A stretch of DNA of 64,000 nucleotides from Pleurocapsa minor GSE-CHR-MK 17-07R. Lineage in GTDB: Bacteria; Chloroflexota; Anaerolineae; Aggregatilineales; Phototrophicaceae. Location: positions 620,001 through 684,000 of the forward strand of contig JAHHHY010000001.1 of the NCBI GenBank assembly GCA_019359125.1, read 5' to 3'. Positions 1-64,000 of this stretch are shown piece after piece (positions within the stretch are counted from its first letter, which is position 1; the number at the start of each line of letters is the position of its first letter). The notes under the pieces were generated by a model. It was not told the DNA's origin. It did no database searches and was given only the letters and a program-made list of their open reading frames with translations. A program made the position numbers and the translations under genes.

Positions 1-2
1 CG

Positions 3-1157
3 GTGAATCTACACGAGTACCAAACGAAACAGCGATTCGCGTCTTATGGCATCCCCGTCGCCAACGGAAAAGTTGCCACTACCCCGGAAGAAGCGCGCGA
101 TATCGCTGCTTCCCTCGGCGTCCCGGTTGTCGTGAAGGCCCAGGTTCTCACCGGTGGCCGCGGCAAGGCAGGCGGCGTCAAGCTGGCCGCAAACCCGGAA
201 GAAGCCTTTGAGAAGGCCAGCAAGATCCTTGGCATGTCGATCAAGGATCACATTGTGCACCGCGTGCTGATCGACCCGGCCTCGACGATTTCCAAGGAAA
301 TTTACCTCGGCATCACCAATGACCGTACAGTGGGCAAGCCGCTGCTCATGGCCTCGTCCGAAGGCGGCGTGGAAATCGAACAGGTCGCCGCCGAAAACCC
401 GGACGCGATCAAGCGTGAGTGGATCAACCCGTCGCTGGGACTGCGCGATTATCAGGCGCGCAATATCGCCGAGGGCATCAACCTGCCCCGCGAACACTGG
501 GGCACCTTTGTCAAAATTGCCAAGGCCCTGTATCGCTGCTACATCGAATCCGATGCGACACTGGCGGAAATCAACCCGCTGATCATCACCGAAGAAAACG
601 TGCTGTTCGCGCTGGACGGCAAGATGAGCATCGACGACAACGCGCTGTATCGCCGCAAAGACCTGGCGGAAATGCGCGATATCTCCGCAGAGCCGGTGAC
701 GGAAGTGCAGGCTCGTGAAGCCGGCCTGACCTACGTGAAGCTGAACGGACAGATCGGCTGCATGGTGAACGGCGCCGGCCTGGCCATGACCACCATGGAC
801 ATGATCAAGCTGTACGGCGGTGAGGATGTCGGCCCGGCCAACTTCCTCGATATCGGCGGTGGCGCCCAGGCCGAACGCGTCGCGGCGGCACTGCGCATCA
901 TCCTCTCTGACCCGGATGTGAAAGCCGTGCTGTTCAACATTTTCGGCGGCATCACCCGTGGCGACGAAGTGGCGCGCGGCATCATTCAGGCGCTCAACGA
1001 AGTCCCGACGACCATCCCGATGGTCATCCGCCTGGCAGGCACGAATTCAGAAGAAGGCCGCGCCATTATCGACGGCGCGAACCTGCCCAATATCCGGAGT
1101 GCATCTACTTTGACCGATGGTGCCAAGAAGGCCATCGAGGCAGCGCGGGGAGCGTAA
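3..1157 (+). CDS. sucC: Succinyl-CoA ligase (ADP-forming) beta subunit
   Basis: This is the beta subunit of succinyl-CoA synthetase, which interconverts succinyl-CoA and succinate with substrate-level ATP or GTP formation in the TCA cycle. The 384-residue length is normal for the family. An ATP-grasp region near residues 45-55 ([11 protein letters not shown]), the metal-binding A-E-I-N-P-L at 188-193 and the C-terminal N-I-F-G-G-I-T at 312-318 are all visible. It begins with a GTG at the window edge, so its ribosome binding site and promoter lie outside. sucD follows five bases later, and the two form an operon closed by a strong terminator. Confidence 0.97.
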
Positions 1158-1162
1158 TCAAT

Positions 1163-2020
1163 ATGGCAATTCTGATCGACAGCAATTCACGCGTGGTGGT
1201 GCAGGGCATCACCGGACGCGAAGGTAATTTCCACAGCCTGAAGATGATCGAATACGGCACCAATGTCGTCGGTGGCGTGACCCCCGGCAAGGGCGGCGAA
1301 TGGGTGCATGGCAAGCCCGTCTTTGACACCGTGAAGGCCGCAGTGGATGCCACCGATGCCAACGTCAGCATGATTCTCGTGCCGGCGCCGTTTGCGGCAG
1401 ATGCCATCTATGAGGCCATCGACGCCGGTGTCGCGTTGATTGTCTGCCTCACCGAGGGCATTCCCATCCTCGACATGACCGGCGTGTACGAGTACCTCAA
1501 GAACAGCAACAGCCGCCTGATCGGCCCCAACTGCCCCGGCCTGATGACCCCTGGCCAGGCAAAAGTCGGCTTTATGCCCAATTACGTCGGCATGCCCGGC
1601 AACGTGGGCGTGGTCTCCAAGTCAGGCACGCTGACTTACGAGACCGTCGCCGCGATGAGCGCCGCCGGATTCGGCCAGTCGACCTGTGTCGGCATCGGCG
1701 GTGACCCGATCATCGGCACCACCTTCGTCGATGTGCTGGAGATGTTCGAGAACGATCCGCAGACCGAGAAGGTCGTGCTGATGGGCGAAATCGGCGGGCG
1801 CGCAGAAATCGACGCGGCCGAGTTCATCAAGGCGAAGATGACCAAGCCGGTCGTCGCCTTCATCGCGGGGCGCAGCGCCCCGCCGAACACGCGCATGGGC
1901 CATGCGGGCGCGATCGTCGAGGGCGGCCAGGGCACCGCTGAGCAGAAGATTGATGCCCTGCGCGCAGCTGGCGCACGCATCGCTGACAACCCGGAACACA
2001 TTCCGTCGCTGCTCAGCTAG
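1163..2020 (+). CDS. sucD: Succinyl-CoA ligase alpha subunit
   Basis: This is the alpha subunit of succinyl-CoA synthetase, carrying the CoA-binding Rossmann domain and the phosphorylated histidine. The N-terminal [10 protein letters not shown] loop binds CoA. The active-site histidine sits in M-G-H-A-G-A-I at residue 247. The 285-residue length is typical. It follows sucC by five bases, so co-translation is likely. A 17-bp hairpin with a U-rich tail follows its stop codon. Confidence 0.97.
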
Positions 2021-2041
2021 TTTTCTACCTAGCCATTTAAC

Positions 2042-2090
2042 GCCAGCGGGGCGGCCTGGATACTTCACAGGCCGCCCCGCTGGCTTTCTT
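2042..2090 (+). terminator. Intrinsic terminator of sucCD
   Basis: A perfect 17-bp inverted repeat (2042-2058 with 2068-2084) has a 9-base loop and is followed by TTTCTT. It lies 22 bases past the sucD stop. The gene beyond is on the opposite strand, so the hairpin separates convergent transcripts. Confidence 0.85.
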
Positions 2091-2106
2091 CAGTCCGCGC
2101 AGACCA

Positions 2107-2508
2107 CTATGCCGGCGGGCAAACGTCAGCAGTAGTGCTCACCAGTTCCCACGAGGCTTCTGCCGAAGCACGCTCGTAGCATTCGCAGTACGACACACCT
2201 GGCGCTCTGCCCTGCCACAGCAGGAAGCGGTTATCCGTCTGTTCGCAGAAGGCAGTATCCGTCCGTCCGATGATCGACGCGTTGCTGACACCCAGCCCGC
2301 GTTCATCAGCCTCCATAATCAGCCAGATACGAATATGCTGGCCGGGCAAATCCCCCTGCGGGATGATAATTTCCTGCGACGACACCAGCACAAAGCACAC
2401 ACACGGCACCAGCAGAATCAGAAACCAGGCCACCAGCGCAAATCCGATAAATATACGGCGCGCACGACTGCGCTTCGGGCGCACGACCGCGCCAGCTTCA
2501 CTCGTCAT
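2107..2508 (-). CDS. Single-span membrane protein, unknown function
   Basis: The product has 133 residues. A basic N-terminus (residues 12-18 rich in R and K) precedes one hydrophobic segment at about residues 20-45, so the N-terminus is probably cytoplasmic and the rest outside. The exported part contains several cysteines, including C-E-C near the C-terminus, which could form disulfides. I recognise no family. The start overlaps the end of the upstream DUF547 gene by 11 bases, so it is the last gene of a NUDIX-DUF547-membrane protein operon. Confidence 0.7.
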   Translation of the reverse strand: MTSEAGAVVRPKRSRARRIFIGFALVAWFLILLVPCVCFVLVSSQEIIIPQGDLPGQHIRIWLIMEADERGLGVSNASIIGRTDTAFCEQTDNRFLLWQGRAPGVSYCECYERASAEASWELVSTTADVCPPA

Positions 2509-3286
2509 AACGATTCAGACCCCAATCATAGGCCATAAAACGAACCTTCAGCCGCGCCATGTGATCCTGAATAAACGTACGTTCATCAGGATCATCCACA
2601 TAGCGCGCCGCATATGCGACCAGGCGGCGCCCGCCCAGCAGGCCAAACAAACTCGCCCCAAAGTCCGAAGCATACCACATGAAAATACGTGAGAGCGACA
2701 CGGTATACGCCGCCTTGTCCAGTGCCAGCATGCCCCCGTTGATCGAGGCGCGTGCCGCCAGATCAAGCTGTGCCTCTATTTTCTCGGCATCATAAAAACG
2801 AATTGGTGGGCACGACTTTGCCGCACAGTTCAGCGCGAAGTGCACGCGGGCATCAAACTGCGACAGTATAAGCTTCTGACGCGGGTCATCCGCCGCAAAC
2901 GGCTTGCGCAGCCGGGCCGGGTGTCTGCGATTACAGCGCAGGATGCCATGCTCGATATCGTCCGCGCTGAACCAGAACTGCCCGACTGTATAGCCCGTGC
3001 TGGCGAAAACCCCGCGTGATTCCTGCAGGGTCTTGTCGATTTTCCGACCGATGACAGTGTCAATCAGCAGCGCGTTATACAGATTAATCCAGAACGACTT
3101 TTTCTCATCATCGGTCCCCAGTGACGCCAGATCAAATCCGCGCAGCAGATCCACCTGCTGGCGATAGGCGCGATAAGCCTCGCTGTCGGCCAGCGCCGCA
3201 TACTGTACGCGGTCGCCCACCGTGTACTCCGCCAGCATACGACGGATACTATCGATGATGGCGTACGATACTACCGGACCGGTCAT
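2498..3286 (-). CDS. DUF547 domain protein
   Basis: A 262-residue protein of the DUF547 family. The family signature is clear: F-W-I-N-L-Y-N-A-L at about 65-73 and H-F-A-L-N-C-A-A-K-S-C-P at 149-160. The Cys and His in the second motif suggest an enzyme related to cysteine-type catalysis, but no reaction is established for this family. No signal peptide is seen, whereas many DUF547 proteins are secreted. It overlaps the NUDIX gene upstream by four bases and the membrane-protein gene downstream by 11 bases, so the three are translationally coupled. Confidence 0.85.
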   Translation of the reverse strand: MTGPVVSYAIIDSIRRMLAEYTVGDRVQYAALADSEAYRAYRQQVDLLRGFDLASLGTDDEKKSFWINLYNALLIDTVIGRKIDKTLQESRGVFASTGYTVGQFWFSADDIEHGILRCNRRHPARLRKPFAADDPRQKLILSQFDARVHFALNCAAKSCPPIRFYDAEKIEAQLDLAARASINGGMLALDKAAYTVSLSRIFMWYASDFGASLFGLLGGRRLVAYAARYVDDPDERTFIQDHMARLKVRFMAYDWGLNRYDE

Positions 3287-3795
3287 CGTGGCACAAAACG
3301 CATCTGAATGGCGTCCTTGTCGTCGTAGCTGACATGCACAAAGACCGGCGCATCGTCCGGCCGGTGCCCCATCACGCGCGGCAGAATATGAGGGATGTCT
3401 TCCACTAGGTCCAGCGACATCACCGCATCTGGCGCAATCCAGTGCAGCGTCCCTTCATCACTCTGACGCACCTCGCGCCCGTCTGCCAAGGCCCGGAAGA
3501 CCAGCAGCATAATCCCGCTGGCTTCTCCCGTATCGATGTTATATACCGCGCACAGCGACAGATCCGTCACCTCAAGGCCCGTCTCCTCAAAAATCTCCCG
3601 GTGCGCGCTGGTATACGGGTCTTCATGCCGCTCAATGTGCCCGCCAACCCCGTTATACTGATTCGGGAACACTTTTCGGTGCGGCCCACGCTTCATCAGC
3701 AGCACATCGTCCCCATGAAACACAAAGCACAGCGTACGCGGAACGACGGTCCAGCGCCCCTGTATATGACTGGCACCCTGCTGCGATGCACCCAT
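3283..3795 (-). CDS. NUDIX hydrolase (MutT-like)
   Basis: A 170-residue NUDIX hydrolase. The complete Nudix box G-x5-E-x7-R-E-x-x-E-E-x-G runs from residue 52 to 73, so a diphosphate-cleaving activity on a nucleotide-type substrate is well supported. The substrate cannot be read from sequence; the K-R-G-P-H-R preceding the box resembles nucleotide-pool sanitising enzymes. It is the first gene of a three-gene minus-strand operon and is divergent from the SbnI/SerK-like gene at 3935. Confidence 0.92.
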   Translation of the reverse strand: MGASQQGASHIQGRWTVVPRTLCFVFHGDDVLLMKRGPHRKVFPNQYNGVGGHIERHEDPYTSAHREIFEETGLEVTDLSLCAVYNIDTGEASGIMLLVFRALADGREVRQSDEGTLHWIAPDAVMSLDLVEDIPHILPRVMGHRPDDAPVFVHVSYDDKDAIQMRFVPR

Positions 3796-3863
3796 TGTTC
3801 ACTTCCTACAAGTAATCACGAGAGCGAGACTGGCTAACCTGTACAATCCACGCGGCATCTTCA

Positions 3864-3892
3864 TTGTCAATCGCAGTGCCCCATGCTACCCT
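3864..3892 (+). promoter_or_regulatory. Probable sigma-70 promoter for the 3935 cluster
   Basis: TTGTCA at 3864-3869 is followed after 17 bases by TACCCT at 3887-3892, preceded by an extended TGC at 3884-3886. It points into the plus-strand cluster starting at 3935. The -10 is imperfect, so this is a moderate call. Confidence 0.45.
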
Positions 3893-3934
3893 TCGTACAA
3901 CAAATGCGTCGCGCACCCAGGCGAAAAACAACCC

Positions 3935-4756
3935 ATGTCGATCCACAATGTCCCCATGCCCGACCTGCAAATCGTGCCTACTGCCAGCGTCCTGGCGCAT
4001 GAAGACCATGATATCCAGCGCGCCATCCCGCTCATCGAGCGCATCGGGCATGAATCTACCATGATTAATCCGCCGCTGGTGGCCCCGCTCGATAACACGC
4101 GCTACGTGGTGCTGGATGGCGCCAATCGTGTCTATGCCTTCACCCAGCTTGGCATACCGCACATTCTGGTGCAGGTGGCCCCCTACGACAGCGGCCTGGT
4201 GGAGCTGGAAACCTGGCATCACGTCATCTGCGGCTGGGACGCCGATGAATTCATTGCAGATATATCACAACTGCCTGAACTGCTGATGAGTGAAGGCAAT
4301 CGCACGACCCCGCTGCCGGTGGCCACCATCCACACCCGTGGCCATCGGACGGTGCATCTCACGCTGCCCGCAGAATCGCTCAGCACGCGCAATATCCTCA
4401 TGAACCACATCGTGCGCGTGTATCAGGCCCATGCGACACTACAGCGCACCAATCTGGACGATCTGGATGCTATCTGGCACCTGCATCCCACCGGACAGGC
4501 CGTCATCATGTTCAGGCCGTATTCCCCGGTTGAGATCCTGCAATCAGCAGCGCAGAATACGCCGCTGCCGCCGGGCGTCAGCAGGCATATCGTGCATGGG
4601 CGCGCCATTCGGGTAAATTATCCGATGGAGCGCCTGCGCGACACCACTGTCTCGCTGGAGCAGAAAAATGCAGTCCTGCTGGATTGGATGCGGGAAAAGG
4701 TTGCGCAGCGGCAGGTTCGTTATTATGCTGAGGCGACTTACCAGTTTGACGAGTAG
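3935..4756 (+). CDS. ParB/Srx-fold protein, SbnI/SerK-like (possible free-serine kinase)
   Basis: A 273-residue protein. Residues 20-100 resemble the ParB/sulfiredoxin fold of the SbnI and SerK proteins, which phosphorylate free L-serine. The D-G-A-N-R motif (61-65) followed by a hydrophobic strand and an x-V-E-L-E-T-W element matches the layout D-G-x-x-R ... V-x-V-x-x-W of that group, although Asn replaces the usual His. A conserved-looking S-R-H-I-V-H-G-R block lies near residue 225. No ATP site can be seen directly, so O-phosphoserine synthesis is only an inference; a regulatory or DNA-binding role is the main alternative. It is first in a plus-strand cluster followed by an amino-acid-binding ACT protein. 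Confidence 0.6.
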   Translation: MSIHNVPMPDLQIVPTASVLAHEDHDIQRAIPLIERIGHESTMINPPLVAPLDNTRYVVLDGANRVYAFTQLGIPHILVQVAPYDSGLVELETWHHVICGWDADEFIADISQLPELLMSEGNRTTPLPVATIHTRGHRTVHLTLPAESLSTRNILMNHIVRVYQAHATLQRTNLDDLDAIWHLHPTGQAVIMFRPYSPVEILQSAAQNTPLPPGVSRHIVHGRAIRVNYPMERLRDTTVSLEQKNAVLLDWMREKVAQRQVRYYAEATYQFDE

Positions 4757-4771
4757 AAAAGCGGCTCCGGC

Positions 4772-5206
4772 ATGTCCAAACGCGCACACGAGTTATACAA
4801 ACAGGCCAGCCTGTACAGCGATGACCGACAGTACCGCATCGTCCATCTGCCCACATCCGGCGTGATGGCGGCGGCCGGCGCCCTGGCGCAGCTGCGCGAT
4901 CCCTTCAGCGCATTGATCGTGGACAAGGATGAAGTCACGCTGATTCTGGCCGAGGAAGAACTGGCCACTTTCGGGCCACGCCTGAAAGGCCTTGAGGTGC
5001 TGCCACAGGCGTATCGGCTGATTACGTTTGATCTGCCGCTCGCGCCTGATGTCACCGGGTTTATGGCGCTCATCAGCACTGCGCTGGCCGCCGCCGGTGT
5101 GCCCATTATGCCGCTGGCTGCCTTCGCGCGTGACCATATCCTGGTGCCCGCCAGCCATTATGATGCTGCCCGGGCTGCGCTGGAAAAGTTGCGCGCCCTG
5201 CCATAA
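4772..5206 (+). CDS. ACT-domain protein (ACT_7-like)
   Basis: A 144-residue protein whose C-terminal half has the pattern of an ACT_7/CASTOR-type domain: a strand with R-L-I-T-F-D-L-P-L, a helix beginning D-V-T-G-F-M, then I-P-I-M-P-L-A-A-F and the closing S-H-Y-D-A-A-R-A-A-L helix. Such domains bind amino acids, usually as dimers. The N-terminal half may be a second, diverged ACT unit. It starts 15 bases after the SbnI/SerK-like gene, which fits a ligand-sensing partner, but the ligand is unknown. Confidence 0.75.
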   Translation: MSKRAHELYKQASLYSDDRQYRIVHLPTSGVMAAAGALAQLRDPFSALIVDKDEVTLILAEEELATFGPRLKGLEVLPQAYRLITFDLPLAPDVTGFMALISTALAAAGVPIMPLAAFARDHILVPASHYDAARAALEKLRALP

Positions 5207-5252
5207 GCATCCAGAATTACCCGACCCTCATATACTGTGGAATCAATCTCAC

Positions 5253-5624
5253 ATGGATATTCAGTTTTACCCCGAAGGCTTCTCTCCCAAACCAAAAGAA
5301 GAAGTCGTCATCGAACAGATAGAAATTGCCGTCTACCCGGATCGCTTCCGGGTATTTGTGCACGTGGTCGTCACGCCTTTCCATGATCGGCCAAACCTGC
5401 TCATTGTCGCGCGCGAAAAAGCCAGCGGCCTTATTCGTGCCGAGCTAAACATCATCGAAACGATGCATCACGACATGGAATTCACGCTGCACCTGCGCAC
5501 ACAGGGGCACGACCCGGCGGGTGACTACACACTCTCGGCAGAGCTGTTCTACGAGACGCGCAATCCGCCCCAGCACCGCTTTGCCATTGAATTCACGGTG
5601 CCGGCTGAAGGTGAAGCGGAATAA
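5253..5624 (+). CDS. Beta-rich protein of unknown function
   Basis: A 123-residue protein with alternating hydrophobic residues that suggest a beta-sandwich, and no signal peptide or membrane span. The ATG at 5253 is chosen because the same frame upstream only overlaps the ACT gene. It lies 46 bases after the ACT gene and 3 bases before the JAMM gene, so it belongs to the same transcript. It does not end in Gly-Gly, so it is not an obvious ubiquitin-like partner of the protease. I do not recognise a family. Confidence 0.65.
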   Translation: MDIQFYPEGFSPKPKEEVVIEQIEIAVYPDRFRVFVHVVVTPFHDRPNLLIVAREKASGLIRAELNIIETMHHDMEFTLHLRTQGHDPAGDYTLSAELFYETRNPPQHRFAIEFTVPAEGEAE

Positions 5625-5627
5625 CCC

Positions 5628-6158
5628 GTGTACGCGCTCACACTCTCTCCCGCCCTGTATGAGCAGATCACCGACCACTGCGCGGCCAGCCCGCAGCAGG
5701 AAGCCTGTGGCTTGCTGGCAGGGCGCGGTCAGCGTGTGGAGCGTGTGTTGCCGATCACCAATGTCGCGGCCAATCCTGCGACGGCTTATCACATGGACGA
5801 AGCTGAATTGGCCCGTGTGCTGCCCTTGCTTGCACAGGCCGGGCAGGACGTGCTGGCGGTCTATCACAGCCATCCAGACGGCAGCACGCGACCTTCGCGC
5901 ATCGACATTGCGTCATGGGCCTTTCCAGACGCCGCTATGATGATCGTCAGCCCGCACACACGGCGCGCATCTGCATGGCGGGTGCAGAACGAAGATGTCA
6001 CCCCGGTCGAAATCATGCTCGGCGCACAGGCATCCCCTGCTGTCCATCCGCCATCGACATTTGCGCGCGCGGCCATTATCCTCAGCGCGCTGCTGGGCGG
6101 GCTGGCCGTACTCCTGATTGCCCTGGCCCTGCTTCCCCCTGCGCCGCCCATACCCTGA
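5628..6158 (+). CDS. JAMM/MPN+ metalloprotease with C-terminal membrane anchor
   Basis: A 176-residue protein with a complete JAMM zinc-protease motif: Glu25 in Q-Q-E-A-C-G-L-L, then H-S-H-P at 80-83, S90 and D93. These residues bind and activate zinc in Mec+/CysO peptidases and Rad-type deubiquitinases. Unlike Mec proteins it ends in a hydrophobic segment (about 148-172), so the catalytic domain is probably held at the inner face of the membrane. It starts with GTG three bases after the preceding gene. No ubiquitin-like substrate with a Gly-Gly tail is encoded nearby, so the substrate is unknown. Confidence 0.88.
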   Translation: MYALTLSPALYEQITDHCAASPQQEACGLLAGRGQRVERVLPITNVAANPATAYHMDEAELARVLPLLAQAGQDVLAVYHSHPDGSTRPSRIDIASWAFPDAAMMIVSPHTRRASAWRVQNEDVTPVEIMLGAQASPAVHPPSTFARAAIILSALLGGLAVLLIALALLPPAPPIP

Positions 6159-6179
6159 TCGCCCTCAGGAGGACCACCC

Positions 6180-7004
6180 GTGTCACCCGTACTCATCTGC
6201 GTTCTTCTATTTGTGCTCGGCATCCTGATTGGCGGTGTCGTCAACGCGCTGTCGGATGATCTGCCCAAACGCCGCGCTCCACGCCTGCCCCATTACCCCG
6301 ACGGCACGCCGCGCCCTCTGGCAGCGTGGTGGGGCGTGACTGCCCTGCTCACACGCACCGATCGGTCTCCGTCTGGCATGCGCCTGAAACCGCGCTACTG
6401 GCTGACAGAACTATCGCTGGCGCTGCTGTTCGTCACCACCTATCTGGTCGTCATCGATGACCCCAGGATGACGCTCCCGCAGTTCATCTTCATGCTGGTC
6501 TACATGGCGCTATTCATGCTCATCACCGTGATTGACCTGGAGCACCGGCTGATCCTGTTCGTGGTGATTATCCCATCCGGCATCATCGCGCTGATCGACG
6601 CGATTCTGCTGGGCTATGGCGCAGACCTGGGCAACGCGCTGCTGGGCGCTGTGCTGGGATTCGTGATTTTCTTCCTGTTGTATGTCGGGGGATTCATCTT
6701 CACGGCGGTGCTGGGAAATCTGCGCGGCCAGAAGATCGACGAGGTAGCCTTCGGCTACGGCGACGTGATGCTCATCACCATCTCCGGCCTGATCCTGGGC
6801 TGGCAGGCGCTGATCGTAACGATGTTTATCACCGTCATTCTGGGCGCCCTGGGCGCGATCATCTATCTCATCGTCCGGCGGCTGGCGGGGCGTCATTACA
6901 ACCTGTTCACGCCCCTGCCCTACGGCCAGTACATCATCATCGCGACCATTATGATGCTGCTGTTTGCGACCGAAATCAGCAGTTTCCTGCGCGGCGGCGC
7001 CTGA
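6180..7004 (+). CDS. Prepilin peptidase (A24 family), zinc motif absent
   Basis: A 274-residue polytopic membrane protein of the type IV prepilin peptidase family, which removes prepilin leader peptides. The two catalytic aspartates are visible: D119 in T-V-I-D-L-E-H-R and D195 in G-Y-G-D-V-M-L. The N-terminal N-A-L-S-D-D-L-P matches the family's first helix. The paired C-x-x-C zinc motifs of PilD are missing, so it may lack N-methylation activity. A strong TCAGGAGGA Shine-Dalgarno at about 6166-6174 supports the GTG start. No pilin genes are adjacent. The gene ends six bases from the convergent thyX. Confidence 0.9.
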   Translation: MSPVLICVLLFVLGILIGGVVNALSDDLPKRRAPRLPHYPDGTPRPLAAWWGVTALLTRTDRSPSGMRLKPRYWLTELSLALLFVTTYLVVIDDPRMTLPQFIFMLVYMALFMLITVIDLEHRLILFVVIIPSGIIALIDAILLGYGADLGNALLGAVLGFVIFFLLYVGGFIFTAVLGNLRGQKIDEVAFGYGDVMLITISGLILGWQALIVTMFITVILGALGAIIYLIVRRLAGRHYNLFTPLPYGQYIIIATIMMLLFATEISSFLRGGA

Positions 7005-7010
7005 GTTCGC

Positions 7011-7739
7011 TCAGGCCTCCGCGTTCAGCACATACTGCTCGAATGCTTCCGATGTCCACGGCAGCAGCGGCTTGAAGAAGTCGTTATACATCGCCTCTGC
7101 ATACACGCGGATTTCATACTGTGCGTCCTGGGCCAGCCGCAGCCGCAGGAAGTTCATCAGGTTCAGCGCGTCCACTTTCACCACCCAGGTGTAGTACACC
7201 GCGAAGCCGGGCAGGAACAGGCGCGCCATTTCTTTCGAGATACCCGCTTCCAGCGCGTTTTTATACAGCGTAAAACTGGCGTCGTAGTGTGCCGTTAGCT
7301 GTTCCAGAAATGCCTCATTCGAGGCCTCTTCCAGCTCGCCATCGCTGGCCTGTTTATTGCTTTTGGCCTGCTTGCGCCACATATTCGGAACGTAAAAATC
7401 GTCTTCCTCAAACGGGGTATAACGCCCGCTCTGGGCATTGACCGTCTGAAAGTGAAACGTGCGGTGGCGCACCCACTGCCACCACGTCACCAGCGGCGCA
7501 TGCACGCGAAACTTAAACTCGACCATCTCGAACGGGGACGTGTGCGCATTGCGAAGCAGATAAAAGAGCAGCTTCTTATCCGCCTCCGGGCCTTTGCTTT
7601 CCCCCAGAAAGCTCACACGCGCCGCATTCACTATCGCCAGATCGCCGGAGATTTCAGAGGCCGGATGAGGCATCAGGTCGACCAGCTCCACCCAGCCCTT
7701 GTCCAGCACATTCACACGATGACCGATCAGGTTCGCCAT
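7011..7739 (-). CDS. thyX: Flavin-dependent thymidylate synthase
   Basis: This enzyme makes dTMP from dUMP using methylene-tetrahydrofolate and FADH2. The 242-residue product has the ThyX framework: N-A-H-T-S-P-F-E at 64-71, R-H-R at 91-93, S-G-R-Y at 104-107, and a C-terminal helix with L-R-L-R-L-A-Q-D-A-Q-Y-E-I-R. The signature is expanded: ten residues separate RHR from the conserved serine instead of the usual seven. It is last in the yebC-ruvC-ruvA-thyX run, 35 bases after ruvA. The pairing with DNA-repair genes fits a nucleotide and repair theme. Confidence 0.95.
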   Translation of the reverse strand: MANLIGHRVNVLDKGWVELVDLMPHPASEISGDLAIVNAARVSFLGESKGPEADKKLLFYLLRNAHTSPFEMVEFKFRVHAPLVTWWQWVRHRTFHFQTVNAQSGRYTPFEEDDFYVPNMWRKQAKSNKQASDGELEEASNEAFLEQLTAHYDASFTLYKNALEAGISKEMARLFLPGFAVYYTWVVKVDALNLMNFLRLRLAQDAQYEIRVYAEAMYNDFFKPLLPWTSEAFEQYVLNAEA

Positions 7740-7774
7740 CAGCAGGCGCCTTTCATTGAGTGCGGGTAGTTCAC

Positions 7775-8353
7775 TTAAACAAAGTAAGACAGTGCCCGGC
7801 GCATGCGTTCCTCAAAGTCGTTCGGCACATCGGCCGGGATCGCCTTGATCGCATCGGTCGCCTCGGACGAAGAGTAGCCGAATGAAATCAGCGCCTCCAT
7901 CACATCGCGGTTGACATCCGATGCGCCTCCAGCGGCAGCAGGCACCAGCCCGTCCGCCCCCTTGATTTTGCTCTTAAGCTCAAAAATGATCTTTTCGGCA
8001 ATCTTCTTGCCCACGCCCGGCACGCGTGAAAAGGCGTCGGCCTGCCCGCCTGCCACGGCGCTGTACAGCCGATCCAGGCTCATCGTGCCCAGAATAGCCA
8101 GCGCGATCCGCGGGCCTACACCTGTCACGCTGATCAGCTTCTCGAACGCTTCGCGCTCGGCCTCGGTGGAAAAACCATACAGCGTGATGGCATCCTCGCG
8201 CACGATCATCAGCGTGAGCAACATCACATCCTGGCCAATATCAACGGTAATCGTATTCAGCGGCACATGCACCTTAAAGCCAACACCGTTGACGACAACG
8301 ACCGCGTGATCGCTCTTGTGGGCAGCGAGAATCCCTTGCAGGCTGGCAATCAT
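7775..8353 (-). CDS. ruvA: Holliday junction branch migration protein RuvA
   Basis: RuvA binds Holliday junctions and recruits the RuvB helicase. The product is 192 residues when started at the ATG at 8353 (M-I-A-S-L-Q-G-I-L), which restores the canonical N-terminus; upstream in-frame sequence overlaps ruvC and has no family match. The OB domain, two helix-hairpin-helix motifs (V-T-G-V-G-P-R and V-P-G-V-G-K-K) and a C-terminal domain ending R-R-A-L-S-Y-F-V are present. It follows ruvC by 31 bases; ruvB is not in this window. Confidence 0.96.
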   Translation of the reverse strand: MIASLQGILAAHKSDHAVVVVNGVGFKVHVPLNTITVDIGQDVMLLTLMIVREDAITLYGFSTEAEREAFEKLISVTGVGPRIALAILGTMSLDRLYSAVAGGQADAFSRVPGVGKKIAEKIIFELKSKIKGADGLVPAAAGGASDVNRDVMEALISFGYSSSEATDAIKAIPADVPNDFEERMRRALSYFV

Positions 8354-8384
8354 GGTCTGGCGGGCGCCTTTCGATATGCGTGGG

Positions 8385-8873
8385 CTAATACAATGCGGAA
8401 TAACGCGCGCTGTGCAGGTCAGTGATGGCAATCGCCAGGGCATCCGCCGCGTCATCCGGCCGAGGAATCACGTCCAGCCCTAACAGCATGCGGATCATCT
8501 CCTGCATCTGCGGCTTTTTGGCCCCGCCGTAGCCGGAAATCGACTGTTTGATGAAGTTCGGCTTGTACTCAAACAGCGGCACCCTCGCCTGCGCCACCGT
8601 CAGCAGGATCGCCCCGCGCCCCTGTGCCACCGTGATGGCCGTGGTCACGTTTTTCCCGAAAAACATCTCCTCAATGGCGACGCGTTCCGGCTGATGCAGC
8701 GCCAGCAGCTGCGTCAGGCTGTCATGAATGGTCAGCAGGCGTTCATGCATCGGCTGGCCCGCTGGCGTGGTAATCACGCCATAGTCCATTGCTGTCAGCG
8801 AGCCATCCTGATTTTCGCGCACCAGCCCGTAGCCAACGATGGCCGTTCCGGGGTCGATCCCTAAAGTCAGCAC
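8385..8873 (-). CDS. ruvC: Holliday junction resolvase RuvC
   Basis: RuvC is the endonuclease that resolves Holliday junctions. The 162-residue product carries the catalytic acidic residues D7 (G-I-D-P-G-T), E68 (A-I-E-E-M-F-F-G), and D141 and D144 (D-D-A-A-D-A-L-A). It lies 11 bases downstream of yebC and directly upstream of ruvA, a common bacterial order. Confidence 0.97.
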   Translation of the reverse strand: MLTLGIDPGTAIVGYGLVRENQDGSLTAMDYGVITTPAGQPMHERLLTIHDSLTQLLALHQPERVAIEEMFFGKNVTTAITVAQGRGAILLTVAQARVPLFEYKPNFIKQSISGYGGAKKPQMQEMIRMLLGLDVIPRPDDAADALAIAITDLHSARYSALY

Positions 8874-8885
8874 CAGGCAGCCCGA

Positions 8886-9638
8886 CTACGCTGTTTCGTA
8901 GGCAGTGATAATGTCGTCCGTGATATTCAGGTTCGAGGCCACTGCCTGCACATCGTCCAACTCTTCCAGGTCATTCAGCAGCTTCATGTTGTGCACGGCC
9001 TTGTCGACAGCGACGTCCGTGGGATTCTTCGATTCCCACTTCAGCACAGCTTCGTCAGCTTCATAGCCAGCTTCGGCCAGCGCCTGCTCCACCGCTGCAA
9101 GGCGTTCACGCGGCGTATACACGGACAGCGTACCGTCATCTTCAACCACGTCATCAGCACCGGCCTCGGCCGCCACCATGAACACGGTGTCGAAATCATG
9201 GCCCTCGCCCTTGAGCACGATATAGCCGATCTGGTCGAACTGCCACATGACCGAGCCCTGCGCGGCCAGGCTGCCACCGCCACGGTTGAACACGCGCTTG
9301 ATTTCGCTCAGCGTGCGATTCTGATTGTCGGTCAGCGTATCGATCAGAAAGGCGACGCCATCGGTGCCGTAGCCCTCATACACGATTTCCACCAGGTCGG
9401 CACCTTCCAGCTTGCCGGTACCTTTCAGGATGGCGCGCTCGATGTTTTCCTTAGGCATGTTTTCCGATTTGGCCTTCTGGATGGCCAGCTTGAGGCGCGG
9501 ATTTGAGGATTCATCTCCGCCACCTTCACGCGCCGACTGCGCAATATCGCGCGCCAGACGGGTGAAAATCTTGCCGCGTTTGGCGTCTTCAGCGCCTTTT
9601 TTGCGCTTGATGGTAGCCCATTTGGAGTGTCCGGACAT
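8886..9638 (-). CDS. yebC: YebC/PmpR-family protein
   Basis: A member of the YebC/TACO1 family, known both as transcriptional regulators and as translation factors acting on ribosomes stalled at difficult sequences. The start is set at 9638 because M-S-G-H-S-K-W-A is the invariant family N-terminus; that gives 250 residues. The block K-R-G-K-I-F-T-R and the central G-G-S-L-A-A-Q-G-S-V-M-W-Q-F segment are diagnostic. It is the first gene of the ruv operon, with a probable promoter at 9682-9710. Confidence 0.95.
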   Translation of the reverse strand: MSGHSKWATIKRKKGAEDAKRGKIFTRLARDIAQSAREGGGDESSNPRLKLAIQKAKSENMPKENIERAILKGTGKLEGADLVEIVYEGYGTDGVAFLIDTLTDNQNRTLSEIKRVFNRGGGSLAAQGSVMWQFDQIGYIVLKGEGHDFDTVFMVAAEAGADDVVEDDGTLSVYTPRERLAAVEQALAEAGYEADEAVLKWESKNPTDVAVDKAVHNMKLLNDLEELDDVQAVASNLNITDDIITAYETA

Positions 9639-9681
9639 AAGATTGTTTCCTGTGCTAAAGCGTGCAAACGGAATCCAGCTG

Positions 9682-9710
9682 ATTATACAGGACGCTTCAG
9701 GTCGCGTCGA
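9682..9710 (-). promoter_or_regulatory. Probable promoter for yebC-ruvC-ruvA-thyX
   Basis: On the minus strand TATAAT (9687-9682) lies 17 bases downstream of TCGACG (9710-9705), a four-of-six match to TTGACA. It is 44 bases from the yebC start. Confidence 0.5.
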
Positions 9711-9724
9711 GGCGGGCGTGATTG

Positions 9725-9733
9725 TGCTACAAT
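9725..9733 (+). promoter_or_regulatory. Extended -10 element for the 9770 gene
   Basis: TGC-TACAAT is an extended -10 with no clear -35. It lies 36 bases upstream of the TTG start at 9770 and is back to back with the yebC promoter. Confidence 0.45.
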
Positions 9734-9769
9734 AGCAGGCAAATGCATGCCTAGTGAGAGTAAGAACGA

Positions 9770-11167
9770 TTGGTCGCACCAGACGCGCTCAAGCCAGCCC
9801 GCACCCGCCTGCAAAGCGCATCGCTCGCCTGGCTTATCATCATCCTCGCTTTTGCCGTGTTCTGCGTCATCTGCATCTCGGCCAGCCTCGGCTTACAGTA
9901 CTTTCTGTTTGAATCCACTGTGCCGATGCGCGCCGAGCTGAAAATTTCGCGCGGCACCGCCGGACTGACCAGCACCGACCTGATCGAACAGGTGGTGCGC
10001 GACCGGCGTGACCTGGCCAACAGCTCGGTCGTCACAACCGACGAACTTTCCCAGGCGACCATCGATTTTTATGACCCGCGTGGCACCAATCTGCTGGTTG
10101 CGTCGGTCACGGTGGACAGCGATACTGCTCTCGACCTGACCGCCATGAATCGGCCGCGCTTCGACTGGAGCAGCCTGGGCTACGAAATCTACCTGTCGCG
10201 TGCTTCAGGCAGTATGGATGTTTATATTCCCGACGACCGCGACCGCAACACGCGGGTCTCGATTCGCACCACCAGCGGCGATTTCGTCTATCTCACCGGG
10301 CCAGGGCAGTATTCGATCACGATTACCCCACAGCAGGTGCGCGTGCTCAATTTCAGCGGAGACGCGCTGATCGTCGAGGGGCAAAATGTGCAGACGCAGC
10401 CGGTCGGCATCGGCCAGCGCGGCATTTACTACCCGCTGAACAATCAATTCCTGCTGCTGCCCGCCTTCGACAACCTGCTCGGCCCGACCGACTTTCCTGA
10501 GGGCCTGCTGGTCAGCGCCCCAACGAATGAACCGACCGCAGAGACCGACAGCGGGGCAGCTCCCACGCCTGTCTGGTCATGCTACAACGGCCCCTACGAC
10601 GAGCCGGTGGGTGCGTTTGACGTCGTCTCAATCAATGGCCGTAATGCGATTCATTTTGCGCGCGGAAATGGCGCCCAGTCGCACGGCGAAACAGGGTGCG
10701 CGCTGACCTTTGGCGGCGCAGGCAGGCCCATTCACGACTACAGCTTCCTCTCTTTCAGCGCCACTTTCCGGATCGATCAGCAGTCGCTGACCGCCTGCGG
10801 CTTTGAAGGCAGCGAATGCCCGCTCATGCTGCGCATCGATTACATCCCTACCAGCGGCGCAGCGGCGGTATCGTGGTATCACGGCTTTTATGCGCAGTAC
10901 GATCCGCAGTACAATTATCCGCGCACCTGTGCCAGCTGCTCTCGCGAGCATGAATCCGTCAACGCAGGCGTGTGGTACACCTACCAAAGCGACAATCTGT
11001 TCGCGACCATCCCTGAGGCTGTACGGATGGGCACACTGTTGAATGTGCGCTTCTATACCAGCGGCCACGAATATGATGTTTACGTCAGTAATCTGCGGTT
11101 GCTGGCCGGCACCGACGACCCTGCTGCGCCCACCGCCGCGGTGGCCGATCCCTCAGCAGCGGGCTGA
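9770..11167 (+). CDS. Membrane-anchored extracellular protein, unknown function
   Basis: A 465-residue protein with one N-terminal transmembrane helix at about residues 19-43, then a mostly beta-structured exported region. A Thr/Glu-rich linker near residues 245-262 separates two parts. The second part has a C-Y-N-G-P-Y-D entry, several cysteines (C-G-F-E-G-S-E-C and C-A-S-C) and a concanavalin-like strand pattern, which may mean a lectin-like or carbohydrate-binding fold. The start is a TTG downstream of an extended -10; no better start is obvious. I do not recognise a family. Confidence 0.7.
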   Translation: MVAPDALKPARTRLQSASLAWLIIILAFAVFCVICISASLGLQYFLFESTVPMRAELKISRGTAGLTSTDLIEQVVRDRRDLANSSVVTTDELSQATIDFYDPRGTNLLVASVTVDSDTALDLTAMNRPRFDWSSLGYEIYLSRASGSMDVYIPDDRDRNTRVSIRTTSGDFVYLTGPGQYSITITPQQVRVLNFSGDALIVEGQNVQTQPVGIGQRGIYYPLNNQFLLLPAFDNLLGPTDFPEGLLVSAPTNEPTAETDSGAAPTPVWSCYNGPYDEPVGAFDVVSINGRNAIHFARGNGAQSHGETGCALTFGGAGRPIHDYSFLSFSATFRIDQQSLTACGFEGSECPLMLRIDYIPTSGAAAVSWYHGFYAQYDPQYNYPRTCASCSREHESVNAGVWYTYQSDNLFATIPEAVRMGTLLNVRFYTSGHEYDVYVSNLRLLAGTDDPAAPTAAVADPSAAG

Positions 11168-11203
11168 GTGCTGAATGGTCGTTGTGGTGACAGACGCGAA
11201 ACT

Positions 11204-11212
11204 TGCTATACT
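11204..11212 (+). promoter_or_regulatory. Extended -10 element for the 11259 gene
   Basis: TGC-TATACT followed by GC, 46 bases upstream of the ATG at 11259. The same ten-base motif recurs upstream of secG and tyrS. A weak -35 (TTGTGG at 11182) is 19 bases away. Confidence 0.55.
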
Positions 11213-11258
11213 GCAACTCTGATAAGCGCGCCGTCAGCGCGAATGAAGTGGACGAGGC

Positions 11259-11831
11259 ATGGATACAGAACAGCTTAACAGCATACTTTCCGGCGCGCTG
11301 ATCTATCTGGGCGTCGTGGCACTCGCTTTCTGGATCGGCATGATCCTGTGGACCTTCCGCGATATGCGCGCCCGTTCGCGCGACACCTTTGCCCAGATCG
11401 CGGTAGCGGCGATGGTCGCGCTGCTGAACGTGCCGGGATTCCTGCTCTACCTGTTTCTGCGCCCGCGCGAAACACTGGCCGACGCCTACGAGCGCTCGCT
11501 GGAAGAAGAAGCCCTGCTGCAGGATATCGAGGACAAGCCGACCTGCCCCGCCTGCAAGAGCCGCGTGCATGACGATTGGCAGGCCTGCCCGAACTGCCAC
11601 ACCCGCCTGAAGAAATCGTGCATGCGCTGTGGCAAGCTGCTTGAAATGTCATGGGACCTGTGCCCTTACTGCACCACACCCGCCCAGGTCGTTACGGCCG
11701 AACGCCAGACAGACAACGGCTACTCGCGCGCTGCCGAAATTCCCGCGCCGATGGATTCCCCGTCGCGGGGGCGGGCACGCGCCCGACGAGGCGAACGCAT
11801 CGAGTTTGTTGAAGGTGAAGACAATACGTGA
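11259..11831 (+). CDS. Membrane protein with double zinc ribbon
   Basis: A 190-residue protein. Two hydrophobic segments (about 13-33 and 45-67) are followed by an acidic helix and two zinc ribbons: Cys at 96, 99, 110 and 113, then 121, 124, 135 and 138. The tail is basic and Arg-rich. The arrangement suggests a small membrane protein with a cytoplasmic zinc-ribbon module, often used for protein or nucleic-acid contact. No specific function is known to me. A terminator follows directly. Confidence 0.75.
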   Translation: MDTEQLNSILSGALIYLGVVALAFWIGMILWTFRDMRARSRDTFAQIAVAAMVALLNVPGFLLYLFLRPRETLADAYERSLEEEALLQDIEDKPTCPACKSRVHDDWQACPNCHTRLKKSCMRCGKLLEMSWDLCPYCTTPAQVVTAERQTDNGYSRAAEIPAPMDSPSRGRARARRGERIEFVEGEDNT

Positions 11832-11835
11832 ATCA

Positions 11836-11873
11836 AAAAAAGGCGCCTGTCACGATGACAAGCGCCTTTTTAT
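11836..11873. terminator. Bidirectional intrinsic terminator
   Basis: A-rich sequence, then AGGCGC-c-TGTCA paired with TGACA-a-GCGCCT, then a T run. The A tract on one side and T tract on the other let it work in both directions, between the zinc-ribbon gene and the convergent pyk. Confidence 0.85.
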
Positions 11874-11899
11874 TTGCTTAAGTACGCCGCAGTGAGTCG

Positions 11900-13384
11900 C
11901 TAGCCGTCGATCTCGCCTGACTCACCCACTTCATGTACCTTGAGGAAGTTGGTCTGACCCGGCTTGCCAAACGGGATACCCGCGATGATGACAACCTTGT
12001 CACCGATGTTTACCAGCTTCGCGTCATAGGCGGCGCGCACAGTCACGCGCACCATATCATCCACGTTATCAAAGTCCTCGCTGACCAGCAGCGGAAACGC
12101 ACCCCATAGCAAGGCTGTCTGCTGATACGTAGCGCGGCTGGGCGTCACGCAGATGATCGGCGTCTTGGGCCGGGCGCGTGCTACCTGTTTGGTGGTGTAG
12201 CCGCTCAGCGAAATAGTCAGGATGGCGGACGCATTCAGCGCGTCAGCCACCTGCCACGTGGCCTGCGCCACGGCATCAGACACATGCTCGTGGCCCCTCA
12301 GCGCCGTATTCCGATGCACCGTGGTAGGCAAATGCGCCGACCGATTATTCATCTTGTCGTTGTCCGCCATCGACGTGATGTTGTTCATCGTCTCGACAGA
12401 CTCAATCGGATACAGGCCAGACGCGGACTCCGCGCTCAGCATCACCGCATCAGTCCCGTCCAGCACCGCGTTATACACGTCGGTCGCCTCGGCACGCGTG
12501 GGGCGCGGGGTACCTGTCATCGACTCCAGCATCTGCGTCGCGGTGATGACCGGCTTCCCTGCTGCATTGGCGATGCGGATGATGCGTTTCTGCTGGAACG
12601 GCACCGCTTCCACTTCCAATTCCACGCCCAGGTCGCCACGCGCCACCATCACCCCGTCGGCCGCATCAATAATGGCGTCGATGGTTTCCAGCGCCTCGCG
12701 CATCTCAATCTTGGCAATGATGCCCACCGTATTGGCGTTGTCGGCCACATGGCGCATGAAGAAACGCAGTTGATCGATGTCATCCGGGCGGCGCACAAAC
12801 GACATCGCGATGAAGTCGGTGCCCTGCTCCAGCGCAAACTTGATATCGTCACGGTCCTCGTCAGTGATGGCCGACAAGGTCAGCGTGGCATTCGGCGCAC
12901 TCACGCCCTTGCGCTGCTTCAGCAGGCCATTGGTCAGCGCCTCGCAGATCAGCGAACGCGGCAGTGCCGATGTCACCTTTAGCTGAATATTGCCATCGTC
13001 CAGCATCAGGATGGTGCCATCCTTGATGTCGCGCAGGAACTCCGGATGCGGCAGCGGCACCACGTTATTGGTGCCGTTGGCCGTTTCATCCAGCGTCAGC
13101 GTGATGCGATCGCCTTTCTTCAGCTCGATGGGCGCAACCAGATCCCCCAGTCTGATCTTCGGTCCCTGGATATCGCTCAGGATAGCCACGACGGCATTTT
13201 CTTCCTTCGCGATTCGCCGCACCATTTCAAACGTTTCGGCATGGAACTTATGGTCCCCATGCGAGAAGTTCACGCGCGCGACGTCCATACCGGCGCGAAT
13301 CAACGCGCGAATCTTGTCATCCGAGTGCGAAGCCGGTCCGATGGTAGCGACGACTTTGGTGCGTTTCTGGTTGTTTCCAATCAA
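11900..13384 (-). CDS. pyk: Pyruvate kinase
   Basis: Catalyses phosphoenolpyruvate plus ADP to pyruvate plus ATP, the last glycolytic step. The 494-residue product contains T-K-V-V-A-T-I-G-P-A-S at 9-19, the R-V-N-F-S-H-G nucleotide and metal loop, the M-V-A-R-G-D-L-G-V-E active-site strand and a C-terminal regulatory domain. It follows the enolase gene by 35 bases on the same strand, so eno and pyk, consecutive pathway steps, form an operon. Confidence 0.97.
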   Translation of the reverse strand: MIGNNQKRTKVVATIGPASHSDDKIRALIRAGMDVARVNFSHGDHKFHAETFEMVRRIAKEENAVVAILSDIQGPKIRLGDLVAPIELKKGDRITLTLDETANGTNNVVPLPHPEFLRDIKDGTILMLDDGNIQLKVTSALPRSLICEALTNGLLKQRKGVSAPNATLTLSAITDEDRDDIKFALEQGTDFIAMSFVRRPDDIDQLRFFMRHVADNANTVGIIAKIEMREALETIDAIIDAADGVMVARGDLGVELEVEAVPFQQKRIIRIANAAGKPVITATQMLESMTGTPRPTRAEATDVYNAVLDGTDAVMLSAESASGLYPIESVETMNNITSMADNDKMNNRSAHLPTTVHRNTALRGHEHVSDAVAQATWQVADALNASAILTISLSGYTTKQVARARPKTPIICVTPSRATYQQTALLWGAFPLLVSEDFDNVDDMVRVTVRAAYDAKLVNIGDKVVIIAGIPFGKPGQTNFLKVHEVGESGEIDG

Positions 13385-13419
13385 GATGTGACCCTTTTTC
13401 AGTGACTGACGGCGCTCTG

Positions 13420-14851
<1,432 letters not shown>

Positions 14852-14889
14852 GAAGCATGACAGTACGCATCATGCCTGAGGAACCTGCG

Positions 14890-16068
14890 ATGAGTCCTGC
14901 ACCTGCACGGCACGTTTATCTGGATTATTCAGCCACTACGCCGGTCGACCCGCGCGTAGTCGAAGCCATGCGCCCGTTTCAAAGCGAGACTTTTGGGAAC
15001 TCGCACTCGGCGCACATCGATGGCCGCCGGGCAGAAACCGCAGTGGAAGAAGCCCGCGAACGCGTCGCTCAGGTGCTGGGCTGCAAACATGGCGAAATCG
15101 TATTTACCAGCGGCGGCACCGAAAGCGATAACCTGGCGATTCGCGGCACCGCGCTGGCTGGACTAAAGGCTGGGAAAAACCATCTCGTCACGACGCCTGT
15201 CGAGCACAGCGCGGTGGGCAAAACAATGGCCCAGTTATCCGAATACATGCCGTTTGAGACGACATTGCTGCCGGTGGATCAATCAGGCCTGGTCGATGCC
15301 GAAGACCTGGCCGATGCGGTTCGCCCGACGACAGGCCTCGTCAGCATCATTTATGCCAATAACGAAATTGGCACCGTGCAGCCCCTCGCACGACTGGCGC
15401 AGGCCGCCCATGAGCGCGGCGCGCTGTTTCACACCGACGCGGTGCAGGCGCCCGGACAGTTATCGCTGGACGTGAAAGCGCTGGACGTGGACCTGATGAG
15501 CATTTCAGCGCACAAGTTCTATGGTCCGAAAGGCGTGGGCGCGCTGTATGTGCGCGAAGGTATTTCGCTGGTGCCCGCCATGACGGGCGGCAGCCATGAA
15601 GAAGGCCGACGCGGTGGCACGCTGAATACAGCGGGCATCGTCGGGATGGCACACGCGCTGGCGCTGGCTGCTGAAGAAATGCCGTGGCGCGTAGCGCACT
15701 ACACTGCCCTGCGTGACCGCCTGACACAGGGAATTCTGCAAGCCGTGCCGGATGCGATCCCTACAGGCCACCCAACGGAACGACTGGCGTCGCACGCCAG
15801 CTTCATCTTTGATGGGCTGGATGGCAGCATCCTGCTCATGCACCTGGACATGAAGGGTGTGTCTGCCAGCAGCGCATCCGCCTGCAAGACTGGCAATCCG
15901 GAGCCAAGCGGCGTGCTGCTGGCGCTGGGTTATCCGCATGATACCGCGATGGGCAGCATCCGCCTGACGGTAGGTAAAGATACAAGCGTTGAAGACGTCG
16001 ATTATGCGATCCAGCAGATTGGCGAAACGGTGGCAAAGCTGCGCCGGCTGCGCCAGCAGTACGCCTGA
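14890..16068 (+). CDS. Cysteine desulfurase (NifS/IscS family)
   Basis: A PLP enzyme that removes sulfur from cysteine as an enzyme-bound persulfide. The PLP lysine lies in S-A-H-K-F-Y-G (K209) and the persulfide cysteine in S-A-S-A-C-K-T (C332) in this 392-residue numbering. The start at 14890 is preferred because a TGAGGA site lies six bases before it; in-frame ATGs at 14857 and 14872 lack one. The gene ends 30 bases before mnmA, which uses the sulfur for tRNA, so it may be the dedicated donor. IscS-like versus NifS-like assignment is uncertain. Confidence 0.93.
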   Translation: MSPAPARHVYLDYSATTPVDPRVVEAMRPFQSETFGNSHSAHIDGRRAETAVEEARERVAQVLGCKHGEIVFTSGGTESDNLAIRGTALAGLKAGKNHLVTTPVEHSAVGKTMAQLSEYMPFETTLLPVDQSGLVDAEDLADAVRPTTGLVSIIYANNEIGTVQPLARLAQAAHERGALFHTDAVQAPGQLSLDVKALDVDLMSISAHKFYGPKGVGALYVREGISLVPAMTGGSHEEGRRGGTLNTAGIVGMAHALALAAEEMPWRVAHYTALRDRLTQGILQAVPDAIPTGHPTERLASHASFIFDGLDGSILLMHLDMKGVSASSASACKTGNPEPSGVLLALGYPHDTAMGSIRLTVGKDTSVEDVDYAIQQIGETVAKLRRLRQQYA

Positions 16069-16098
16069 CCAAAACACAGATCATTGGAATTGAATCAC

Positions 16099-17190
16099 GT
16101 GACAGAGACAAACAAGCGCGTTGTTGTGGCCATGAGTGGCGGAGTAGACAGCTCCGTGGCCGCGGCATTGATGGTCGAACAGGGCTACGATGTCGTCGGC
16201 ATGATGATGCGTTTATGGTCAGAGCCGACCAGCGAAGGCGGCGCACACAACCGCTGCTGCACGCCCGAACAGCTCTCGGACGCGCGGCGCATCGCCGACA
16301 AACTGAAAATCCCGTTCTATGTGCTGGACACGCAGGACGTATTTCGCGGCAAAATCGTGCAGTATTTCATCGATACGCATACCGACGGCTTCACGCCTAA
16401 TCCGTGTATCGAGTGCAACCGGCACATCCGCTTCGACTGGCTGCTGAACAATGCGCTGGCGCTGGAGGCCGATTATCTGGCTACCGGGCATTATGCCCGC
16501 GTGGAGCACACTACTGATGGTCGGTTTCTGCTGAAGAAAGGCCTGGATGACGCCAAAGACCAGAGCTATGTACTGAGTGTGCTGAACCCGTCCACTATCG
16601 ACAAAGTGCTGTTCCCTGTCGGTGAATACGAGAAGCCGGTCGTGCGCCAGCTCGCAGCAAAGTTTGGCCTGCCCACCGCCAGCAAGAAAGACAGCCAGGA
16701 TTTATGTTTTCTGGGCGACGGCGATTATCGCCGCTTCCTGCGCGACCATGCGCCGCAGCTCATGGCCGCCGGGCCCATCGTGCGCAAAAATGGGGACGTC
16801 ATCGGCCAGCATGAAGGCCTCGCGAACTATACCATCGGCCAGCGCAAAGGCCTGGGCGTGTTTGCGGCCGAGCCGTTATATGTGCTGGCGGTGAATCCTG
16901 CGGTTAACGCGCTGGTGGTGGGCACGGCCGATGAACTGGGCAGCACCAGCCTGACCGCATCACGGGTCAACTGGGTGGCGGGCAGCCCCCCTGCCGCGTC
17001 ATTCAAGGCGGAGGTCAAGATTCGCTACAAGTCCCGGCCCGTCCCGGCGACGATCACCGTGCTGGACGGCGGGCGCTTCAGCGCAGCATTTTCGCAGCCA
17101 ATGCGCGATATCACCCCAGGTCAGGGTGCCGTCATTTACGACGGTGACATCTGCCTCGGCTCTGGCATCATCGAGCGCCGCCCTGCCTGA
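16099..17190 (+). CDS. mnmA: tRNA-specific 2-thiouridylase MnmA
   Basis: MnmA activates U34 of Lys, Glu and Gln tRNAs with ATP and replaces its 2-oxygen with sulfur. The PP-loop S-G-G-V-D-S is at residues 13-18. The two catalytic cysteines are visible, in N-P-C-I-E-C-N (C103) and D-L-C-F-L-G-D-G (C203). The G-x-L-x-N-Y-T-I-G-Q-R-K-G-L-G tRNA-binding element is present as well. The GTG at 16099 is chosen (363 residues); a TTG at 16084 would add five residues. The partner cysteine desulfurase is immediately upstream. Confidence 0.95.
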   Translation: MTETNKRVVVAMSGGVDSSVAAALMVEQGYDVVGMMMRLWSEPTSEGGAHNRCCTPEQLSDARRIADKLKIPFYVLDTQDVFRGKIVQYFIDTHTDGFTPNPCIECNRHIRFDWLLNNALALEADYLATGHYARVEHTTDGRFLLKKGLDDAKDQSYVLSVLNPSTIDKVLFPVGEYEKPVVRQLAAKFGLPTASKKDSQDLCFLGDGDYRRFLRDHAPQLMAAGPIVRKNGDVIGQHEGLANYTIGQRKGLGVFAAEPLYVLAVNPAVNALVVGTADELGSTSLTASRVNWVAGSPPAASFKAEVKIRYKSRPVPATITVLDGGRFSAAFSQPMRDITPGQGAVIYDGDICLGSGIIERRPA

Positions 17191-17202
17191 GAAACGACGC
17201 GT

Positions 17203-17781
17203 CTAGAGGTCGATGCTCAGCAATGCGCCCACCGAGTTACACATCTGATTTGAGCCAAAATCGAGCGGACGTACCGTCCACAGATAAATCGCATCTCGAC
17301 CGACGATCTCACCCGGGATATCCATCGTAGTCCCGGCGATATCGCGCTCATACAGCACGTTACGGCTGGCGTCGACAAATGACACGCGATACGCCGACGC
17401 ATTGGGCACTTCAATCCACGCCAGGCGAATCGGCTGTCCGGGAATATACGTCGTATCGGCCAGGACCGTATTCACCCCAAACGACTCGCACGCGGGTCGC
17501 GTGGGCTGGCCAAACACAAAGGTGCCCGTCAGATCGATCGTCGGGGCAGCCGTGACCGCGCTGGTGGGCGTCGCTTCAGGCGTCGGTTCGCGCGTCCACT
17601 CGGCCGGAAGCGTCACGCGCATCAGCTCTGTTGGCGTAGGATTCGGCGTCGGCGGCAGGTCCGACGAGACAAACGGCGTATGGGTAATGACCACCACCGG
17701 CGCTTCTGCACAGCCTGCCAGAAGCCCAACACACGTCAGTAAAGCAGCAGCACCTGCACGCTTAACCAGTCGCAGAGACAC
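17203..17781 (-). CDS. Lipoprotein of unknown function
   Basis: A 192-residue protein with a signal peptide and lipobox L-L-A-G-C (lipidated Cys24). A Thr/Pro-rich tether (about 40-75) follows, then a beta-rich C-terminal domain with a fibronectin-like strand pattern (I-R-L-A-W-I-E-V-P-N-A-S-A-Y-R-V). It is the third gene of the haemoglobin operon and overlaps the membrane-protein gene by 20 bases. No family was recognised. Confidence 0.75.
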   Translation of the reverse strand: MSLRLVKRAGAAALLTCVGLLAGCAEAPVVVITHTPFVSSDLPPTPNPTPTELMRVTLPAEWTREPTPEATPTSAVTAAPTIDLTGTFVFGQPTRPACESFGVNTVLADTTYIPGQPIRLAWIEVPNASAYRVSFVDASRNVLYERDIAGTTMDIPGEIVGRDAIYLWTVRPLDFGSNQMCNSVGALLSIDL

Positions 17782-18157
17782 TGAGCACCCCCGATATCAA
17801 TTGCAGGATGACCACCAGCACCAGCGCGCAGCCTGCCAGAAAATACAGCGCGACCGGCAAGCGCGCTGGCGGACGCTGCCCCGCAAAACCGACGAGCAGC
17901 ACCCAGCCCAGCACAAACATGCCCAGGCCGAAAGCAGCTTCGATCAGGCTGGGCAGCACGGCGGTTTCAGGGCTGTAAAACGAGCGCAGATAAATGCCAT
18001 CCACCAGCGGAATCAGCAGCACGGTCACCGCCATCGCAAACAGACACACCAGCACAATGCGCGCCAGACGAGGCAAATTCAGCACACGCTCCGTCAGACG
18101 GCCTGCCAGACCCTGCGCCGCTGGCGCCTGCTCGCGGCGCTGTTCTCGTTTGCTCAT
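17762..18157 (-). CDS. Three-span membrane protein, unknown function
   Basis: A 131-residue protein with a charged N-terminus and about three transmembrane helices (about 35-53, 69-91 and 101-124). It overlaps the haemoglobin gene by four bases and the lipoprotein gene by 20 bases, so all three are likely made together. No enzymatic motif is visible. Confidence 0.72.
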   Translation of the reverse strand: MSKREQRREQAPAAQGLAGRLTERVLNLPRLARIVLVCLFAMAVTVLLIPLVDGIYLRSFYSPETAVLPSLIEAAFGLGMFVLGWVLLVGFAGQRPPARLPVALYFLAGCALVLVVILQLISGVLSVSATG

Positions 18158-18567
18158 GAGCGGGACTCCGTAGGTGCAGCCGGTGCATTGGCCGGATTTT
18201 CGGGAAACCGATTGATCATGAATTCTGAACCACGGGTGAAATACGCGCGCATCTCTCCCCGCATCGGCTCCTGAATCCCGGCGATATCAATCGCGGCCAG
18301 CATATGCTCCAGCCAGGCGGACTGGGCAGCGTGGTCAATCGCAAACGGCATGTGGCGCATACGCAGGCGCGGATGGCCGCGCTCCCCGTCATAGTCGGTC
18401 GGCCCGCCGAAATATTGCGCCAGAAACAGCATCTGATAGCGCTTGCCCGGTTCCAGGTCATCCGGAAACATCGAGCGCAGCCTGTCATCGGCTTCCACGC
18501 GGGCATAGAAGGCATCCACCAGCGTTTTGAACGTGGGCATGCCCCCCACCATCTCATACAGCGACAT
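18154..18567 (-). CDS. Group II truncated haemoglobin
   Basis: A 137-residue 2-on-2 globin. The start at 18567 gives M-S-L-Y-E-M-V-G-G, the usual beginning of the family. The proximal haem-binding histidine is in R-M-R-H-M-P-F, and the Trp of A-W-L-E-H-M is typical of group II, as is Y-F-G-G-P-x-D-Y. Such proteins bind oxygen or nitric oxide and are often linked to NO detoxification. It heads an operon with two envelope genes and faces the PstS-like gene across a symmetric repeat. Confidence 0.92.
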   Translation of the reverse strand: MSLYEMVGGMPTFKTLVDAFYARVEADDRLRSMFPDDLEPGKRYQMLFLAQYFGGPTDYDGERGHPRLRMRHMPFAIDHAAQSAWLEHMLAAIDIAGIQEPMRGEMRAYFTRGSEFMINRFPENPANAPAAPTESRS

Positions 18568-18623
18568 GACTCGCCCCTCAACGACAGCCTGAAAGTAAAC
18601 TCTGTCTGGAAAACATTCGGCTA

Positions 18624-18654
18624 AACGGTACAATCTTCTAAGAATTATACCGTT
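18624..18654. promoter_or_regulatory. Symmetric inverted repeat with divergent -10 boxes
   Basis: AACGGTACAA (18624-18633) and TTATACCGTT (18645-18654) are inverted copies differing at one of ten positions, with an 11-base spacer. The arms' centres are 21 bases apart, two helical turns. On the plus strand the left arm contains TACAAT (18629-18634). On the minus strand the right arm contains TATAAT (18649-18644). This looks like overlapping operator and divergent promoters for the globin operon and the PstS-like gene. Confidence 0.55.
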
Positions 18655-18692
18655 AAACGTGTTGACAACCACCACGCGAAGGAGCGTTTTAC

Positions 18693-20636
18693 ATGGGTTA
18701 TTTCTGGCGCGCGCTTAAGACGCCTGTCGTCTTATCCGCGATATTTTTGGTTGTGCTCGGCTCTGCCCAGGCACAGGAAGGCCCGCAGGCGGTCGGTTCC
18801 GGCGTGGCGGCCCCCCTGGTATCCGCGCTGGCAGATGCCAGCAGCTTTGACCTGACCGTGGCGCCTTCGGGCACCAATCGCGGTTTTGGGTCGTTCTGCG
18901 CTGCTGAAGCGCCGATCACCCTCTCCACCCGTCCGATCAGCGCGTCAGAAGAAGGCGCGTGCGGTGCGGCTGGCGTACGATTCCTGGAACTCGTCGCTGG
19001 CTACAATGCCCTGGCGATGATCAGCAACCCCCAGGCGACGTTTGCGCAGTGCTTCACCCAGCAGGACCTGAATACCCTGCTGGTCCCCAGCGCGGCCGGC
19101 CAGGTCATCGACTGGTCGCAGGTCAATCTGGATAACGCGGGTGGCACAGTGCAGGTGATCGTGCCTGCCCAGGAAACCGCCGCGTATGCCCTGCTCGACA
19201 CGGTCATCGAGGGGGATGGCCTGCGCGCGGATGTCGTGACTGCTGCCTCGGCTGAAGAAGCCGTGAGCGCCGTTGCTGATGATCCCAACGCCATCGCGTT
19301 TGTCAGCTATGCCGATGCAGTCGCGGCTGGCGACAGCGTGCGCATTGGCGAGGTCAACACCTCGGTCGTGGGTTGCGCACAGCCCTCGCCCGCCAGCTTT
19401 GCTGACCGTTCGTACGCGCTGGCCGAGCCCGTTTTCGTGTATGTCAATGCTGAGCAGGCCGACGAAGCCCTGACTGGCTTCCTGATGACTGCCACCAGCG
19501 ATGCCGCCGCCGAAACGGTGGCCGCAGCCGGCTTTGTCGCCCCGCCGCCGTCGGTGACTGCCGTGAACGGCACCATCCTCAGCGAGGGCAACGACGGGCG
19601 TGAGTTCTCGCGCTATGTCACCGCTTTCCAGATTCCGCAGACTGTGACCGGCGCTGTGACAATCGCAGGCAGCGCCAGTGGCCGCACCTACGCGGATCGC
19701 GTCACGGCTGCTTTCACGAGCGCGTATCCGGGCGTCACCTCGACCATCACCACGCTGGGTGAGGCCGACGGTTTCCGCCGCCTGTGCAATGGCGAAGCTG
19801 AACTGGCGTTCGCCTTCTCGCCGATCTCCGAGGAACAACTGGCCAACTGCGCCGCGCTGAATGTGGTGCCGCTGACCATCGGCCTGGGCAGCACATCAGC
19901 CATCCTGCTGGCCAACGCTGCTGATACTTCGCTGGCCTGCCTGACGCTGCCGCAGGTCGCCTCGGCCTGGGCCGCCAGTGACGCGCCACCCGCCGCCTGG
20001 AGCGATGTCGATGCCAGCCTGAGCAGCGGGGCAATCACGCTGTTTTCGCCCCCATTTGGCAGCTATGTACTCGACCTTGCGCTGGCCACAGCGGGCGCAG
20101 CCACAGACGTCACCCGTGCCGACAGTGCCGTGCAGGTCAGCGACGATGCGCTTTACCGCGCCGCTGCCACGGCCAATGTCGATTCAGCCATGACGATCCT
20201 CAGCTTCGAGGAATACCAGAACGTGCTGACCAACGAGCAGGCAAACGTGCAGGCAGTCGCCATTGACGCCGGAGACGGGTGTGTCAGCCCGTCCGCGGAG
20301 ACCATCGCGGATGGCACCTACGCGCTGTCGCGCCCGCTGACGCTGTATGTCAGCCAGGCTGCGCTCACCCGCAGCGAAGTACAGTCCCTGGTGTGGTTCA
20401 TGGCCAGTGACGAGCAGTTCGATATCCTGCTGAACGCAGGCATCGCCGGACTGCCGTTTGCCGGGCTGGAAGGCATCCGCAACACGCTCCAGGACGCCTT
20501 CGCGGAGGCCGCAGCAGCCGCGGCGGAAGCAGCCCAGGCGGCCGCGGAAGCGACCCCCGAAGCCACCGCTGAAGCAGACGCGGCATCTGCCGAGTCAACA
20601 CCTGATGCGACAGCCGAGGCCACGCCCGCTTCGTAG
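18693..20636 (+). CDS. Secreted PstS-like protein with duplicated binding domain
   Basis: A 647-residue exported protein. A signal peptide ends at about residue 28 (A-Q-A). Two tandem periplasmic-binding-like domains follow, about 30-285 and 322-590. Both carry a ligand-loop region, a C-F/C-L-T-x-x-x-V/L segment and a matching Y-A-L-x-x-P-x-x-x-Y-V strand near 241 and again about 300 residues later, so the gene arose by internal duplication. The family binds phosphate and similar oxyanions, but ligand residues are diverged. The C-terminus is an Ala/Glu/Thr-rich low-complexity tail. No Pst permease or ATPase is adjacent, so it is likely a free or surface-held binding protein. Confidence 0.8.
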   Translation: MGYFWRALKTPVVLSAIFLVVLGSAQAQEGPQAVGSGVAAPLVSALADASSFDLTVAPSGTNRGFGSFCAAEAPITLSTRPISASEEGACGAAGVRFLELVAGYNALAMISNPQATFAQCFTQQDLNTLLVPSAAGQVIDWSQVNLDNAGGTVQVIVPAQETAAYALLDTVIEGDGLRADVVTAASAEEAVSAVADDPNAIAFVSYADAVAAGDSVRIGEVNTSVVGCAQPSPASFADRSYALAEPVFVYVNAEQADEALTGFLMTATSDAAAETVAAAGFVAPPPSVTAVNGTILSEGNDGREFSRYVTAFQIPQTVTGAVTIAGSASGRTYADRVTAAFTSAYPGVTSTITTLGEADGFRRLCNGEAELAFAFSPISEEQLANCAALNVVPLTIGLGSTSAILLANAADTSLACLTLPQVASAWAASDAPPAAWSDVDASLSSGAITLFSPPFGSYVLDLALATAGAATDVTRADSAVQVSDDALYRAAATANVDSAMTILSFEEYQNVLTNEQANVQAVAIDAGDGCVSPSAETIADGTYALSRPLTLYVSQAALTRSEVQSLVWFMASDEQFDILLNAGIAGLPFAGLEGIRNTLQDAFAEAAAAAAEAAQAAAEATPEATAEADAASAESTPDATAEATPAS

Positions 20637-20662
20637 GCCTGAAAGCATCACTCTATACTGAC

Positions 20663-20704
20663 AAAAAAGACAGCCCGCGCAAAACACGCAGGCTGTCTTT
20701 TATT
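20663..20704 (+). terminator. Intrinsic terminator after the PstS-like gene
   Basis: AAAAAAGACAGCC-c-GCG pairs with CGC-a-GGCTGTCTTTTA around a short A-rich loop. The flanking A and T runs mean it can also end the minus-strand tRNA transcript that abuts it. Confidence 0.85.
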
Positions 20705-20705
20705 G

Positions 20706-20778
20706 TGCCCCTGACAGGATTCGAACCTGTAACCTCAGACTTAGAAGGTCTTTATTCTATCCGTTGAACTACAGGGGC
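20706..20778 (-). tRNA. tRNA-Arg (anticodon UCU)
   Basis: A 73-base cloverleaf on the minus strand. The acceptor stem is GCCCCTG/CAGGGGC with discriminator A. The D stem is GTTC/GAAT. The anticodon loop CTTCTAA holds TCT, which reads AGA and AGG codons. The T arm is ACAGG-TTCGAAT-CCTGT. The outermost anticodon-stem pair is A-G, a mismatch. CCA is not encoded. The gene ends one base from the terminator hairpin. Confidence 0.93.
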
Positions 20779-20867
20779 AGTCTCGCTTCCGCAGTCATTC
20801 TAGCAGCATGCCTTTGGTTGTCAAGAAAACAACCGGGAAATCAGAACTTCCGTGCTATTTCAGGCAC

Positions 20868-20896
20868 TGTGAAAACGAGACGAGTTGCGCTATAAT
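20868..20896 (+). promoter_or_regulatory. Probable gyrB promoter
   Basis: A consensus TATAAT at 20891-20896 is preceded after 17 bases by TGTGAA at 20868-20873, and lies 25 bases before the gyrB ATG. Confidence 0.6.
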
Positions 20897-20921
20897 TCAG
20901 TGTACGAAACAAGGAGCGATC

Positions 20922-22904
20922 ATGGTCGATAAAACGGCGGTAGAGACATATACCGCAGATAGTATTGAACGTAAGGACCCTATCGAACATATCCGCCTGC
21001 GACCTGGCATGTACGTGGGCGGCAAAGATGCACGCGCCATGCATCATCTCGTCTACGAAATCGTGGACAACTCGATTGACGAGGCGCTGGCCGGGCGCTG
21101 CGATCACATCATTGTGACGCTGTATGACGACTACACGGTATCCGTGGCCGACAACGGCGTCGGCATCCCCGTGGGCATCAACAAGAAGACCGGCATCTCC
21201 GCCCTGCAAATGGTGCTGACGGAAGTCGGCTCTGGCGGCAAATTCAGCAACAGCGAAGGCGGCGCCTACAAGGTCAGCGGTGGCCTGCACGGTGTCGGTG
21301 CAGCGGCTGTTAATGCGCTGTCCGAGCATCTGACGGCGCATATCTACCGCGAAGGCTACCTGTGGGAACAGCAGTACCGCGCCGGGCGCGTGCAGAGCGA
21401 TGTGCGTCGTGTGCGTCCGCTGGAAGAAACTGAAGGCACGGGTACGGTGATTACCTTCAAGCCTGACTTCAGCATCATGGACGAGAACCTGTTCAGCTAC
21501 GAGACGCTTGAAGAGCGTTTCCGCGAGATGGCCTTCGTCACGCGCAAGGTCACCATCAGCCTGCGCGATGAGCGCGTCAAGCCGATCACCCGCGAGACGA
21601 CCTTCTACTTTGAAGGCGGCCTGACCTCGTTCGTGCGCCATCTGAATCGCAACCGTGAAGGCCTGCACAGCGTGGTGCGCATCGAGCGCGATGTGCAGAT
21701 TACGCCGGACAAGCACGATCCCTACACCATCGGCGTGGAAGTAGCGTTTCAGTTCACCGACTCGACCAATGTCACCGAGCTGGCGTTCGTCAATACAATC
21801 AACACGCCCGACGGCGGCACGCACCTGACCGGCCTGCGCGCAGCCATCACGGGCGCCGTCAATCGCTGGGCGCGCAAGTCTGGCCTGCTGAAAGACAAAG
21901 ATGCCAACTTTGGCGGCAACGACGTCATGGAAGGCATCATGGCCATCGTCTCCGTCAAGCATCCGGACCCGTCGTTTGAAAGCCAGACCAAGGTCAAGCT
22001 GCTCAATCCTGAAGTGCAGGGCGCAGTGTCGCAGGTCGTGACCGAGGGCTTTAACGAGTTCCTCGATCTGAATCCGCGCGAAGGCCGCCGCATCATTGAG
22101 AAATGCATGCTCAGCATGCGCGCCCGTGAAGCGGCCCGCAAGGCCCGCGACCTGGTGCGCAGCGGCCCCAGCCTGCTGGAAAGCACCACCCTGCCCGGCA
22201 AGCTGGCCGACTGCAGCAAGCATGGCGCAGATGCCGAAATTTTCATCGTGGAAGGTGACAGTGCCGGTGGCAGCGCCAAGCAGGGCCGCGACCGCCATTT
22301 CCAGGCAATCCTGCCGCTGCGTGGCAAGATCCTGAACACCGAGCGCGCGCGCCTGGACAAAATGCTGGACAACAACGAAATCAAGGCGCTCATCAGCGCG
22401 CTGGGCACCGGCATCAGCGAGGATTTCTCGCTGGACGGCCTGCGTTATCACCGCGTCATCATCATGACCGACGCGGACGTCGACGGCAGCCACATCCGCA
22501 CGCTGCTGCTGACCTTCTTCTTCCGCCAGATGCAGAAGATGATTCAGGACGGCCACCTGTATATCGCCCAGCCGCCAATCTTCCGCCTGCTGCACGGCAA
22601 AGAGCAGGAGTATGTGTACAACGAAGCCGGCGTGTCTGAAAACGACCTGCTGGTGCGCTCACTGAAGAAATACAAAGATCCAGACAAGGTCAAGGTCAGC
22701 CGCTACAAGGGTCTCGGTGAAATGAACCCGGAACAGCTGTGGGAGACGACCATGGACCCGGCACGCCGCACCCTGCTGCAGGTCACCATCGATGACGCCG
22801 CCGAGGCGGATCGCATCTTCGACATGCTCATGGGCAGCGCGGTGCCTCCGCGTCGTCGCTTCATTCAGACGCATGCCCGCAGCGTGCGCAATCTCGATAT
22901 CTGA
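20922..22904 (+). CDS. gyrB: DNA gyrase subunit B
   Basis: The ATPase subunit of DNA gyrase, which drives ATP-dependent negative supercoiling together with GyrA. The 660-residue product has the GHKL ATPase motifs (E-I-V-D-N-S-I-D-E-A and G-L-H-G-V-G-A-A-A-V-N-A-L-S), the TOPRIM residues V-E-G-D-S-A-G-G and D-A-D-V-D-G-S-H-I, and a C-terminal R-R-R-F-I-Q-T-H-A. The ATG at 20922 is preferred because AAGGAG lies just upstream and the protein then begins near the expected length. gyrA is not in the window. Confidence 0.97.
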   Translation: MVDKTAVETYTADSIERKDPIEHIRLRPGMYVGGKDARAMHHLVYEIVDNSIDEALAGRCDHIIVTLYDDYTVSVADNGVGIPVGINKKTGISALQMVLTEVGSGGKFSNSEGGAYKVSGGLHGVGAAAVNALSEHLTAHIYREGYLWEQQYRAGRVQSDVRRVRPLEETEGTGTVITFKPDFSIMDENLFSYETLEERFREMAFVTRKVTISLRDERVKPITRETTFYFEGGLTSFVRHLNRNREGLHSVVRIERDVQITPDKHDPYTIGVEVAFQFTDSTNVTELAFVNTINTPDGGTHLTGLRAAITGAVNRWARKSGLLKDKDANFGGNDVMEGIMAIVSVKHPDPSFESQTKVKLLNPEVQGAVSQVVTEGFNEFLDLNPREGRRIIEKCMLSMRAREAARKARDLVRSGPSLLESTTLPGKLADCSKHGADAEIFIVEGDSAGGSAKQGRDRHFQAILPLRGKILNTERARLDKMLDNNEIKALISALGTGISEDFSLDGLRYHRVIIMTDADVDGSHIRTLLLTFFFRQMQKMIQDGHLYIAQPPIFRLLHGKEQEYVYNEAGVSENDLLVRSLKKYKDPDKVKVSRYKGLGEMNPEQLWETTMDPARRTLLQVTIDDAAEADRIFDMLMGSAVPPRRRFIQTHARSVRNLDI

Positions 22905-22928
22905 GCACAACACCATCACTCAATCGCC

Positions 22929-22964
22929 GGGGGGCACCACATCAACGTGTGCCCCCTTCTTATT
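22929..22964 (+). terminator. Intrinsic terminator after gyrB
   Basis: GGGGGCAC (22930-22937) pairs with GTGCCCCC (22949-22956) around an 11-base loop, followed by TTCTTATT. The next gene on the same strand starts only about 15 bases beyond, so it must depend on read-through or on a promoter within this short stretch. Confidence 0.75.
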
Positions 22965-22978
22965 CGCAAAAGGCCAAC

Positions 22979-23800
22979 ATGCCACCCCGCTGGATCACTG
23001 CTGAAGACGCCGCACAACGCATCCCGGACAATGCAATCCTCGCCCTCGGTGGCATGACAGTTTATCGCCGTCCGGTGGGCTTTGTGTTATCGATGCTGAG
23101 GCGCACGCCGCGCCCCCAAAACCTGACGCTGTTGTGTTTCACTGCCGGGTACGAATCTGACCTGCTGATCGGTGCCGGATGTGTCTCTGCCATTCGCTCG
23201 TGTTATGTCGGGCTGGAGGCCTTCGGCTTTGCGCCGATGTTCACGGAACAGGCGAATCAGGGCTCGCTCACCGTGATTGAGGAAACCGAAGCCAGCCTGG
23301 CATTGGGACTGCGCGCAGCCGCTTCGAACGTGCCCTGGCTGCCGTCACGCGCATGGCTGGGCACTGATCTGCTGCGTCTGCGCCCGGATGTGCAGCCGCT
23401 GCCTGCTCCATGGGAAGGCCTGCTCACCTTCCCCGCCACACGACCCGATATCGCGGTCATCCACGGGCTGGAAGGTGACGAGAATGGCAGCGTACGCCTG
23501 AACAACAATCTGGGCGTCGACACCGAACTATGCACGGTGGCAGAGATTGTCATCGCCACTGTTGAGCGGCGCATCCCCAGTATCGACCCGGCCTGCGGAG
23601 ACCCGATCATTCCGCCACCAGGCATCGACTATCTGGTGGAAATGCCCAGCGGAGCCTTGCCTACCAGCCTGTTCCCAAAATATCCTGTCAGCGGCGGCGA
23701 AATGATGCGCTACGTGGATTACTGCAATGCAGGCAAGTTTGATACCTACCTGAACGCTGTGCTGACTTCAGGCTTCCCGTCACCCGCGCTCGACGTTTAG
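22979..23800 (+). CDS. CoA-transferase family I, subunit A (GctA/IpdA-like)
   Basis: A 273-residue alpha-type subunit of family I CoA-transferases, the group of glutaconate CoA-transferase and the steroid ring-opening hydrolase IpdAB. The A-L-G-G-M opening, R-x-P loop, G-Y-E-S-D-L-L-I-G-A-G-C-V and Y-V-G-L-E-A-F-G-F-A-P-M-F fit the subunit. The ATG at 22979 has AAAAGG six bases ahead. The matching B subunit is not next door; a B-type gene lies at 32338-33171 on the other strand. The substrate is unknown. Confidence 0.8.
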   Translation: MPPRWITAEDAAQRIPDNAILALGGMTVYRRPVGFVLSMLRRTPRPQNLTLLCFTAGYESDLLIGAGCVSAIRSCYVGLEAFGFAPMFTEQANQGSLTVIEETEASLALGLRAAASNVPWLPSRAWLGTDLLRLRPDVQPLPAPWEGLLTFPATRPDIAVIHGLEGDENGSVRLNNNLGVDTELCTVAEIVIATVERRIPSIDPACGDPIIPPPGIDYLVEMPSGALPTSLFPKYPVSGGEMMRYVDYCNAGKFDTYLNAVLTSGFPSPALDV

Positions 23801-23868
23801 CAGAGACTCATGCCCTGCTCTCGCATTTATGACGCGGGTTTGTTAACATTAAGTCTATTGAATTTTTT

Positions 23869-23962
23869 CCGGGGGAGTCTGCGTAAAGCGGGCTGAGAGG
23901 GTGCGTAGATCCGCGCCGACCCTAGAACCTGATCCGGCTCATACCGGCGTAGGGAGTGAAGA
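23869..23962 (+). ncRNA. TPP (THI-element) riboswitch
   Basis: Classic thiamine pyrophosphate aptamer. The G-G-G-G-A-G-T start, the conserved GCTGAGAGGG at 23892-23901, GACCCTAGAACCTGATCCGG at 23918-23937 and the closing CGTAGGGA at 23947-23954 are in the canonical order. It precedes a thiamine ABC importer, the expected target. Confidence 0.95.
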
Positions 23963-23982
23963 TGGCTGCCAGCCACACCCCT

Positions 23983-24042
23983 GCCGCACACCCGTGCGGC
24001 GGCTTCAATCAGGAACCCTCGGACTCGCGTGGATACACGAGG
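23983..24042 (+). promoter_or_regulatory. Riboswitch expression platform with sequestered ribosome site
   Basis: Two hairpins follow the aptamer. GCCGCAC-ACCC-GTGCGGC spans 23983-24000 without a U run. CCTCG (24017-24021) pairs with CGAGG (24038-24042), which holds the GAGG ribosome site for thiB. This suggests control of translation start rather than classic termination. The pairing with aptamer switching is inferred. Confidence 0.5.
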
Positions 24043-24050
24043 TCGTTCCC

Positions 24051-25118
24051 ATGAAGCGTTTGTTGATTCCCCTGCTTACATCGTTTGGTTTACTTGTCGC
24101 CCTGCCGGCTGCGGCCCAGGATGATGTCGTCACGCTGGTCACCCATGACAGCTTCGCGATCAGCGAGAGCGTCATTCAGGCGTTCCAGGCTGAGACCGGC
24201 TACACGCTGGAAATCCTGCGCGCAGGGGATGCCGGCATCCTCGTCAACCAGTCTGTGCTCAGCGCGGGCAATCCGCTGGGCGATGTGCTGTTTGGCGTGG
24301 ATAACACCTTCCTGACGCGCGCGCTGGATGGGGACATTTTCCTGCCCTACGCGTCCCCCGCGCTGGAAGACGTGCCTGAGTCGCTTCAGCTGGACGCAGA
24401 TGAAAACCGCGTCACCCCGATCGACTTTGGGGATGTCTGCCTGAACTACGACGCCGAATTCTTTGCTGCTGCGGGTGCGCCGCCCGTGCCAGAGTCCCTC
24501 GACGCGCTGACCGACCCTGCCTATGCAGGACTTCTGACGGTGCAGCACCCGGCCACATCGTCGCCCGGGCTGGCCTTCCTGATGGCGACCATCGCCGCGT
24601 TTGGCGACAGCGACGATACGGACGGCTACACCTATCTGGATTTCTGGCGTGACCTGGCCGCCAACGACGTCTATATCAGTGAGGGCTGGACGGATGCCTA
24701 CTACGGGCAGTTCAGCGGCGCGGCAGGCAACGAGGGTACACGCCCGCTGGTCGTGAGCTACGCCAGCAGCCCTGCCGCAGAAGTCTACTACGCCGAGAGC
24801 GCCCCCGAAGTCCAGCCGACCGGCGCCATCACGGGGCCCGGCACCTGCTTCCGCCAGATCGAATTCGCGGGCATCCTGGACGGCACCGATAACGAGGCTG
24901 GCGCGCAGGCCCTGATCGACTTCATGCTCACGCCTGCTTTTCAGGAAGACATGCCGCTCAATATGTTCGTCTATCCGGTCATCCCGGATGCCGTCATCCC
25001 CCAGGTATTTGCCGACACAGTGACGCTGTCGGACGAGCCTGTCAGCCTGGACCCCGCGCTGATCGATGCCAACCGTGAACGGTGGATCCAGGAATGGGTC
25101 GAAACAGTTCTGCAATAA
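24051..25118 (+). CDS. thiB: Thiamine ABC transporter, substrate-binding protein
   Basis: A 355-residue periplasmic thiamine-binding protein. The signal peptide ends at A-A-A-Q near residue 24. The sequence V-T-L-V-T-H-D-S-F opens the mature protein, with the F-G-V-D-N-T-F hinge and the Y-A-S-S-P-A motif typical of TbpA/ThiB. The ATG at 24051 is chosen because the same frame upstream runs through the riboswitch. It overlaps the permease gene start, so translation is coupled. Confidence 0.93.
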   Translation: MKRLLIPLLTSFGLLVALPAAAQDDVVTLVTHDSFAISESVIQAFQAETGYTLEILRAGDAGILVNQSVLSAGNPLGDVLFGVDNTFLTRALDGDIFLPYASPALEDVPESLQLDADENRVTPIDFGDVCLNYDAEFFAAAGAPPVPESLDALTDPAYAGLLTVQHPATSSPGLAFLMATIAAFGDSDDTDGYTYLDFWRDLAANDVYISEGWTDAYYGQFSGAAGNEGTRPLVVSYASSPAAEVYYAESAPEVQPTGAITGPGTCFRQIEFAGILDGTDNEAGAQALIDFMLTPAFQEDMPLNMFVYPVIPDAVIPQVFADTVTLSDEPVSLDPALIDANRERWIQEWVETVLQ

Positions 25119-26785
25119 GGCGCCGCCTTTCTCAGGCAGCATTCGGGGCAGCACTGGCTGCCCCATTGCTGTTTCTGCTGGCCTTCTTCGTCAATCCGCT
25201 GGCCAGTATCTTTGGCGTCAGCTTCATCCGGGCGGATGGCGGGCTGGACCTGTCGGGCTTTTTGAACATCGCCAGCTCGTCCTACTATCGCAATATCCTC
25301 GCCTTCACTGCGGTGCAGGCGGTCATCTCCACGGCTGTGACGATGGCAATCGCCGTGCCTTGCGCGCTGGTCTTTGCGCGCTACCAGTTCCGTGGCAAAT
25401 CCACGCTGCTGTCGCTGGCGACGCTGCCGTTTGTGCTGCCGCCTGTCGTGGTGGCCGCCGCCTTCATCGCCTTACTGGGCGAGCGCGGGCTGGTCAATGA
25501 CATGCTGCTGGCGATCGGCGCATCTGATGATGCCCTGCTGCGGATCGAGCGCACCTTCGGCCTGATTCTGCTGGCGCACGTGTTTTATAACGTGCCAGTC
25601 GCGCTGCGCATTCTGGTCGCCTTTCTGGCCAACCAGAGCGGCACGCCGGAAGAAGCCGGGCGCATGCTGGGCGCAAATCGGCGCCAGGTTTTCCGCTTTA
25701 TCAGCGTGCCGCTGCTGCGCCCTGCCCTGCTGTCTGCCGCGCTGATTGTGTTCATTTTCTGCTTCTCCAGCTTCGGCATCGTGCTCATTCTGGGCGGCCC
25801 GCAGTTTGCCACGCTGGAAGTGGAAATCTACCGGCAGGCGGCTGGCATTTTCAACCTGCCGCTGGCTGGCGCGCTGGCGGTCGTACAGCTAGGAGCCATG
25901 CTGCTGGCGATGAGCGCCTACCTGGCCAGCACCCGGCGCACAGCTGCCCTGTACAGCGGCAAACGGGCAGCACGGCCCATCCGCACCGTGCGTGACCGGA
26001 TCGCCGTGGCATGCGCCGTCGTGCTGCTGGGGATACTGCTGTTTACGCCGCTGGCCGCCATCCTGATCCGCGCCATCAGCCCGGATGGAACTGTCACGCT
26101 GCGCTATTTTGCCCTGCTGGCCCAGGTTCCGCGGGCAAGTGTGCTGGCTGTGCCCGCGGTGCAAACGATTGGTACATCGCTGGTGATCGCCTGTGTCGCG
26201 GCTATCCTGTCGGTGGGGCTGGGGACTGCGCTTAGCCTGCTCATCCGGCAGACCAGCGGGCGACTGGGCAGGCTGGTCGACACCGTGACTATGCTGCCGC
26301 TGGCCACCAGTGCGGTCACGCTCGGCTTCGGCTTCATTATCGCGCTGTCGCGACCGCCGCTCGACCTGCGCTCATCCTTCTGGATGATCCCGATTGCGCA
26401 CACGCTGATCGGCCTGCCCTTCGTCGTACGCAGCGTGCTGCCCTCGCTTCAGTCGATCCCGCGCAGCATCAACGAAGCGGCGCTGCTGCTGGGCGCGCGC
26501 CCAGCCCAGCGTGTGCTGTATGTGGATATCCCGCTGGTGCGGCGCGCTCTGCTGGTGGGCGCTGCTTTCGCCTTCACCACCAGCCTGGGTGAATTCGGAG
26601 CCGGGCTGTTTCTGGCGCGCCCGAATACGCCAACCATCTCGACGGCCATCTATCGCTTTCTGGGACAGCCCGGCATCAACAATTACGGGCAGGCCTATGC
26701 CTTAAGCGCGATGCTGCTGCTGGTCTGTCTGCTGTGCTTCCTGCTGATTGAGCGTTTTCGCCCTGCTGATGCAAGCGAGTTGTGA
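25094..26785 (+). CDS. thiP: Thiamine ABC transporter, permease
   Basis: A 563-residue fused permease with about 12 membrane spans, as two copies of the binding-protein-dependent permease domain. Each half has an E-A-x-x-x-x-G-A loop contacting the ATPase (E-E-A-G-R-M-L-G-A and N-E-A-A-L-L-L-G-A). The start is taken as the ATG at 25094, inside the thiB end; a GTG at 25082 would add four residues. Fused ThiP permeases of this size are usual. Confidence 0.9.
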   Translation: MGRNSSAIRRRLSQAAFGAALAAPLLFLLAFFVNPLASIFGVSFIRADGGLDLSGFLNIASSSYYRNILAFTAVQAVISTAVTMAIAVPCALVFARYQFRGKSTLLSLATLPFVLPPVVVAAAFIALLGERGLVNDMLLAIGASDDALLRIERTFGLILLAHVFYNVPVALRILVAFLANQSGTPEEAGRMLGANRRQVFRFISVPLLRPALLSAALIVFIFCFSSFGIVLILGGPQFATLEVEIYRQAAGIFNLPLAGALAVVQLGAMLLAMSAYLASTRRTAALYSGKRAARPIRTVRDRIAVACAVVLLGILLFTPLAAILIRAISPDGTVTLRYFALLAQVPRASVLAVPAVQTIGTSLVIACVAAILSVGLGTALSLLIRQTSGRLGRLVDTVTMLPLATSAVTLGFGFIIALSRPPLDLRSSFWMIPIAHTLIGLPFVVRSVLPSLQSIPRSINEAALLLGARPAQRVLYVDIPLVRRALLVGAAFAFTTSLGEFGAGLFLARPNTPTISTAIYRFLGQPGINNYGQAYALSAMLLLVCLLCFLLIERFRPADASEL

Positions 26786-27801
26786 TGCCCATGTTGTCTG
26801 TTCGCCATCTCACCAAGTCTTTCGGAACCCAGCGCATCCTGGACGACATCTCGCTGGAGGTTTCGGCCGGGCAGATTCTTGCGCTGCTGGGGGCCAGCGG
26901 CAGCGGCAAGTCGACGCTGCTGCGCTGTATTGCCGGTCTGGAGCCGCTTGATGCAGGTGAAATCCTGTGGCAGGACGTGCCGCTTCAAAATACACCCAGC
27001 CACGAACGGGGATTCGGCCTCGTGTTTCAGGATTTCGCGCTGTTTCCACACATGACCGTCGCCGAAAACATCGTATTCGGCCTGCGCATGGCGGGCAAAT
27101 CCGCCGCAGAACAACGCGCCACGGTGGTAACACTGCTCAAATTGATCGGGTTGGCGGGGTATGATGGCCGGCATGTGGACACGCTGTCTGGTGGCCAGAA
27201 ACAGCGCGTGGCGCTGGCGCGCAGCCTGGCACCGCGTCCGCGCCTGCTCATGCTGGACGAGCCGCTTGGCTCACTGGACGCTGTACTGCGGGAACAGCTT
27301 GCGATCGACATCCGCGCCATTCTGAAAGAGACGCACACCACGGCCCTGTACGTGACACACGACCTGCGCGAGGCATTCGCATCCGCGGACGCCGTCGCGG
27401 TCATGCAGGATGGCGTCATCGACCAGATCGGCACGCCACAGGAACTCTTCTCGCGCCCGCGCTCGGCCCATACAGCGCGACTGCTTGGCCTGACGAATAT
27501 CCTGCCAGCCAGCCTGTTTGGGGACGCGTCGCAGACAGGGGACGTCCTGCTGCATGCCGCGCACCTCAGGCTTGCAGCAGAAGCCGACAGCAGGCCACTG
27601 GCGCAGGCCGTTGTGACGCGTGTGACCTACGAAGGCTGGCGTCACCGTATCGATAGCAAGCTGTCATCCAGCCATGAGGTCACGCTGTATCAGGACGGCA
27701 GCAAGCCAGCGCCACAATCAGGCGAGGCCATCACCCTGCACGCCGGGCCAGACGCGCTTATCCCGCTCGCGCCAGCGCCAGCCGGGCGGACAACCCGCTA
27801 A
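26785..27801 (+). CDS. thiQ: Thiamine ABC transporter, ATP-binding protein
   Basis: A 338-residue ABC ATPase with Walker A G-A-S-G-S-G-K-S-T, signature L-S-G-G-Q-K-Q-R, Walker B L-L-M-L-D-E-P and the H-D switch in T-H-D-L-R-E-A. A C-terminal TOBE-like regulatory region follows. The ATG at 26785 overlaps the thiP stop in a TGATG. It is longer than proteobacterial ThiQ and resembles CysA/PotA-type subunits in having the C-terminal domain. Its 3' end overlaps the convergent ADP-ribosylglycohydrolase gene by 44 bases. Confidence 0.9.
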   Translation: MPMLSVRHLTKSFGTQRILDDISLEVSAGQILALLGASGSGKSTLLRCIAGLEPLDAGEILWQDVPLQNTPSHERGFGLVFQDFALFPHMTVAENIVFGLRMAGKSAAEQRATVVTLLKLIGLAGYDGRHVDTLSGGQKQRVALARSLAPRPRLLMLDEPLGSLDAVLREQLAIDIRAILKETHTTALYVTHDLREAFASADAVAVMQDGVIDQIGTPQELFSRPRSAHTARLLGLTNILPASLFGDASQTGDVLLHAAHLRLAAEADSRPLAQAVVTRVTYEGWRHRIDSKLSSSHEVTLYQDGSKPAPQSGEAITLHAGPDALIPLAPAPAGRTTR

Positions 27802-28684
27802 TATATTCCGAGTTTTCGCAGCGCGCCCGCCATTCCGCCGGAACACCTGCCAGGCCGACCCGCGCAGCGACAATCCCGCCCGCGATACACGCGACCGTAT
27901 CGCAGTCACCGGGCATGTGTGCGGCCATCCGCACCGCGCCGACATAGTCATCGGCATGGCGAATCGCGCACAGCAGCGCTAGGGCGACAGCCTCATCGCC
28001 CACCCAGCCCTGCCCCAGATGATCGATGGCGGCGCGCTGATTGGTCCAGCCCAGCACATGCCCGATGCGCAGCAGGCGGTCCGCCATCTCATCGCCAAAT
28101 TCAGCCGTCACCTCCAGCAGTGGATTGATCATCGCCAGCGGCTGTACCCCATCCAGCGCCAGCTTGACCGCAAAGGCCGCGGCCACGGCGCTGGCGACCG
28201 CCGTTTCATGCCGATGCGTGATGACCGCCTGCATCGCGGCCACATGCTTCAGGCGCGCTGGGTCATGCTGATACAAATAGCCCAGCGGGGCCACACGCAT
28301 GGCAGCACCACATCCCTTTGACGACGGCAGGCCAGATTCGCGCCAGGGCACGCCGTCGGCATACCGGCGCAGGCCGGCCATGACCGTATTGCCCGGCGCA
28401 CGATTATTCTCATGGCTGACCGACCAGTCCAGGAATCGCCGTCCCACAGCCGCCATCAGCGCATCATCATCGGCCGACAGGCCCGCGTCCAGCACGCCCT
28501 CGCAGAGCGCAATCGTCATCTGCGTATCGTCGGTATACACCGCCGGATCAGGCGGTTCCTGCAGGCCATTTGGGCCAAATGCCTCATCCAGCCCGCGCCA
28601 CGACGTGACGAATTCTCCGGGCCAGCCCAGTGCATCGCCCAGCGCCAACCCAAACATAATGCCCTCAATCACAGCCTGCGCCAT
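27758..28684 (-). CDS. ADP-ribosylglycohydrolase family protein
   Basis: A 308-residue protein of the DraG/ARH family, which removes ADP-ribose from proteins or small molecules. The two metal-site motifs are present: Y-T-D-D-T-Q-M-T near 50-57 and a C-terminal D-C-D-T-V-A block. The N-terminal G-L-A-L-G-D-A-L-G-W-P is typical. The target cannot be read from sequence; no ADP-ribosyltransferase or nitrogenase gene is nearby. Confidence 0.9.
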   Translation of the reverse strand: MAQAVIEGIMFGLALGDALGWPGEFVTSWRGLDEAFGPNGLQEPPDPAVYTDDTQMTIALCEGVLDAGLSADDDALMAAVGRRFLDWSVSHENNRAPGNTVMAGLRRYADGVPWRESGLPSSKGCGAAMRVAPLGYLYQHDPARLKHVAAMQAVITHRHETAVASAVAAAFAVKLALDGVQPLAMINPLLEVTAEFGDEMADRLLRIGHVLGWTNQRAAIDHLGQGWVGDEAVALALLCAIRHADDYVGAVRMAAHMPGDCDTVACIAGGIVAARVGLAGVPAEWRARCENSEYISGLSARLALARAG

Positions 28685-28756
28685 ATCACGTCCTATCTAT
28701 CAGCATTGTGCTCAATTTCACAGTGGATGCTAAGTTCGGCGCATCAGAACCCGTCG

Positions 28757-28762
28757 TATAAT
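28757..28762 (+). promoter_or_regulatory. -10 box for the S41 protease gene
   Basis: Consensus TATAAT, 35 bases upstream of the ATG at 28798. I see no convincing -35. Confidence 0.4.
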
Positions 28763-28797
28763 CATGCCATGTATCGTAAAGTGTGGAGCAACACAGC

Positions 28798-30024
28798 ATG
28801 TCTTTCAAGCGCATCCTGCAGAGCAAAGTCGTTTTCACCTTTGCCACTCTGCTGATTATCTTTGGGGCGGGCTTCGCAGCCGGCACCTTTACCACTGTTC
28901 TGGCAGCACAGGGACAACCGAATCTGTCGGAAGAAGCCCAGCAGGCCTTCGCGCCGCTTTGGGATGTCGTCAATCTGATCGAGTCAGCTTACATTGACGA
29001 CGTGGATATGGCCACGGTGGCGGATGGCGCGCTGCGTGGCGCTGTAGACTCACTGGGCGACCAGTTCTCGGCCTACATGAGCGCCGAGGAATACGACATG
29101 ATGGCGTCGGACCTGGAAGGCGAGATCGAGGGCATCGGCGTCGTCATCCGCACGATTGAGGAAACCGGCCAGATTGAAGTGGTGGGCGTGCTGGAAGGCA
29201 CCCCGGCTCAGGAATCCGGCATTCAGGCGGGCGACATTTTTGCATTCGTGAATGATGAGCCAGTCGACGCCATGAGCCAGCACGACCTGGCCGTGCGCGT
29301 GCGCGGGCCGGTGGGCACCACGGTCGACATTACCATGCTGCGTGGCGAAGAGCTGATCGACTTTGTGGTGCCGCGTGCGCGCATCATCGTCCCTAATGTC
29401 GAGTCTGAAGTGCTGGACGGCAATGTCGCCTACCTTCAGCTCAACAGCTTTTCCAGCACAGCACGGCAGGATATTGATGCTGCGCTGGCCGAACTGGATG
29501 TTAACTCGCGCAACGGCCTGATTTTCGACCTGCGCGATAACTCCGGCGGACTGCTCAGTGCAGCCATTGAGGTCGCCAGCGCGTTCATCGAAGACGGCGT
29601 CATCGTCAACGAAGAATTTGGCGACGGCAGCATGCAGGTCTACGAGACAGATGGCACATACGCGGGCATTCAGGTGCCGGTGGTCGTGCTAGTGAACGAG
29701 CTCAGTGCCAGCGCATCGGAGCTGGTCGCCGGTGCGATGCAGGACCTGGAAGTGGCCGAAGTCATCGGCCAGACCACGTTTGGCAAAGGCACTGTGCAGA
29801 CCTGGCAGCAGCTGAGCAACGGCGGCGGCATTCGCCTGACGATTGCCCGATGGCTGACCCCCGATGGCACCTGGATTCACGAACAAGGTGTCACGCCGGA
29901 TGTGGTCATTCCGTGGGAGCGTACATTTGATCCGGATGAACTGGACGTTCAGTTACAGGGCGCGCTGGATTATCTGGGCGAGCTCAACCAGATCAGCGTG
30001 TCTGGCGAAGCCAATCCGTCCTGA
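28798..30024 (+). CDS. C-terminal processing protease (S41 family)
   Basis: A 408-residue secreted or membrane-tethered serine protease of the CtpA family. A signal or anchor segment (about 12-37) is followed by a PDZ domain (about 95-180) and the S41 catalytic core. The nucleophile serine lies in N-E-L-S-A-S-A-S-E-L and the catalytic lysine in F-G-K-G-T-V-Q. Such proteases trim exported proteins from their C-termini. The ATG at 28798 has a GGAG site ten bases ahead; a GTG 15 bases upstream is less likely. Confidence 0.93.
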   Translation: MSFKRILQSKVVFTFATLLIIFGAGFAAGTFTTVLAAQGQPNLSEEAQQAFAPLWDVVNLIESAYIDDVDMATVADGALRGAVDSLGDQFSAYMSAEEYDMMASDLEGEIEGIGVVIRTIEETGQIEVVGVLEGTPAQESGIQAGDIFAFVNDEPVDAMSQHDLAVRVRGPVGTTVDITMLRGEELIDFVVPRARIIVPNVESEVLDGNVAYLQLNSFSSTARQDIDAALAELDVNSRNGLIFDLRDNSGGLLSAAIEVASAFIEDGVIVNEEFGDGSMQVYETDGTYAGIQVPVVVLVNELSASASELVAGAMQDLEVAEVIGQTTFGKGTVQTWQQLSNGGGIRLTIARWLTPDGTWIHEQGVTPDVVIPWERTFDPDELDVQLQGALDYLGELNQISVSGEANPS

Positions 30025-30048
30025 TCCGGACATACATTCGCAACTCCC

Positions 30049-30077
30049 TGTACAGCGTGAGAGGCACGTGCTATACT
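30049..30077 (+). promoter_or_regulatory. Probable secG promoter
   Basis: TGTACA (30049-30054), a 17-base spacer and TATACT (30072-30077) with an extended TGC. It is the best combined match to the two promoter patterns in the window and lies 42 bases before secG. Confidence 0.6.
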
Positions 30078-30119
30078 GCGGCCTGATTATGCGTCCTTCC
30101 AGCTCCGGAGATTCAGGCT

Positions 30120-30350
30120 ATGCAGGCAGCCTTACAGATTGCATCGATCATCATTTCGGTGGTGCTGATTATCATCATCCTGCTGCAGGTCAAGGGCAGT
30201 GGTCTTGGCGACCTGCTCGGCGGCAGCAGCGATTCCGGGGTCACGCGTACACGCCGCGGCCTGGAAAAGACCCTGTATCAGATCACGATCGGGCTGGCGT
30301 TCATTTTCCTGCTCGTGTCTGTGCTTTCGGTCTATTACACCCGCGCATAG
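30120..30350 (+). CDS. secG: Preprotein translocase subunit SecG
   Basis: A 76-residue two-span membrane protein. Helices at about 5-26 and 50-72 flank the S-G-L-G-D-L-L-G-G-S motif that marks SecG. It assists SecYEA-driven export. It has its own promoter and terminator, so it is monocistronic. Confidence 0.93.
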   Translation: MQAALQIASIIISVVLIIIILLQVKGSGLGDLLGGSSDSGVTRTRRGLEKTLYQITIGLAFIFLLVSVLSVYYTRA

Positions 30351-30368
30351 GCTCCCCGCGATTCCCAT

Positions 30369-30412
30369 CAGGCGCATCACGCTCATGACAACCGTCGATG
30401 CGCCTGTTTTTC
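30369..30412 (+). terminator. Intrinsic terminator of secG
   Basis: CAGGCGCATC (30369-30378) pairs with GATGCGCCTG (30397-30406) and is followed by six T residues. Confidence 0.85.
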
Positions 30413-30440
30413 CATTGTCAGACACAAATGAGGGGAAGCA

Positions 30441-32288
30441 ATGATGCGAGGGTATCGCATTCAACTTGCGGCCTTGTTCACTGCTATCGTGGTATTTGTA
30501 GCCGCGCTGCTGGTTCGTTCATCACAAACCGGGCCTGATCCCGTACCCACACTGTCGGCCACGCCGACGGCGTCAGCACTGGTCATCGGGCAGGCAGGCA
30601 CGGAAGCACCAGAACAGCCGTTGCCCACACAGACCCCACAGCCTGTTCAGGCGTCCACCGATGGCGTACCAACGTTCCGTGAAGGCCTGATCGGCAGTGT
30701 AAACCGACTAAATCCGCTGTATGCGCCAGGTAATGCAACCGAACGCGACATCAGCAGCCTGATCTTTGAAGGCCTGATCGATACCAATGGCTATGGCGAA
30801 CCAGTGCCGGTGCTGGCGCGCAACTGGGTCATCTCGTCTGACGGGCTGGAATACACGGTTTTCCTGCGCGACGACGTGCTGTGGCAGGACGGGACGCAGT
30901 TTACCAGCGTCGATGTTTTGTACACGATGTCGCTGCTGCGCTCGCCTGAATTCAGTGGCCCGGAAGAACTGGGCGCATTCTGGCGTACCGTCGAGACAGA
31001 ATCGCTGGGCACCTTTGTGGTGCGCTTCCGTCTGGCCCAGCCGCTTGGCCTGTTTCTCGATCGCCTGCAAATCGGCATCCTGCCAGAACACGCGCTGCGC
31101 GGCATCCGTGCCGGACAGCTGGAATCGCATCCGTTCAACCTGTCCCCCATCGGCACCGGCCCCTACCAGATCGAAAGCATTCACGTGGATGAGACAGCGA
31201 TCCGCGAAATTAATCTGCGCGCCGCCCCGAACTATGCCGTTCGCCCTGGCGTGACGCCGCCGGCCATCAGCCGCGTGCGTTTCAGCATTTACCCGGACTT
31301 TGACGCTGCGCTGGCCGACCTGCAAGCGGGGGCGATCGATGGCCTGAGTTCCGTCCGGCGCGAACAGCGCACGCCGCTGTTTCTGACCGCCAATGACCGC
31401 GACCTGCCGATGTACAACCAGCTTGAAAACACGCTCGGTGTGCTGATCTTCAACTGGCAAAGTGAGACCGCGCCCTATTTCCGCGACCAGCGCATGCGCG
31501 TTGCCCTCGCTGCCGGCGTGGACCGCCATGCAGTGATCGACCGCACGCTGGGCAATGCCGCTGTCCCCGCCGACAGCCCGCTGATGCCCGGTTCGTGGGC
31601 TTATCTGCCTGACCTGGGATGGCCCGAATACAACCCGGCAACGTCACGCGACCTGCTGGCTCAGACCGCAGCGCGCATTGACCGCCTCGACGGCGAAGAG
31701 GAAGACGTCGCCCCGCCGCCAGATTCGAATCTGGTCGCCCCAGGCGCGCTGCCCACACCCACGCCGACCGCCACACCGCCGCCTGTCTTCACGTTTAACT
31801 TCACCATCCTGGTGCCAGACGACGCAGCGATCACGGCCGTCGCCCAGGAAATCGCACTGCAATGGAGCCAGCTTGGGCTGTCCGTCAGCGTCGATGCCCA
31901 GCCGCTGGACGAATATTTCCGCAGGCTGGACGCAGGCGAATTTGACAGCGCCATCGTCGAATTTAATCTTGGGGACAGTGGCGATCCGGACGTGTATGCC
32001 TTCTGGAATCAGGGTCAGTATCCGGATGGCGAAAACTACGGCGGCGTGGATGACCGGCGCATCAGCATCCTGCTGGAGCGCGCCCGCCGTGACCCGTGGG
32101 GCATCAATCGCTCTGAGGCCTATCACAGCTTCCAGCGCGAGTTTGTCGAGCGCGTGGTCGCGCTGCCCCTGTACTATCCCATTTTCTCGTATGTCACATC
32201 AGCGCGGGTGGATGGATTACAGCTTGGGTTCATTGGCACCGCCGCCGACCGCTTCCGCAATATCAACGAGTGGACGCTGCTGAACTAA
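30441..32288 (+). CDS. ABC transporter substrate-binding protein, family 5
   Basis: A 615-residue extracellular solute-binding protein of the peptide/nickel (DppA/OppA) family. An N-terminal hydrophobic segment (about 8-26) without a lipobox cysteine probably anchors it. The domain opening F-R-E-G-L-I-G-S-V-N-R-L-N-P-L and D-G-L-E-Y-T-V-F-L-R-D-D-V-x-W are characteristic. A Pro/Thr-rich stretch of about 25 residues near 430-450 interrupts the fold between two halves. No permease or ATPase genes flank it. It follows secG but past a terminator. Confidence 0.85.
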   Translation: MMRGYRIQLAALFTAIVVFVAALLVRSSQTGPDPVPTLSATPTASALVIGQAGTEAPEQPLPTQTPQPVQASTDGVPTFREGLIGSVNRLNPLYAPGNATERDISSLIFEGLIDTNGYGEPVPVLARNWVISSDGLEYTVFLRDDVLWQDGTQFTSVDVLYTMSLLRSPEFSGPEELGAFWRTVETESLGTFVVRFRLAQPLGLFLDRLQIGILPEHALRGIRAGQLESHPFNLSPIGTGPYQIESIHVDETAIREINLRAAPNYAVRPGVTPPAISRVRFSIYPDFDAALADLQAGAIDGLSSVRREQRTPLFLTANDRDLPMYNQLENTLGVLIFNWQSETAPYFRDQRMRVALAAGVDRHAVIDRTLGNAAVPADSPLMPGSWAYLPDLGWPEYNPATSRDLLAQTAARIDRLDGEEEDVAPPPDSNLVAPGALPTPTPTATPPPVFTFNFTILVPDDAAITAVAQEIALQWSQLGLSVSVDAQPLDEYFRRLDAGEFDSAIVEFNLGDSGDPDVYAFWNQGQYPDGENYGGVDDRRISILLERARRDPWGINRSEAYHSFQREFVERVVALPLYYPIFSYVTSARVDGLQLGFIGTAADRFRNINEWTLLN

Positions 32289-32325
32289 GCCGACGTGTTC
32301 GAATACATCGTCAGCTCAGCCGGAG

Positions 32326-32352
32326 ACGCCCTGTCATTTACAGGGCGTTTTC
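32326..32352. terminator. Terminator hairpin between convergent genes
   Basis: ACGCCCTG (32326-32333) pairs with CAGGGCGT (32341-32348), then TTTT. It overlaps the last codons of the minus-strand CoA-transferase gene. Confidence 0.65.
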
Positions 32353-33171
32353 GCGTGCCAGGATCTCGCGCAGCAGGTCTTTGCGCGCGCTGCCAGCCAG
32401 TGTCTCCAGCCGACGCACACCCAGCGGATCAATATCCTCGCGCAGCAGACGAAGTTCCTCGACCGTGGGCGGAGTGGTGACAGGCAGGTCAGGCGCAATC
32501 AGCAGATCAAAGCCGGTCTTACGCTGCACCTGCGCCAGCGTGACGCCTTCGTGCAGCGAACGCAGGCGCATACGGCCATCCTGCCAGTCAAATTCGCCGA
32601 GGTCGCTGACGAGATAGCGCGGGCCATGCCCGTACGTCCGGCCAGTCACGTGGCCCAGCCCGCTGACAAAATCCACCTTCTCCACAAACGTCACGCGGGA
32701 GTGACGCGGCACATACAGGAAAATTTTGTCGGAGTGCGGGGTCACGTCAGGGATGCCGCCAGAACCAGGCAGGCGCATCCGTGGCCGCGCAATATCGTCG
32801 CCAAAGGCCAGATTGTTGAAGTTTCCAGCAGCATCCACCTGCGCCGGGCGAAAAAATTCCTTTGGGTGAAACTGGGGCAGCAGGTCGAGCGCGGCCGCCG
32901 CAAAACTGACATGCAGCAAGCCGTGCGTCAGCCAGAAATCCTCAATCCGGGCCACTCCCAGTGGCGCCCAGTCGCTGCCGACGCTGCCGCCGATGGCCGA
33001 GGCAAACTGAATATTCGGCGCATGGGTGCACTTCGCCAGGATGATGCCCGCCATCACAAGCGGCGTATTGATGCCCTGTGCGACCACTTCACCGTCCACA
33101 ATCTGTCGGCTGATGCACACCGAAATGAGTTCGTCGATGCTGTAGGCGGTCTGGCTTTCCGGATTAGTCAT
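32338..33171 (-). CDS. CoA-transferase family I, subunit B (GctB/IpdB-like)
   Basis: A 277-residue beta-type subunit related to glutaconate CoA-transferase B and IpdB. The opening Y-S-I-D-E-L, a V-A-Q-G-I-N-T-P loop, A-K-C-T-H-A-P-N and L-P-G-S-G-G-I-P-D match the family. At the position where active transferases carry a Glu-Ser-Gly motif, this protein reads S-A-I-G-G, so the usual catalytic glutamate appears lost. It is the likely partner of the A half at 22979, though 8.5 kb away on the opposite strand. Confidence 0.78.
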   Translation of the reverse strand: MTNPESQTAYSIDELISVCISRQIVDGEVVAQGINTPLVMAGIILAKCTHAPNIQFASAIGGSVGSDWAPLGVARIEDFWLTHGLLHVSFAAAALDLLPQFHPKEFFRPAQVDAAGNFNNLAFGDDIARPRMRLPGSGGIPDVTPHSDKIFLYVPRHSRVTFVEKVDFVSGLGHVTGRTYGHGPRYLVSDLGEFDWQDGRMRLRSLHEGVTLAQVQRKTGFDLLIAPDLPVTTPPTVEELRLLREDIDPLGVRRLETLAGSARKDLLREILARENAL

Positions 33172-33191
33172 GGGATTCGTCTGCGCTTCAA

Positions 33192-33200
33192 TGATACAAT
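33192..33200 (+). promoter_or_regulatory. Extended -10 element for the CNBD gene
   Basis: TGA-TACAAT with no evident -35. It lies 45 bases before the ATG at 33246. Confidence 0.4.
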
Positions 33201-33245
33201 AGGCTGATAATGATACTGGAAATCAGGTGGACGGGCACACTACGC

Positions 33246-33740
33246 ATGACGAATGACTCTTATCTGCGCCAAACCGACATCTTCTTCGAGCTGACCAACC
33301 TTCAGATCGAGCTGATTGCTTCGATCAGCCAGGAGCGTACGTATAACTCCGGAGATATCATCTTCGAGGAAAACTCGACTGGTGACGAGCTGTATGTCAT
33401 CGGCAAAGGCGAAGTGGAGATTTTCGTCAGCACCGAACTGATCGGCCGTGCCAGCGAACAAGGCCCGCAGGCCATCGCGACGCTGCGCCGTGGTCAGTGT
33501 TTCGGTGAAGTCGCCCTGGTGGACGAAGGCCTGCGTTCTGCTGGCGCCCGCGCCGTCGAAAAAGGCACGCTGCTGGTTGTCGTCCCGCGCGACCGGCTGA
33601 TGCGGATGTGCGAGACCTATCCCGATCTCGGCTTCCGGCTGATGCGCAATCTGGCCGCCGACCTGGCCATGAAGATTCGCAATACCGATTTGCAGATGCG
33701 CGACTACCTGGCCCAGATTAACAAGCACAACAACACGTAA
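33246..33740 (+). CDS. Cyclic nucleotide-binding domain protein
   Basis: A 164-residue protein with one CRP-type cyclic nucleotide-binding domain: Y-N-S-G-D-I-I-F-E-E-N, then the phosphate-binding cassette C-F-G-E-V-A-L-V and a closing A-R-A-V-E-K-G-T. There is no helix-turn-helix, only a C-terminal helix, so it is probably a sensor module acting on a partner. The ATG at 33246 is chosen; an upstream ATG at 33210 would add 12 residues and is possible. A TauE-type permease follows 13 bases later and may share its transcript. Confidence 0.85.
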   Translation: MTNDSYLRQTDIFFELTNLQIELIASISQERTYNSGDIIFEENSTGDELYVIGKGEVEIFVSTELIGRASEQGPQAIATLRRGQCFGEVALVDEGLRSAGARAVEKGTLLVVVPRDRLMRMCETYPDLGFRLMRNLAADLAMKIRNTDLQMRDYLAQINKHNNT

Positions 33741-33753
33741 AGTACGCCTGATC

Positions 33754-34497
33754 TTGAACCCATCACAGCCCATAGCATTCTATCTGATCATCGCGCTGAT
33801 CGGCTTTCTGATCGGCTTGTCCAAAGGCGGGATGGGGGCTGCGCTGGTCGTCCTGACGACGCCCATCCTCAGCATGGTCATGCCCGTGCAGACCGCCATC
33901 AGCCTGGCCCTGCCCCTGCTGATCGCCGCCGATATCGTCGCGCTGTGGATGTTCTGGGGCACCTGGGACAACAGCTACATCCGCCGCATGCTGCCCGCTG
34001 CGGTGCTGGGCGTGGCCGTGGGCAGTGTGTTGCTGGCCGTCCTGCCAGACCTGGCATTACGCCGCATCATGGGCGTGTTCACGCTCATTTTTGTGCTTTA
34101 CAGGCTGGGGTCAGACCGCCTGCGCGGGTTTGAATACCATCCCAAAAACTGGCATGCGCCGCTGGCTGGCGGGCTGTCCGGGGCCGGATCTGCGCTGGCG
34201 AACGTGGGCGCGCCGCCCTTCACCGCTTATATGCTGCTCCAGCCGATCGACCCGATGGTATTTGTGGGCACGACGACGCTGTTTTTTGCGGTTGTCAATG
34301 CGCTCAAGCTGCCTGGCCTGATCATCACCGGCATCTTCGATATCAACAATCTGTGGCAAAACCTGTGGGTGCTGCCGATCATCCTGATTGGCATCTTTGT
34401 GGGGCGCTGGCTGATTCGCCGCATCAACCGGATCGCCTTTGACCGGCTGATGCTGGGGGTGCTCACGCTGGCTGCGCTGGTCCTCCTGCTGCGCTGA
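33754..34497 (+). CDS. TauE/SafE-family (TSUP) membrane permease
   Basis: A 247-residue polytopic membrane protein with about eight helices. The opening G-x-L-I-G-L-S-K-G-G-M-G and the central G-x-L-S-G-A-G-S-A-L-A-N-V-G-A-P-P are the duplicated TSUP signature. The family moves sulfite, sulfoacetate or other anions across the membrane, and the substrate here is not deducible. It starts with TTG just after the CNBD gene and ends at a terminator. Confidence 0.88.
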   Translation: MNPSQPIAFYLIIALIGFLIGLSKGGMGAALVVLTTPILSMVMPVQTAISLALPLLIAADIVALWMFWGTWDNSYIRRMLPAAVLGVAVGSVLLAVLPDLALRRIMGVFTLIFVLYRLGSDRLRGFEYHPKNWHAPLAGGLSGAGSALANVGAPPFTAYMLLQPIDPMVFVGTTTLFFAVVNALKLPGLIITGIFDINNLWQNLWVLPIILIGIFVGRWLIRRINRIAFDRLMLGVLTLAALVLLLR

Positions 34498-34499
34498 GC

Positions 34500-34535
34500 A
34501 AAAAAAAGAGCCGCAGAGTGGTCTCTGCGGCTCAT
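34500..34535. terminator. Bidirectional terminator of the tyrS and permease genes
   Basis: An A run, then GAGCCGCAGAG (34508-34518) paired with CTCTGCGGCTC (34523-34533) around a four-base loop. The A run becomes a U run for the minus-strand tyrS transcript, so it mainly terminates tyrS. Confidence 0.82.
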
Positions 34536-34543
34536 CACAAGCT

Positions 34544-35779
34544 CTAGTTTGACACCAGGCGCATGAACTTGCGCTTGCCCACCTGTAACACAGCCGGCAG
34601 ATCAGCGGGCTTCACCACGGCAAACACATCCTCCACCACGACATCATTCAGGCGCACGCCTTTCTGCTCGATCAGTCGGCGCGCTTCCCCGCCGCTGGCC
34701 GCCATATTCAGGCGCTTGAGCAGGTCGGTCACGCGTTCCTCAGCAGAAAGTGTTGCTTCAGGAATATCCTCTGGCACGCCAGAGCCGCCGCGGAACACTT
34801 CGTCCCAGCGTTTCTGGGCTGCCTGCGCCGCTTCGGGCGAATGGAAAATCGACACGATTTCACGCCCAAGGCGCATCTTGGCTTCGTTCGGATGCAGGCT
34901 GCCATCAGCCAGCCCGGCGGTCAGCTCACTGACCTGGGCGGGCCCCCAGCCCAGAATCAGCTTGTGGTAAATCGGCATGGCCTTGTCGGGCACGCTCATC
35001 ACCTTGCCAAACATATCCCACGGCTCGGCCAGCAGCGGAATGTGATTGCCGAGGCTCTTGCTCATTTTTACTTCGCCATCGGTGCCCGGCAGGCTCTCGC
35101 CCATGATGATGGCAATCTGCGGCTTCTGGCCCATGCCTTCCTGCAGCTTGCGGCCCGCCACCAGGATGTTGAACAACTGGTCCTGGCCGCCAATCTGCAC
35201 ATCAGCTTCCTGGGCAACGGCGTCGTACCCCTGCATCAGGCCGTAGAACAACTCGTGCAGGTAAATCGGCTGGCCTTCTTCAATACGCTTGGAAAAATTC
35301 TCGCGCACCAGGAACTGCTGCACGGTGAAATTGCTCGCCAGGCGGATGATGTCGGCAAAGTCCAGCGTGGACAGCCACTCGTCGTTAAAGCGCACGCGCG
35401 TCAGGTTGCGGTCAAGAATCTTGAAGGCCTGCTCGGCATACGTACGCGCGTTTTCTTCCACCTGCTCTCGGGTGAGCTGGTCACGCACCTTGTCTTTGTC
35501 GCTGGGGTCACCGATCAGGCTGGTGAACGTACCGATCAGGAACGTGACATCGTGGCCAAATTCCTGAAACTGGCGCAGCTTGCGCATGGTGATCGTGTGG
35601 CCCAGATGCAGGTCTGCCGTGCGGGGGTCATAACCACAATACACGCGCAGGGGGCGGCCTTCCTGCTGCGCCTCGTTCAGGCGGTGTTTCAGCTCGCGGC
35701 GCATCGTTTCGTTTGTCTGTGGATCGCCGTAGGCGGCGCCCGACATCAACACATCTATCTGTTCGTCGATTGTAGGCAT
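34544..35779 (-). CDS. tyrS: Tyrosyl-tRNA synthetase
   Basis: Charges tRNA-Tyr with tyrosine. The 411-residue product has the class I signatures H-L-G-H (near residue 60) and K-M-S-K-S, and a C-terminal S4 RNA-binding domain. The ATG at 35779 is chosen because AGGGA lies just before it, while the upstream in-frame ATG has no ribosome site. An extended -10 at 35817-35825 drives it. Confidence 0.96.
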   Translation of the reverse strand: MPTIDEQIDVLMSGAAYGDPQTNETMRRELKHRLNEAQQEGRPLRVYCGYDPRTADLHLGHTITMRKLRQFQEFGHDVTFLIGTFTSLIGDPSDKDKVRDQLTREQVEENARTYAEQAFKILDRNLTRVRFNDEWLSTLDFADIIRLASNFTVQQFLVRENFSKRIEEGQPIYLHELFYGLMQGYDAVAQEADVQIGGQDQLFNILVAGRKLQEGMGQKPQIAIIMGESLPGTDGEVKMSKSLGNHIPLLAEPWDMFGKVMSVPDKAMPIYHKLILGWGPAQVSELTAGLADGSLHPNEAKMRLGREIVSIFHSPEAAQAAQKRWDEVFRGGSGVPEDIPEATLSAEERVTDLLKRLNMAASGGEARRLIEQKGVRLNDVVVEDVFAVVKPADLPAVLQVGKRKFMRLVSN

Positions 35780-35816
35780 TTCCCTGTTTCCTGAAAATGA
35801 GGTCTGCACGCCGCAC

Positions 35817-35825
35817 AGTATAGCA
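35817..35825 (-). promoter_or_regulatory. Extended -10 element for tyrS
   Basis: On the minus strand TGC-TATACT followed by GT, 37 bases from the tyrS start. It matches the recurring TGnTATACTG motif. No clear -35 is seen. Confidence 0.5.
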
Positions 35826-35831
35826 GACAGA

Positions 35832-36233
35832 TCACCACACTTTGATGCTCTTTTTCACCTTGAGGCGCAGCAGCCAGATTTCATCATTGCGCCACAGCTT
35901 GAGATGTTCCTCGGCTTCCTCCGGCGTCTCGTAGCGGTGTGTGATGCGCTCGGTCCAGGCATGCCCTTCATCTTTGGACAATTCAAACTCGCCAGTAAAC
36001 AGCCACCCAGCCGGGTCGCCGCTGCCGGGATCGCCACCCACCTGCACGCTTCCCTTCGGGTTCGCCTGCAGATTCTTCATCTTGCGTGTCTTGATATCGC
36101 TGATGATGACCAGATCGTCGCCATCCACATCAAACCAGAGCGGCACCACATGCGGATAGCCATCTTCGGTCACCGTGCCCAGGCGAGCAATCCGCGGCGT
36201 GGCCAGAAATTCTCTCACAGCGTCATTCAACAT
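35832..36233 (-). CDS. PPOX-class flavin/F420-dependent protein
   Basis: A 133-residue protein of the pyridoxamine 5'-phosphate oxidase-like split-barrel superfamily. The N-terminal L-G-T-V-T-E-D-G-Y-P-H-V-V-P-L-W-F pattern and the later K-T-R-K-M-K-N-L-Q binding segment are typical. Members use FMN or F420 as redox cofactor on small substrates. Which one applies here cannot be told. The tyrS promoter lies at its 3' end. Confidence 0.85.
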   Translation of the reverse strand: MLNDAVREFLATPRIARLGTVTEDGYPHVVPLWFDVDGDDLVIISDIKTRKMKNLQANPKGSVQVGGDPGSGDPAGWLFTGEFELSKDEGHAWTERITHRYETPEEAEEHLKLWRNDEIWLLRLKVKKSIKVW

Positions 36234-36265
36234 GAATATTCCCTTTGCGCTAAACAGCCAGTCCC

Positions 36266-36294
36266 TGTAAATTCACACGTCAGACGCCTATAAT
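36266..36294 (+). promoter_or_regulatory. Probable alaS operon promoter
   Basis: TGTAAA (36266-36271), a 17-base spacer and consensus TATAAT (36289-36294), 39 bases before the alaS ATG. Confidence 0.6.
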
Positions 36295-36333
36295 ATCACG
36301 CGAACTTACACACATTCAGGGAACTCACATCTT

Positions 36334-39030
36334 ATGAAACCGATGACCAGCGCCGAGGCGCGGCAGGCGTTTCTTGATTTCTTCGCAGAAATGGGCCACA
36401 AAGAGGTTGCGTCGTCCTCACTGGTGCCCGGTAATGACCCCACGCTGCTGTTCACCAATGCCGGCATGGTGCAGTTCAAGGATGTTTTCCTGGGGCTGGA
36501 CAAGCGTGATTACAGGCGCGCCACCACGTCGCAGAAGTCGATGCGTGTGTCGGGCAAGCACAACGACCTGGAAAACGTCGGGCCATCCCCGCGCCATCAC
36601 ACCTTCTTCGAGATGCTGGGCAATTTCAGCTTCGGCGATTACTTCAAGCGCGACGCCATCAAATATGCCTACACGCTGCTCACGCAGGTGTTTATGCTGC
36701 CGCCAGAGCGGCTGGCCTTCACCGTCTATAAAGACGACGATGAAGCCTATGATATCTGGGTGAATGACGTCGGCGTGGACCCGAAGCGCGTGGCGCGTAT
36801 GGGCCCGAAGACGAATTTCTGGCAGATGGCCGAGACGGGACCGTGCGGCCCCACCAGCGAAATCCACTGGGACAAGACGCCTGATCTGGGTACCGACGAC
36901 ATCATCCCGATGATGCAGGCCGAGGACGATCGTTTCCTCGAGCTGTGGAACCTGGTGTTCATGCAGTACAACCGCACCCAGGCCGATCCTGACCATACCG
37001 GCAAATTTGACGTGCCGCTGCCTGCGCCCGGCGTCGATACCGGCATGGGCCTGGAGCGCATCCTCAGCGTGGTCAATGGCGTCACCTCGAACTATGACAC
37101 CGACCTGTTCATGCCCATTATCAGGGCGACGCAGGCGCTCACCGGCCACACAGACGAAGAACGCCACGCGAACTACGTGCCTTATCGCGTCATCGCTGAC
37201 CACATCCGTGCCGCCGTGTTCCTCATTGCAGACGGCGTACTGCCCGGCGCCAAAGGCCGCGACTCGGTCTGCCGCCTTGTGATTCGTCGCGCTGCCCGTT
37301 TCGGCTCGAAGATCGGCTTCAACGAGCCGTTCCTGGCGACCGTCGCGGATACCGCTATTGACGTGATGGGCGTGCACTATACCGACCTGCTGGAACGCCG
37401 CGAGGCCATCAAGAAAGTCATCACCCAGGAAGAAGAACGCTTCCGCCGCACGATGGATCGCGGTCTGGAGGAACTGAATGCCTATCTGGCAGCGCTGCCC
37501 GACGGCGGCATGTTGTCTGGCGAGGCTGCGTTTTACCTGAAGGCCACGCTCGGCCTGCCCATTCAGGTCACCAAAGACATCATGGAAGAACGCGGCTACA
37601 CCGTCGACATGGAAGGCTTTCAGGCCGCTGAAGATGCGCACGCGCTGGCCAGCGGCGGCGGCCAGGCGATGGGCACCATCGAGAGCAGCGACACCTACAA
37701 GTCCCTGCTGGCCTCGCTGACACAGTCCGGCGCACTGCCTGACAGCGGCGTGGCCTATGACCCGTATGGCGCGCTCACGCGCGAGACAACCGTGCTGGCG
37801 TTCGTGCAGGACGGCCAGGTCGTCACCAGCCCGATCGCAGGCGACAAAGTGGAAGTGCTGCTGGGCGCAACGCCCTTCTACGTCGAGTCTGGCGGACAGG
37901 TCAGCGATACCGGCGTCATCAGCGGGGACGGCTGGCGCATTGAAGTGGAAGACATGAAGAAGCCGCTGGGCGGACTCGTCCTGCACGTGGGCGAAGTGGT
38001 GGAAGGCACGCCGCAGGTTGGCGCAGCCGCCACCGCGCAGGTCGATGCCGCCCGCCGCGCCAACATTATCCGCAATCATACAGCCACGCACCTGCTGCAC
38101 GCGGCCCTGCGCGACAACCTGGGCAGCCAGGTGCAGCAGCGCGGCTCGCTGGTTGCGCCGGATCGCCTGCGTTTCGACTTTGTGCTCGATGCCAAAATGT
38201 CGCCCGCCGCGATTGAAAAAGTCACCCGCGACGTGAACGACATCATCCTGCGCAGCTACCGCGTGAATATAGTCAATCGGTCGCTGGCGGAAGCCCGTGC
38301 TGAAGGCGCGATGGCGCTGTTCGGTGAAAAGTACGGCGACACCGTGCGCACTGTCTCGGTCGTCAGCGATGATGGCCAGAGCCGCTACAGCTACGAGCTG
38401 TGCGGCGGCGTGCATGTGAAAGACACCAGCGAGATCGGCCTGTTCCTGATCGTGAGCGAAGGCAGCGTGAGCGCGGGCATCCGCCGCGTGGAGGCTCTGA
38501 CCGGGGCCGGCGCGCTGGAATACGTTCTGAAGTCACGAGAGCAATTGCACGAGGCGGCCGTCCGACTGGGGGCACTGCCTGAGCAGGTTCCCGCCCGCGT
38601 GGAAGCGCTGCAGGAAGAATTGCAGGCAGCGCGCAAGGCACAGGCAGCCCTCCAGCGCGACCTGGCCCGCAAGCAGTTCGAAGTACTGATCGGCCGTCTG
38701 GAAACCATCAACGGCAGGCAGGCGCTGATCGCCCGCGTGGACAACGTGCCGTCAGACACCCTGCGCGAGATGTCCGACTGGTTCCGTGGGGCGGTGCCCA
38801 GCGGCGTGATGATTATCGGCAGCGTCAGCGACGGCAAGCCACAGCTCGTGGCCGCAGTCACCGACGACCTGACCAAACAGGGCCTGCATGCCGGCAACCT
38901 GATCAAGCAGATCGCCCCGATCATCGGCGGCGGTGGCGGTGGCAGGCCGACCATGGCGCAGGCGGGCGGCAAGGACGTTGACCGTCTGGATGAAGCGCTC
39001 GCCTCCGGCCGCAGTTTGATCAGCGGGTAA
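36334..39030 (+). CDS. alaS: Alanyl-tRNA synthetase
   Basis: Charges tRNA-Ala and clears mischarged Ser and Gly. The 898-residue product opens with the class II catalytic domain (T-N-A-G-M-V-Q-F-K). It then has the editing-domain zinc motif (H-T-A-T-H and C-G-G-V-H) and a C-terminal DHHA1 domain with a Gly-rich G-G-G-G-G-R-P. It heads an operon followed by a baseplate-J-like gene, ruvX, mltG and a lipoprotein gene. Confidence 0.97.
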   Translation: MKPMTSAEARQAFLDFFAEMGHKEVASSSLVPGNDPTLLFTNAGMVQFKDVFLGLDKRDYRRATTSQKSMRVSGKHNDLENVGPSPRHHTFFEMLGNFSFGDYFKRDAIKYAYTLLTQVFMLPPERLAFTVYKDDDEAYDIWVNDVGVDPKRVARMGPKTNFWQMAETGPCGPTSEIHWDKTPDLGTDDIIPMMQAEDDRFLELWNLVFMQYNRTQADPDHTGKFDVPLPAPGVDTGMGLERILSVVNGVTSNYDTDLFMPIIRATQALTGHTDEERHANYVPYRVIADHIRAAVFLIADGVLPGAKGRDSVCRLVIRRAARFGSKIGFNEPFLATVADTAIDVMGVHYTDLLERREAIKKVITQEEERFRRTMDRGLEELNAYLAALPDGGMLSGEAAFYLKATLGLPIQVTKDIMEERGYTVDMEGFQAAEDAHALASGGGQAMGTIESSDTYKSLLASLTQSGALPDSGVAYDPYGALTRETTVLAFVQDGQVVTSPIAGDKVEVLLGATPFYVESGGQVSDTGVISGDGWRIEVEDMKKPLGGLVLHVGEVVEGTPQVGAAATAQVDAARRANIIRNHTATHLLHAALRDNLGSQVQQRGSLVAPDRLRFDFVLDAKMSPAAIEKVTRDVNDIILRSYRVNIVNRSLAEARAEGAMALFGEKYGDTVRTVSVVSDDGQSRYSYELCGGVHVKDTSEIGLFLIVSEGSVSAGIRRVEALTGAGALEYVLKSREQLHEAAVRLGALPEQVPARVEALQEELQAARKAQAALQRDLARKQFEVLIGRLETINGRQALIARVDNVPSDTLREMSDWFRGAVPSGVMIIGSVSDGKPQLVAAVTDDLTKQGLHAGNLIKQIAPIIGGGGGGRPTMAQAGGKDVDRLDEALASGRSLISG

Positions 39031-39036
39031 AGCGAT

Positions 39037-40644
39037 TTGACACGCGGAGCGCCCAGGGCGGAATACGCGATTGAATTTCTGCAGCTGGCCAGCGATGACG
39101 ATGCGGCCAGCGTCAGCGACCGGCTCCGCTTTATGCGGGGCCGGCGGGTCGCGCTTGTCTGGCCGGAAACCGGCGATATCCTGACGCGCAAACTGGACCT
39201 GGTGCTGGTGCAGCGCGAGGCCATCCGCCATAACGTGCGTATCGCCATCGTCACCCACAGCGCGCAAACCATCCACAATGCATCTGACCTCGATATCAGC
39301 GCGTTCGAGACGATCCCGGCGGCCCGCCGGGGCCGCTGGAAACGCGGCCGTTCACGCGCGTTCATCAACCGATCAAAGCGGCCGATCAATTCCCCACTGG
39401 CCGATGAACTGGCGCCATTTGCCAGCCGCGTGCGCGCTGAGGAACTGGATACGCCGCGCAGTAAGGCAAAGCGCATTGCTGCGCGCCTGGTTACGCTGCT
39501 GCTGATCATCGGAGTGCTGCTGGCCGTGGCCTATGTTGTGCTGCCTTACGCCGAAATCAGGCTGATTCCTGCTTTTCAGACGCTCGAAGTGAGCACGCGC
39601 ATCACGGCGGATTCCACACGGGCCGCGGCAGATATCGATATCGAGAACGCGCTCATGCCAGCCACTATATTTAGGGCTGAGATTGAGGACCGCGGCACCA
39701 TCGCGACCACCGGACAGCAAACGCTGACCAATACCCCCGCCGTAGGCAGCGTGACCTTCATCAATCTGACCGAACAGCGGCTCGATATCCCTGCTGGATC
39801 GCTCGTCAGCACGAGTGCCGGCACGCCGATTGTCTTTCGCACCACGGCGGACGGCGTGCTGCAACCCGGCATCGGCGAACAGGCCGTCGTCGCCATCGAG
39901 GCCGTGGCCGAGTCCTATGGCACGGTCGGCAATGTCGCCGCCGGCCTGATCAACACCGTGATCGGCCCGCTGGGCGAACAGGTGGAAGTGCGCAACTTCA
40001 GCGCACTGTTTGGCGGCGAAAACCGCAGCGCCGGCATCGTCACCAGCGCAGACCGCGACACCCTGATTGCCGTGCTGCGTCAGCAGATTCAGGATCGCGC
40101 CTTCCGCGACCTGGCGCCGCTGGCCGCCGACGATCAGGTGCTGATTCTGGAAACCATCCGCATTGTTGAGGAGCGCACCGACTGGATGACCTTCAGTCAT
40201 GAGGTGGGTGACGTGGCCGACAGCCTGACGCTGACCATGCGCGTGGTGGTGGGCGTAACCGCAATCAGCGAGGATGTCGCCCGGCAGGTGGGCTATGCCC
40301 GCCTCAGCGCGCAGGTCCCGCGCGGCCGCGCCATCCTGGAAAACTCGCTGGCCTATGGTGAACCTGAAAACATCACCGTGGATGCCCAGGGGCGCATCAG
40401 CTTTGACCTGTTCACCCGTGCGCAGGCAGAGGCCGTCATCAATGCGGCCCAGCTTCACTCGCGTCTGGCCGGCCTGTCGATTGACGAGGCGCTGGCGTAC
40501 CTGCAGCAGAACACCGACCTCCAGCCGGGCAGCACAGCCGAAATTGCACTCAGCCCGGCCTGGCTGGGCCGGATGCCGATCATCCCCCTGCGCATTTCGA
40601 CCAACCTGATGACGCTGGCGCAGGCCGCCCCGGCTGCCCCATGA
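39037..40644 (+). CDS. Membrane protein with baseplate J-like domain
   Basis: A 535-residue protein. Residues 1-145 are an Arg-rich cytoplasmic domain starting with a Rossmann-like strand pattern. One membrane helix lies at about 148-168. The exported part has a J-like motif (G-S-V-T-F-I-N-L-T near 245 and V-F-R-T-T-A-D-G-V-L near 275) shared with phage baseplate J/gp47 proteins. No other phage gene is near, so it is a cellular envelope protein using this fold. It starts with TTG six bases after alaS and its stop overlaps the ruvX start (ATGA). Function unknown. Confidence 0.78.
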   Translation: MTRGAPRAEYAIEFLQLASDDDAASVSDRLRFMRGRRVALVWPETGDILTRKLDLVLVQREAIRHNVRIAIVTHSAQTIHNASDLDISAFETIPAARRGRWKRGRSRAFINRSKRPINSPLADELAPFASRVRAEELDTPRSKAKRIAARLVTLLLIIGVLLAVAYVVLPYAEIRLIPAFQTLEVSTRITADSTRAAADIDIENALMPATIFRAEIEDRGTIATTGQQTLTNTPAVGSVTFINLTEQRLDIPAGSLVSTSAGTPIVFRTTADGVLQPGIGEQAVVAIEAVAESYGTVGNVAAGLINTVIGPLGEQVEVRNFSALFGGENRSAGIVTSADRDTLIAVLRQQIQDRAFRDLAPLAADDQVLILETIRIVEERTDWMTFSHEVGDVADSLTLTMRVVVGVTAISEDVARQVGYARLSAQVPRGRAILENSLAYGEPENITVDAQGRISFDLFTRAQAEAVINAAQLHSRLAGLSIDEALAYLQQNTDLQPGSTAEIALSPAWLGRMPIIPLRISTNLMTLAQAAPAAP

Positions 40645-41096
40645 TGATTCATGGAAAGCTGCTTGGACTTGATCACGGGCTGGTGCGCATTGGCGTTGCG
40701 GTGAGCGATGCGCTGGGCATGGCCGCGCGCGAACTGACCATCATCGAGCGCAAGTCAAAGCGGGAAGACTTCGCGTTGCTGAACGAGATTGCGGCCCGTG
40801 AGCGCGCCGTCGCCTGGGTGATTGGCATGCCGCAGAATCTGGATGGCGACCCGGAGACGCAGAATCACGCCATTAAAGTGGCCAACTGGATCACCTATTT
40901 TCAGCCTGAAACCCCGCTGCCGATCATCCCCATCGATGAGCAGTTTTCCAGCCACGACGCGCAGGATCTGGCCCGCGAAAAACGCAGACACCCGCGGGCA
41001 CCCATCGACGATCTGGCAGCCCGTGTCATCCTGCAGCGCTATCTCGACAGCGTGCGCGATGGCTTCACTATCCCGCCGGACTTTCTGAAAGGCTAA
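40641..41096 (+). CDS. ruvX: Pre-16S rRNA processing nuclease RuvX (YqgF)
   Basis: A 151-residue RNase H-fold nuclease that trims the 5' end of 16S rRNA. The acidic residues are in G-L-D-H-G-L-V-R-I-G-V-A, P-I-D-E-Q-F-S-S and D-D-L-A-A-R-V-I-L-Q-R-Y. It begins inside the previous gene's stop codon and ends five bases before mltG, a common ruvX-mltG pairing. Confidence 0.93.
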   Translation: MMIHGKLLGLDHGLVRIGVAVSDALGMAARELTIIERKSKREDFALLNEIAARERAVAWVIGMPQNLDGDPETQNHAIKVANWITYFQPETPLPIIPIDEQFSSHDAQDLAREKRRHPRAPIDDLAARVILQRYLDSVRDGFTIPPDFLKG

Positions 41097-41101
41097 TCCC
41101 T

Positions 41102-42205
41102 GTGAGCAAGCTCGTTCGCCTGCTGCTTGCGCTTGGCGCGCTCGTCACCCTGTGCGGCATCACCCTGCTGATTGGTCTGCTGGTCCTCAGCGGCGGTGAT
41201 CCGGGCGGCTTCCTGCGCACCAGCCTCATTCGCTTCCAGCTTGCTGGCCGTGAAGGAGAAATCAACAGCAGCATTGGCACCAGCACAGACCCTATCCGCT
41301 TTGTCATCAACGCGGGCGATGCGCCGCGCACGATCGCGGGCAATCTTGTCGCGCAAAATCTGATCACCGACGCGGACCTGTTCGTGGATTATGTGCGCGT
41401 GAACGGGTTTGATACCCAGCTTGAAGCAGGGACATATTTCCTGCAACAGTCGCAGACGCTGGCGGAAATCGCGTCTGCACTGACCGATTCGCGCAGCTCG
41501 CAGTTTCCGTTCCGCATCCTGGAAGGCTGGCGCAGCGAAGAAATTGCTGCGGCCATCGACGATAACCCGTATTTCCCCTTCTCCGGCGCGGACTTTCTGG
41601 CTGTGGTCGGGCCGGGTGCCATCCCTGAAGCGGACTTCGCGGCGTATGCGGGCCTGCCGGCAGGCACATCGCTGGAAGGCTTCCTGTTCCCGAACAGCTA
41701 TCAGCTGCCCGCGCAGGTGACGCCGCCGATGCTGCGCGATATCCTGACGCGCGAATTCCGCTTGCAGGTAGGCGAACAGGCTGCGATGACCGCCGCCTCA
41801 CGGGGACGCACCCTGTTTGACGTGGTTCGGCTGGCCAGCATTGTGCAGCGCGAGGCCGTGCGCGTGGACGAGATGCCATTGATCGCCAGCGCGTACCAGA
41901 ACCGGCTGGATATCGGCATGAAAATGGATGCTGACCCGACCGTGCAGTATGCCATCGGCTTTCGCGGCGGCTCGTGGTGGCCGCAAATCACGCAGGCAGA
42001 CTATGCCTCCGCACCGGGTCCGTTTAACACTTATATCTTCACCGGACTGCCCCCGGGCGCCATTGGTAATCCCGGCCTGAGCGCGATCAACGCCGCCCTG
42101 TCTCCGCAGCAATCGCCCTATTTCTTCTTCCGGGCGCGCTGTGATGGCAGCGGCTATCACAACTTTGCCGTCACCTTCGAGGAACATCTGGCCAATGCGT
42201 GCTAG
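41102..42205 (+). CDS. mltG: Endolytic murein transglycosylase MltG
   Basis: A 367-residue membrane-anchored enzyme that cleaves nascent peptidoglycan strands. A single N-terminal helix (about 5-29) is followed by a LysM-like region and the YceG domain. The catalytic glutamate is in I-V-Q-R-E-A-V-R, with S-A-Y-Q-N-R-L after it and D-P-T-V-Q-Y-A further on. It starts with GTG five bases after ruvX and overlaps the next gene by 11 bases. Confidence 0.94.
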   Translation: MSKLVRLLLALGALVTLCGITLLIGLLVLSGGDPGGFLRTSLIRFQLAGREGEINSSIGTSTDPIRFVINAGDAPRTIAGNLVAQNLITDADLFVDYVRVNGFDTQLEAGTYFLQQSQTLAEIASALTDSRSSQFPFRILEGWRSEEIAAAIDDNPYFPFSGADFLAVVGPGAIPEADFAAYAGLPAGTSLEGFLFPNSYQLPAQVTPPMLRDILTREFRLQVGEQAAMTAASRGRTLFDVVRLASIVQREAVRVDEMPLIASAYQNRLDIGMKMDADPTVQYAIGFRGGSWWPQITQADYASAPGPFNTYIFTGLPPGAIGNPGLSAINAALSPQQSPYFFFRARCDGSGYHNFAVTFEEHLANAC

Positions 42206-43028
42206 GCTGTTGCTGCTGCTGGCGGGTCTTGCGCTGCTGCTGGTACTGCCAGCCTGTGCTGGCACGGCTGACGCAGGCAGAATCGCGCTTCTTGCGCCCT
42301 TCGAGGGCACCTATGCCGAAATTGGCTACAACGCCCTCTACGCGGCGCGACTGGCTTTGTCAGAGAGCACCACAGACCTGAGGCTGCTGGCCGTCGATGA
42401 TGGTGGCACGCCAGAACAGGCGCATGCGCGCTATCGTGCACTCCAGCAGGACAGTTCGATCCGCGCCATCATGGTCATGGGGCCAGCTGCTTCGGGGGCA
42501 GTCCTGAATGATGCGTCAGATGCCGGGAGAAATGCCCCAACCATCATCATCGGACTGTGGTCAGCCGTCCCGCCGACCTTGCCTGACAATATTTGGATGG
42601 CATCCAGCCCGGAGACGATCGAGGCGCTTGCCGAAGCAGATTTCGACCTGTATGCACTGGCAGAGAGCTCGTCTCCCCTGCTGGCACCAGACCTTGCCGG
42701 TCTGCGCGCCTTTGCGGCTCTGCGCGATGACTTGTCTGGCGTGACGCTGCTTACGGATGGGTCGCCACCCGATGGCGCGTTTGCCGGGCGCTTTCAGGCC
42801 AGCGATTTATATGTGCCAGTGCCCAACCATTTGGCGGGTCTGGTATTTGATATGACCCGGTTCCTCGCTTCGACAGACAATTTGCCTGGGTTTATGACTA
42901 CGCGAAGTTTCCCCGGTATAGCAGGCGATATCCGTTTTCAGGATGGCTTTCTGGCCGACAGATCGCCCTCCCGATTTATCTTTGATGCTTCAGGACAGCT
43001 CACTGCCACGGATGACGCCGTAGAATAG
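42195..43028 (+). CDS. Lipoprotein with periplasmic-binding (type 1) fold
   Basis: A 277-residue lipoprotein. The signal peptide ends in a lipobox L-P-A-C at residue 20. The mature part begins I-A-L-L-A-P-F-E-G-T-Y-A-E-I-G, the pattern of branched-chain amino-acid-binding proteins (Peripla_BP_6), but at roughly 260 residues it is shorter than those (about 350), so it may be truncated or divergent. The ATG at 42195 has GAGGAA ten bases before it. It overlaps mltG at its start and the convergent phosphorylase gene at its end (39 bases). Confidence 0.78.
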   Translation: MRARLLLLLAGLALLLVLPACAGTADAGRIALLAPFEGTYAEIGYNALYAARLALSESTTDLRLLAVDDGGTPEQAHARYRALQQDSSIRAIMVMGPAASGAVLNDASDAGRNAPTIIIGLWSAVPPTLPDNIWMASSPETIEALAEADFDLYALAESSSPLLAPDLAGLRAFAALRDDLSGVTLLTDGSPPDGAFAGRFQASDLYVPVPNHLAGLVFDMTRFLASTDNLPGFMTTRSFPGIAGDIRFQDGFLADRSPSRFIFDASGQLTATDDAVE

Positions 43029-44318
43029 CGGCAGTTCTGGCACGGACTCCGGGCTGTAGGCAAACACGTCATCCATCAGCACTCTGGCCGAGGCCAGTTT
43101 CTCTGCACTATTGGCGTAGAACGTGGCCAGCGTCTGGCCAGCCTGCACTTTATCACCCTGCTTCACATGCACTTTGATGCCCACAGACAGGTCCAGATCG
43201 TCGGTCTTTTTCTCGCGGCCAGCGCCCAGATCAAACGCAGCGATAGCGGCCTGAAGCGCATCCACTTTCGACAGATAGCCGTCTTGTTTTGCACCGTACG
43301 TCACCACAATCGGCGCCTGCGGCAGCAGGCTGGTGTCGTCCAGAACACGGGTATCACCGCCCTGGGCCGATGCCAGTAATTTGAATTTCTCGAAGGCTTC
43401 GCCGCTGCGCAGTTTTTCGGCCAGCAGCGCCCGATTTTCGGCATCGTCCGTCCAGCGCGCCCCCTGCCCCGCCAGACGCAGCATCTCGCTGCCCGCCACC
43501 AGGCAGTGTTCGGTGAAATCGGCCGGGCCCTGGCCGCGCAGGGTGTGCACCGCTTCTTCCACTTCCAGCGCATTGCCAATCGCCTCGCCCAGCGGCTGAT
43601 TCATGTCAGACAGCACAGCCGTCACATCGCGCCCGGCATCCAGCCCAATCTGCACCATAATCTGAGCCAGCGCACGCGCTTCGTCCAGCGTTTTCATGAA
43701 AGCGCCGCTGCCCAGCTTCACATCCAGCAGAATGCCATTCGCGCCTGCTGCGATCTTCTTGCTCATGATGCTGCTGGCAATCAGCGGCAGACTGGGCACC
43801 GTGCCCGTCACATCGCGCAGGGCATACAACTTCCCATCGGCAGGTGCCAGTGACAGCGACTGGCCCGCCAGCACGATGCCATTCCTGCGGATCAGGTCAC
43901 GGAATTCCTCGCCAGTCAGCGCGACACGGAAGCCGGGAATCGCCTCCAGCTTGTCAAGCGTGCCACCGGAATAGCCCAGGGCGCGGCCGCTCATTTTGGC
44001 CAGCGGGACCCCACACGCTGCCACCAGCGGCACCACCACCAGCGAAGTCTTATCGCCCACGCCGCCGGAGGAGTGCTTGTCCACAGCATAGGGAATCAGG
44101 TCAGACAAATCCAGAATGTCGCCAGAGTGCGCCATCGCCAGCGTCAGATCGACGGTCTCGCGCCGCGTCATACCGCGCAGAAACACGGCCATCAGCCAGG
44201 CCGCAGCCTGATAGTCTGGAATTGTCCCATTGACAACGCCTTGTAAAAAGTTTGTAATTTCTTCACGAGAAAGTTCATAACCATCACGTTTACGCGTGAT
44301 AATATCCACTGCACGCAT
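42990..44318 (-). CDS. Pyrimidine-nucleoside phosphorylase
   Basis: A 442-residue enzyme that splits uridine or thymidine with phosphate, giving the base and (deoxy)ribose 1-phosphate. The K-H-S-S-G-G-V-G-D-K-T signature and the S-G-R-A-L-G-Y-S-G-G-T-L-D-K-L-E motif are diagnostic. The start M-R-A-V-D-I-I at 44318 gives the normal length and has AAAGGG upstream. Thymidine versus broad pyrimidine specificity (deoA or pdp) cannot be decided from this alone. Confidence 0.93.
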   Translation of the reverse strand: MRAVDIITRKRDGYELSREEITNFLQGVVNGTIPDYQAAAWLMAVFLRGMTRRETVDLTLAMAHSGDILDLSDLIPYAVDKHSSGGVGDKTSLVVVPLVAACGVPLAKMSGRALGYSGGTLDKLEAIPGFRVALTGEEFRDLIRRNGIVLAGQSLSLAPADGKLYALRDVTGTVPSLPLIASSIMSKKIAAGANGILLDVKLGSGAFMKTLDEARALAQIMVQIGLDAGRDVTAVLSDMNQPLGEAIGNALEVEEAVHTLRGQGPADFTEHCLVAGSEMLRLAGQGARWTDDAENRALLAEKLRSGEAFEKFKLLASAQGGDTRVLDDTSLLPQAPIVVTYGAKQDGYLSKVDALQAAIAAFDLGAGREKKTDDLDLSVGIKVHVKQGDKVQAGQTLATFYANSAEKLASARVLMDDVFAYSPESVPELPLFYGVIRGSELS

Positions 44319-44382
44319 CAATGGCCCTTTCTGACGAGCGTCTTTTCGGGTACGCTTCGGCCAGACTAAATGTGTATAAGTG

Positions 44383-44417
44383 ATAACCCAACAATGCGGA
44401 TTCGTCCAATGGGTTAT
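44383..44417. repeat. Inverted repeat in a divergent promoter region
   Basis: ATAACCCA (44383-44390) and TGGGTTAT (44410-44417) form a perfect 8-bp inverted repeat around a small GGA-TTCG-TCC hairpin. A further copy, TGGGTTA, is at 44464-44470 near the DsbA-like gene start. It may be a regulatory site shared by the divergent genes. Confidence 0.4.
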
Positions 44418-44476
44418 GCACCTGAAATACCACACGCCGGTACTTTGTAACTCTATAGGGAGATGGGTTAGAGCTT

Positions 44477-45181
44477 ATGGCCACCGCAAAAAATGCACAG
44501 CAGCGCCAACTGTATATCATCCTCGGGGTCGTGGCGGTTGTCGTCGTCGCGTTCGTCGTGGTGCTCGCGCTGGGAAACCAGCCGACCAGCGCCGGAGTTG
44601 ACTATGCCTCGATTCCGCAGTCACGCACAGAAGACGGCGCATTCGTGCTTGGCTTCGAAGACGCCCCTGTCACGCTGATCGAATTTGCGGACTGGGCCTG
44701 CCCGCACTGCCAGGACTACCACGACACCATGAATCGGTTTATCACCGAATATGTGGCCACCGGCCGCGCCAAGTTTGAATTCCGCATGTTCCCCACAGCA
44801 GGCGGACAGCTCAGCTTCTTCGCTGGCCAGGTGGCCGAATGCGCCGATGACCAGCGCCCCGGCGCCTTCTGGGAAGCGCACGAACTCATGTATCGCCTTG
44901 CAACCAGCGGTCGCTATACCGAAGACATTGGGCGTCTGGTCGCCAGTGAGCTCAATCTCGACTTTGGGACCCTGCTGACGTGCAGCAGCGATGCCACCCA
45001 GGTGACGGACGATGTGGCCTTTGGGCGCGCCCGCGAAGTGTCCGGCACCCCGGCCATCCGCGTGCGCTATAACGACGGCGATGCCCAGGTGCTGGTCGTC
45101 AATGGCACCCAGTATGCCGGCGCGAATGCCACCTTTGATGTGCTGACCCAGATGGTGGATCAGGCTGCGCAGAACAGCTAG
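44477..45181 (+). CDS. Membrane-anchored DsbA-like thioredoxin-fold protein
   Basis: A 234-residue protein with one N-terminal transmembrane helix (about 13-33) and an extracytoplasmic DsbA/thioredoxin domain. The active site is W-A-C-P-H-C (C73 and C76), the classic C-P-H-C of thiol oxidases. The cis-proline loop V-S-G-T-P-A-I-R is present. It likely forms or isomerises disulfides in exported proteins. It faces the phosphorylase gene and ends in a terminator. Confidence 0.9.
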   Translation: MATAKNAQQRQLYIILGVVAVVVVAFVVVLALGNQPTSAGVDYASIPQSRTEDGAFVLGFEDAPVTLIEFADWACPHCQDYHDTMNRFITEYVATGRAKFEFRMFPTAGGQLSFFAGQVAECADDQRPGAFWEAHELMYRLATSGRYTEDIGRLVASELNLDFGTLLTCSSDATQVTDDVAFGRAREVSGTPAIRVRYNDGDAQVLVVNGTQYAGANATFDVLTQMVDQAAQNS

Positions 45182-45200
45182 TTCACCCTACAACAGTTCA

Positions 45201-45242
45201 GGCCCGTCTGTGTGCTGATCGTCCACAGGCGGGCCTTGTCTT
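45201..45242 (+). terminator. Intrinsic terminator after the DsbA-like gene
   Basis: GGCCCGTCTGTG (45201-45212) pairs with CACAGGCGGGCC (45224-45235), one G-U pair, then TTGTCTT. An ATG at 45243 immediately follows the tail, which argues that the next gene starts further on. Confidence 0.78.
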
Positions 45243-45266
45243 ATGGCCTTTGAGGAGCAGCGATCT

Positions 45267-45911
45267 GTGCAAGCCCCGCCCGCCCTGCGCGCCATCGTCT
45301 CCACCGTCATCTTCACGCTTAAGGCGGGCCAGCTTCAGGTCTGCCTGTCTGCCCGGCACTCCCCCGCCAGCCTGCCTGAAACTGCTGTGTCCGCGTCGCA
45401 AAGCCTGGAAGACGCCGCCAAAGAGCAGATTTTTCAGCTCACCGGCCACGCCGATGCCTATCTGCAACAGTTGTACACGTTTGACATGGACGCACACTCT
45501 GGCAACACGCTGACCGTCGCCTGGTTTGCGCTCATCGCCGCCGACAAACTGGCGACTGCGGAGCACGCGGATGCCAATTGGGTCGATGTGCTCGACATGC
45601 CCCAGCTTTCACCCAGGCACAGCGACATTATCAGCTATGCGCTGCAGCGCCTGCGTTACAAAATTGAGTATTCGGCCGTGGCGTTTGAGCTGCTGCCGGA
45701 GGCATTCACCCTGCGCGAGCTTCAGGACGCCTACATGATCATCCTGAACGATTTCAGGCTGGACAAGGCGAACTTCCGCAAGAAGATTCGCGAGGCCCAG
45801 ATTCTGGAAGAAATCGATCAGTACCGCGAGACCCGCGGGCGCCCTGCCCGGTTGTATCGTTTTCGCGATGATGCCCAGCTTGAAACCAAGGCGCGGCGCT
45901 TCTTTCCTTAA
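45267..45911 (+). CDS. NrtR-like regulator (Nudix-type domain plus winged helix)
   Basis: A 214-residue protein with the architecture of NrtR repressors: an N-terminal Nudix-like fold without a complete catalytic box, then a C-terminal winged helix (F-T-L-R-E-L-Q-D-A-Y ... D-K-A-N-F-R-K-K-I). NrtR proteins control NAD or sugar metabolism by binding ADP-ribose-type ligands; no such operon is adjacent. The GTG at 45267 has GAGGAG nine bases ahead and is favoured over the ATG at 45243 on the terminator tail. Confidence 0.83.
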   Translation: MQAPPALRAIVSTVIFTLKAGQLQVCLSARHSPASLPETAVSASQSLEDAAKEQIFQLTGHADAYLQQLYTFDMDAHSGNTLTVAWFALIAADKLATAEHADANWVDVLDMPQLSPRHSDIISYALQRLRYKIEYSAVAFELLPEAFTLRELQDAYMIILNDFRLDKANFRKKIREAQILEEIDQYRETRGRPARLYRFRDDAQLETKARRFFP

Positions 45912-45960
45912 CAAGCCAGGCGTATTCTGTTAAGCTTCTGCAAAGCTTCGCCCGGCAGCA

Positions 45961-45989
45961 TATACAGGCCGCCGGGGCCGCGCTACACT
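45961..45989 (+). promoter_or_regulatory. Possible mtnA promoter
   Basis: TATACA (45961-45966), 17 bases, TACACT (45984-45989), 43 bases upstream of mtnA. Confidence 0.4.
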
Positions 45990-46032
45990 GAATTCTTTAC
46001 AACCCTTCACAAAAAACATTGGAGTCATGCAC

Positions 46033-47076
46033 ATGCGGACGGTGTTCTGGCAAAACAATCACGTACGAATGATCGATCAGAAGCGTATCCCGTGGGAATT
46101 CTCCCTGGTCGACCTGTACGACTACGCAGCCGTCGCGGAATCCATCCGTGACATGACCGTGCGTGGCGCCCCGGCCATCGGCGCGACCGCAGCTTTCGGC
46201 ATGGCGCTGGCCGCACGCGCCAGCAAAGCAACAACCGTCGAAGGCGTGCGGGATGATCTTTCGGCTGCCGGGGATATCCTCAAGCAGAGCCGCCCCACCG
46301 CAGTAAATCTGATGTGGGCTGTCGATCGGCTGATCGCCCATGCCGCTGCCTATCAGGCTGCTGACGCCGAAGACCTGAAGGCGGAAATGCTGCGCGCCGC
46401 CCAGCAGATTGCCGATGACGATGTGGCCACCAACAAGCGCATCGGCCAGGTCGGGGCTGCGCTTATCAAGGACGGCGACACCGTGCTGCATCACTGCAAC
46501 ACTGGCGCGCTGGCCGCCGTGGACTATGGCACCGCGCTGGGCGTGATTCGTACCGCGTGGGAACAGGGCAAACGCTTCCATGTGCTGCTGGATGAGACGC
46601 GTCCGCGCCTGCAAGGGGCACGCCTGAGCGCGTGGGAGCTGGAACAGCTCGGCATCTCGTATGACATCATTCCAGACACCGCATCAGGTTTCTATATGCG
46701 CAGGGGCGAGGTCAAGCTGGTGCTGCTGGGCGCCGACCGCATCGCCGGCAATGGCGATTTCGCCAACAAGATTGGCACCTATCAGGTGGGCGTGCTGGCG
46801 AAAGAAAACGGGATCCCGTTTTACACCGTCGCCCCGATTTCAACGGTCGACCTGTCGCTGAGCAGCGGGGACGACATCCCGATTGAGGAGCGCGACAAGT
46901 CGGAAGTGCTGGCGCCGTTCGGCAATGCTATCGCGCCTGCGCACTACCATGCGCGCAACCCGGCGTTCGACGTCACGCCTGCATCGTACCTGTCCGGCAT
47001 CATCACTGAAAACGGGATCGTCAGGGCGCCATTCGAGGTCAATCTGCCCCGCGCAGCCGCCGGTGAACAGGTGTAA
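46033..47076 (+). CDS. mtnA: S-methyl-5-thioribose-1-phosphate isomerase
   Basis: A methionine-salvage enzyme that isomerises methylthioribose 1-phosphate, derived from SAM via methylthioadenosine, to methylthioribulose 1-phosphate. The 347-residue product has the family motifs V-R-G-A-P-A-I-G, H-C-N-T-G-A-L-A (catalytic Cys) and G-A-D-R-I-A-G-N-G-D (catalytic Asp). The ATG at 46033 has GGAG at the proper distance; an ATG at 46027 is too close. An archaeal-type ribose-1,5-bisphosphate isomerase is a related alternative but less likely. Confidence 0.9.
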   Translation: MRTVFWQNNHVRMIDQKRIPWEFSLVDLYDYAAVAESIRDMTVRGAPAIGATAAFGMALAARASKATTVEGVRDDLSAAGDILKQSRPTAVNLMWAVDRLIAHAAAYQAADAEDLKAEMLRAAQQIADDDVATNKRIGQVGAALIKDGDTVLHHCNTGALAAVDYGTALGVIRTAWEQGKRFHVLLDETRPRLQGARLSAWELEQLGISYDIIPDTASGFYMRRGEVKLVLLGADRIAGNGDFANKIGTYQVGVLAKENGIPFYTVAPISTVDLSLSSGDDIPIEERDKSEVLAPFGNAIAPAHYHARNPAFDVTPASYLSGIITENGIVRAPFEVNLPRAAAGEQV

Positions 47077-47089
47077 CAACAACCATCAG

Positions 47090-47121
47090 ACACGGGGCGA
47101 ATTCTCATATTCGCCCCGTGT
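47090..47121. terminator. Perfect 13-bp hairpin between convergent genes
   Basis: ACACGGGGCGAAT (47090-47102) pairs exactly with ATTCGCCCCGTGT (47109-47121) around a six-base loop. It sits 13 bases after the mtnA stop and 9 before the convergent ATPase gene's end. There is no U run, so it is either an atypical terminator or an RNA-end protector. Confidence 0.5.
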
Positions 47122-47130
47122 GCTAGGCCG

Positions 47131-48411
47131 TCAGTCCAGCCAGCGCGCCAGCTGCTGGCCCGTCGGTCGAGATGCGCCGTCCTGAAACTGAAACAGCATC
47201 ACATAATCAGGATAATCGGTGTCAATGCGCGACTGCCATTCCGCGATACTGAACAGACGCAGCTTCTCGCGAATGCGCGCCGTGGTGATGACAAACGGCA
47301 GCCGCTGATACAGGGCATGTACGCGCTCCTCGCTGCTGCCAAAACCAGCCCGGCGCGCCAGCATCCCCATCGCACTCTGTAACCTCTTCGCGTCTGGCAC
47401 GCCACGCACAGACCACAGCATGCGCGGCACGCTGTCCGCCTCCAGCAGCGGGCCAATCGCGTGGGCCTCATCCGAACGCACTTCATCGAGTACCAGAATA
47501 TCCGGCTGCGATGCCAATGCCTCTGCTACGCAGTCGGTCAGCGAGCGCACTACCCCGGTGCCCGTGGCATCCTGCCAGCGCGGGCTGAAACGCGAAACAT
47601 CGCCGCTCAGCAGCAGTTCACCGCTGCGCTCGACAACAGCTATTCTGGCAGCAGGCATGCTCATCAGAAGCGCATTCAGCAGCGTCGTCTTGCCGCTTTC
47701 AGACTCTCCTACCACCGTGAATCCGTAGCCAGACGCGGCAATCCTGCCCAGCATTTCGGCCGCCTCCGGGGTCAGCCGGTCCTGTGCTACCAGATCTGCC
47801 AGTGTGGGTGCCTGAGGTGGATGCAGCCGGATATCCACCGACAGCACATGGCTGAACGGCGGCGCAGCGACATTGATCGCGGCACGGCGCCCGCCGATCA
47901 TCAGCCCGGTCTCGATCATGCCAGCCGTCTCGCTCAGTGCAGCCCCTGCATCAGCCAGCAGCCGGTCGACAATGCGCCGCAGGTGGGCGTCATCATCAAA
48001 GTTCAGCGGAATAGTCACCAGTTCCCCGTGGCCACGGCGCACAGACGCACGACGCGCCCCTTGCAGGCTGATCGTCGTGATTGCCATATCGGCGAACAGG
48101 GCATCAAGCGCACCATAGCCAAAAATCTCGCTGTAGGCCTGGCGCAGCAGCGACGCCCGGTCCGCATCGCTAATCTGCACGCTTTCCACAGCCAGCACAT
48201 AACCCGCGGAGTCGTGCACCAGGCGCATCTTTTCGGCGCCCGTATGCGCCTGTTCCAGCGCGGCCGATCCGCCGCCGTGCTCAGAGAAAAACTGCTCCAG
48301 TACGCGCTCCACCAACGCAGACAACGAATACAGTCGCGTGCCCATACGGCCGCTGACCATACGAGGAATGTGGGGAGCTGGATTGTTTTCAGGGGGTTGG
48401 GTCACACACAC
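47131..48411 (-). CDS. CpaF/TadA-type secretion ATPase
   Basis: A 426-residue ATPase of the type II/IV secretion family, closest in layout to CpaF/TadA of Flp-type pili. Walker A G-E-S-E-S-G-K-T is at 235-242, with a Walker B-like I-L-V-L-D-E-V-R about 60 residues later. The N-terminal half has the D-A-L-F-A-D, I-T-T-I-S-L-Q and Y-S-E-I-F-G-Y-G patterns of CpaF N-domains. It stands alone, with no pilin, secretin or platform gene beside it. The start is a weak GTG; an ATG at 48360 is an alternative. Confidence 0.83.
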   Translation of the reverse strand: MCVTQPPENNPAPHIPRMVSGRMGTRLYSLSALVERVLEQFFSEHGGGSAALEQAHTGAEKMRLVHDSAGYVLAVESVQISDADRASLLRQAYSEIFGYGALDALFADMAITTISLQGARRASVRRGHGELVTIPLNFDDDAHLRRIVDRLLADAGAALSETAGMIETGLMIGGRRAAINVAAPPFSHVLSVDIRLHPPQAPTLADLVAQDRLTPEAAEMLGRIAASGYGFTVVGESESGKTTLLNALLMSMPAARIAVVERSGELLLSGDVSRFSPRWQDATGTGVVRSLTDCVAEALASQPDILVLDEVRSDEAHAIGPLLEADSVPRMLWSVRGVPDAKRLQSAMGMLARRAGFGSSEERVHALYQRLPFVITTARIREKLRLFSIAEWQSRIDTDYPDYVMLFQFQDGASRPTGQQLARWLD

Positions 48412-48459
48412 CGTCCCGGCGCACAGTATTTTCTCATCTACAAAGAAGCTGTCTGCGTG

Positions 48460-48468
48460 TGGTATACT
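48460..48468 (+). promoter_or_regulatory. Extended -10 for the kinase-ahcY operon
   Basis: TGG-TATACT followed by GC, 44 bases before the ATG at 48513, matching the recurring TGnTATACTG motif. No -35 is evident. Confidence 0.5.
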
Positions 48469-48512
48469 GCCTGCCGTTTGCCTACACCAAGCGAGAATGA
48501 GCGCACAGCCAT

Positions 48513-49490
48513 ATGGATATCATTGTATCCGGTTCGATCGCATACGACTACCTCATGCGATTCCCTGGCCGCTTTTCCGAACACCTGCTTCCGGAACAAT
48601 TGCATCGACTCAGCGTGAGCTTCCTTGTGGAAGACATGACCCGTCACTGGGGGGGCGTGGCCGCGAATATCGCCTACACCCTGGGCCTGATGGGTATGCG
48701 ACCGAAGCTATTCGGCACTGTCGGGCGGGATTTCAGCGATTACCGCACCTGGCTGGAAAATGCCGGGGTGGACACCAGCACCGTCCGCCAGCTTGACGAT
48801 GTTTTCTGCGCCTCATTCTTTGTGAACACGGACCTGGAAAACAACCAGATCGCCTCGTTTTACAGCGGCGCTATGGCACGGGCGCGCGACTTTTCCCTGA
48901 GTGATGTCTATAACGGCAAGCCGGACTACATCATTATCTCGCCCAACGACCCCACGGCCATGAAAGACCTGGCCAATGAATGTCGTGAACGCGGCATCCC
49001 CTTCATTTACGACCCCAGCCAGCAAGTGCCGCGCCTGAACGGTGACGAACTTCTGGCCGGCATCAATGGCGCCGCCATGATGATCGTCAATGCCTATGAA
49101 GCGGAGATGATCTGCAACAAGACCGGCCTGACCGTGGACGACCTGCGTGCCAGGATCGGCATCCTCGTCATCACCCAGGGCCGCGACGGTTCAGACATCT
49201 ATACAAACGGTGATAAGATTGCAGTACCGGTGTATCCCGTTCCGGCGGAAGACATCCTCGACCCGACGGGCGTGGGTGACGGCTACCGTGCGGGCTTCAT
49301 CTGCGGGCTGGCACACGGCCTGCCGCTGAAGATTTGCGGCGAAATGGGTTCTCTGTGCGCCGCCTATGTGCTGGAAAAGGTGGGCCCCCAAAGCCATCAT
49401 TTCACCGTGCCCGAGTTTATCGGTCGATTCCGCACAGCCTACGATGATGGTGGGCTGCTCGATATTCTGCTGAAGAAGGCGCAGCGATAA
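48513..49490 (+). CDS. PfkB-family carbohydrate kinase, likely adenosine kinase
   Basis: A 325-residue ribokinase-fold kinase. The V-S-G-S-I-A-Y-D start, the substrate-binding G-G-V-A-A-N-I-A-Y region and the catalytic D-P-T-G-V-G-D-G-Y motif near residue 250 are present. The adjacent downstream gene is ahcY, whose product yields adenosine, and F-V-N-T-D-L-E-N-N-Q matches adenosine-kinase-like relatives. Adenosine to AMP is therefore the best guess, though ribokinase or another sugar kinase cannot be excluded. Confidence 0.8.
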   Translation: MDIIVSGSIAYDYLMRFPGRFSEHLLPEQLHRLSVSFLVEDMTRHWGGVAANIAYTLGLMGMRPKLFGTVGRDFSDYRTWLENAGVDTSTVRQLDDVFCASFFVNTDLENNQIASFYSGAMARARDFSLSDVYNGKPDYIIISPNDPTAMKDLANECRERGIPFIYDPSQQVPRLNGDELLAGINGAAMMIVNAYEAEMICNKTGLTVDDLRARIGILVITQGRDGSDIYTNGDKIAVPVYPVPAEDILDPTGVGDGYRAGFICGLAHGLPLKICGEMGSLCAAYVLEKVGPQSHHFTVPEFIGRFRTAYDDGGLLDILLKKAQR

Positions 49491-50810
<1,320 letters not shown>

Positions 50811-50854
50811 AGATCGGATCTGATTTTCTGTCGCGATCGAGAGGGAGAAAACGA

Positions 50855-53014
50855 ATGAAACGTAAGACTTGGGGAATTATCGTCGCCCTGGCACTGCTGC
50901 TTCTGGCACTGCTGCCGGCAGCCGCACAGGACTCGGCTTCGGCGGTGCTGCGCTTCGTGCACGCCGTCCCCGGCGCAACCGCAATCGACGTGTACGTCGA
51001 TTCTGAACTGACCATCTCGAACCTGGGCTACGGCTCCGCCAGCCTGTATGTGCCCGTCGGCGCGGGGCCGCACACCATCGTCGCCACCCAGACCGGGGTC
51101 ACCACGCCGCTGTGGCAGCAGGAAGTCACTGCTGTGGCCGACTCGGCGGTGACGCTCGTGGCATCATCAACTGACCCGCTGCTGTTCACCGCGTTCCAGG
51201 ATGACCTGAACGCCCTGCCCCTCGGCAAGGCGCGCCTGACCGCGATTCATGCCATTGCTGGCGGCCCGGTGGTGGATGTCGTGCTGGCCGATGGCCGCGC
51301 CGTCATTCCCGGACTTCAGTATGGCGTGCCCTATGGCACCCTGGACGTTCCTTCGTCGGTCTACGAAATCGCGGTAGTGCCGGAAGGCGCAGCCGTCGAC
51401 AGCGCCATCATTCCCGTGACTGCACTCAAGCTGAACAGCGGCACCTCGTATATGGTCGTCGCATTCGGCACACCGGCAGATCCGCGCGTGCTGGTGCTTT
51501 CGTCCGCTGCTCAGCCTGACGGCGGCGCTGCATTCGCTGGCACATTCGTACGTGTGGCCCATGGTGTCGCTGGCGCGCCGGCCGTTGACATCGTCGCCAA
51601 TGACATCGTGATTGCCCCCTCGCTGGCGTTTGGCGAGTCGACCGCGTTCCTGCCGATCCCGGCTGGCACGATCGACGTTGCGCTGCGTCTGCCCGGCTCT
51701 GCCGATGATCTCACTGGAGCCAGCCTGGAACTGGGCGCCGACGGCGCTTATGTGACCGCTATCGCCCTGGGTTCGCCGGAAGAAATCTTCATTCAGACAG
51801 TCGCTGAAGATGTCGCCAATCTCTCGTCAGAACAGGCAGTCGTCTCGCTTATCAATGGGCTGCCTGATGGCAGCATCAGCGCCGCGCTGTCCGATGGCAC
51901 CATCGTCGTTGATCCGATTGCGGCAGGTGAATTTGGTTGGGCCGCCGCAGCACCTTCGCCGCTAGCCGTCGTCGTCTCCACGGACGTAAGTGACGCCACA
52001 GCCGAAATCGCTGCGCCGATCTATGGCGGCGTGCTCTACAGCGCCGTCGCAATCGCTGGTGATGGCGGACCCGATTTCTTCGTGCTGCCGCCCGCAGGTA
52101 TCGCCATGGATGCCGAATCGGCCCCGGGCGACGTGACGCTCGTGGAAGAAGTGGCCGCACAGCCGACTGCTGAACCGACCGCTGAACCAGCAGGCCCTGA
52201 AGCGGTTACACCTGCACCCGCGCCAACCGAACCTGCACCTGTGCTCGCCACCGCCGCCCCGGTCGCTCCTGAGGCCACCGGCAATCCGACGGCCCGCGTG
52301 CTGACCGACCCCGGTGTGAATGTCCACATTCGCCAGTATCCCAGCTCGCAGGCACTCTCGCTGGCGCTGATTTCTTCGGGGTCATCCCTGGAAGTGCTCG
52401 GCCGCCCCGGCGAACCGACCTTCCCGGTCGGCGTGACCGTGACGCCTGATCCCAGCGCAACGCCGTTCATCGACCCGGCCACGCTGCTGGCTGGGCCGGA
52501 TGACGACCTGGAACCGGCAGAAACATGGGTATTTGTCTCATACCTGGCCGCCGATGGGGGCACTATCACCGGCTGGATCAATACGCTGTATCTGGAAGTC
52601 ACCAATGCCGATGGTGAGGAAACCCGCCTCGCTGACCTGCCGCTCATCCCGAACAACCGCGCAGGCACTGTGAATACCTCGGCGGTGCCCACGCTGCTGC
52701 CCACCAACGAATTTGAAGATGTGGTGGTCGCGCTGATCGACCAGCTGAATCCAGGTGCAAACCTGCACCTGCGCCGCCTGCCCAGCACCGGAGGCGAATC
52801 GCTGGCGCTGATTCCCGCGGGGACCCAGCTCATCGTCGAAGGCCGCCTGGACACGGGCGAATGGCTGCAGGTGACCTACAATGGCATCACCGGCTGGATC
52901 AATTCGTCGTTCGTGTCGCTGACCTTCAACGGTGAGTCAATCGAAGCTCTGGACATCATCGTGCTGGCAACCCCCACGCCGACGCCGACGCTGGAACCGA
53001 CACCCGGCGCATAA
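50855..53014 (+). CDS. Secreted protein with DUF4397 repeats and two SH3b domains
   Basis: A 719-residue exported protein. A signal peptide (about 1-26, ending A-A-A-Q) precedes about four repeats of the DUF4397 type, each with a strand such as V-H-A-V-P-G-A-T-A-I-D-V-Y or A-H-G-V-A-G-A-P-A-V-D-I. A Pro/Thr/Glu-rich linker then leads to two bacterial SH3 (SH3b) domains ending in G-W-I-N and a short 'PTPTPT' tail. SH3b domains usually bind cell-wall peptides. It likely sits on the envelope. The ATG at 50855 has GAGGGAG eight bases upstream. Confidence 0.85.
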   Translation: MKRKTWGIIVALALLLLALLPAAAQDSASAVLRFVHAVPGATAIDVYVDSELTISNLGYGSASLYVPVGAGPHTIVATQTGVTTPLWQQEVTAVADSAVTLVASSTDPLLFTAFQDDLNALPLGKARLTAIHAIAGGPVVDVVLADGRAVIPGLQYGVPYGTLDVPSSVYEIAVVPEGAAVDSAIIPVTALKLNSGTSYMVVAFGTPADPRVLVLSSAAQPDGGAAFAGTFVRVAHGVAGAPAVDIVANDIVIAPSLAFGESTAFLPIPAGTIDVALRLPGSADDLTGASLELGADGAYVTAIALGSPEEIFIQTVAEDVANLSSEQAVVSLINGLPDGSISAALSDGTIVVDPIAAGEFGWAAAAPSPLAVVVSTDVSDATAEIAAPIYGGVLYSAVAIAGDGGPDFFVLPPAGIAMDAESAPGDVTLVEEVAAQPTAEPTAEPAGPEAVTPAPAPTEPAPVLATAAPVAPEATGNPTARVLTDPGVNVHIRQYPSSQALSLALISSGSSLEVLGRPGEPTFPVGVTVTPDPSATPFIDPATLLAGPDDDLEPAETWVFVSYLAADGGTITGWINTLYLEVTNADGEETRLADLPLIPNNRAGTVNTSAVPTLLPTNEFEDVVVALIDQLNPGANLHLRRLPSTGGESLALIPAGTQLIVEGRLDTGEWLQVTYNGITGWINSSFVSLTFNGESIEALDIIVLATPTPTPTLEPTPGA

Positions 53015-54085
<1,071 letters not shown>

Positions 54086-54099
54086 GGGCATGCGAGCCT

Positions 54100-54903
54100 A
54101 TGGCACTGTTTGATTCGCACGTTCATCTGAATTTTGAGGCCTACACGCCGGATTTCGCGGATGTTCTGGCACGCGCACTTGAGGCAGGGGTCACGCGCAT
54201 GCTGATCCCTGCCACCGACATGGACACGATGGCCGAAGTCGTGGCGATGGCAAATGAGCATCCGGGCATCTATGCCGCGGTCGGCGTGCATCCCACATCG
54301 ACAGCAGATTTCTCAGCTGAGCGCGATATCCCGCGCATACGAGAGCTGGCGCTGACGTATGCCCCGGTCGTGCGCGCCATTGGCGAGATCGGCCTTGATT
54401 ATTACTGGGACAAAAGCCCGCGTGAGGCACAGATTCCTGCCCTGGAAGCGCAGCTTGCGCTGGCCGCCGAGCTGGAGCTGCCGGTCATCATCCATAACCG
54501 CGAGGCCAGCGATGACGTGATGCGCATACTGGAAAGCTGGGCGGGCGCACTGCCTGATTCGCTGCGCGGACGAGCCGGCGTGCTGCATTCCTTCTCTGCG
54601 CCTCGTGAAATTGCCGAGCGTGCGATTGCTGCCGGGTTCTATCTCGGCTTCACGGGCCCAATCACATATAAGAACAGCGACAGCCTGCGCACGATCGCCA
54701 GTGCAATGCCTCGCGAGCGTATCATCATCGAGACGGACGGGCCGTTCCTGTCACCCGTGCCTCATCGCGGAAAACGCAACGAGCCTGCATATGTCAGGCT
54801 CGTTGCGGAACGTCTTGCTGCATTGTGGTCGCTCAGCCTGGAAGAAGTCTCCGTGCTGACGACGACCAGCGCATGCCGGTTATTCGCTTTTCGCGAAGAC
54901 TAG
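54100..54903 (+). CDS. TatD-family metal-dependent DNase
   Basis: A 267-residue TIM-barrel hydrolase. The metal ligands are in D-S-H-V-H-L, G-E-I-G-L-D-Y-Y, I-I-H-N-R and I-I-E-T-D-G-P. TatD enzymes cleave DNA and take part in repair or quality control. It follows gmd by 14 bases. Its stop overlaps the end of the convergent Gly-rich gene by four bases. Confidence 0.93.
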   Translation: MALFDSHVHLNFEAYTPDFADVLARALEAGVTRMLIPATDMDTMAEVVAMANEHPGIYAAVGVHPTSTADFSAERDIPRIRELALTYAPVVRAIGEIGLDYYWDKSPREAQIPALEAQLALAAELELPVIIHNREASDDVMRILESWAGALPDSLRGRAGVLHSFSAPREIAERAIAAGFYLGFTGPITYKNSDSLRTIASAMPRERIIIETDGPFLSPVPHRGKRNEPAYVRLVAERLAALWSLSLEEVSVLTTTSACRLFAFRED

Positions 54904-55754
54904 ATTCCCGCACCGCCGTTGCCGGGCGCGCCGTCACCACCAGGACCACCAAAGCCGAATCCGCCCTGCCCGCCACGCGGTCCACCAAAGGCGCCATTTC
55001 CGGGGCCGTTCATGCGGTCACGCACGCGCATTCCCATGTGCTCGCGCAGCGTCTGCGTCGACACTTCGCTCAGATAAGTGCCCAGGTCAGCCAGCAGCGT
55101 CGCGCTTTCCTCAGCAGTGATTTCGCCGGCAGCCACCCGCTGCGTCAGGAAAGCCTCGGCACGCGCCGTGACCTCCGCGAATACCGCGTTCAGGTCGAGG
55201 CCGGTCGCCGCGGCATACGCTTCCAGCGTCTGGCCTTCAGCAGCAGCGGCCAGTTCGCGGCCGATCAGCCCGGTATTCTCCATCAGCACGCCCACCAGCA
55301 GTTGATCCGCAAGGCGCGTGCCTTCGCTCAGATTGCCGCGCTCCGGCAGCGTCGTCGTGAGCACCGTCTCCAGCGCGGTGCCAAACTGTTCGGTCAGCGT
55401 AGCGGCCTGTTCCTCGGTGATACGGCCGTTGCTCAGCGCCTGGTCTAGGCGGGCAGTAAACTGTTCATTCACCGCGGCGGTAATGTCTTCCAGCGACAGG
55501 CCATTCTCATCAATATAGGCCTGAAGGGTGCTCTGATTCTCTTGCAGCAGTTGTGCCAGTTCCCGCGGCGTGATGCCCGCGGCGTTCGCCGTTTCGGTGA
55601 TCAGGGCGCGCCCGACCATCAGAGTCCCGCCGCGTCCGCCAAATGGACCGGATGTGTCGGTATCCTGCGCGCTGACGGCGACTGCGCCCAGTGCCATCAC
55701 TGCGGCCAGCGCCGCGCCACCCATAAACTTCCTGCTCTTGAGAAATGCGTTCAC
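54900..55754 (-). CDS. Secreted helical protein with Gly-rich C-terminus
   Basis: A 284-residue protein with a signal peptide (ending about V-S-A-Q). The mature part is helical with repeated units of the form I-T-P-R-E-L-A-Q-L, G-R-I-T-E-E-Q-A-A-T-L and G-E-I-T-A-E-E-S-A-T-L, like DUF2680-type proteins. The C-terminus is a Gly/Pro/Phe-rich low-complexity tail. The GTG at 55754 is favoured because GGAGGAT lies at the right distance; an ATG at 55766 would place that site inside the gene. Function unknown. Confidence 0.72.
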   Translation of the reverse strand: MNAFLKSRKFMGGAALAAVMALGAVAVSAQDTDTSGPFGGRGGTLMVGRALITETANAAGITPRELAQLLQENQSTLQAYIDENGLSLEDITAAVNEQFTARLDQALSNGRITEEQAATLTEQFGTALETVLTTTLPERGNLSEGTRLADQLLVGVLMENTGLIGRELAAAAEGQTLEAYAAATGLDLNAVFAEVTARAEAFLTQRVAAGEITAEESATLLADLGTYLSEVSTQTLREHMGMRVRDRMNGPGNGAFGGPRGGQGGFGFGGPGGDGAPGNGGAGI

Positions 55755-55837
55755 GATATCCTCCATGTGGTTGTGAACTTCGATATCTCTACGTTATCGC
55801 TCAGATGTAATCAAAGTATTTTCGGGCGGTAAATTCT

Positions 55838-55846
55838 TGATACAAT
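55838..55846 (+). promoter_or_regulatory. Extended -10 for the polysaccharide operon
   Basis: TGA-TACAAT with no evident -35, 25 bases before the GT2 ATG at 55872. Confidence 0.45.
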
Positions 55847-55871
55847 GACGGCCGAAAGGAAACTTGTCTGT

Positions 55872-56804
55872 ATGGCCTCACCCGACCTCTCGATCATCAT
55901 CGTCAGCTGGAATACGCGCGCGCTGCTGCACAGCTGTCTGGCCAGTATCTACGCGACGGCTGGGGCGCTCTCGGTGCAGGTGATTGTGGTGGATTCCGCC
56001 AGCACCGATGACACTGTCAGTATGCTGATGGCAGACTATCCACAGGTCATCACACTGGCCCAGCAGGAAAATGTCGGGTTCACCCGCGGCAACAATATCG
56101 GGCTGGCCCAAGCGACCGGCCGCTATCTGTTCCTGCTCAACCCGGACACACTGGTGATGCAGGGCTGCCTGCAAGGGCTGGTCGAATATCTGGAGGCACA
56201 CCCGGATACAGGCATCGTCGGGCCGCATACGCTCAACCCGGACCTGACGCATCAATCCACACGCCGCCGCTTCCCCACCCTGATGACCGGGCTGTTTGAA
56301 AGCACGTGGCTGCAAGGCATCGCACCCAAAACTCTGCTCGATCACTTCTACGTGCGTGATGCGCTGGATAGCGATACCGTTGCGGTCGACTGGGTGCAGG
56401 GTTCGGCGCTGATGGCGCGCCGCGAGGTCTACGAGCGCATCGGCGGTCTGGACGAAGGTTTCGTGATGTACAGCGAGGAACTGGACTGGTGCCGCCGTGC
56501 CAAAGATGCCGGTTTTGGCATCGTGTACGTGGGCGATGCGCAGATTGTGCATTACGGCGGGCAAAGCAGCGGGCAGTCCGGCGCGCGCAGCCAGATTCAC
56601 TTTCAGCAAAGCAAGATTCGCTATTTTCGCAAGCATCATGGCTGGGCCGCCGCCGCCCTGATTCGGCTGTCGCTGCTCAAGGGCTATGCCTGGCAGACAG
56701 TGCTCGAAGGCGTGAAATACCTGCTCAACCACAAGCGTGAGCTGCGTGCCGAGCGCCTGCGGACGTATGTTCAGGTCATGCGCGCCCTGCTGAGAGGCGG
56801 CTGA
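55872..56804 (+). CDS. Glycosyltransferase family 2
   Basis: A 310-residue inverting glycosyltransferase with the GT-A fold. It begins L-S-I-I-I-V-S-W-N-T-R, holds V-V-D-S-A-S-T-D-D-T, an N-P-D-T in place of the usual D-x-D, and the acceptor-side G-S-A-L-M-A-R-R-E-V-Y motif of rhamnosyl-type enzymes. The ATG at 55872 has GAAAGGAAA upstream; the earlier ATG at 55845 overlaps the -10 box. First gene of a five-gene operon. Confidence 0.92.
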   Translation: MASPDLSIIIVSWNTRALLHSCLASIYATAGALSVQVIVVDSASTDDTVSMLMADYPQVITLAQQENVGFTRGNNIGLAQATGRYLFLLNPDTLVMQGCLQGLVEYLEAHPDTGIVGPHTLNPDLTHQSTRRRFPTLMTGLFESTWLQGIAPKTLLDHFYVRDALDSDTVAVDWVQGSALMARREVYERIGGLDEGFVMYSEELDWCRRAKDAGFGIVYVGDAQIVHYGGQSSGQSGARSQIHFQQSKIRYFRKHHGWAAAALIRLSLLKGYAWQTVLEGVKYLLNHKRELRAERLRTYVQVMRALLRGG

Positions 56805-57944
56805 ATGCGCATTGGCATGATCGCGGGCGAATACCCGCCGATGCAGGGCGGCGTGGGCGCGTACACGCAGATTCTGGCCCGTGAACTGGCGCAGCAGGGA
56901 CATGACCTTTACCTGTATGCTTCACCAGGAGCCGAAGAATCCGACAGTCGGCTGAGGCTCACCCCCGGACAGGGTTGGCGTGGCCCGGTCTGGCGTTATA
57001 TTGATGCGTGGGCACAATTAAATCGGCTGGACGTCGTGAATCTGCAATACCAGACCGCCGCGTTCAGCATGTCGCCGATGATTCATTTTATTCCCGAACG
57101 GGTCCGGTTTGCACCCGTCGTCACCACCGCGCATGACCTGCGCTTCCCGTATTTGTTTCCGAAGGCTGGCCCGCTGCGCCCGTGGTTTGTGCAACGCATG
57201 CTGTCGCGCTCGGCCGGCGTTATCCTGACCAATCACGAGGATTTTGCCGCCACCAGCGCGCCGCGCAAAGTGCTCATCCCGATTGGCAGCAACATCCTGT
57301 CGATGCCAGACATGAACGACCAGCACAGGGTCGCCGTGCGTGAAGGTCTGCGCGTCTCGTATGGGGAGTTTTTGATCGTCTTCTTTGGCCTGCTGAATGC
57401 CAGCAAGGGGCTGGATACGCTGATCGATGCGCTGGCGCAGTGTCGTAAGGCGCATGCCGACATGACGCTGGTCGTGATTGGCGATGTCGGCACCAGTGAC
57501 CCCACCAATGCAGCGACCGCCGCCGCCCTGCGCGCGCAAAACGACAGGCTGGGACTGGCCGAACACGTGCGCTTCACCGGATTCGTGGATGAAGCACGCG
57601 TGGCAGAAATTCTGCTGGCCTGTGATGCTATCGCCCTGCCCTTCCGTGACGGGGCCAGCTTTCGGCGCGGCAGCCTGATGGCCGCCATCCGTTACGGCCG
57701 ACCCATCATCACCACACAGCCCCAGGTCACCATTCCTGAATTTACGCATGGCGAGCCGCTGTTCCTGATTCCGCCAGACGATCCAGCTGCGCTAGCCTCC
57801 ATGCTGGGGCATGTCGCCTCGCTGCGCCACGAGGGCGAACATTGGAAGCGTATCGCTGGCGGGACGGCCGCGCTGTCCGCGCACTTCCAGTGGGATGCCA
57901 TTGCCCGACGCAGCGCCGATTTCTTCTCGCAGGTAAGTAAATGA
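56805..57944 (+). CDS. Glycosyltransferase family 4
   Basis: A 379-residue retaining glycosyltransferase of the GT-B fold. The N-terminal E-Y-P-P-M-Q-G-G-V-G-A-Y binds the acceptor or donor, and P-I-G-S-N-I, F-F-G-L-L-N-A-S-K-G-L-D and P-F-R-D-G-A-S-F-R-R-G form the donor site. The start codon directly follows the stop of the GT2 gene, and the 3' end overlaps the next gene (ATGA), so all are translated together. Donor sugar unknown. Confidence 0.92.
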   Translation: MRIGMIAGEYPPMQGGVGAYTQILARELAQQGHDLYLYASPGAEESDSRLRLTPGQGWRGPVWRYIDAWAQLNRLDVVNLQYQTAAFSMSPMIHFIPERVRFAPVVTTAHDLRFPYLFPKAGPLRPWFVQRMLSRSAGVILTNHEDFAATSAPRKVLIPIGSNILSMPDMNDQHRVAVREGLRVSYGEFLIVFFGLLNASKGLDTLIDALAQCRKAHADMTLVVIGDVGTSDPTNAATAAALRAQNDRLGLAEHVRFTGFVDEARVAEILLACDAIALPFRDGASFRRGSLMAAIRYGRPIITTQPQVTIPEFTHGEPLFLIPPDDPAALASMLGHVASLRHEGEHWKRIAGGTAALSAHFQWDAIARRSADFFSQVSK

Positions 57945-60211
57945 TCGACCGTCTGGGGGCTATCTCACCACATCGGCTGATGTGGCCGCTCGTGGCGTGT
58001 TACGTTGTATTGGCGACACTGTACAGCATCGTCACGCCGATCTTCGAGGCCTCTGACGAGCTGTGGCATTACCCGATGGTGCAGGTCATTGCGACCAGTA
58101 ATTTCGCGCTGCCGGTGCAGGATCCCGCCGTGCAGACGCCCTGGCGGCAGGAAGGCAGCCAGCCGCCGCTGTATTATCTGCTGGCGGCGGCGCTGACCAG
58201 CGGCATCGACACGGGGAATCTGGACGCCATCCGGCGCATTAATCCGCATGCGGACATTGGCATTGTGCGCCCGCCTTTCAGCGCCAACATGATCGTGCAT
58301 CGCCCGGACGCCGAGGCATTTCCATGGCAGGGGGCGGCGCTGGCTGTGCATGTGGCGCGTCTGTTCTCGGTCGCGCTGGGTGCGCTCACGGTGATCGTCA
58401 CCTTTCGCATGGCATCCGCGCTGTTCCCGGACAGGCCGGGCGTGATTATTGGCGCGACCGCGCTCAACGCCTTTCTGCCGATGTTCGTCTTCATCAGCGG
58501 CTCGGTCAACAACGATAACCTGTCGAACCTGCTGGGCAATCTGCTCGTGCTGCTGATCGTGCTGATGCTTCAGCAAAGCCATCGCCCCACCCTGCGCCAG
58601 ACACTCATCATCGGCATCGTCACCGGGGCCGGACTGCTGGCCAAGCTGAACATTGGCTTCCTGATTCCTGTGATCGGGCTGTCGTTTCTGGCGGCCAGCA
58701 TCCGCCATCGGTCGATTCGTCCGCTGCTGATGGGCTTTTTCATATCAGGGGGCATCACCATCGTGATCGCGGGCTGGTGGTACCTGCGCAATGTCCAGCT
58801 TTATGGCGACCCCACCGGGCTGAATGTGTTTCTCGACGTGGTCGGCAGGCGGCCGATCGCGGCCGGACTGGGCACATTATGGGCGGAGCGCGGCAGCTTT
58901 CTGGCCGCCTTCTGGGGCATGTTCGGCGGCATGAACGTCCCCTTGCCTGATAGCTTCTATGCAGCAGCCAATTTGTTAGGTGGCATTGGACTATTTGGCG
59001 CGCTGACCTTTTTCGTCAAAACAGCCGTGCGCCGCGAGTGGAGTGGGGCGCGCTGGCTGCCGTTTGTCCCGCCACTGCTGTGGCTGACCGTCACCTTCGT
59101 GTCGTACCTGCGCTGGACCGCAGACACGCCCGCGTCGCAAGGACGGCTGATCTTTGGCGCGCTGAGCACGCTGTGCATCCTGTTTGCGCTGGGACTGAGC
59201 TGGTGGCTGCCCCGGCTGGTGCGACCGATACCCCTGACGGCCTTTGCCGGGCTGCTGGGCATGGCGGCGCTGCTGGCCCCCTTCCTGGTCATCCAGCCCG
59301 CTTACACGCCGACGCGGCTGCCAGCCTTCGCGATTGACCAGACCGATACGGAGTTCAGTGACCGTGATGGCGGGCTGATTGCCCTGAACACCGGCGCGAT
59401 TGCGCTGCCTGAAAGCGTGCGCCCCGGCGAAGACGTGCTGTTTGACCTGACGTGGCAGGTTGTCTCGCCCACCCGCCGCGACTGGAGCCTGTTTGTGCAT
59501 CTGGTCACGCAGGACGGCGTGATTATCGCCCAGCGCGATATGTATCCCGCGCGCGGACTGCTGGCAACCAGTGATCTGGAGTCCAGCGCAGCGTGGCTGC
59601 ACCCGGTCGCGGTGACCGTGCCTGCGCTGGCGCCCGCCCCACTGACGCTCTCGGTCGTCGTGGGCTGGTATGCGCTGGACAGCATGGAGCGCATGTCGCT
59701 GCCCGACGGCGCCGATTCGCTCACGCTGGGGACTGTCTTGCTTGAGCCGAGACCGATCAGTGAAAACGAGACGCCTATCAACATCAACTTCGGCCAGCAG
59801 ATGCGCCTGATCGATTACGACATCAGCACGCTTGCGCCCATGCCCGGCGACACAGTGACGGTCACGCTGACGTGGCAGGCCATTCAGCCAATGACTTCCG
59901 ACTACACGGTGTTCGTGCAGATTCTCGACCGCGCCACGCTGCGCAAAGCAGGCGAAAGCAATGCCCAGCCCGCGGCATGGACGCGCCCGACCACGACCTG
60001 GGTGCCCGGCGAAATCATCATCGACACGCATACGCTGGTCATCAGCCCGGACGCGACCCCGGAAACATACGTGCTGGAAGTGGGGGCTTATCTGCTGACG
60101 CCGGAAAACACTTTCGAGCGCCTGCACGTCATTGCGCCTGACGGCAGCGCCAATGATGACTTTGTCGGGCTCACACGGATGCGCGTGCTTGCTGCCGAGG
60201 TGTCACCGTGA
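57941..60211 (+). CDS. Large membrane glycosyltransferase-like protein (GT39/DUF2142 type)
   Basis: A 756-residue protein with about ten membrane helices in the first 450 residues and a beta-rich exported C-terminal domain. The loop after the first helix has F-E-A-S-D-E-L-W-H, placing acidic residues where dolichyl- or polyprenyl-phosphate sugar-dependent transferases keep theirs. The G-S-Q-P-P-L-Y-Y-L pattern is typical of such enzymes. It may add sugars outside the membrane from a lipid carrier. Its ends overlap both neighbouring genes by four and one bases. Confidence 0.8.
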   Translation: MIDRLGAISPHRLMWPLVACYVVLATLYSIVTPIFEASDELWHYPMVQVIATSNFALPVQDPAVQTPWRQEGSQPPLYYLLAAALTSGIDTGNLDAIRRINPHADIGIVRPPFSANMIVHRPDAEAFPWQGAALAVHVARLFSVALGALTVIVTFRMASALFPDRPGVIIGATALNAFLPMFVFISGSVNNDNLSNLLGNLLVLLIVLMLQQSHRPTLRQTLIIGIVTGAGLLAKLNIGFLIPVIGLSFLAASIRHRSIRPLLMGFFISGGITIVIAGWWYLRNVQLYGDPTGLNVFLDVVGRRPIAAGLGTLWAERGSFLAAFWGMFGGMNVPLPDSFYAAANLLGGIGLFGALTFFVKTAVRREWSGARWLPFVPPLLWLTVTFVSYLRWTADTPASQGRLIFGALSTLCILFALGLSWWLPRLVRPIPLTAFAGLLGMAALLAPFLVIQPAYTPTRLPAFAIDQTDTEFSDRDGGLIALNTGAIALPESVRPGEDVLFDLTWQVVSPTRRDWSLFVHLVTQDGVIIAQRDMYPARGLLATSDLESSAAWLHPVAVTVPALAPAPLTLSVVVGWYALDSMERMSLPDGADSLTLGTVLLEPRPISENETPININFGQQMRLIDYDISTLAPMPGDTVTVTLTWQAIQPMTSDYTVFVQILDRATLRKAGESNAQPAAWTRPTTTWVPGEIIIDTHTLVISPDATPETYVLEVGAYLLTPENTFERLHVIAPDGSANDDFVGLTRMRVLAAEVSP

Positions 60212-62430
60212 TGCGCCGCATCCCAAGTGATGCATGGGCAGTCGCCCTGCTGGTGCTGCTGTGGGGCGTCTTCTTCTGGGGATTACTGACGCCGCACGTG
60301 CCGGACCAGGTCAGCCTGCGCCAGGGTGATTTCTCCGGCCAGTTCTATACCTTCGCGGGCTATCAGTACGCCCGCTTCGCTGCTGGCGAAATCCCGCTGT
60401 GGAACCCCTACAACAATGGCGGACTGCCGTTTGTGGCCGATACGCAGGCGGCCGTCTTCTATCCGCCGCGCCTGCTGACGATTGCGCTGGCCCGGCTATC
60501 CGGCGGATTCAGTTATCACGCGCTGGAACTGGAGATGGCCTTCCATGTGCTGGCGCTGACGCTGTTCATGTATGCCTTCGTGCGCCGACTGACAGCGTCC
60601 GGGCCGTATTCCGTTGCGGCAGCGACACTCAGCGCGCTCGTCGCCGGATACTGCGGCTTCACGGCAGGGTATCCGCCGCTTCAGCTTGCCCTGCTGGAGG
60701 CGGGTATCTGGCTGCCGCTGGCCGCCCTGGGCATCTTTGAGGCCACTCGACTGGGCCGACTGCGCGCTGGCTGGCTGATGCTGACTGCGCTGGCGCTGGG
60801 CCTGTCGTGGCTGGCCGGGCACCCGCAAACCAGCTACTTCCTGTCGCTGACGCTGGCAGCCTACTGGCTCAGCCGTGTTATCGAAAATCGACTGCGCTGG
60901 GCGACGGCGCTGCTCGGGCTGGCGCTGTTCGCCGGGCTGGGCGCGGGACTGGCAGCCATTCAGCTTGTGCCGGGGCTGGAATATCTGCCGCAGACCGCAC
61001 GCGCCGACCTGTCGTATGCCGAAAAAGCCAATGGCTTTCCGCTGGCGGACGTGCTTCAGTTCGTGCTGCCGGGCGTCGTCAGCCTGTTTTCACCGCTGTA
61101 CGTGGCCGCGGTCGCATTGATCGTAGGGCTATTTGGCCTGCTCAGGCGCGCGCCGGGCAGCCTGTTCTGGGGGCTGGCCGCGCTGCTTGCGCTGCTGTGG
61201 AGCTTCGGCGGCAACGGCCCGTTGTATCCGCTGCTGTACTCGGTGCTGCCTGGCGCCAGTTACTTTCGCGGGCAGGAACGGGCCGCCTATCTGGTCGCTT
61301 ATGCGCTGGCGATTCTGGCTGGCCTCGGTCTGCCATCGCTGCTGACGATGCTTCAGGCCACGACGACGCATGCCCTCCGCCGCGAGACGATTCTGGCGGT
61401 CGGGCTAGGGGGCGCGGGAACCGCCGCTTTCGTCTTCGGGCTTGTCGCCCGTGTCTCACCAGACAGCAACCCGACGCTCGTCCCGCTGGTCGCGCTGATC
61501 ATTTTCATTTGCATCGTGCTGGGGCGCGCATTCGTGCGCATCCCCATTCACGCCATCGCGGCAACTTTGCTGGCCCTGACGGTCATCGAGCTGTTCAGTC
61601 TCAGCCGGAATGCGCCGTATGTGTATGACCAGCGCCCGGCTGAAACGCAGGTGTCTGCGTCAGCCCCGGAAATCGTAGTTGCAGCACTTGACGATGCCGG
61701 GCCGAATGCGGGGCCGTATCGCGTCGACGGCTTTCGCGGCCTGAATGACAATTACGGCAGCCTGTATGGGGTGCAGGACATCCACGGCATCAGCCCGCTG
61801 TTTCTGGCGGACGCGCGCGCCCTGATCGAGGCGCCCTTCCCGCCGCTGGCTGCGTGGGAAATCCTGGCCGTGCGCTATGTATTCTCGGACTGGGGCGAAC
61901 TGCCAGTGGCGTCGCGGATTATTGCCAGCGGCACAGACCGCTGGGGCGGCATCAGCGCGTTTGCCCTGGAAGACCCGCGCCCGTTCGCCCAGGTGCTGTA
62001 TAACGCCGTCGGAGAAAGTGATCCGCTGGCAGCGGTCACGTCTGGCGCGATCAATCTGCGCGACACGCTGGTTCTGGAAGCAGATGCCTCACTCGCCAAC
62101 GCGTCATCGGCGTCACCACAGCCCGCCGAGGTCATCTCGTTTGCGCCGGAACGCATTGTCATCCGGGCCCAGACCGATCGGCCCGGCTGGCTGTCAGTCG
62201 CGCTGGTGCATTATCCCGGCTGGCAGGCAGACATCGACGGCCAACCTGTGCCGCTGCTGCGCGCCTATGGCATCGCCAGCGCCATACAGCTTCCCTCCGG
62301 TGAGCATATCGTGACCTTGTCGTATACCCCGGCCAGTTTTACACTCGGGTCGCTACTATCGCTTTTCTCGCTCGGAATCATCGGCGTCTGGCTGGTGATT
62401 GTTATGTTCAGGCGAAGGCAGGGCGCATGA
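60211..62430 (+). CDS. YfhO-like polytopic membrane protein
   Basis: A 739-residue membrane protein with many helices and an exported C-terminal beta region, like the YfhO family of putative lipid-carrier glycosyltransferases. The opening Q-G-D-F-S-G-Q-F-Y and P-L-W-N-P-Y-N-N-G-G-L-P-F match family members. The C-terminal W-Q-A-D-I-D-G-Q-P-V-P resembles the YfhO end domain. The ATG at 60211 overlaps the stop of the previous gene (TGATG). Confidence 0.82.
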   Translation: MRRIPSDAWAVALLVLLWGVFFWGLLTPHVPDQVSLRQGDFSGQFYTFAGYQYARFAAGEIPLWNPYNNGGLPFVADTQAAVFYPPRLLTIALARLSGGFSYHALELEMAFHVLALTLFMYAFVRRLTASGPYSVAAATLSALVAGYCGFTAGYPPLQLALLEAGIWLPLAALGIFEATRLGRLRAGWLMLTALALGLSWLAGHPQTSYFLSLTLAAYWLSRVIENRLRWATALLGLALFAGLGAGLAAIQLVPGLEYLPQTARADLSYAEKANGFPLADVLQFVLPGVVSLFSPLYVAAVALIVGLFGLLRRAPGSLFWGLAALLALLWSFGGNGPLYPLLYSVLPGASYFRGQERAAYLVAYALAILAGLGLPSLLTMLQATTTHALRRETILAVGLGGAGTAAFVFGLVARVSPDSNPTLVPLVALIIFICIVLGRAFVRIPIHAIAATLLALTVIELFSLSRNAPYVYDQRPAETQVSASAPEIVVAALDDAGPNAGPYRVDGFRGLNDNYGSLYGVQDIHGISPLFLADARALIEAPFPPLAAWEILAVRYVFSDWGELPVASRIIASGTDRWGGISAFALEDPRPFAQVLYNAVGESDPLAAVTSGAINLRDTLVLEADASLANASSASPQPAEVISFAPERIVIRAQTDRPGWLSVALVHYPGWQADIDGQPVPLLRAYGIASAIQLPSGEHIVTLSYTPASFTLGSLLSLFSLGIIGVWLVIVMFRRRQGA

Positions 62431-63884
62431 CGCCAACAATCAACGGACTACAACAGCGCGTCGCAGGCATGGACCCGCGCTCTTACGCGCTCGTCATCGG
62501 CGGGACCATTGGCCTGTCGGCAGTGGGCATCGGGCTGCTGCTGGCCATCGGCGGTCCGATTATCGCGGCAGGCGCGGTGCTGGGCGTGCTGGCCGGGCTG
62601 TATCTGCTCACCAGCCTGAGCGCGGCCCTGTATGGCATCATCCTGGTGATGGCGCTGCTGCCGTTTGGCACGTTCCCTTTTCGCATCGGCTTCACCCCCA
62701 CCCTGCTTGACGCCACGTTTGGCGCTTTTCTGGTGGTCTATATCGTCCAGTTTATGACCGGACGCAGACGCGGCATCCGCTTCACGCCGGTGCATGGCTT
62801 CATCGCGCTGTATATGGCATGGCTGATTCTATCTTTTGTGCTTGGGCTGCGCTGGGCCCGCCCCACCAGCGCCGACTTGCGCCAGTTTGCCGAAACGCTG
62901 CTCGCCATCAGCATGACGTTTATCCTGGTGGATGTGCTGCGCGACAAAATCGCGCTGCGGCGCATGCTGCTCATCTTCGTGGTCGCGGCGGCATTACAGG
63001 GGGCGACCACGCTTGTGCTGTATGGCATGAATGACCAGACTGCCGAGCGCACGCTGGTTCGCCTCAGCCGCATCGGCTATCCGGACGGCGGCGTTATTCG
63101 CTATATCGAGGACAATCCAGACGAGGCGGAACGGGCCATCGGCACCTGGGTGGATCCGAACGCGCTGGGCGGCTTCCTGGCCATCTGCGCCGCGCTGATC
63201 GCCCCGCAGCTGCGTGCGCGCCGACCTGTGCTGCGTCCACGCTGGCTGCTCTGGATGGTCATGGGGATGCTGGGACTGGGCCTGGTGCTGACCTTCTCGC
63301 GCGCATCGCTGCTGGCGTTCGCGGTCGGGCTGGCGTTTATCGGGCTGTTCAGGGGAAACCGCATCTTCCTGCTGCTGCTGGCTGCGGGTGCCGGGCTGAT
63401 TCTGGTGCTGCCGCAGACGCAGGACCTGGTCACCCGCTTTATAGAGGCCTTCACCGGCACAGACCTGGCCACGCAAATGCGCATCGGCGAATACAGTGAC
63501 GCCCTGGAACTTATCAGCCGTTACCCCATCACAGGCATCGGTTTCACCGGGTCGCCCAGCATCGACCTGTACAGCGATGTCGCCAGCATGTACCTGATTA
63601 TGGCCAACCAGATCGGACTGGTCGGGGTGGGTATCTTTGCGGCGACCATGATCGCCAGCCTGAGCTACAGCATTTCGCGCTGGCGCGCCGCCCAGCAGGA
63701 TGATGACCTGTGGCCCTTGCAGCTGGGCGCATCGGCGGCGCTCATCACGGCACTCGTCAACGCGGTCGCTGACCTGTATTTCTTCAGGACAGACTTTCAG
63801 GGCAGCATCACCCTGTTCTGGCTGATTGTCGCGCTGCTGCTGGCCACAGCACACACGACCCGCGCCGATGCCCACGCGAAGTGA
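62427..63884 (+). CDS. O-antigen ligase/polymerase-like membrane protein
   Basis: A 485-residue membrane protein with about twelve helices. A large extracytoplasmic loop lies in the second half with P-I-T-G-I-G-F-T-G-S, the pattern of the WaaL/Wzy O-antigen family, preceded by F-S-R-A-S-L-L-A-F. It would polymerise or attach a lipid-linked glycan outside the membrane. It overlaps the YfhO-like gene by four bases and ends the operon. No flippase gene is seen in the window. Confidence 0.85.
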   Translation: MTPTINGLQQRVAGMDPRSYALVIGGTIGLSAVGIGLLLAIGGPIIAAGAVLGVLAGLYLLTSLSAALYGIILVMALLPFGTFPFRIGFTPTLLDATFGAFLVVYIVQFMTGRRRGIRFTPVHGFIALYMAWLILSFVLGLRWARPTSADLRQFAETLLAISMTFILVDVLRDKIALRRMLLIFVVAAALQGATTLVLYGMNDQTAERTLVRLSRIGYPDGGVIRYIEDNPDEAERAIGTWVDPNALGGFLAICAALIAPQLRARRPVLRPRWLLWMVMGMLGLGLVLTFSRASLLAFAVGLAFIGLFRGNRIFLLLLAAGAGLILVLPQTQDLVTRFIEAFTGTDLATQMRIGEYSDALELISRYPITGIGFTGSPSIDLYSDVASMYLIMANQIGLVGVGIFAATMIASLSYSISRWRAAQQDDDLWPLQLGASAALITALVNAVADLYFFRTDFQGSITLFWLIVALLLATAHTTRADAHAK

Positions 63885-63887
63885 CCG

Positions 63888-63916
63888 TTGATTCAGCTAT
63901 GCGCATCATGTAACAT
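63888..63916 (+). promoter_or_regulatory. Possible promoter at the window end
   Basis: TTGATT (63888-63893), 17 bases, TAACAT (63911-63916). Two short frames (ATG at 63915 and ATG at 63922) stay open to the window edge; neither shows a recognisable family. The rest of 63885-64000 holds nothing else I can name. Confidence 0.3.
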
Positions 63917-64000
63917 GAGGGATGCGTCGCCCGCACCCAAGAGCGACGTTTTCCATGCTTTCCGCTCTCTGCTGCCATCCTGGCACGGCGGGCAATCCCG

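Follow-up and report, generated by a model that had tools for sequence, protein, structure and literature searches.

The window, the whole 64,000-nucleotide stretch of DNA analysed here, contains five closely spaced genes on the plus strand, with intergenic gaps of 15, 46, 3 and 21 bases. All five open reading frames described there in an earlier note are present. The cluster and its relevant neighbours are as follows.

3935..4756, plus strand: SerK/SbnI-type protein, 273 aa, likely a free-serine kinase (gene 1; profile, PDB, predicted model)
4772..5206, plus strand: ACT_7 protein, 144 aa, putative CASTOR-like amino-acid sensor (gene 2; Pfam, CASTOR2 match)
5253..5624, plus strand: Ig-like beta-sandwich protein, 123 aa, outside known families (gene 3; predicted model)
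5628..6158, plus strand: JAMM/Prok-JAB peptidase, 176 aa, with a C-terminal membrane helix and an LLPPAP tail (gene 4; Pfam, motif)
6180..7004, plus strand: prepilin-type peptidase, Peptidase_A24 (gene 5; Pfam)
3283..3795, minus strand: NUDIX hydrolase, divergent from the SerK gene, a conserved neighbour in the window's family (Pfam)
14857..16068, plus strand: NifS-type cysteine desulfurase (homolog directly after the cluster in most family loci)
16084..17190, plus strand: MnmA (homolog directly after the cluster in most family loci)

The arrangement NUDIX-SerK-ACT-beta-JAMM-A24 recurred with the same order and strand in 32 of the best 80 of 283 gene 1 relatives, and in five further members of the same 80 the five genes were found but NUDIX was not; both counts are lowered by contig ends and by an 80% coverage rule. 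Given the 32 relatives that share it, the order is not due to chance. The record titles of these 80 are nearly all Chloroflexi or Anaerolineae, one being labelled Bacteroidetes. Homologs of NifS and MnmA lie directly 3′ of the cluster in 20 of 25 family loci examined and 8 kb away in the window. Among 151 genomes, SerK was found in 113, the ACT gene in 124 (five of these weak) and the beta gene in 131, and SerK-ACT-beta is the functional core. JAMM and the prepilin peptidase are family-specific neighbours outside this core, joined to it in one family: by tblastn with the window protein, a search that a very diverged JAMM could escape, the window's JAMM follows the cluster in 24/25 neighbourhoods of the window's family versus 0/15 from six other families. 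Literature searches on SerK and O-phosphoserine, serA or serC with unknown domains, HcyS, and ACT with serine kinase returned nothing on this cluster.

The resemblance of gene 1 to free-serine kinases, on which the earlier note had built, was borne out by sequence, profile and predicted fold. Over its full length, gene 1 matched the SbnI model NF033589 (E 1.6e-15, 57 bits, cut-off 350), and it also matched the SerK model NF053625 (E 2.1e-5, 24 bits, cut-off 380). Since it falls far below both curated equivalog cut-offs, we treat it as another branch within this fold group, distinct from SbnI and SerK themselves. Against the PDB, the sequence retrieved SbnI (E 3.7e-10), and the family profile, which spans SbnI residues 5-251, retrieved SbnI (E 2.6e-27) and SerK (E 1.1e-11), followed by Noc at 0.045. 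The predicted model (pLDDT 90) aligned with SbnI at a TM of 0.77 over 269 columns (E 1.3e-15) and with SerK at E 3.9e-13. The nine top PDB structure matches were SbnI, free-serine kinase or a Pyrococcus homolog (TM 0.66-0.77, 237-269 columns). ParB and Srx came next with E values no better than 7e-4, and most of their alignments spanned 80-110 columns. Profile and model place both a ParB/Srx-like N-domain and the SerK/SbnI-specific C-terminal domain in gene 1.

The expected kinase residues are likewise present. Gene 1 carries HE (22-23), DGANR (61-65), W94-x-H96 and R217-H218, and H22, E23, D61, G62, R65, W94, H96, R217 and H218 are invariant in 24/24 aligned relatives. Glu23 is the equivalent of the catalytic Glu30 of SerK, for which PDB titles include E30A and E30Q variants with bound phosphoserine, and G62-x-x-R65 is the GxxR phosphate motif. 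A recount over 57 distinct relatives, chosen without motif patterns, found HE and DGxxR in all 57; at the histidine of the SerK/SbnI motif DGxHR they have asparagine instead (DG[AS]NR in 57/57, DGxHR in 0).

In a sister family, the SerK slot directly upstream of ACT is occupied by a DUF1015 gene in 16 of 17 genomes, with a 4-bp overlap between the two genes in L224. Among 60 genomes that do not belong to the window's family, 54 encode either SerK or DUF1015 but not both. Of 201 sampled genomes of the window's phylum, 137 carry DUF1015 (PF06245), as do 3 of 14 controls (Bacteroides, Thermotoga and Methanosarcina). The DUF1015 gene lies directly 3′ of serA in L256 and L270. When frames were picked by similarity and not by motif, the motifs PHE (HE), DGHHR and PxKST appeared in SerK order at 40/40 loci. 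Alignment of DUF1015 with SerK by hhalign gave a weak match (P 0.0002 and 0.002; probabilities 47% and 12-13%), and 0 of 300 shuffles reached either score. Against a merged SerK and Chloroflexota profile P was 0.0005 and 0.0015, and against the Chloroflexota profile alone 0.03 and 0.08; a PDB profile search with DUF1015 had no SerK among its matches. We take DUF1015 as a likely remote SerK relative. We see about an even chance that the free-serine kinases have in it a second and widespread branch, swapped in place within one order, with ACT as the common allosteric subunit. A literature search, with most subscription journals outside it, found no paper on DUF1015 function.

The description of gene 2 as an amino-acid-binding ACT protein agrees with its predicted assignment to ACT_7 (E 9.3e-11) and with a match to CASTOR2 (E 0.001). 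Where SerK is absent or elsewhere, the ACT gene is kept beside DUF1015 or NifS; in L228 the ACT and NifS genes share 4 bp, in L227 they abut, and locus L093 has the order SerK-ACT-glutamate-cysteine ligase. Gene 3 proved, as described, to be a beta-rich protein of no known family, with seven strands in its predicted model (pLDDT 92); neither Pfam nor NCBIfam matched it at E 1. Assigning it to a family by structure was rejected, the matches being generic beta-sandwiches (best mostly GH2 enzymes, TM 0.4-0.6 on the query). Five relatives have ACT-beta with no SerK or DUF1015 found.

Gene 4 is the complete JAMM peptidase that had been reported (Prok-JAB, E 2.4e-19). It reads EACG and HSHPDGSTRPSRID, with the active site HxH...S..D intact, and its orthologs have a hydrophobic C-terminal helix in 24/24 and the JAMM motif pattern in 23/24. 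The cluster itself holds no Gly-Gly carrier, as the earlier note had said, and a search of the genome for a CysO/ThiS-like protein found one elsewhere, with the tail GGQ, so that a carrier is not absent genome-wide. At this C19 locus (L045 6268-13077), the carrier lies together with an E1-rhodanese, a second JAMM, MetY and MetX; MetY and MetX score above their cut-offs, and the carrier (SAMP1, 53.5/60 bits) and the E1 (MoeB, 509/633) below. Judging from its genes, carrier-E1-JAMM at C19 is a putative homocysteine-type set of its own. In 30 CysM-like loci drawn from 114 genomes with an ortholog, no carrier, E1 or JAMM was seen within up to 1.5 kb of the CysM-like gene. A rhodanese-like gene was observed near the CysM-like gene in one of the 30.

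For cysteine synthesis, the window's genome has one CysK/CysM-like gene among nine PALP matches; it alone was profile-scanned, and the other eight were judged by eye to be threonine synthases, dehydratases or TrpB-like. Two cystathionine gamma-synthase/lyase-like genes also occur; with the eight PALP matches read in this way, reverse transsulfuration would require CBS activity of the CysM-type enzyme. No CysE above the curated cut-off was found in this genome. A CysE-like match (115 of 210.65 bits) lies, by eye, among glycosyltransferase-like genes and was rejected as the cysteine CysE; we take it as a putative surface-polysaccharide acetyltransferase, an EpsC-type serine acetyltransferase being the alternative. 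A SerC model at E 1e-30 matched none of the seven class-V aminotransferase matches scanned out of 16, as matched stretches only. Across the 151 genomes, CysE over the cut-off was found in 20/113 genomes with SerK versus 23/38 without (p 1.6e-6), and a CysM-type synthase in 99/113 versus 15/38 (p 1.9e-8). Within the window's family both associations vanish (p 0.37 for CysE, 1.0 for CysM), and the whole-set p-values therefore partly reflect kinship. CysE is also absent in 10 of 15 genomes with a CysM-type synthase but without SerK, and thus SerK is not the sole source of activated serine. In the sister family with DUF1015, 15/18 genomes have CysE and 17/18 lack a CysM-type synthase, which makes cysteine an improbable product in that family.

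From sequence and predicted structure, we consider it fairly probable that the core encodes a serine kinase under ACT control whose product, O-phosphoserine, serves the assimilation of cysteine and/or serine. Gene 1 would most likely transfer a phosphate from a putative nucleotide donor to the hydroxyl of free L-serine, yielding O-phosphoserine, and in this reaction Glu23 would correspond to Glu30 of SerK. The ACT protein would most likely bind serine, O-phosphoserine or cysteine and adjust the kinase, and the beta-sandwich protein may be a partner or adaptor. Where CysE is lacking, O-phosphoserine could then supply the genome's one CysM-type synthase; additionally or instead, it could link serine to 3-phosphoglycerate. 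In the sister family the kinase slot would be taken by DUF1015; neither the JAMM with its membrane anchor nor the prepilin peptidase, both added in one family, would perform a step of the O-phosphoserine route.

Whether the product serves cysteine is where the closest alternative departs: the kinase may instead feed serine assimilation to 3-phosphoglycerate by reverse SerC/SerA. The archaeal SerK paper proposes the same role for SerK, whose gene in Desulfurococcales has serA and aminotransferase genes nearby (PMC5120207); the position of DUF1015 after serA in two loci and the frequent CysE of its sister family point the same way. However, CysE is scarce and a CysM-type synthase common in genomes with SerK, the SerK neighbours include NifS, MnmA and glutamate-cysteine ligase, and no serA or serC was noticed among those scanned, a part of all neighbours. 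We regard assimilation alone as a real possibility of somewhat less than even chance. Rather unlikely, in our view, is that gene 1 is a nucleotide-binding regulator, which with the histidine of DGxHR lost would act as a sensor with ACT on cysteine or sulfur genes. The uniform DG[AS]NR motif and the database name of SbnI as a bifunctional transcriptional regulator would fit this, as would the statement that proteins of the ParB fold can bind nucleotides without known catalysis (PMC12704722). Yet the catalytic Glu and the Trp are invariant, as is the C-terminal domain with its R217-H218, and DUF1015, the alternative occupant of the slot, retains the full DGHHR.

The remaining alternatives concern what the genes have to do with one another. 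Conserved synteny without joint function would account for loss of SerK with the rest kept, for beta or ACT genes on another contig or distant in some genomes, and for genes 3′ of beta that vary by family, but it seems improbable given that DUF1015 replaces SerK in place beside ACT and that the genes are tightly spaced (15 bp for SerK-ACT, the overlap for DUF1015-ACT). The earlier note had read the cluster as a possible O-phosphoserine and sulfur-carrier route; its O-phosphoserine link is plausible, and the CysO-CysM-Mec-like role of the window's JAMM is unsupported. In such a route, or another conjugation process, SerK would make O-phosphoserine, CysM would load a thiocarboxylated carrier and the membrane JAMM would free cysteine. 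The intact JAMM agrees with this, as do a GGQ carrier, an E1-rhodanese and one CysM-type synthase in the genome. Against it, carrier and E1 sit with the second JAMM, MetY and MetX; the window's JAMM was not seen in any of the 15 SerK neighbourhoods of other families and stays where SerK was lost (five relatives without SerK retain ACT-beta-JAMM-A24); and none of the 30 CysM loci examined had carrier, E1 or JAMM nearby. The CysO-Mec reading was rejected on this locus evidence, and a route of this general kind is very improbable.

Descriptions of free-serine kinases come from a few archaea and from SbnI. The 2016 archaeal SerK paper reported no clear-cut bacterial homologs (PMC5120207). If the ACT-regulated kinase is real, much of an order of Chloroflexota uses a free-serine kinase with an amino-acid sensor partner, the large uncharacterised family DUF1015 acquires an activity that can be tested, and missing cysteine or serine steps would be read differently in genomes without CysE.

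SbnI of Staphylococcus, the free serine kinase for staphyloferrin B, shares with gene 1 the full-length two-domain fold, the HE, DGxxR and W-H motifs and, C-terminally, P-x-G-x-[ST]-R and GR; the two differ in identity (19-22% in the structural match), in the asparagine of gene 1 at the DGxHR histidine and in the pairing of gene 1 with ACT and a beta-sandwich protein. The ADP-dependent free serine kinase SerK of Thermococcus and Pyrococcus shares the fold, the Glu30 equivalent, DGxxR and a C-terminal [ST]RH, whereas identity is 14-15% and gene 1 is bacterial, has an ACT partner and carries Asn for His. DUF1015 resembles SerK in its motif order, its slot before ACT-beta and a phyletic pattern nearly exclusive with SerK, but it is about 445 aa long, its HE and DG stand about 50 residues further apart and it matches SerK weakly, with P from 0.0002 to 0.08 by profile pair. 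The mycobacterial CysO-CysM-Mec system has counterparts in the JAMM peptidases and CysM-type synthase of the genome; unlike it, the window's cluster is without carrier or E1, and its JAMM is membrane-anchored and family-specific. The HcyS/HcyF/HcyD-MetY system of Wolinella has its likeness in the C19 locus, which resembles the HcyS set.

The five open reading frames that the earlier note had grouped into one cluster were confirmed in the window, all on the forward strand and tightly spaced (gaps of 15, 46, 3 and 21 bases), in a genome of 4.85 Mb. The cluster and its divergent neighbor are as follows:

3283-3795, divergent from the SerK-like gene: NUDIX gene
3935-4756, +: SerK-like gene (gene 1)
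4772-5206, +: ACT gene
5253-5624, +: beta gene
5628-6158, +: JAMM gene
6180-7004, +: prepilin peptidase (A24) gene

The beta gene most likely starts at 5253; a longer alternative frame from 5028 runs into the ACT gene. The named relatives retrieved with gene 1 came nearly all from assemblies of Chloroflexi/Anaerolineae, some of which carry the label Aggregatilineales or Phototrophicales.

Gene 1 is predicted to belong to the free-serine-kinase type, a likeness already proposed in the earlier note and borne out here by sequence, profile and predicted model. A single-sequence search matched SbnI across residues 10-247 (E 3.7e-10), and a profile of 24 relatives matched SbnI at E 2.6e-27 and archaeal SerK at E 1.1e-11, with ParB-like Noc far weaker (E 0.045). 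The nine top PDB matches of the model (pLDDT 90) were SbnI, free-serine kinase and a Pyrococcus homolog, and ParB and sulfiredoxin ranked below them, at E 7e-4 at best and in most cases with 80-110 columns aligned. Residues H22, E23, D61, G62, R65, W94, H96, R217 and H218 were invariant in all 24 aligned relatives, and E23 aligned in the profile alignment with SerK Glu30, the residue mutated, by entry titles, in PDB entries with bound phosphoserine. However, all 57 distinct relatives carry DG[AS]NR in place of DGxHR, which counts against simple transfer of function, and gene 1 is neither SbnI nor SerK proper, because it missed both curated cut-offs by a wide margin.

The genes that belong together were surveyed in 151 genomes (the window's and 150 relatives), mostly draft assemblies, so that single gene absences carry little weight. 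Of the 151, 113 genomes had a relative of gene 1, 131 had the beta protein and 124 had the ACT protein; five of the ACT matches were weak (above 1e-5). Among 40 inspected gene 1 neighborhoods, JAMM lay downstream of the cluster in 24 of the 25 from the window's family (f1) versus none of the 15 from f4, f6, f7, f8, f11 and f12. Those 15 comprised SerK-ACT-beta, SerK-beta, SerK-ACT or SerK alone, followed by other genes (an esterase, CoA-binding protein or protein kinase in scanned cases). Five f1 relatives (L217-L221) had no SerK and kept NUDIX and ACT-beta-JAMM-A24 in place, with about 160 bases between NUDIX and ACT in L217. MnmA and a NifS-type cysteine desulfurase, identified from L056, adjoined the cluster on the opposite strand in 20 of the 25 f1 loci and lay 8 kb away in the window; NifS directly preceded ACT in L227 and L228, with a 4-bp overlap in the latter. 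The order in L093 was SerK-ACT-glutamate-cysteine ligase family 2.

Separately, one relative with the other cluster genes present had a shortened ACT gene (L065:6378-6557, a 92 aa frame). At L079:7568-9346 and L223:3818-5626, both outside f1, the gene after beta encodes a serine/threonine protein kinase that matches N_BRCA1_IG weakly, and genes of similar look occurred in L224, L231, L233 and L235. A CoA_binding_2 protein lay downstream of or overlapped the beta gene at L076:8499-8903 (f8) and L231:5750-6223 (f7). By eye, threonine-synthase-like proteins at L055:3161-4840 and L052:3073-5142 appeared to carry one or two fused response-regulator receiver domains.

In the sister family f3, SerK was matched in 0/18 genomes and DUF1015 (PF06245) was present in 17, immediately upstream of ACT on the same contig and strand in 16 of these. 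The distance was 345-574 bases, counted from the end of a Pfam match that stops about 100 residues short of the protein end (L224, L235); in L224 the two genes overlap by 4 bases. In the remaining genome DUF1015 lay 2.1 kb from ACT. Across the 151 genomes, 3 held both genes, 110 SerK only, 24 DUF1015 only and 14 neither (p 4e-15, inflated by kinship); outside f1 the counts were 3, 30, 24 and 3 (p 2e-10, likewise inflated). The same division reappeared within family f2, with SerK in six genomes, DUF1015 in three and both in none, and within f6, with one genome for each. In f4, however, three of five genomes held both, with DUF1015 on a different contig from ACT, and eleven f1 genomes had neither. 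DUF1015 is common in the phylum (137/201 sampled genomes).

Profile comparison was suggestive, not conclusive, of kinship between DUF1015 and SerK. The motifs PHE, DGHHR and PxKST occurred in 40/40 DUF1015 loci, in the same order as PHE, VDGHHRW and SPKTTRH of SerK. Two comparisons of DUF1015 with SerK aligned on the C-terminal motif (P 0.0002, probability 47%; P 0.0025, 12%), with scores that none of 300 shuffled SerK sequences attained, and a merged SerK-Chloroflexota profile yielded P 0.0005 and 0.0015. Against the Chloroflexota SerK profile alone, P was only 0.03 and 0.08, with DGHHR on DGANR in the best alignment, and PDB sequence searches with DUF1015 gave no SerK match. With ten neighboring ORFs scanned against Pfam, serA lay directly upstream of DUF1015 in at least 2 of 30 phylum-wide loci (L256, L270); PMC5120207 also places archaeal serK genes near serA in Desulfurococcales.

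Regarding the partner proteins, CASTOR2 was the nearest solved sequence to the ACT protein (E 0.001), a hint at a role in amino-acid sensing. The confidently predicted model of the beta protein (pLDDT 92) resembled sandwich domains, mostly of GH2 enzymes, with no nameable active site. The JAMM protein was intact, as the earlier note had read it: the full HxH...S..D pattern was present in 23 and a C-terminal hydrophobic helix in all of the 24 orthologs examined. A conserved LLPPAP-type tail follows the membrane helix in the window protein (5628-6158) and these orthologs.

CysE exceeded its curated cut-off in 43/151 genomes (20 of 113 with SerK, 23 of 38 without). The single CysK/CysM-like synthase of the window's genome had orthologs, at 61% identity or more, in 114 genomes (99 of 113 with SerK, 15 of 38 without). 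Several classic CysK matches adjoin CysE by coordinates. The scarcity of CysE and the prevalence of a CysM-type synthase in SerK genomes fit O-phosphoserine as the substrate of the CysM-type enzyme. Against a route from O-phosphoserine to cysteine, however, neither SerK association holds within f1, ten genomes with the synthase lack both SerK and CysE, and 15/18 f3 genomes have CysE, yet this family keeps DUF1015-ACT-beta. For these reasons the kinase role is probably broader than cysteine, for example linking serine to 3-phosphoglycerate, as PMC5120207 proposes for the archaeal enzyme.

The earlier note had also envisaged a CysO-CysM-Mec-like route involving the window JAMM, and the genome-wide carrier search that it called for found one carrier, ending GGQ, elsewhere in the genome (C19):

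L045 (G000:C19:146000-164000), 6268-13077: HcyS-like homocysteine set

Within 7 kb this set holds JAMM, rhodanese, MetY, MetX, the MoaD/SAMP-like GGQ-ending protein and a MoeB-rhodanese E1, with two small genes listed between carrier and E1. Because the set owns a JAMM, the window JAMM is not needed in a carrier route. By gene content, the C19 set looks like one for thiocarboxylate-dependent homocysteine synthesis of the kind known from Wolinella.
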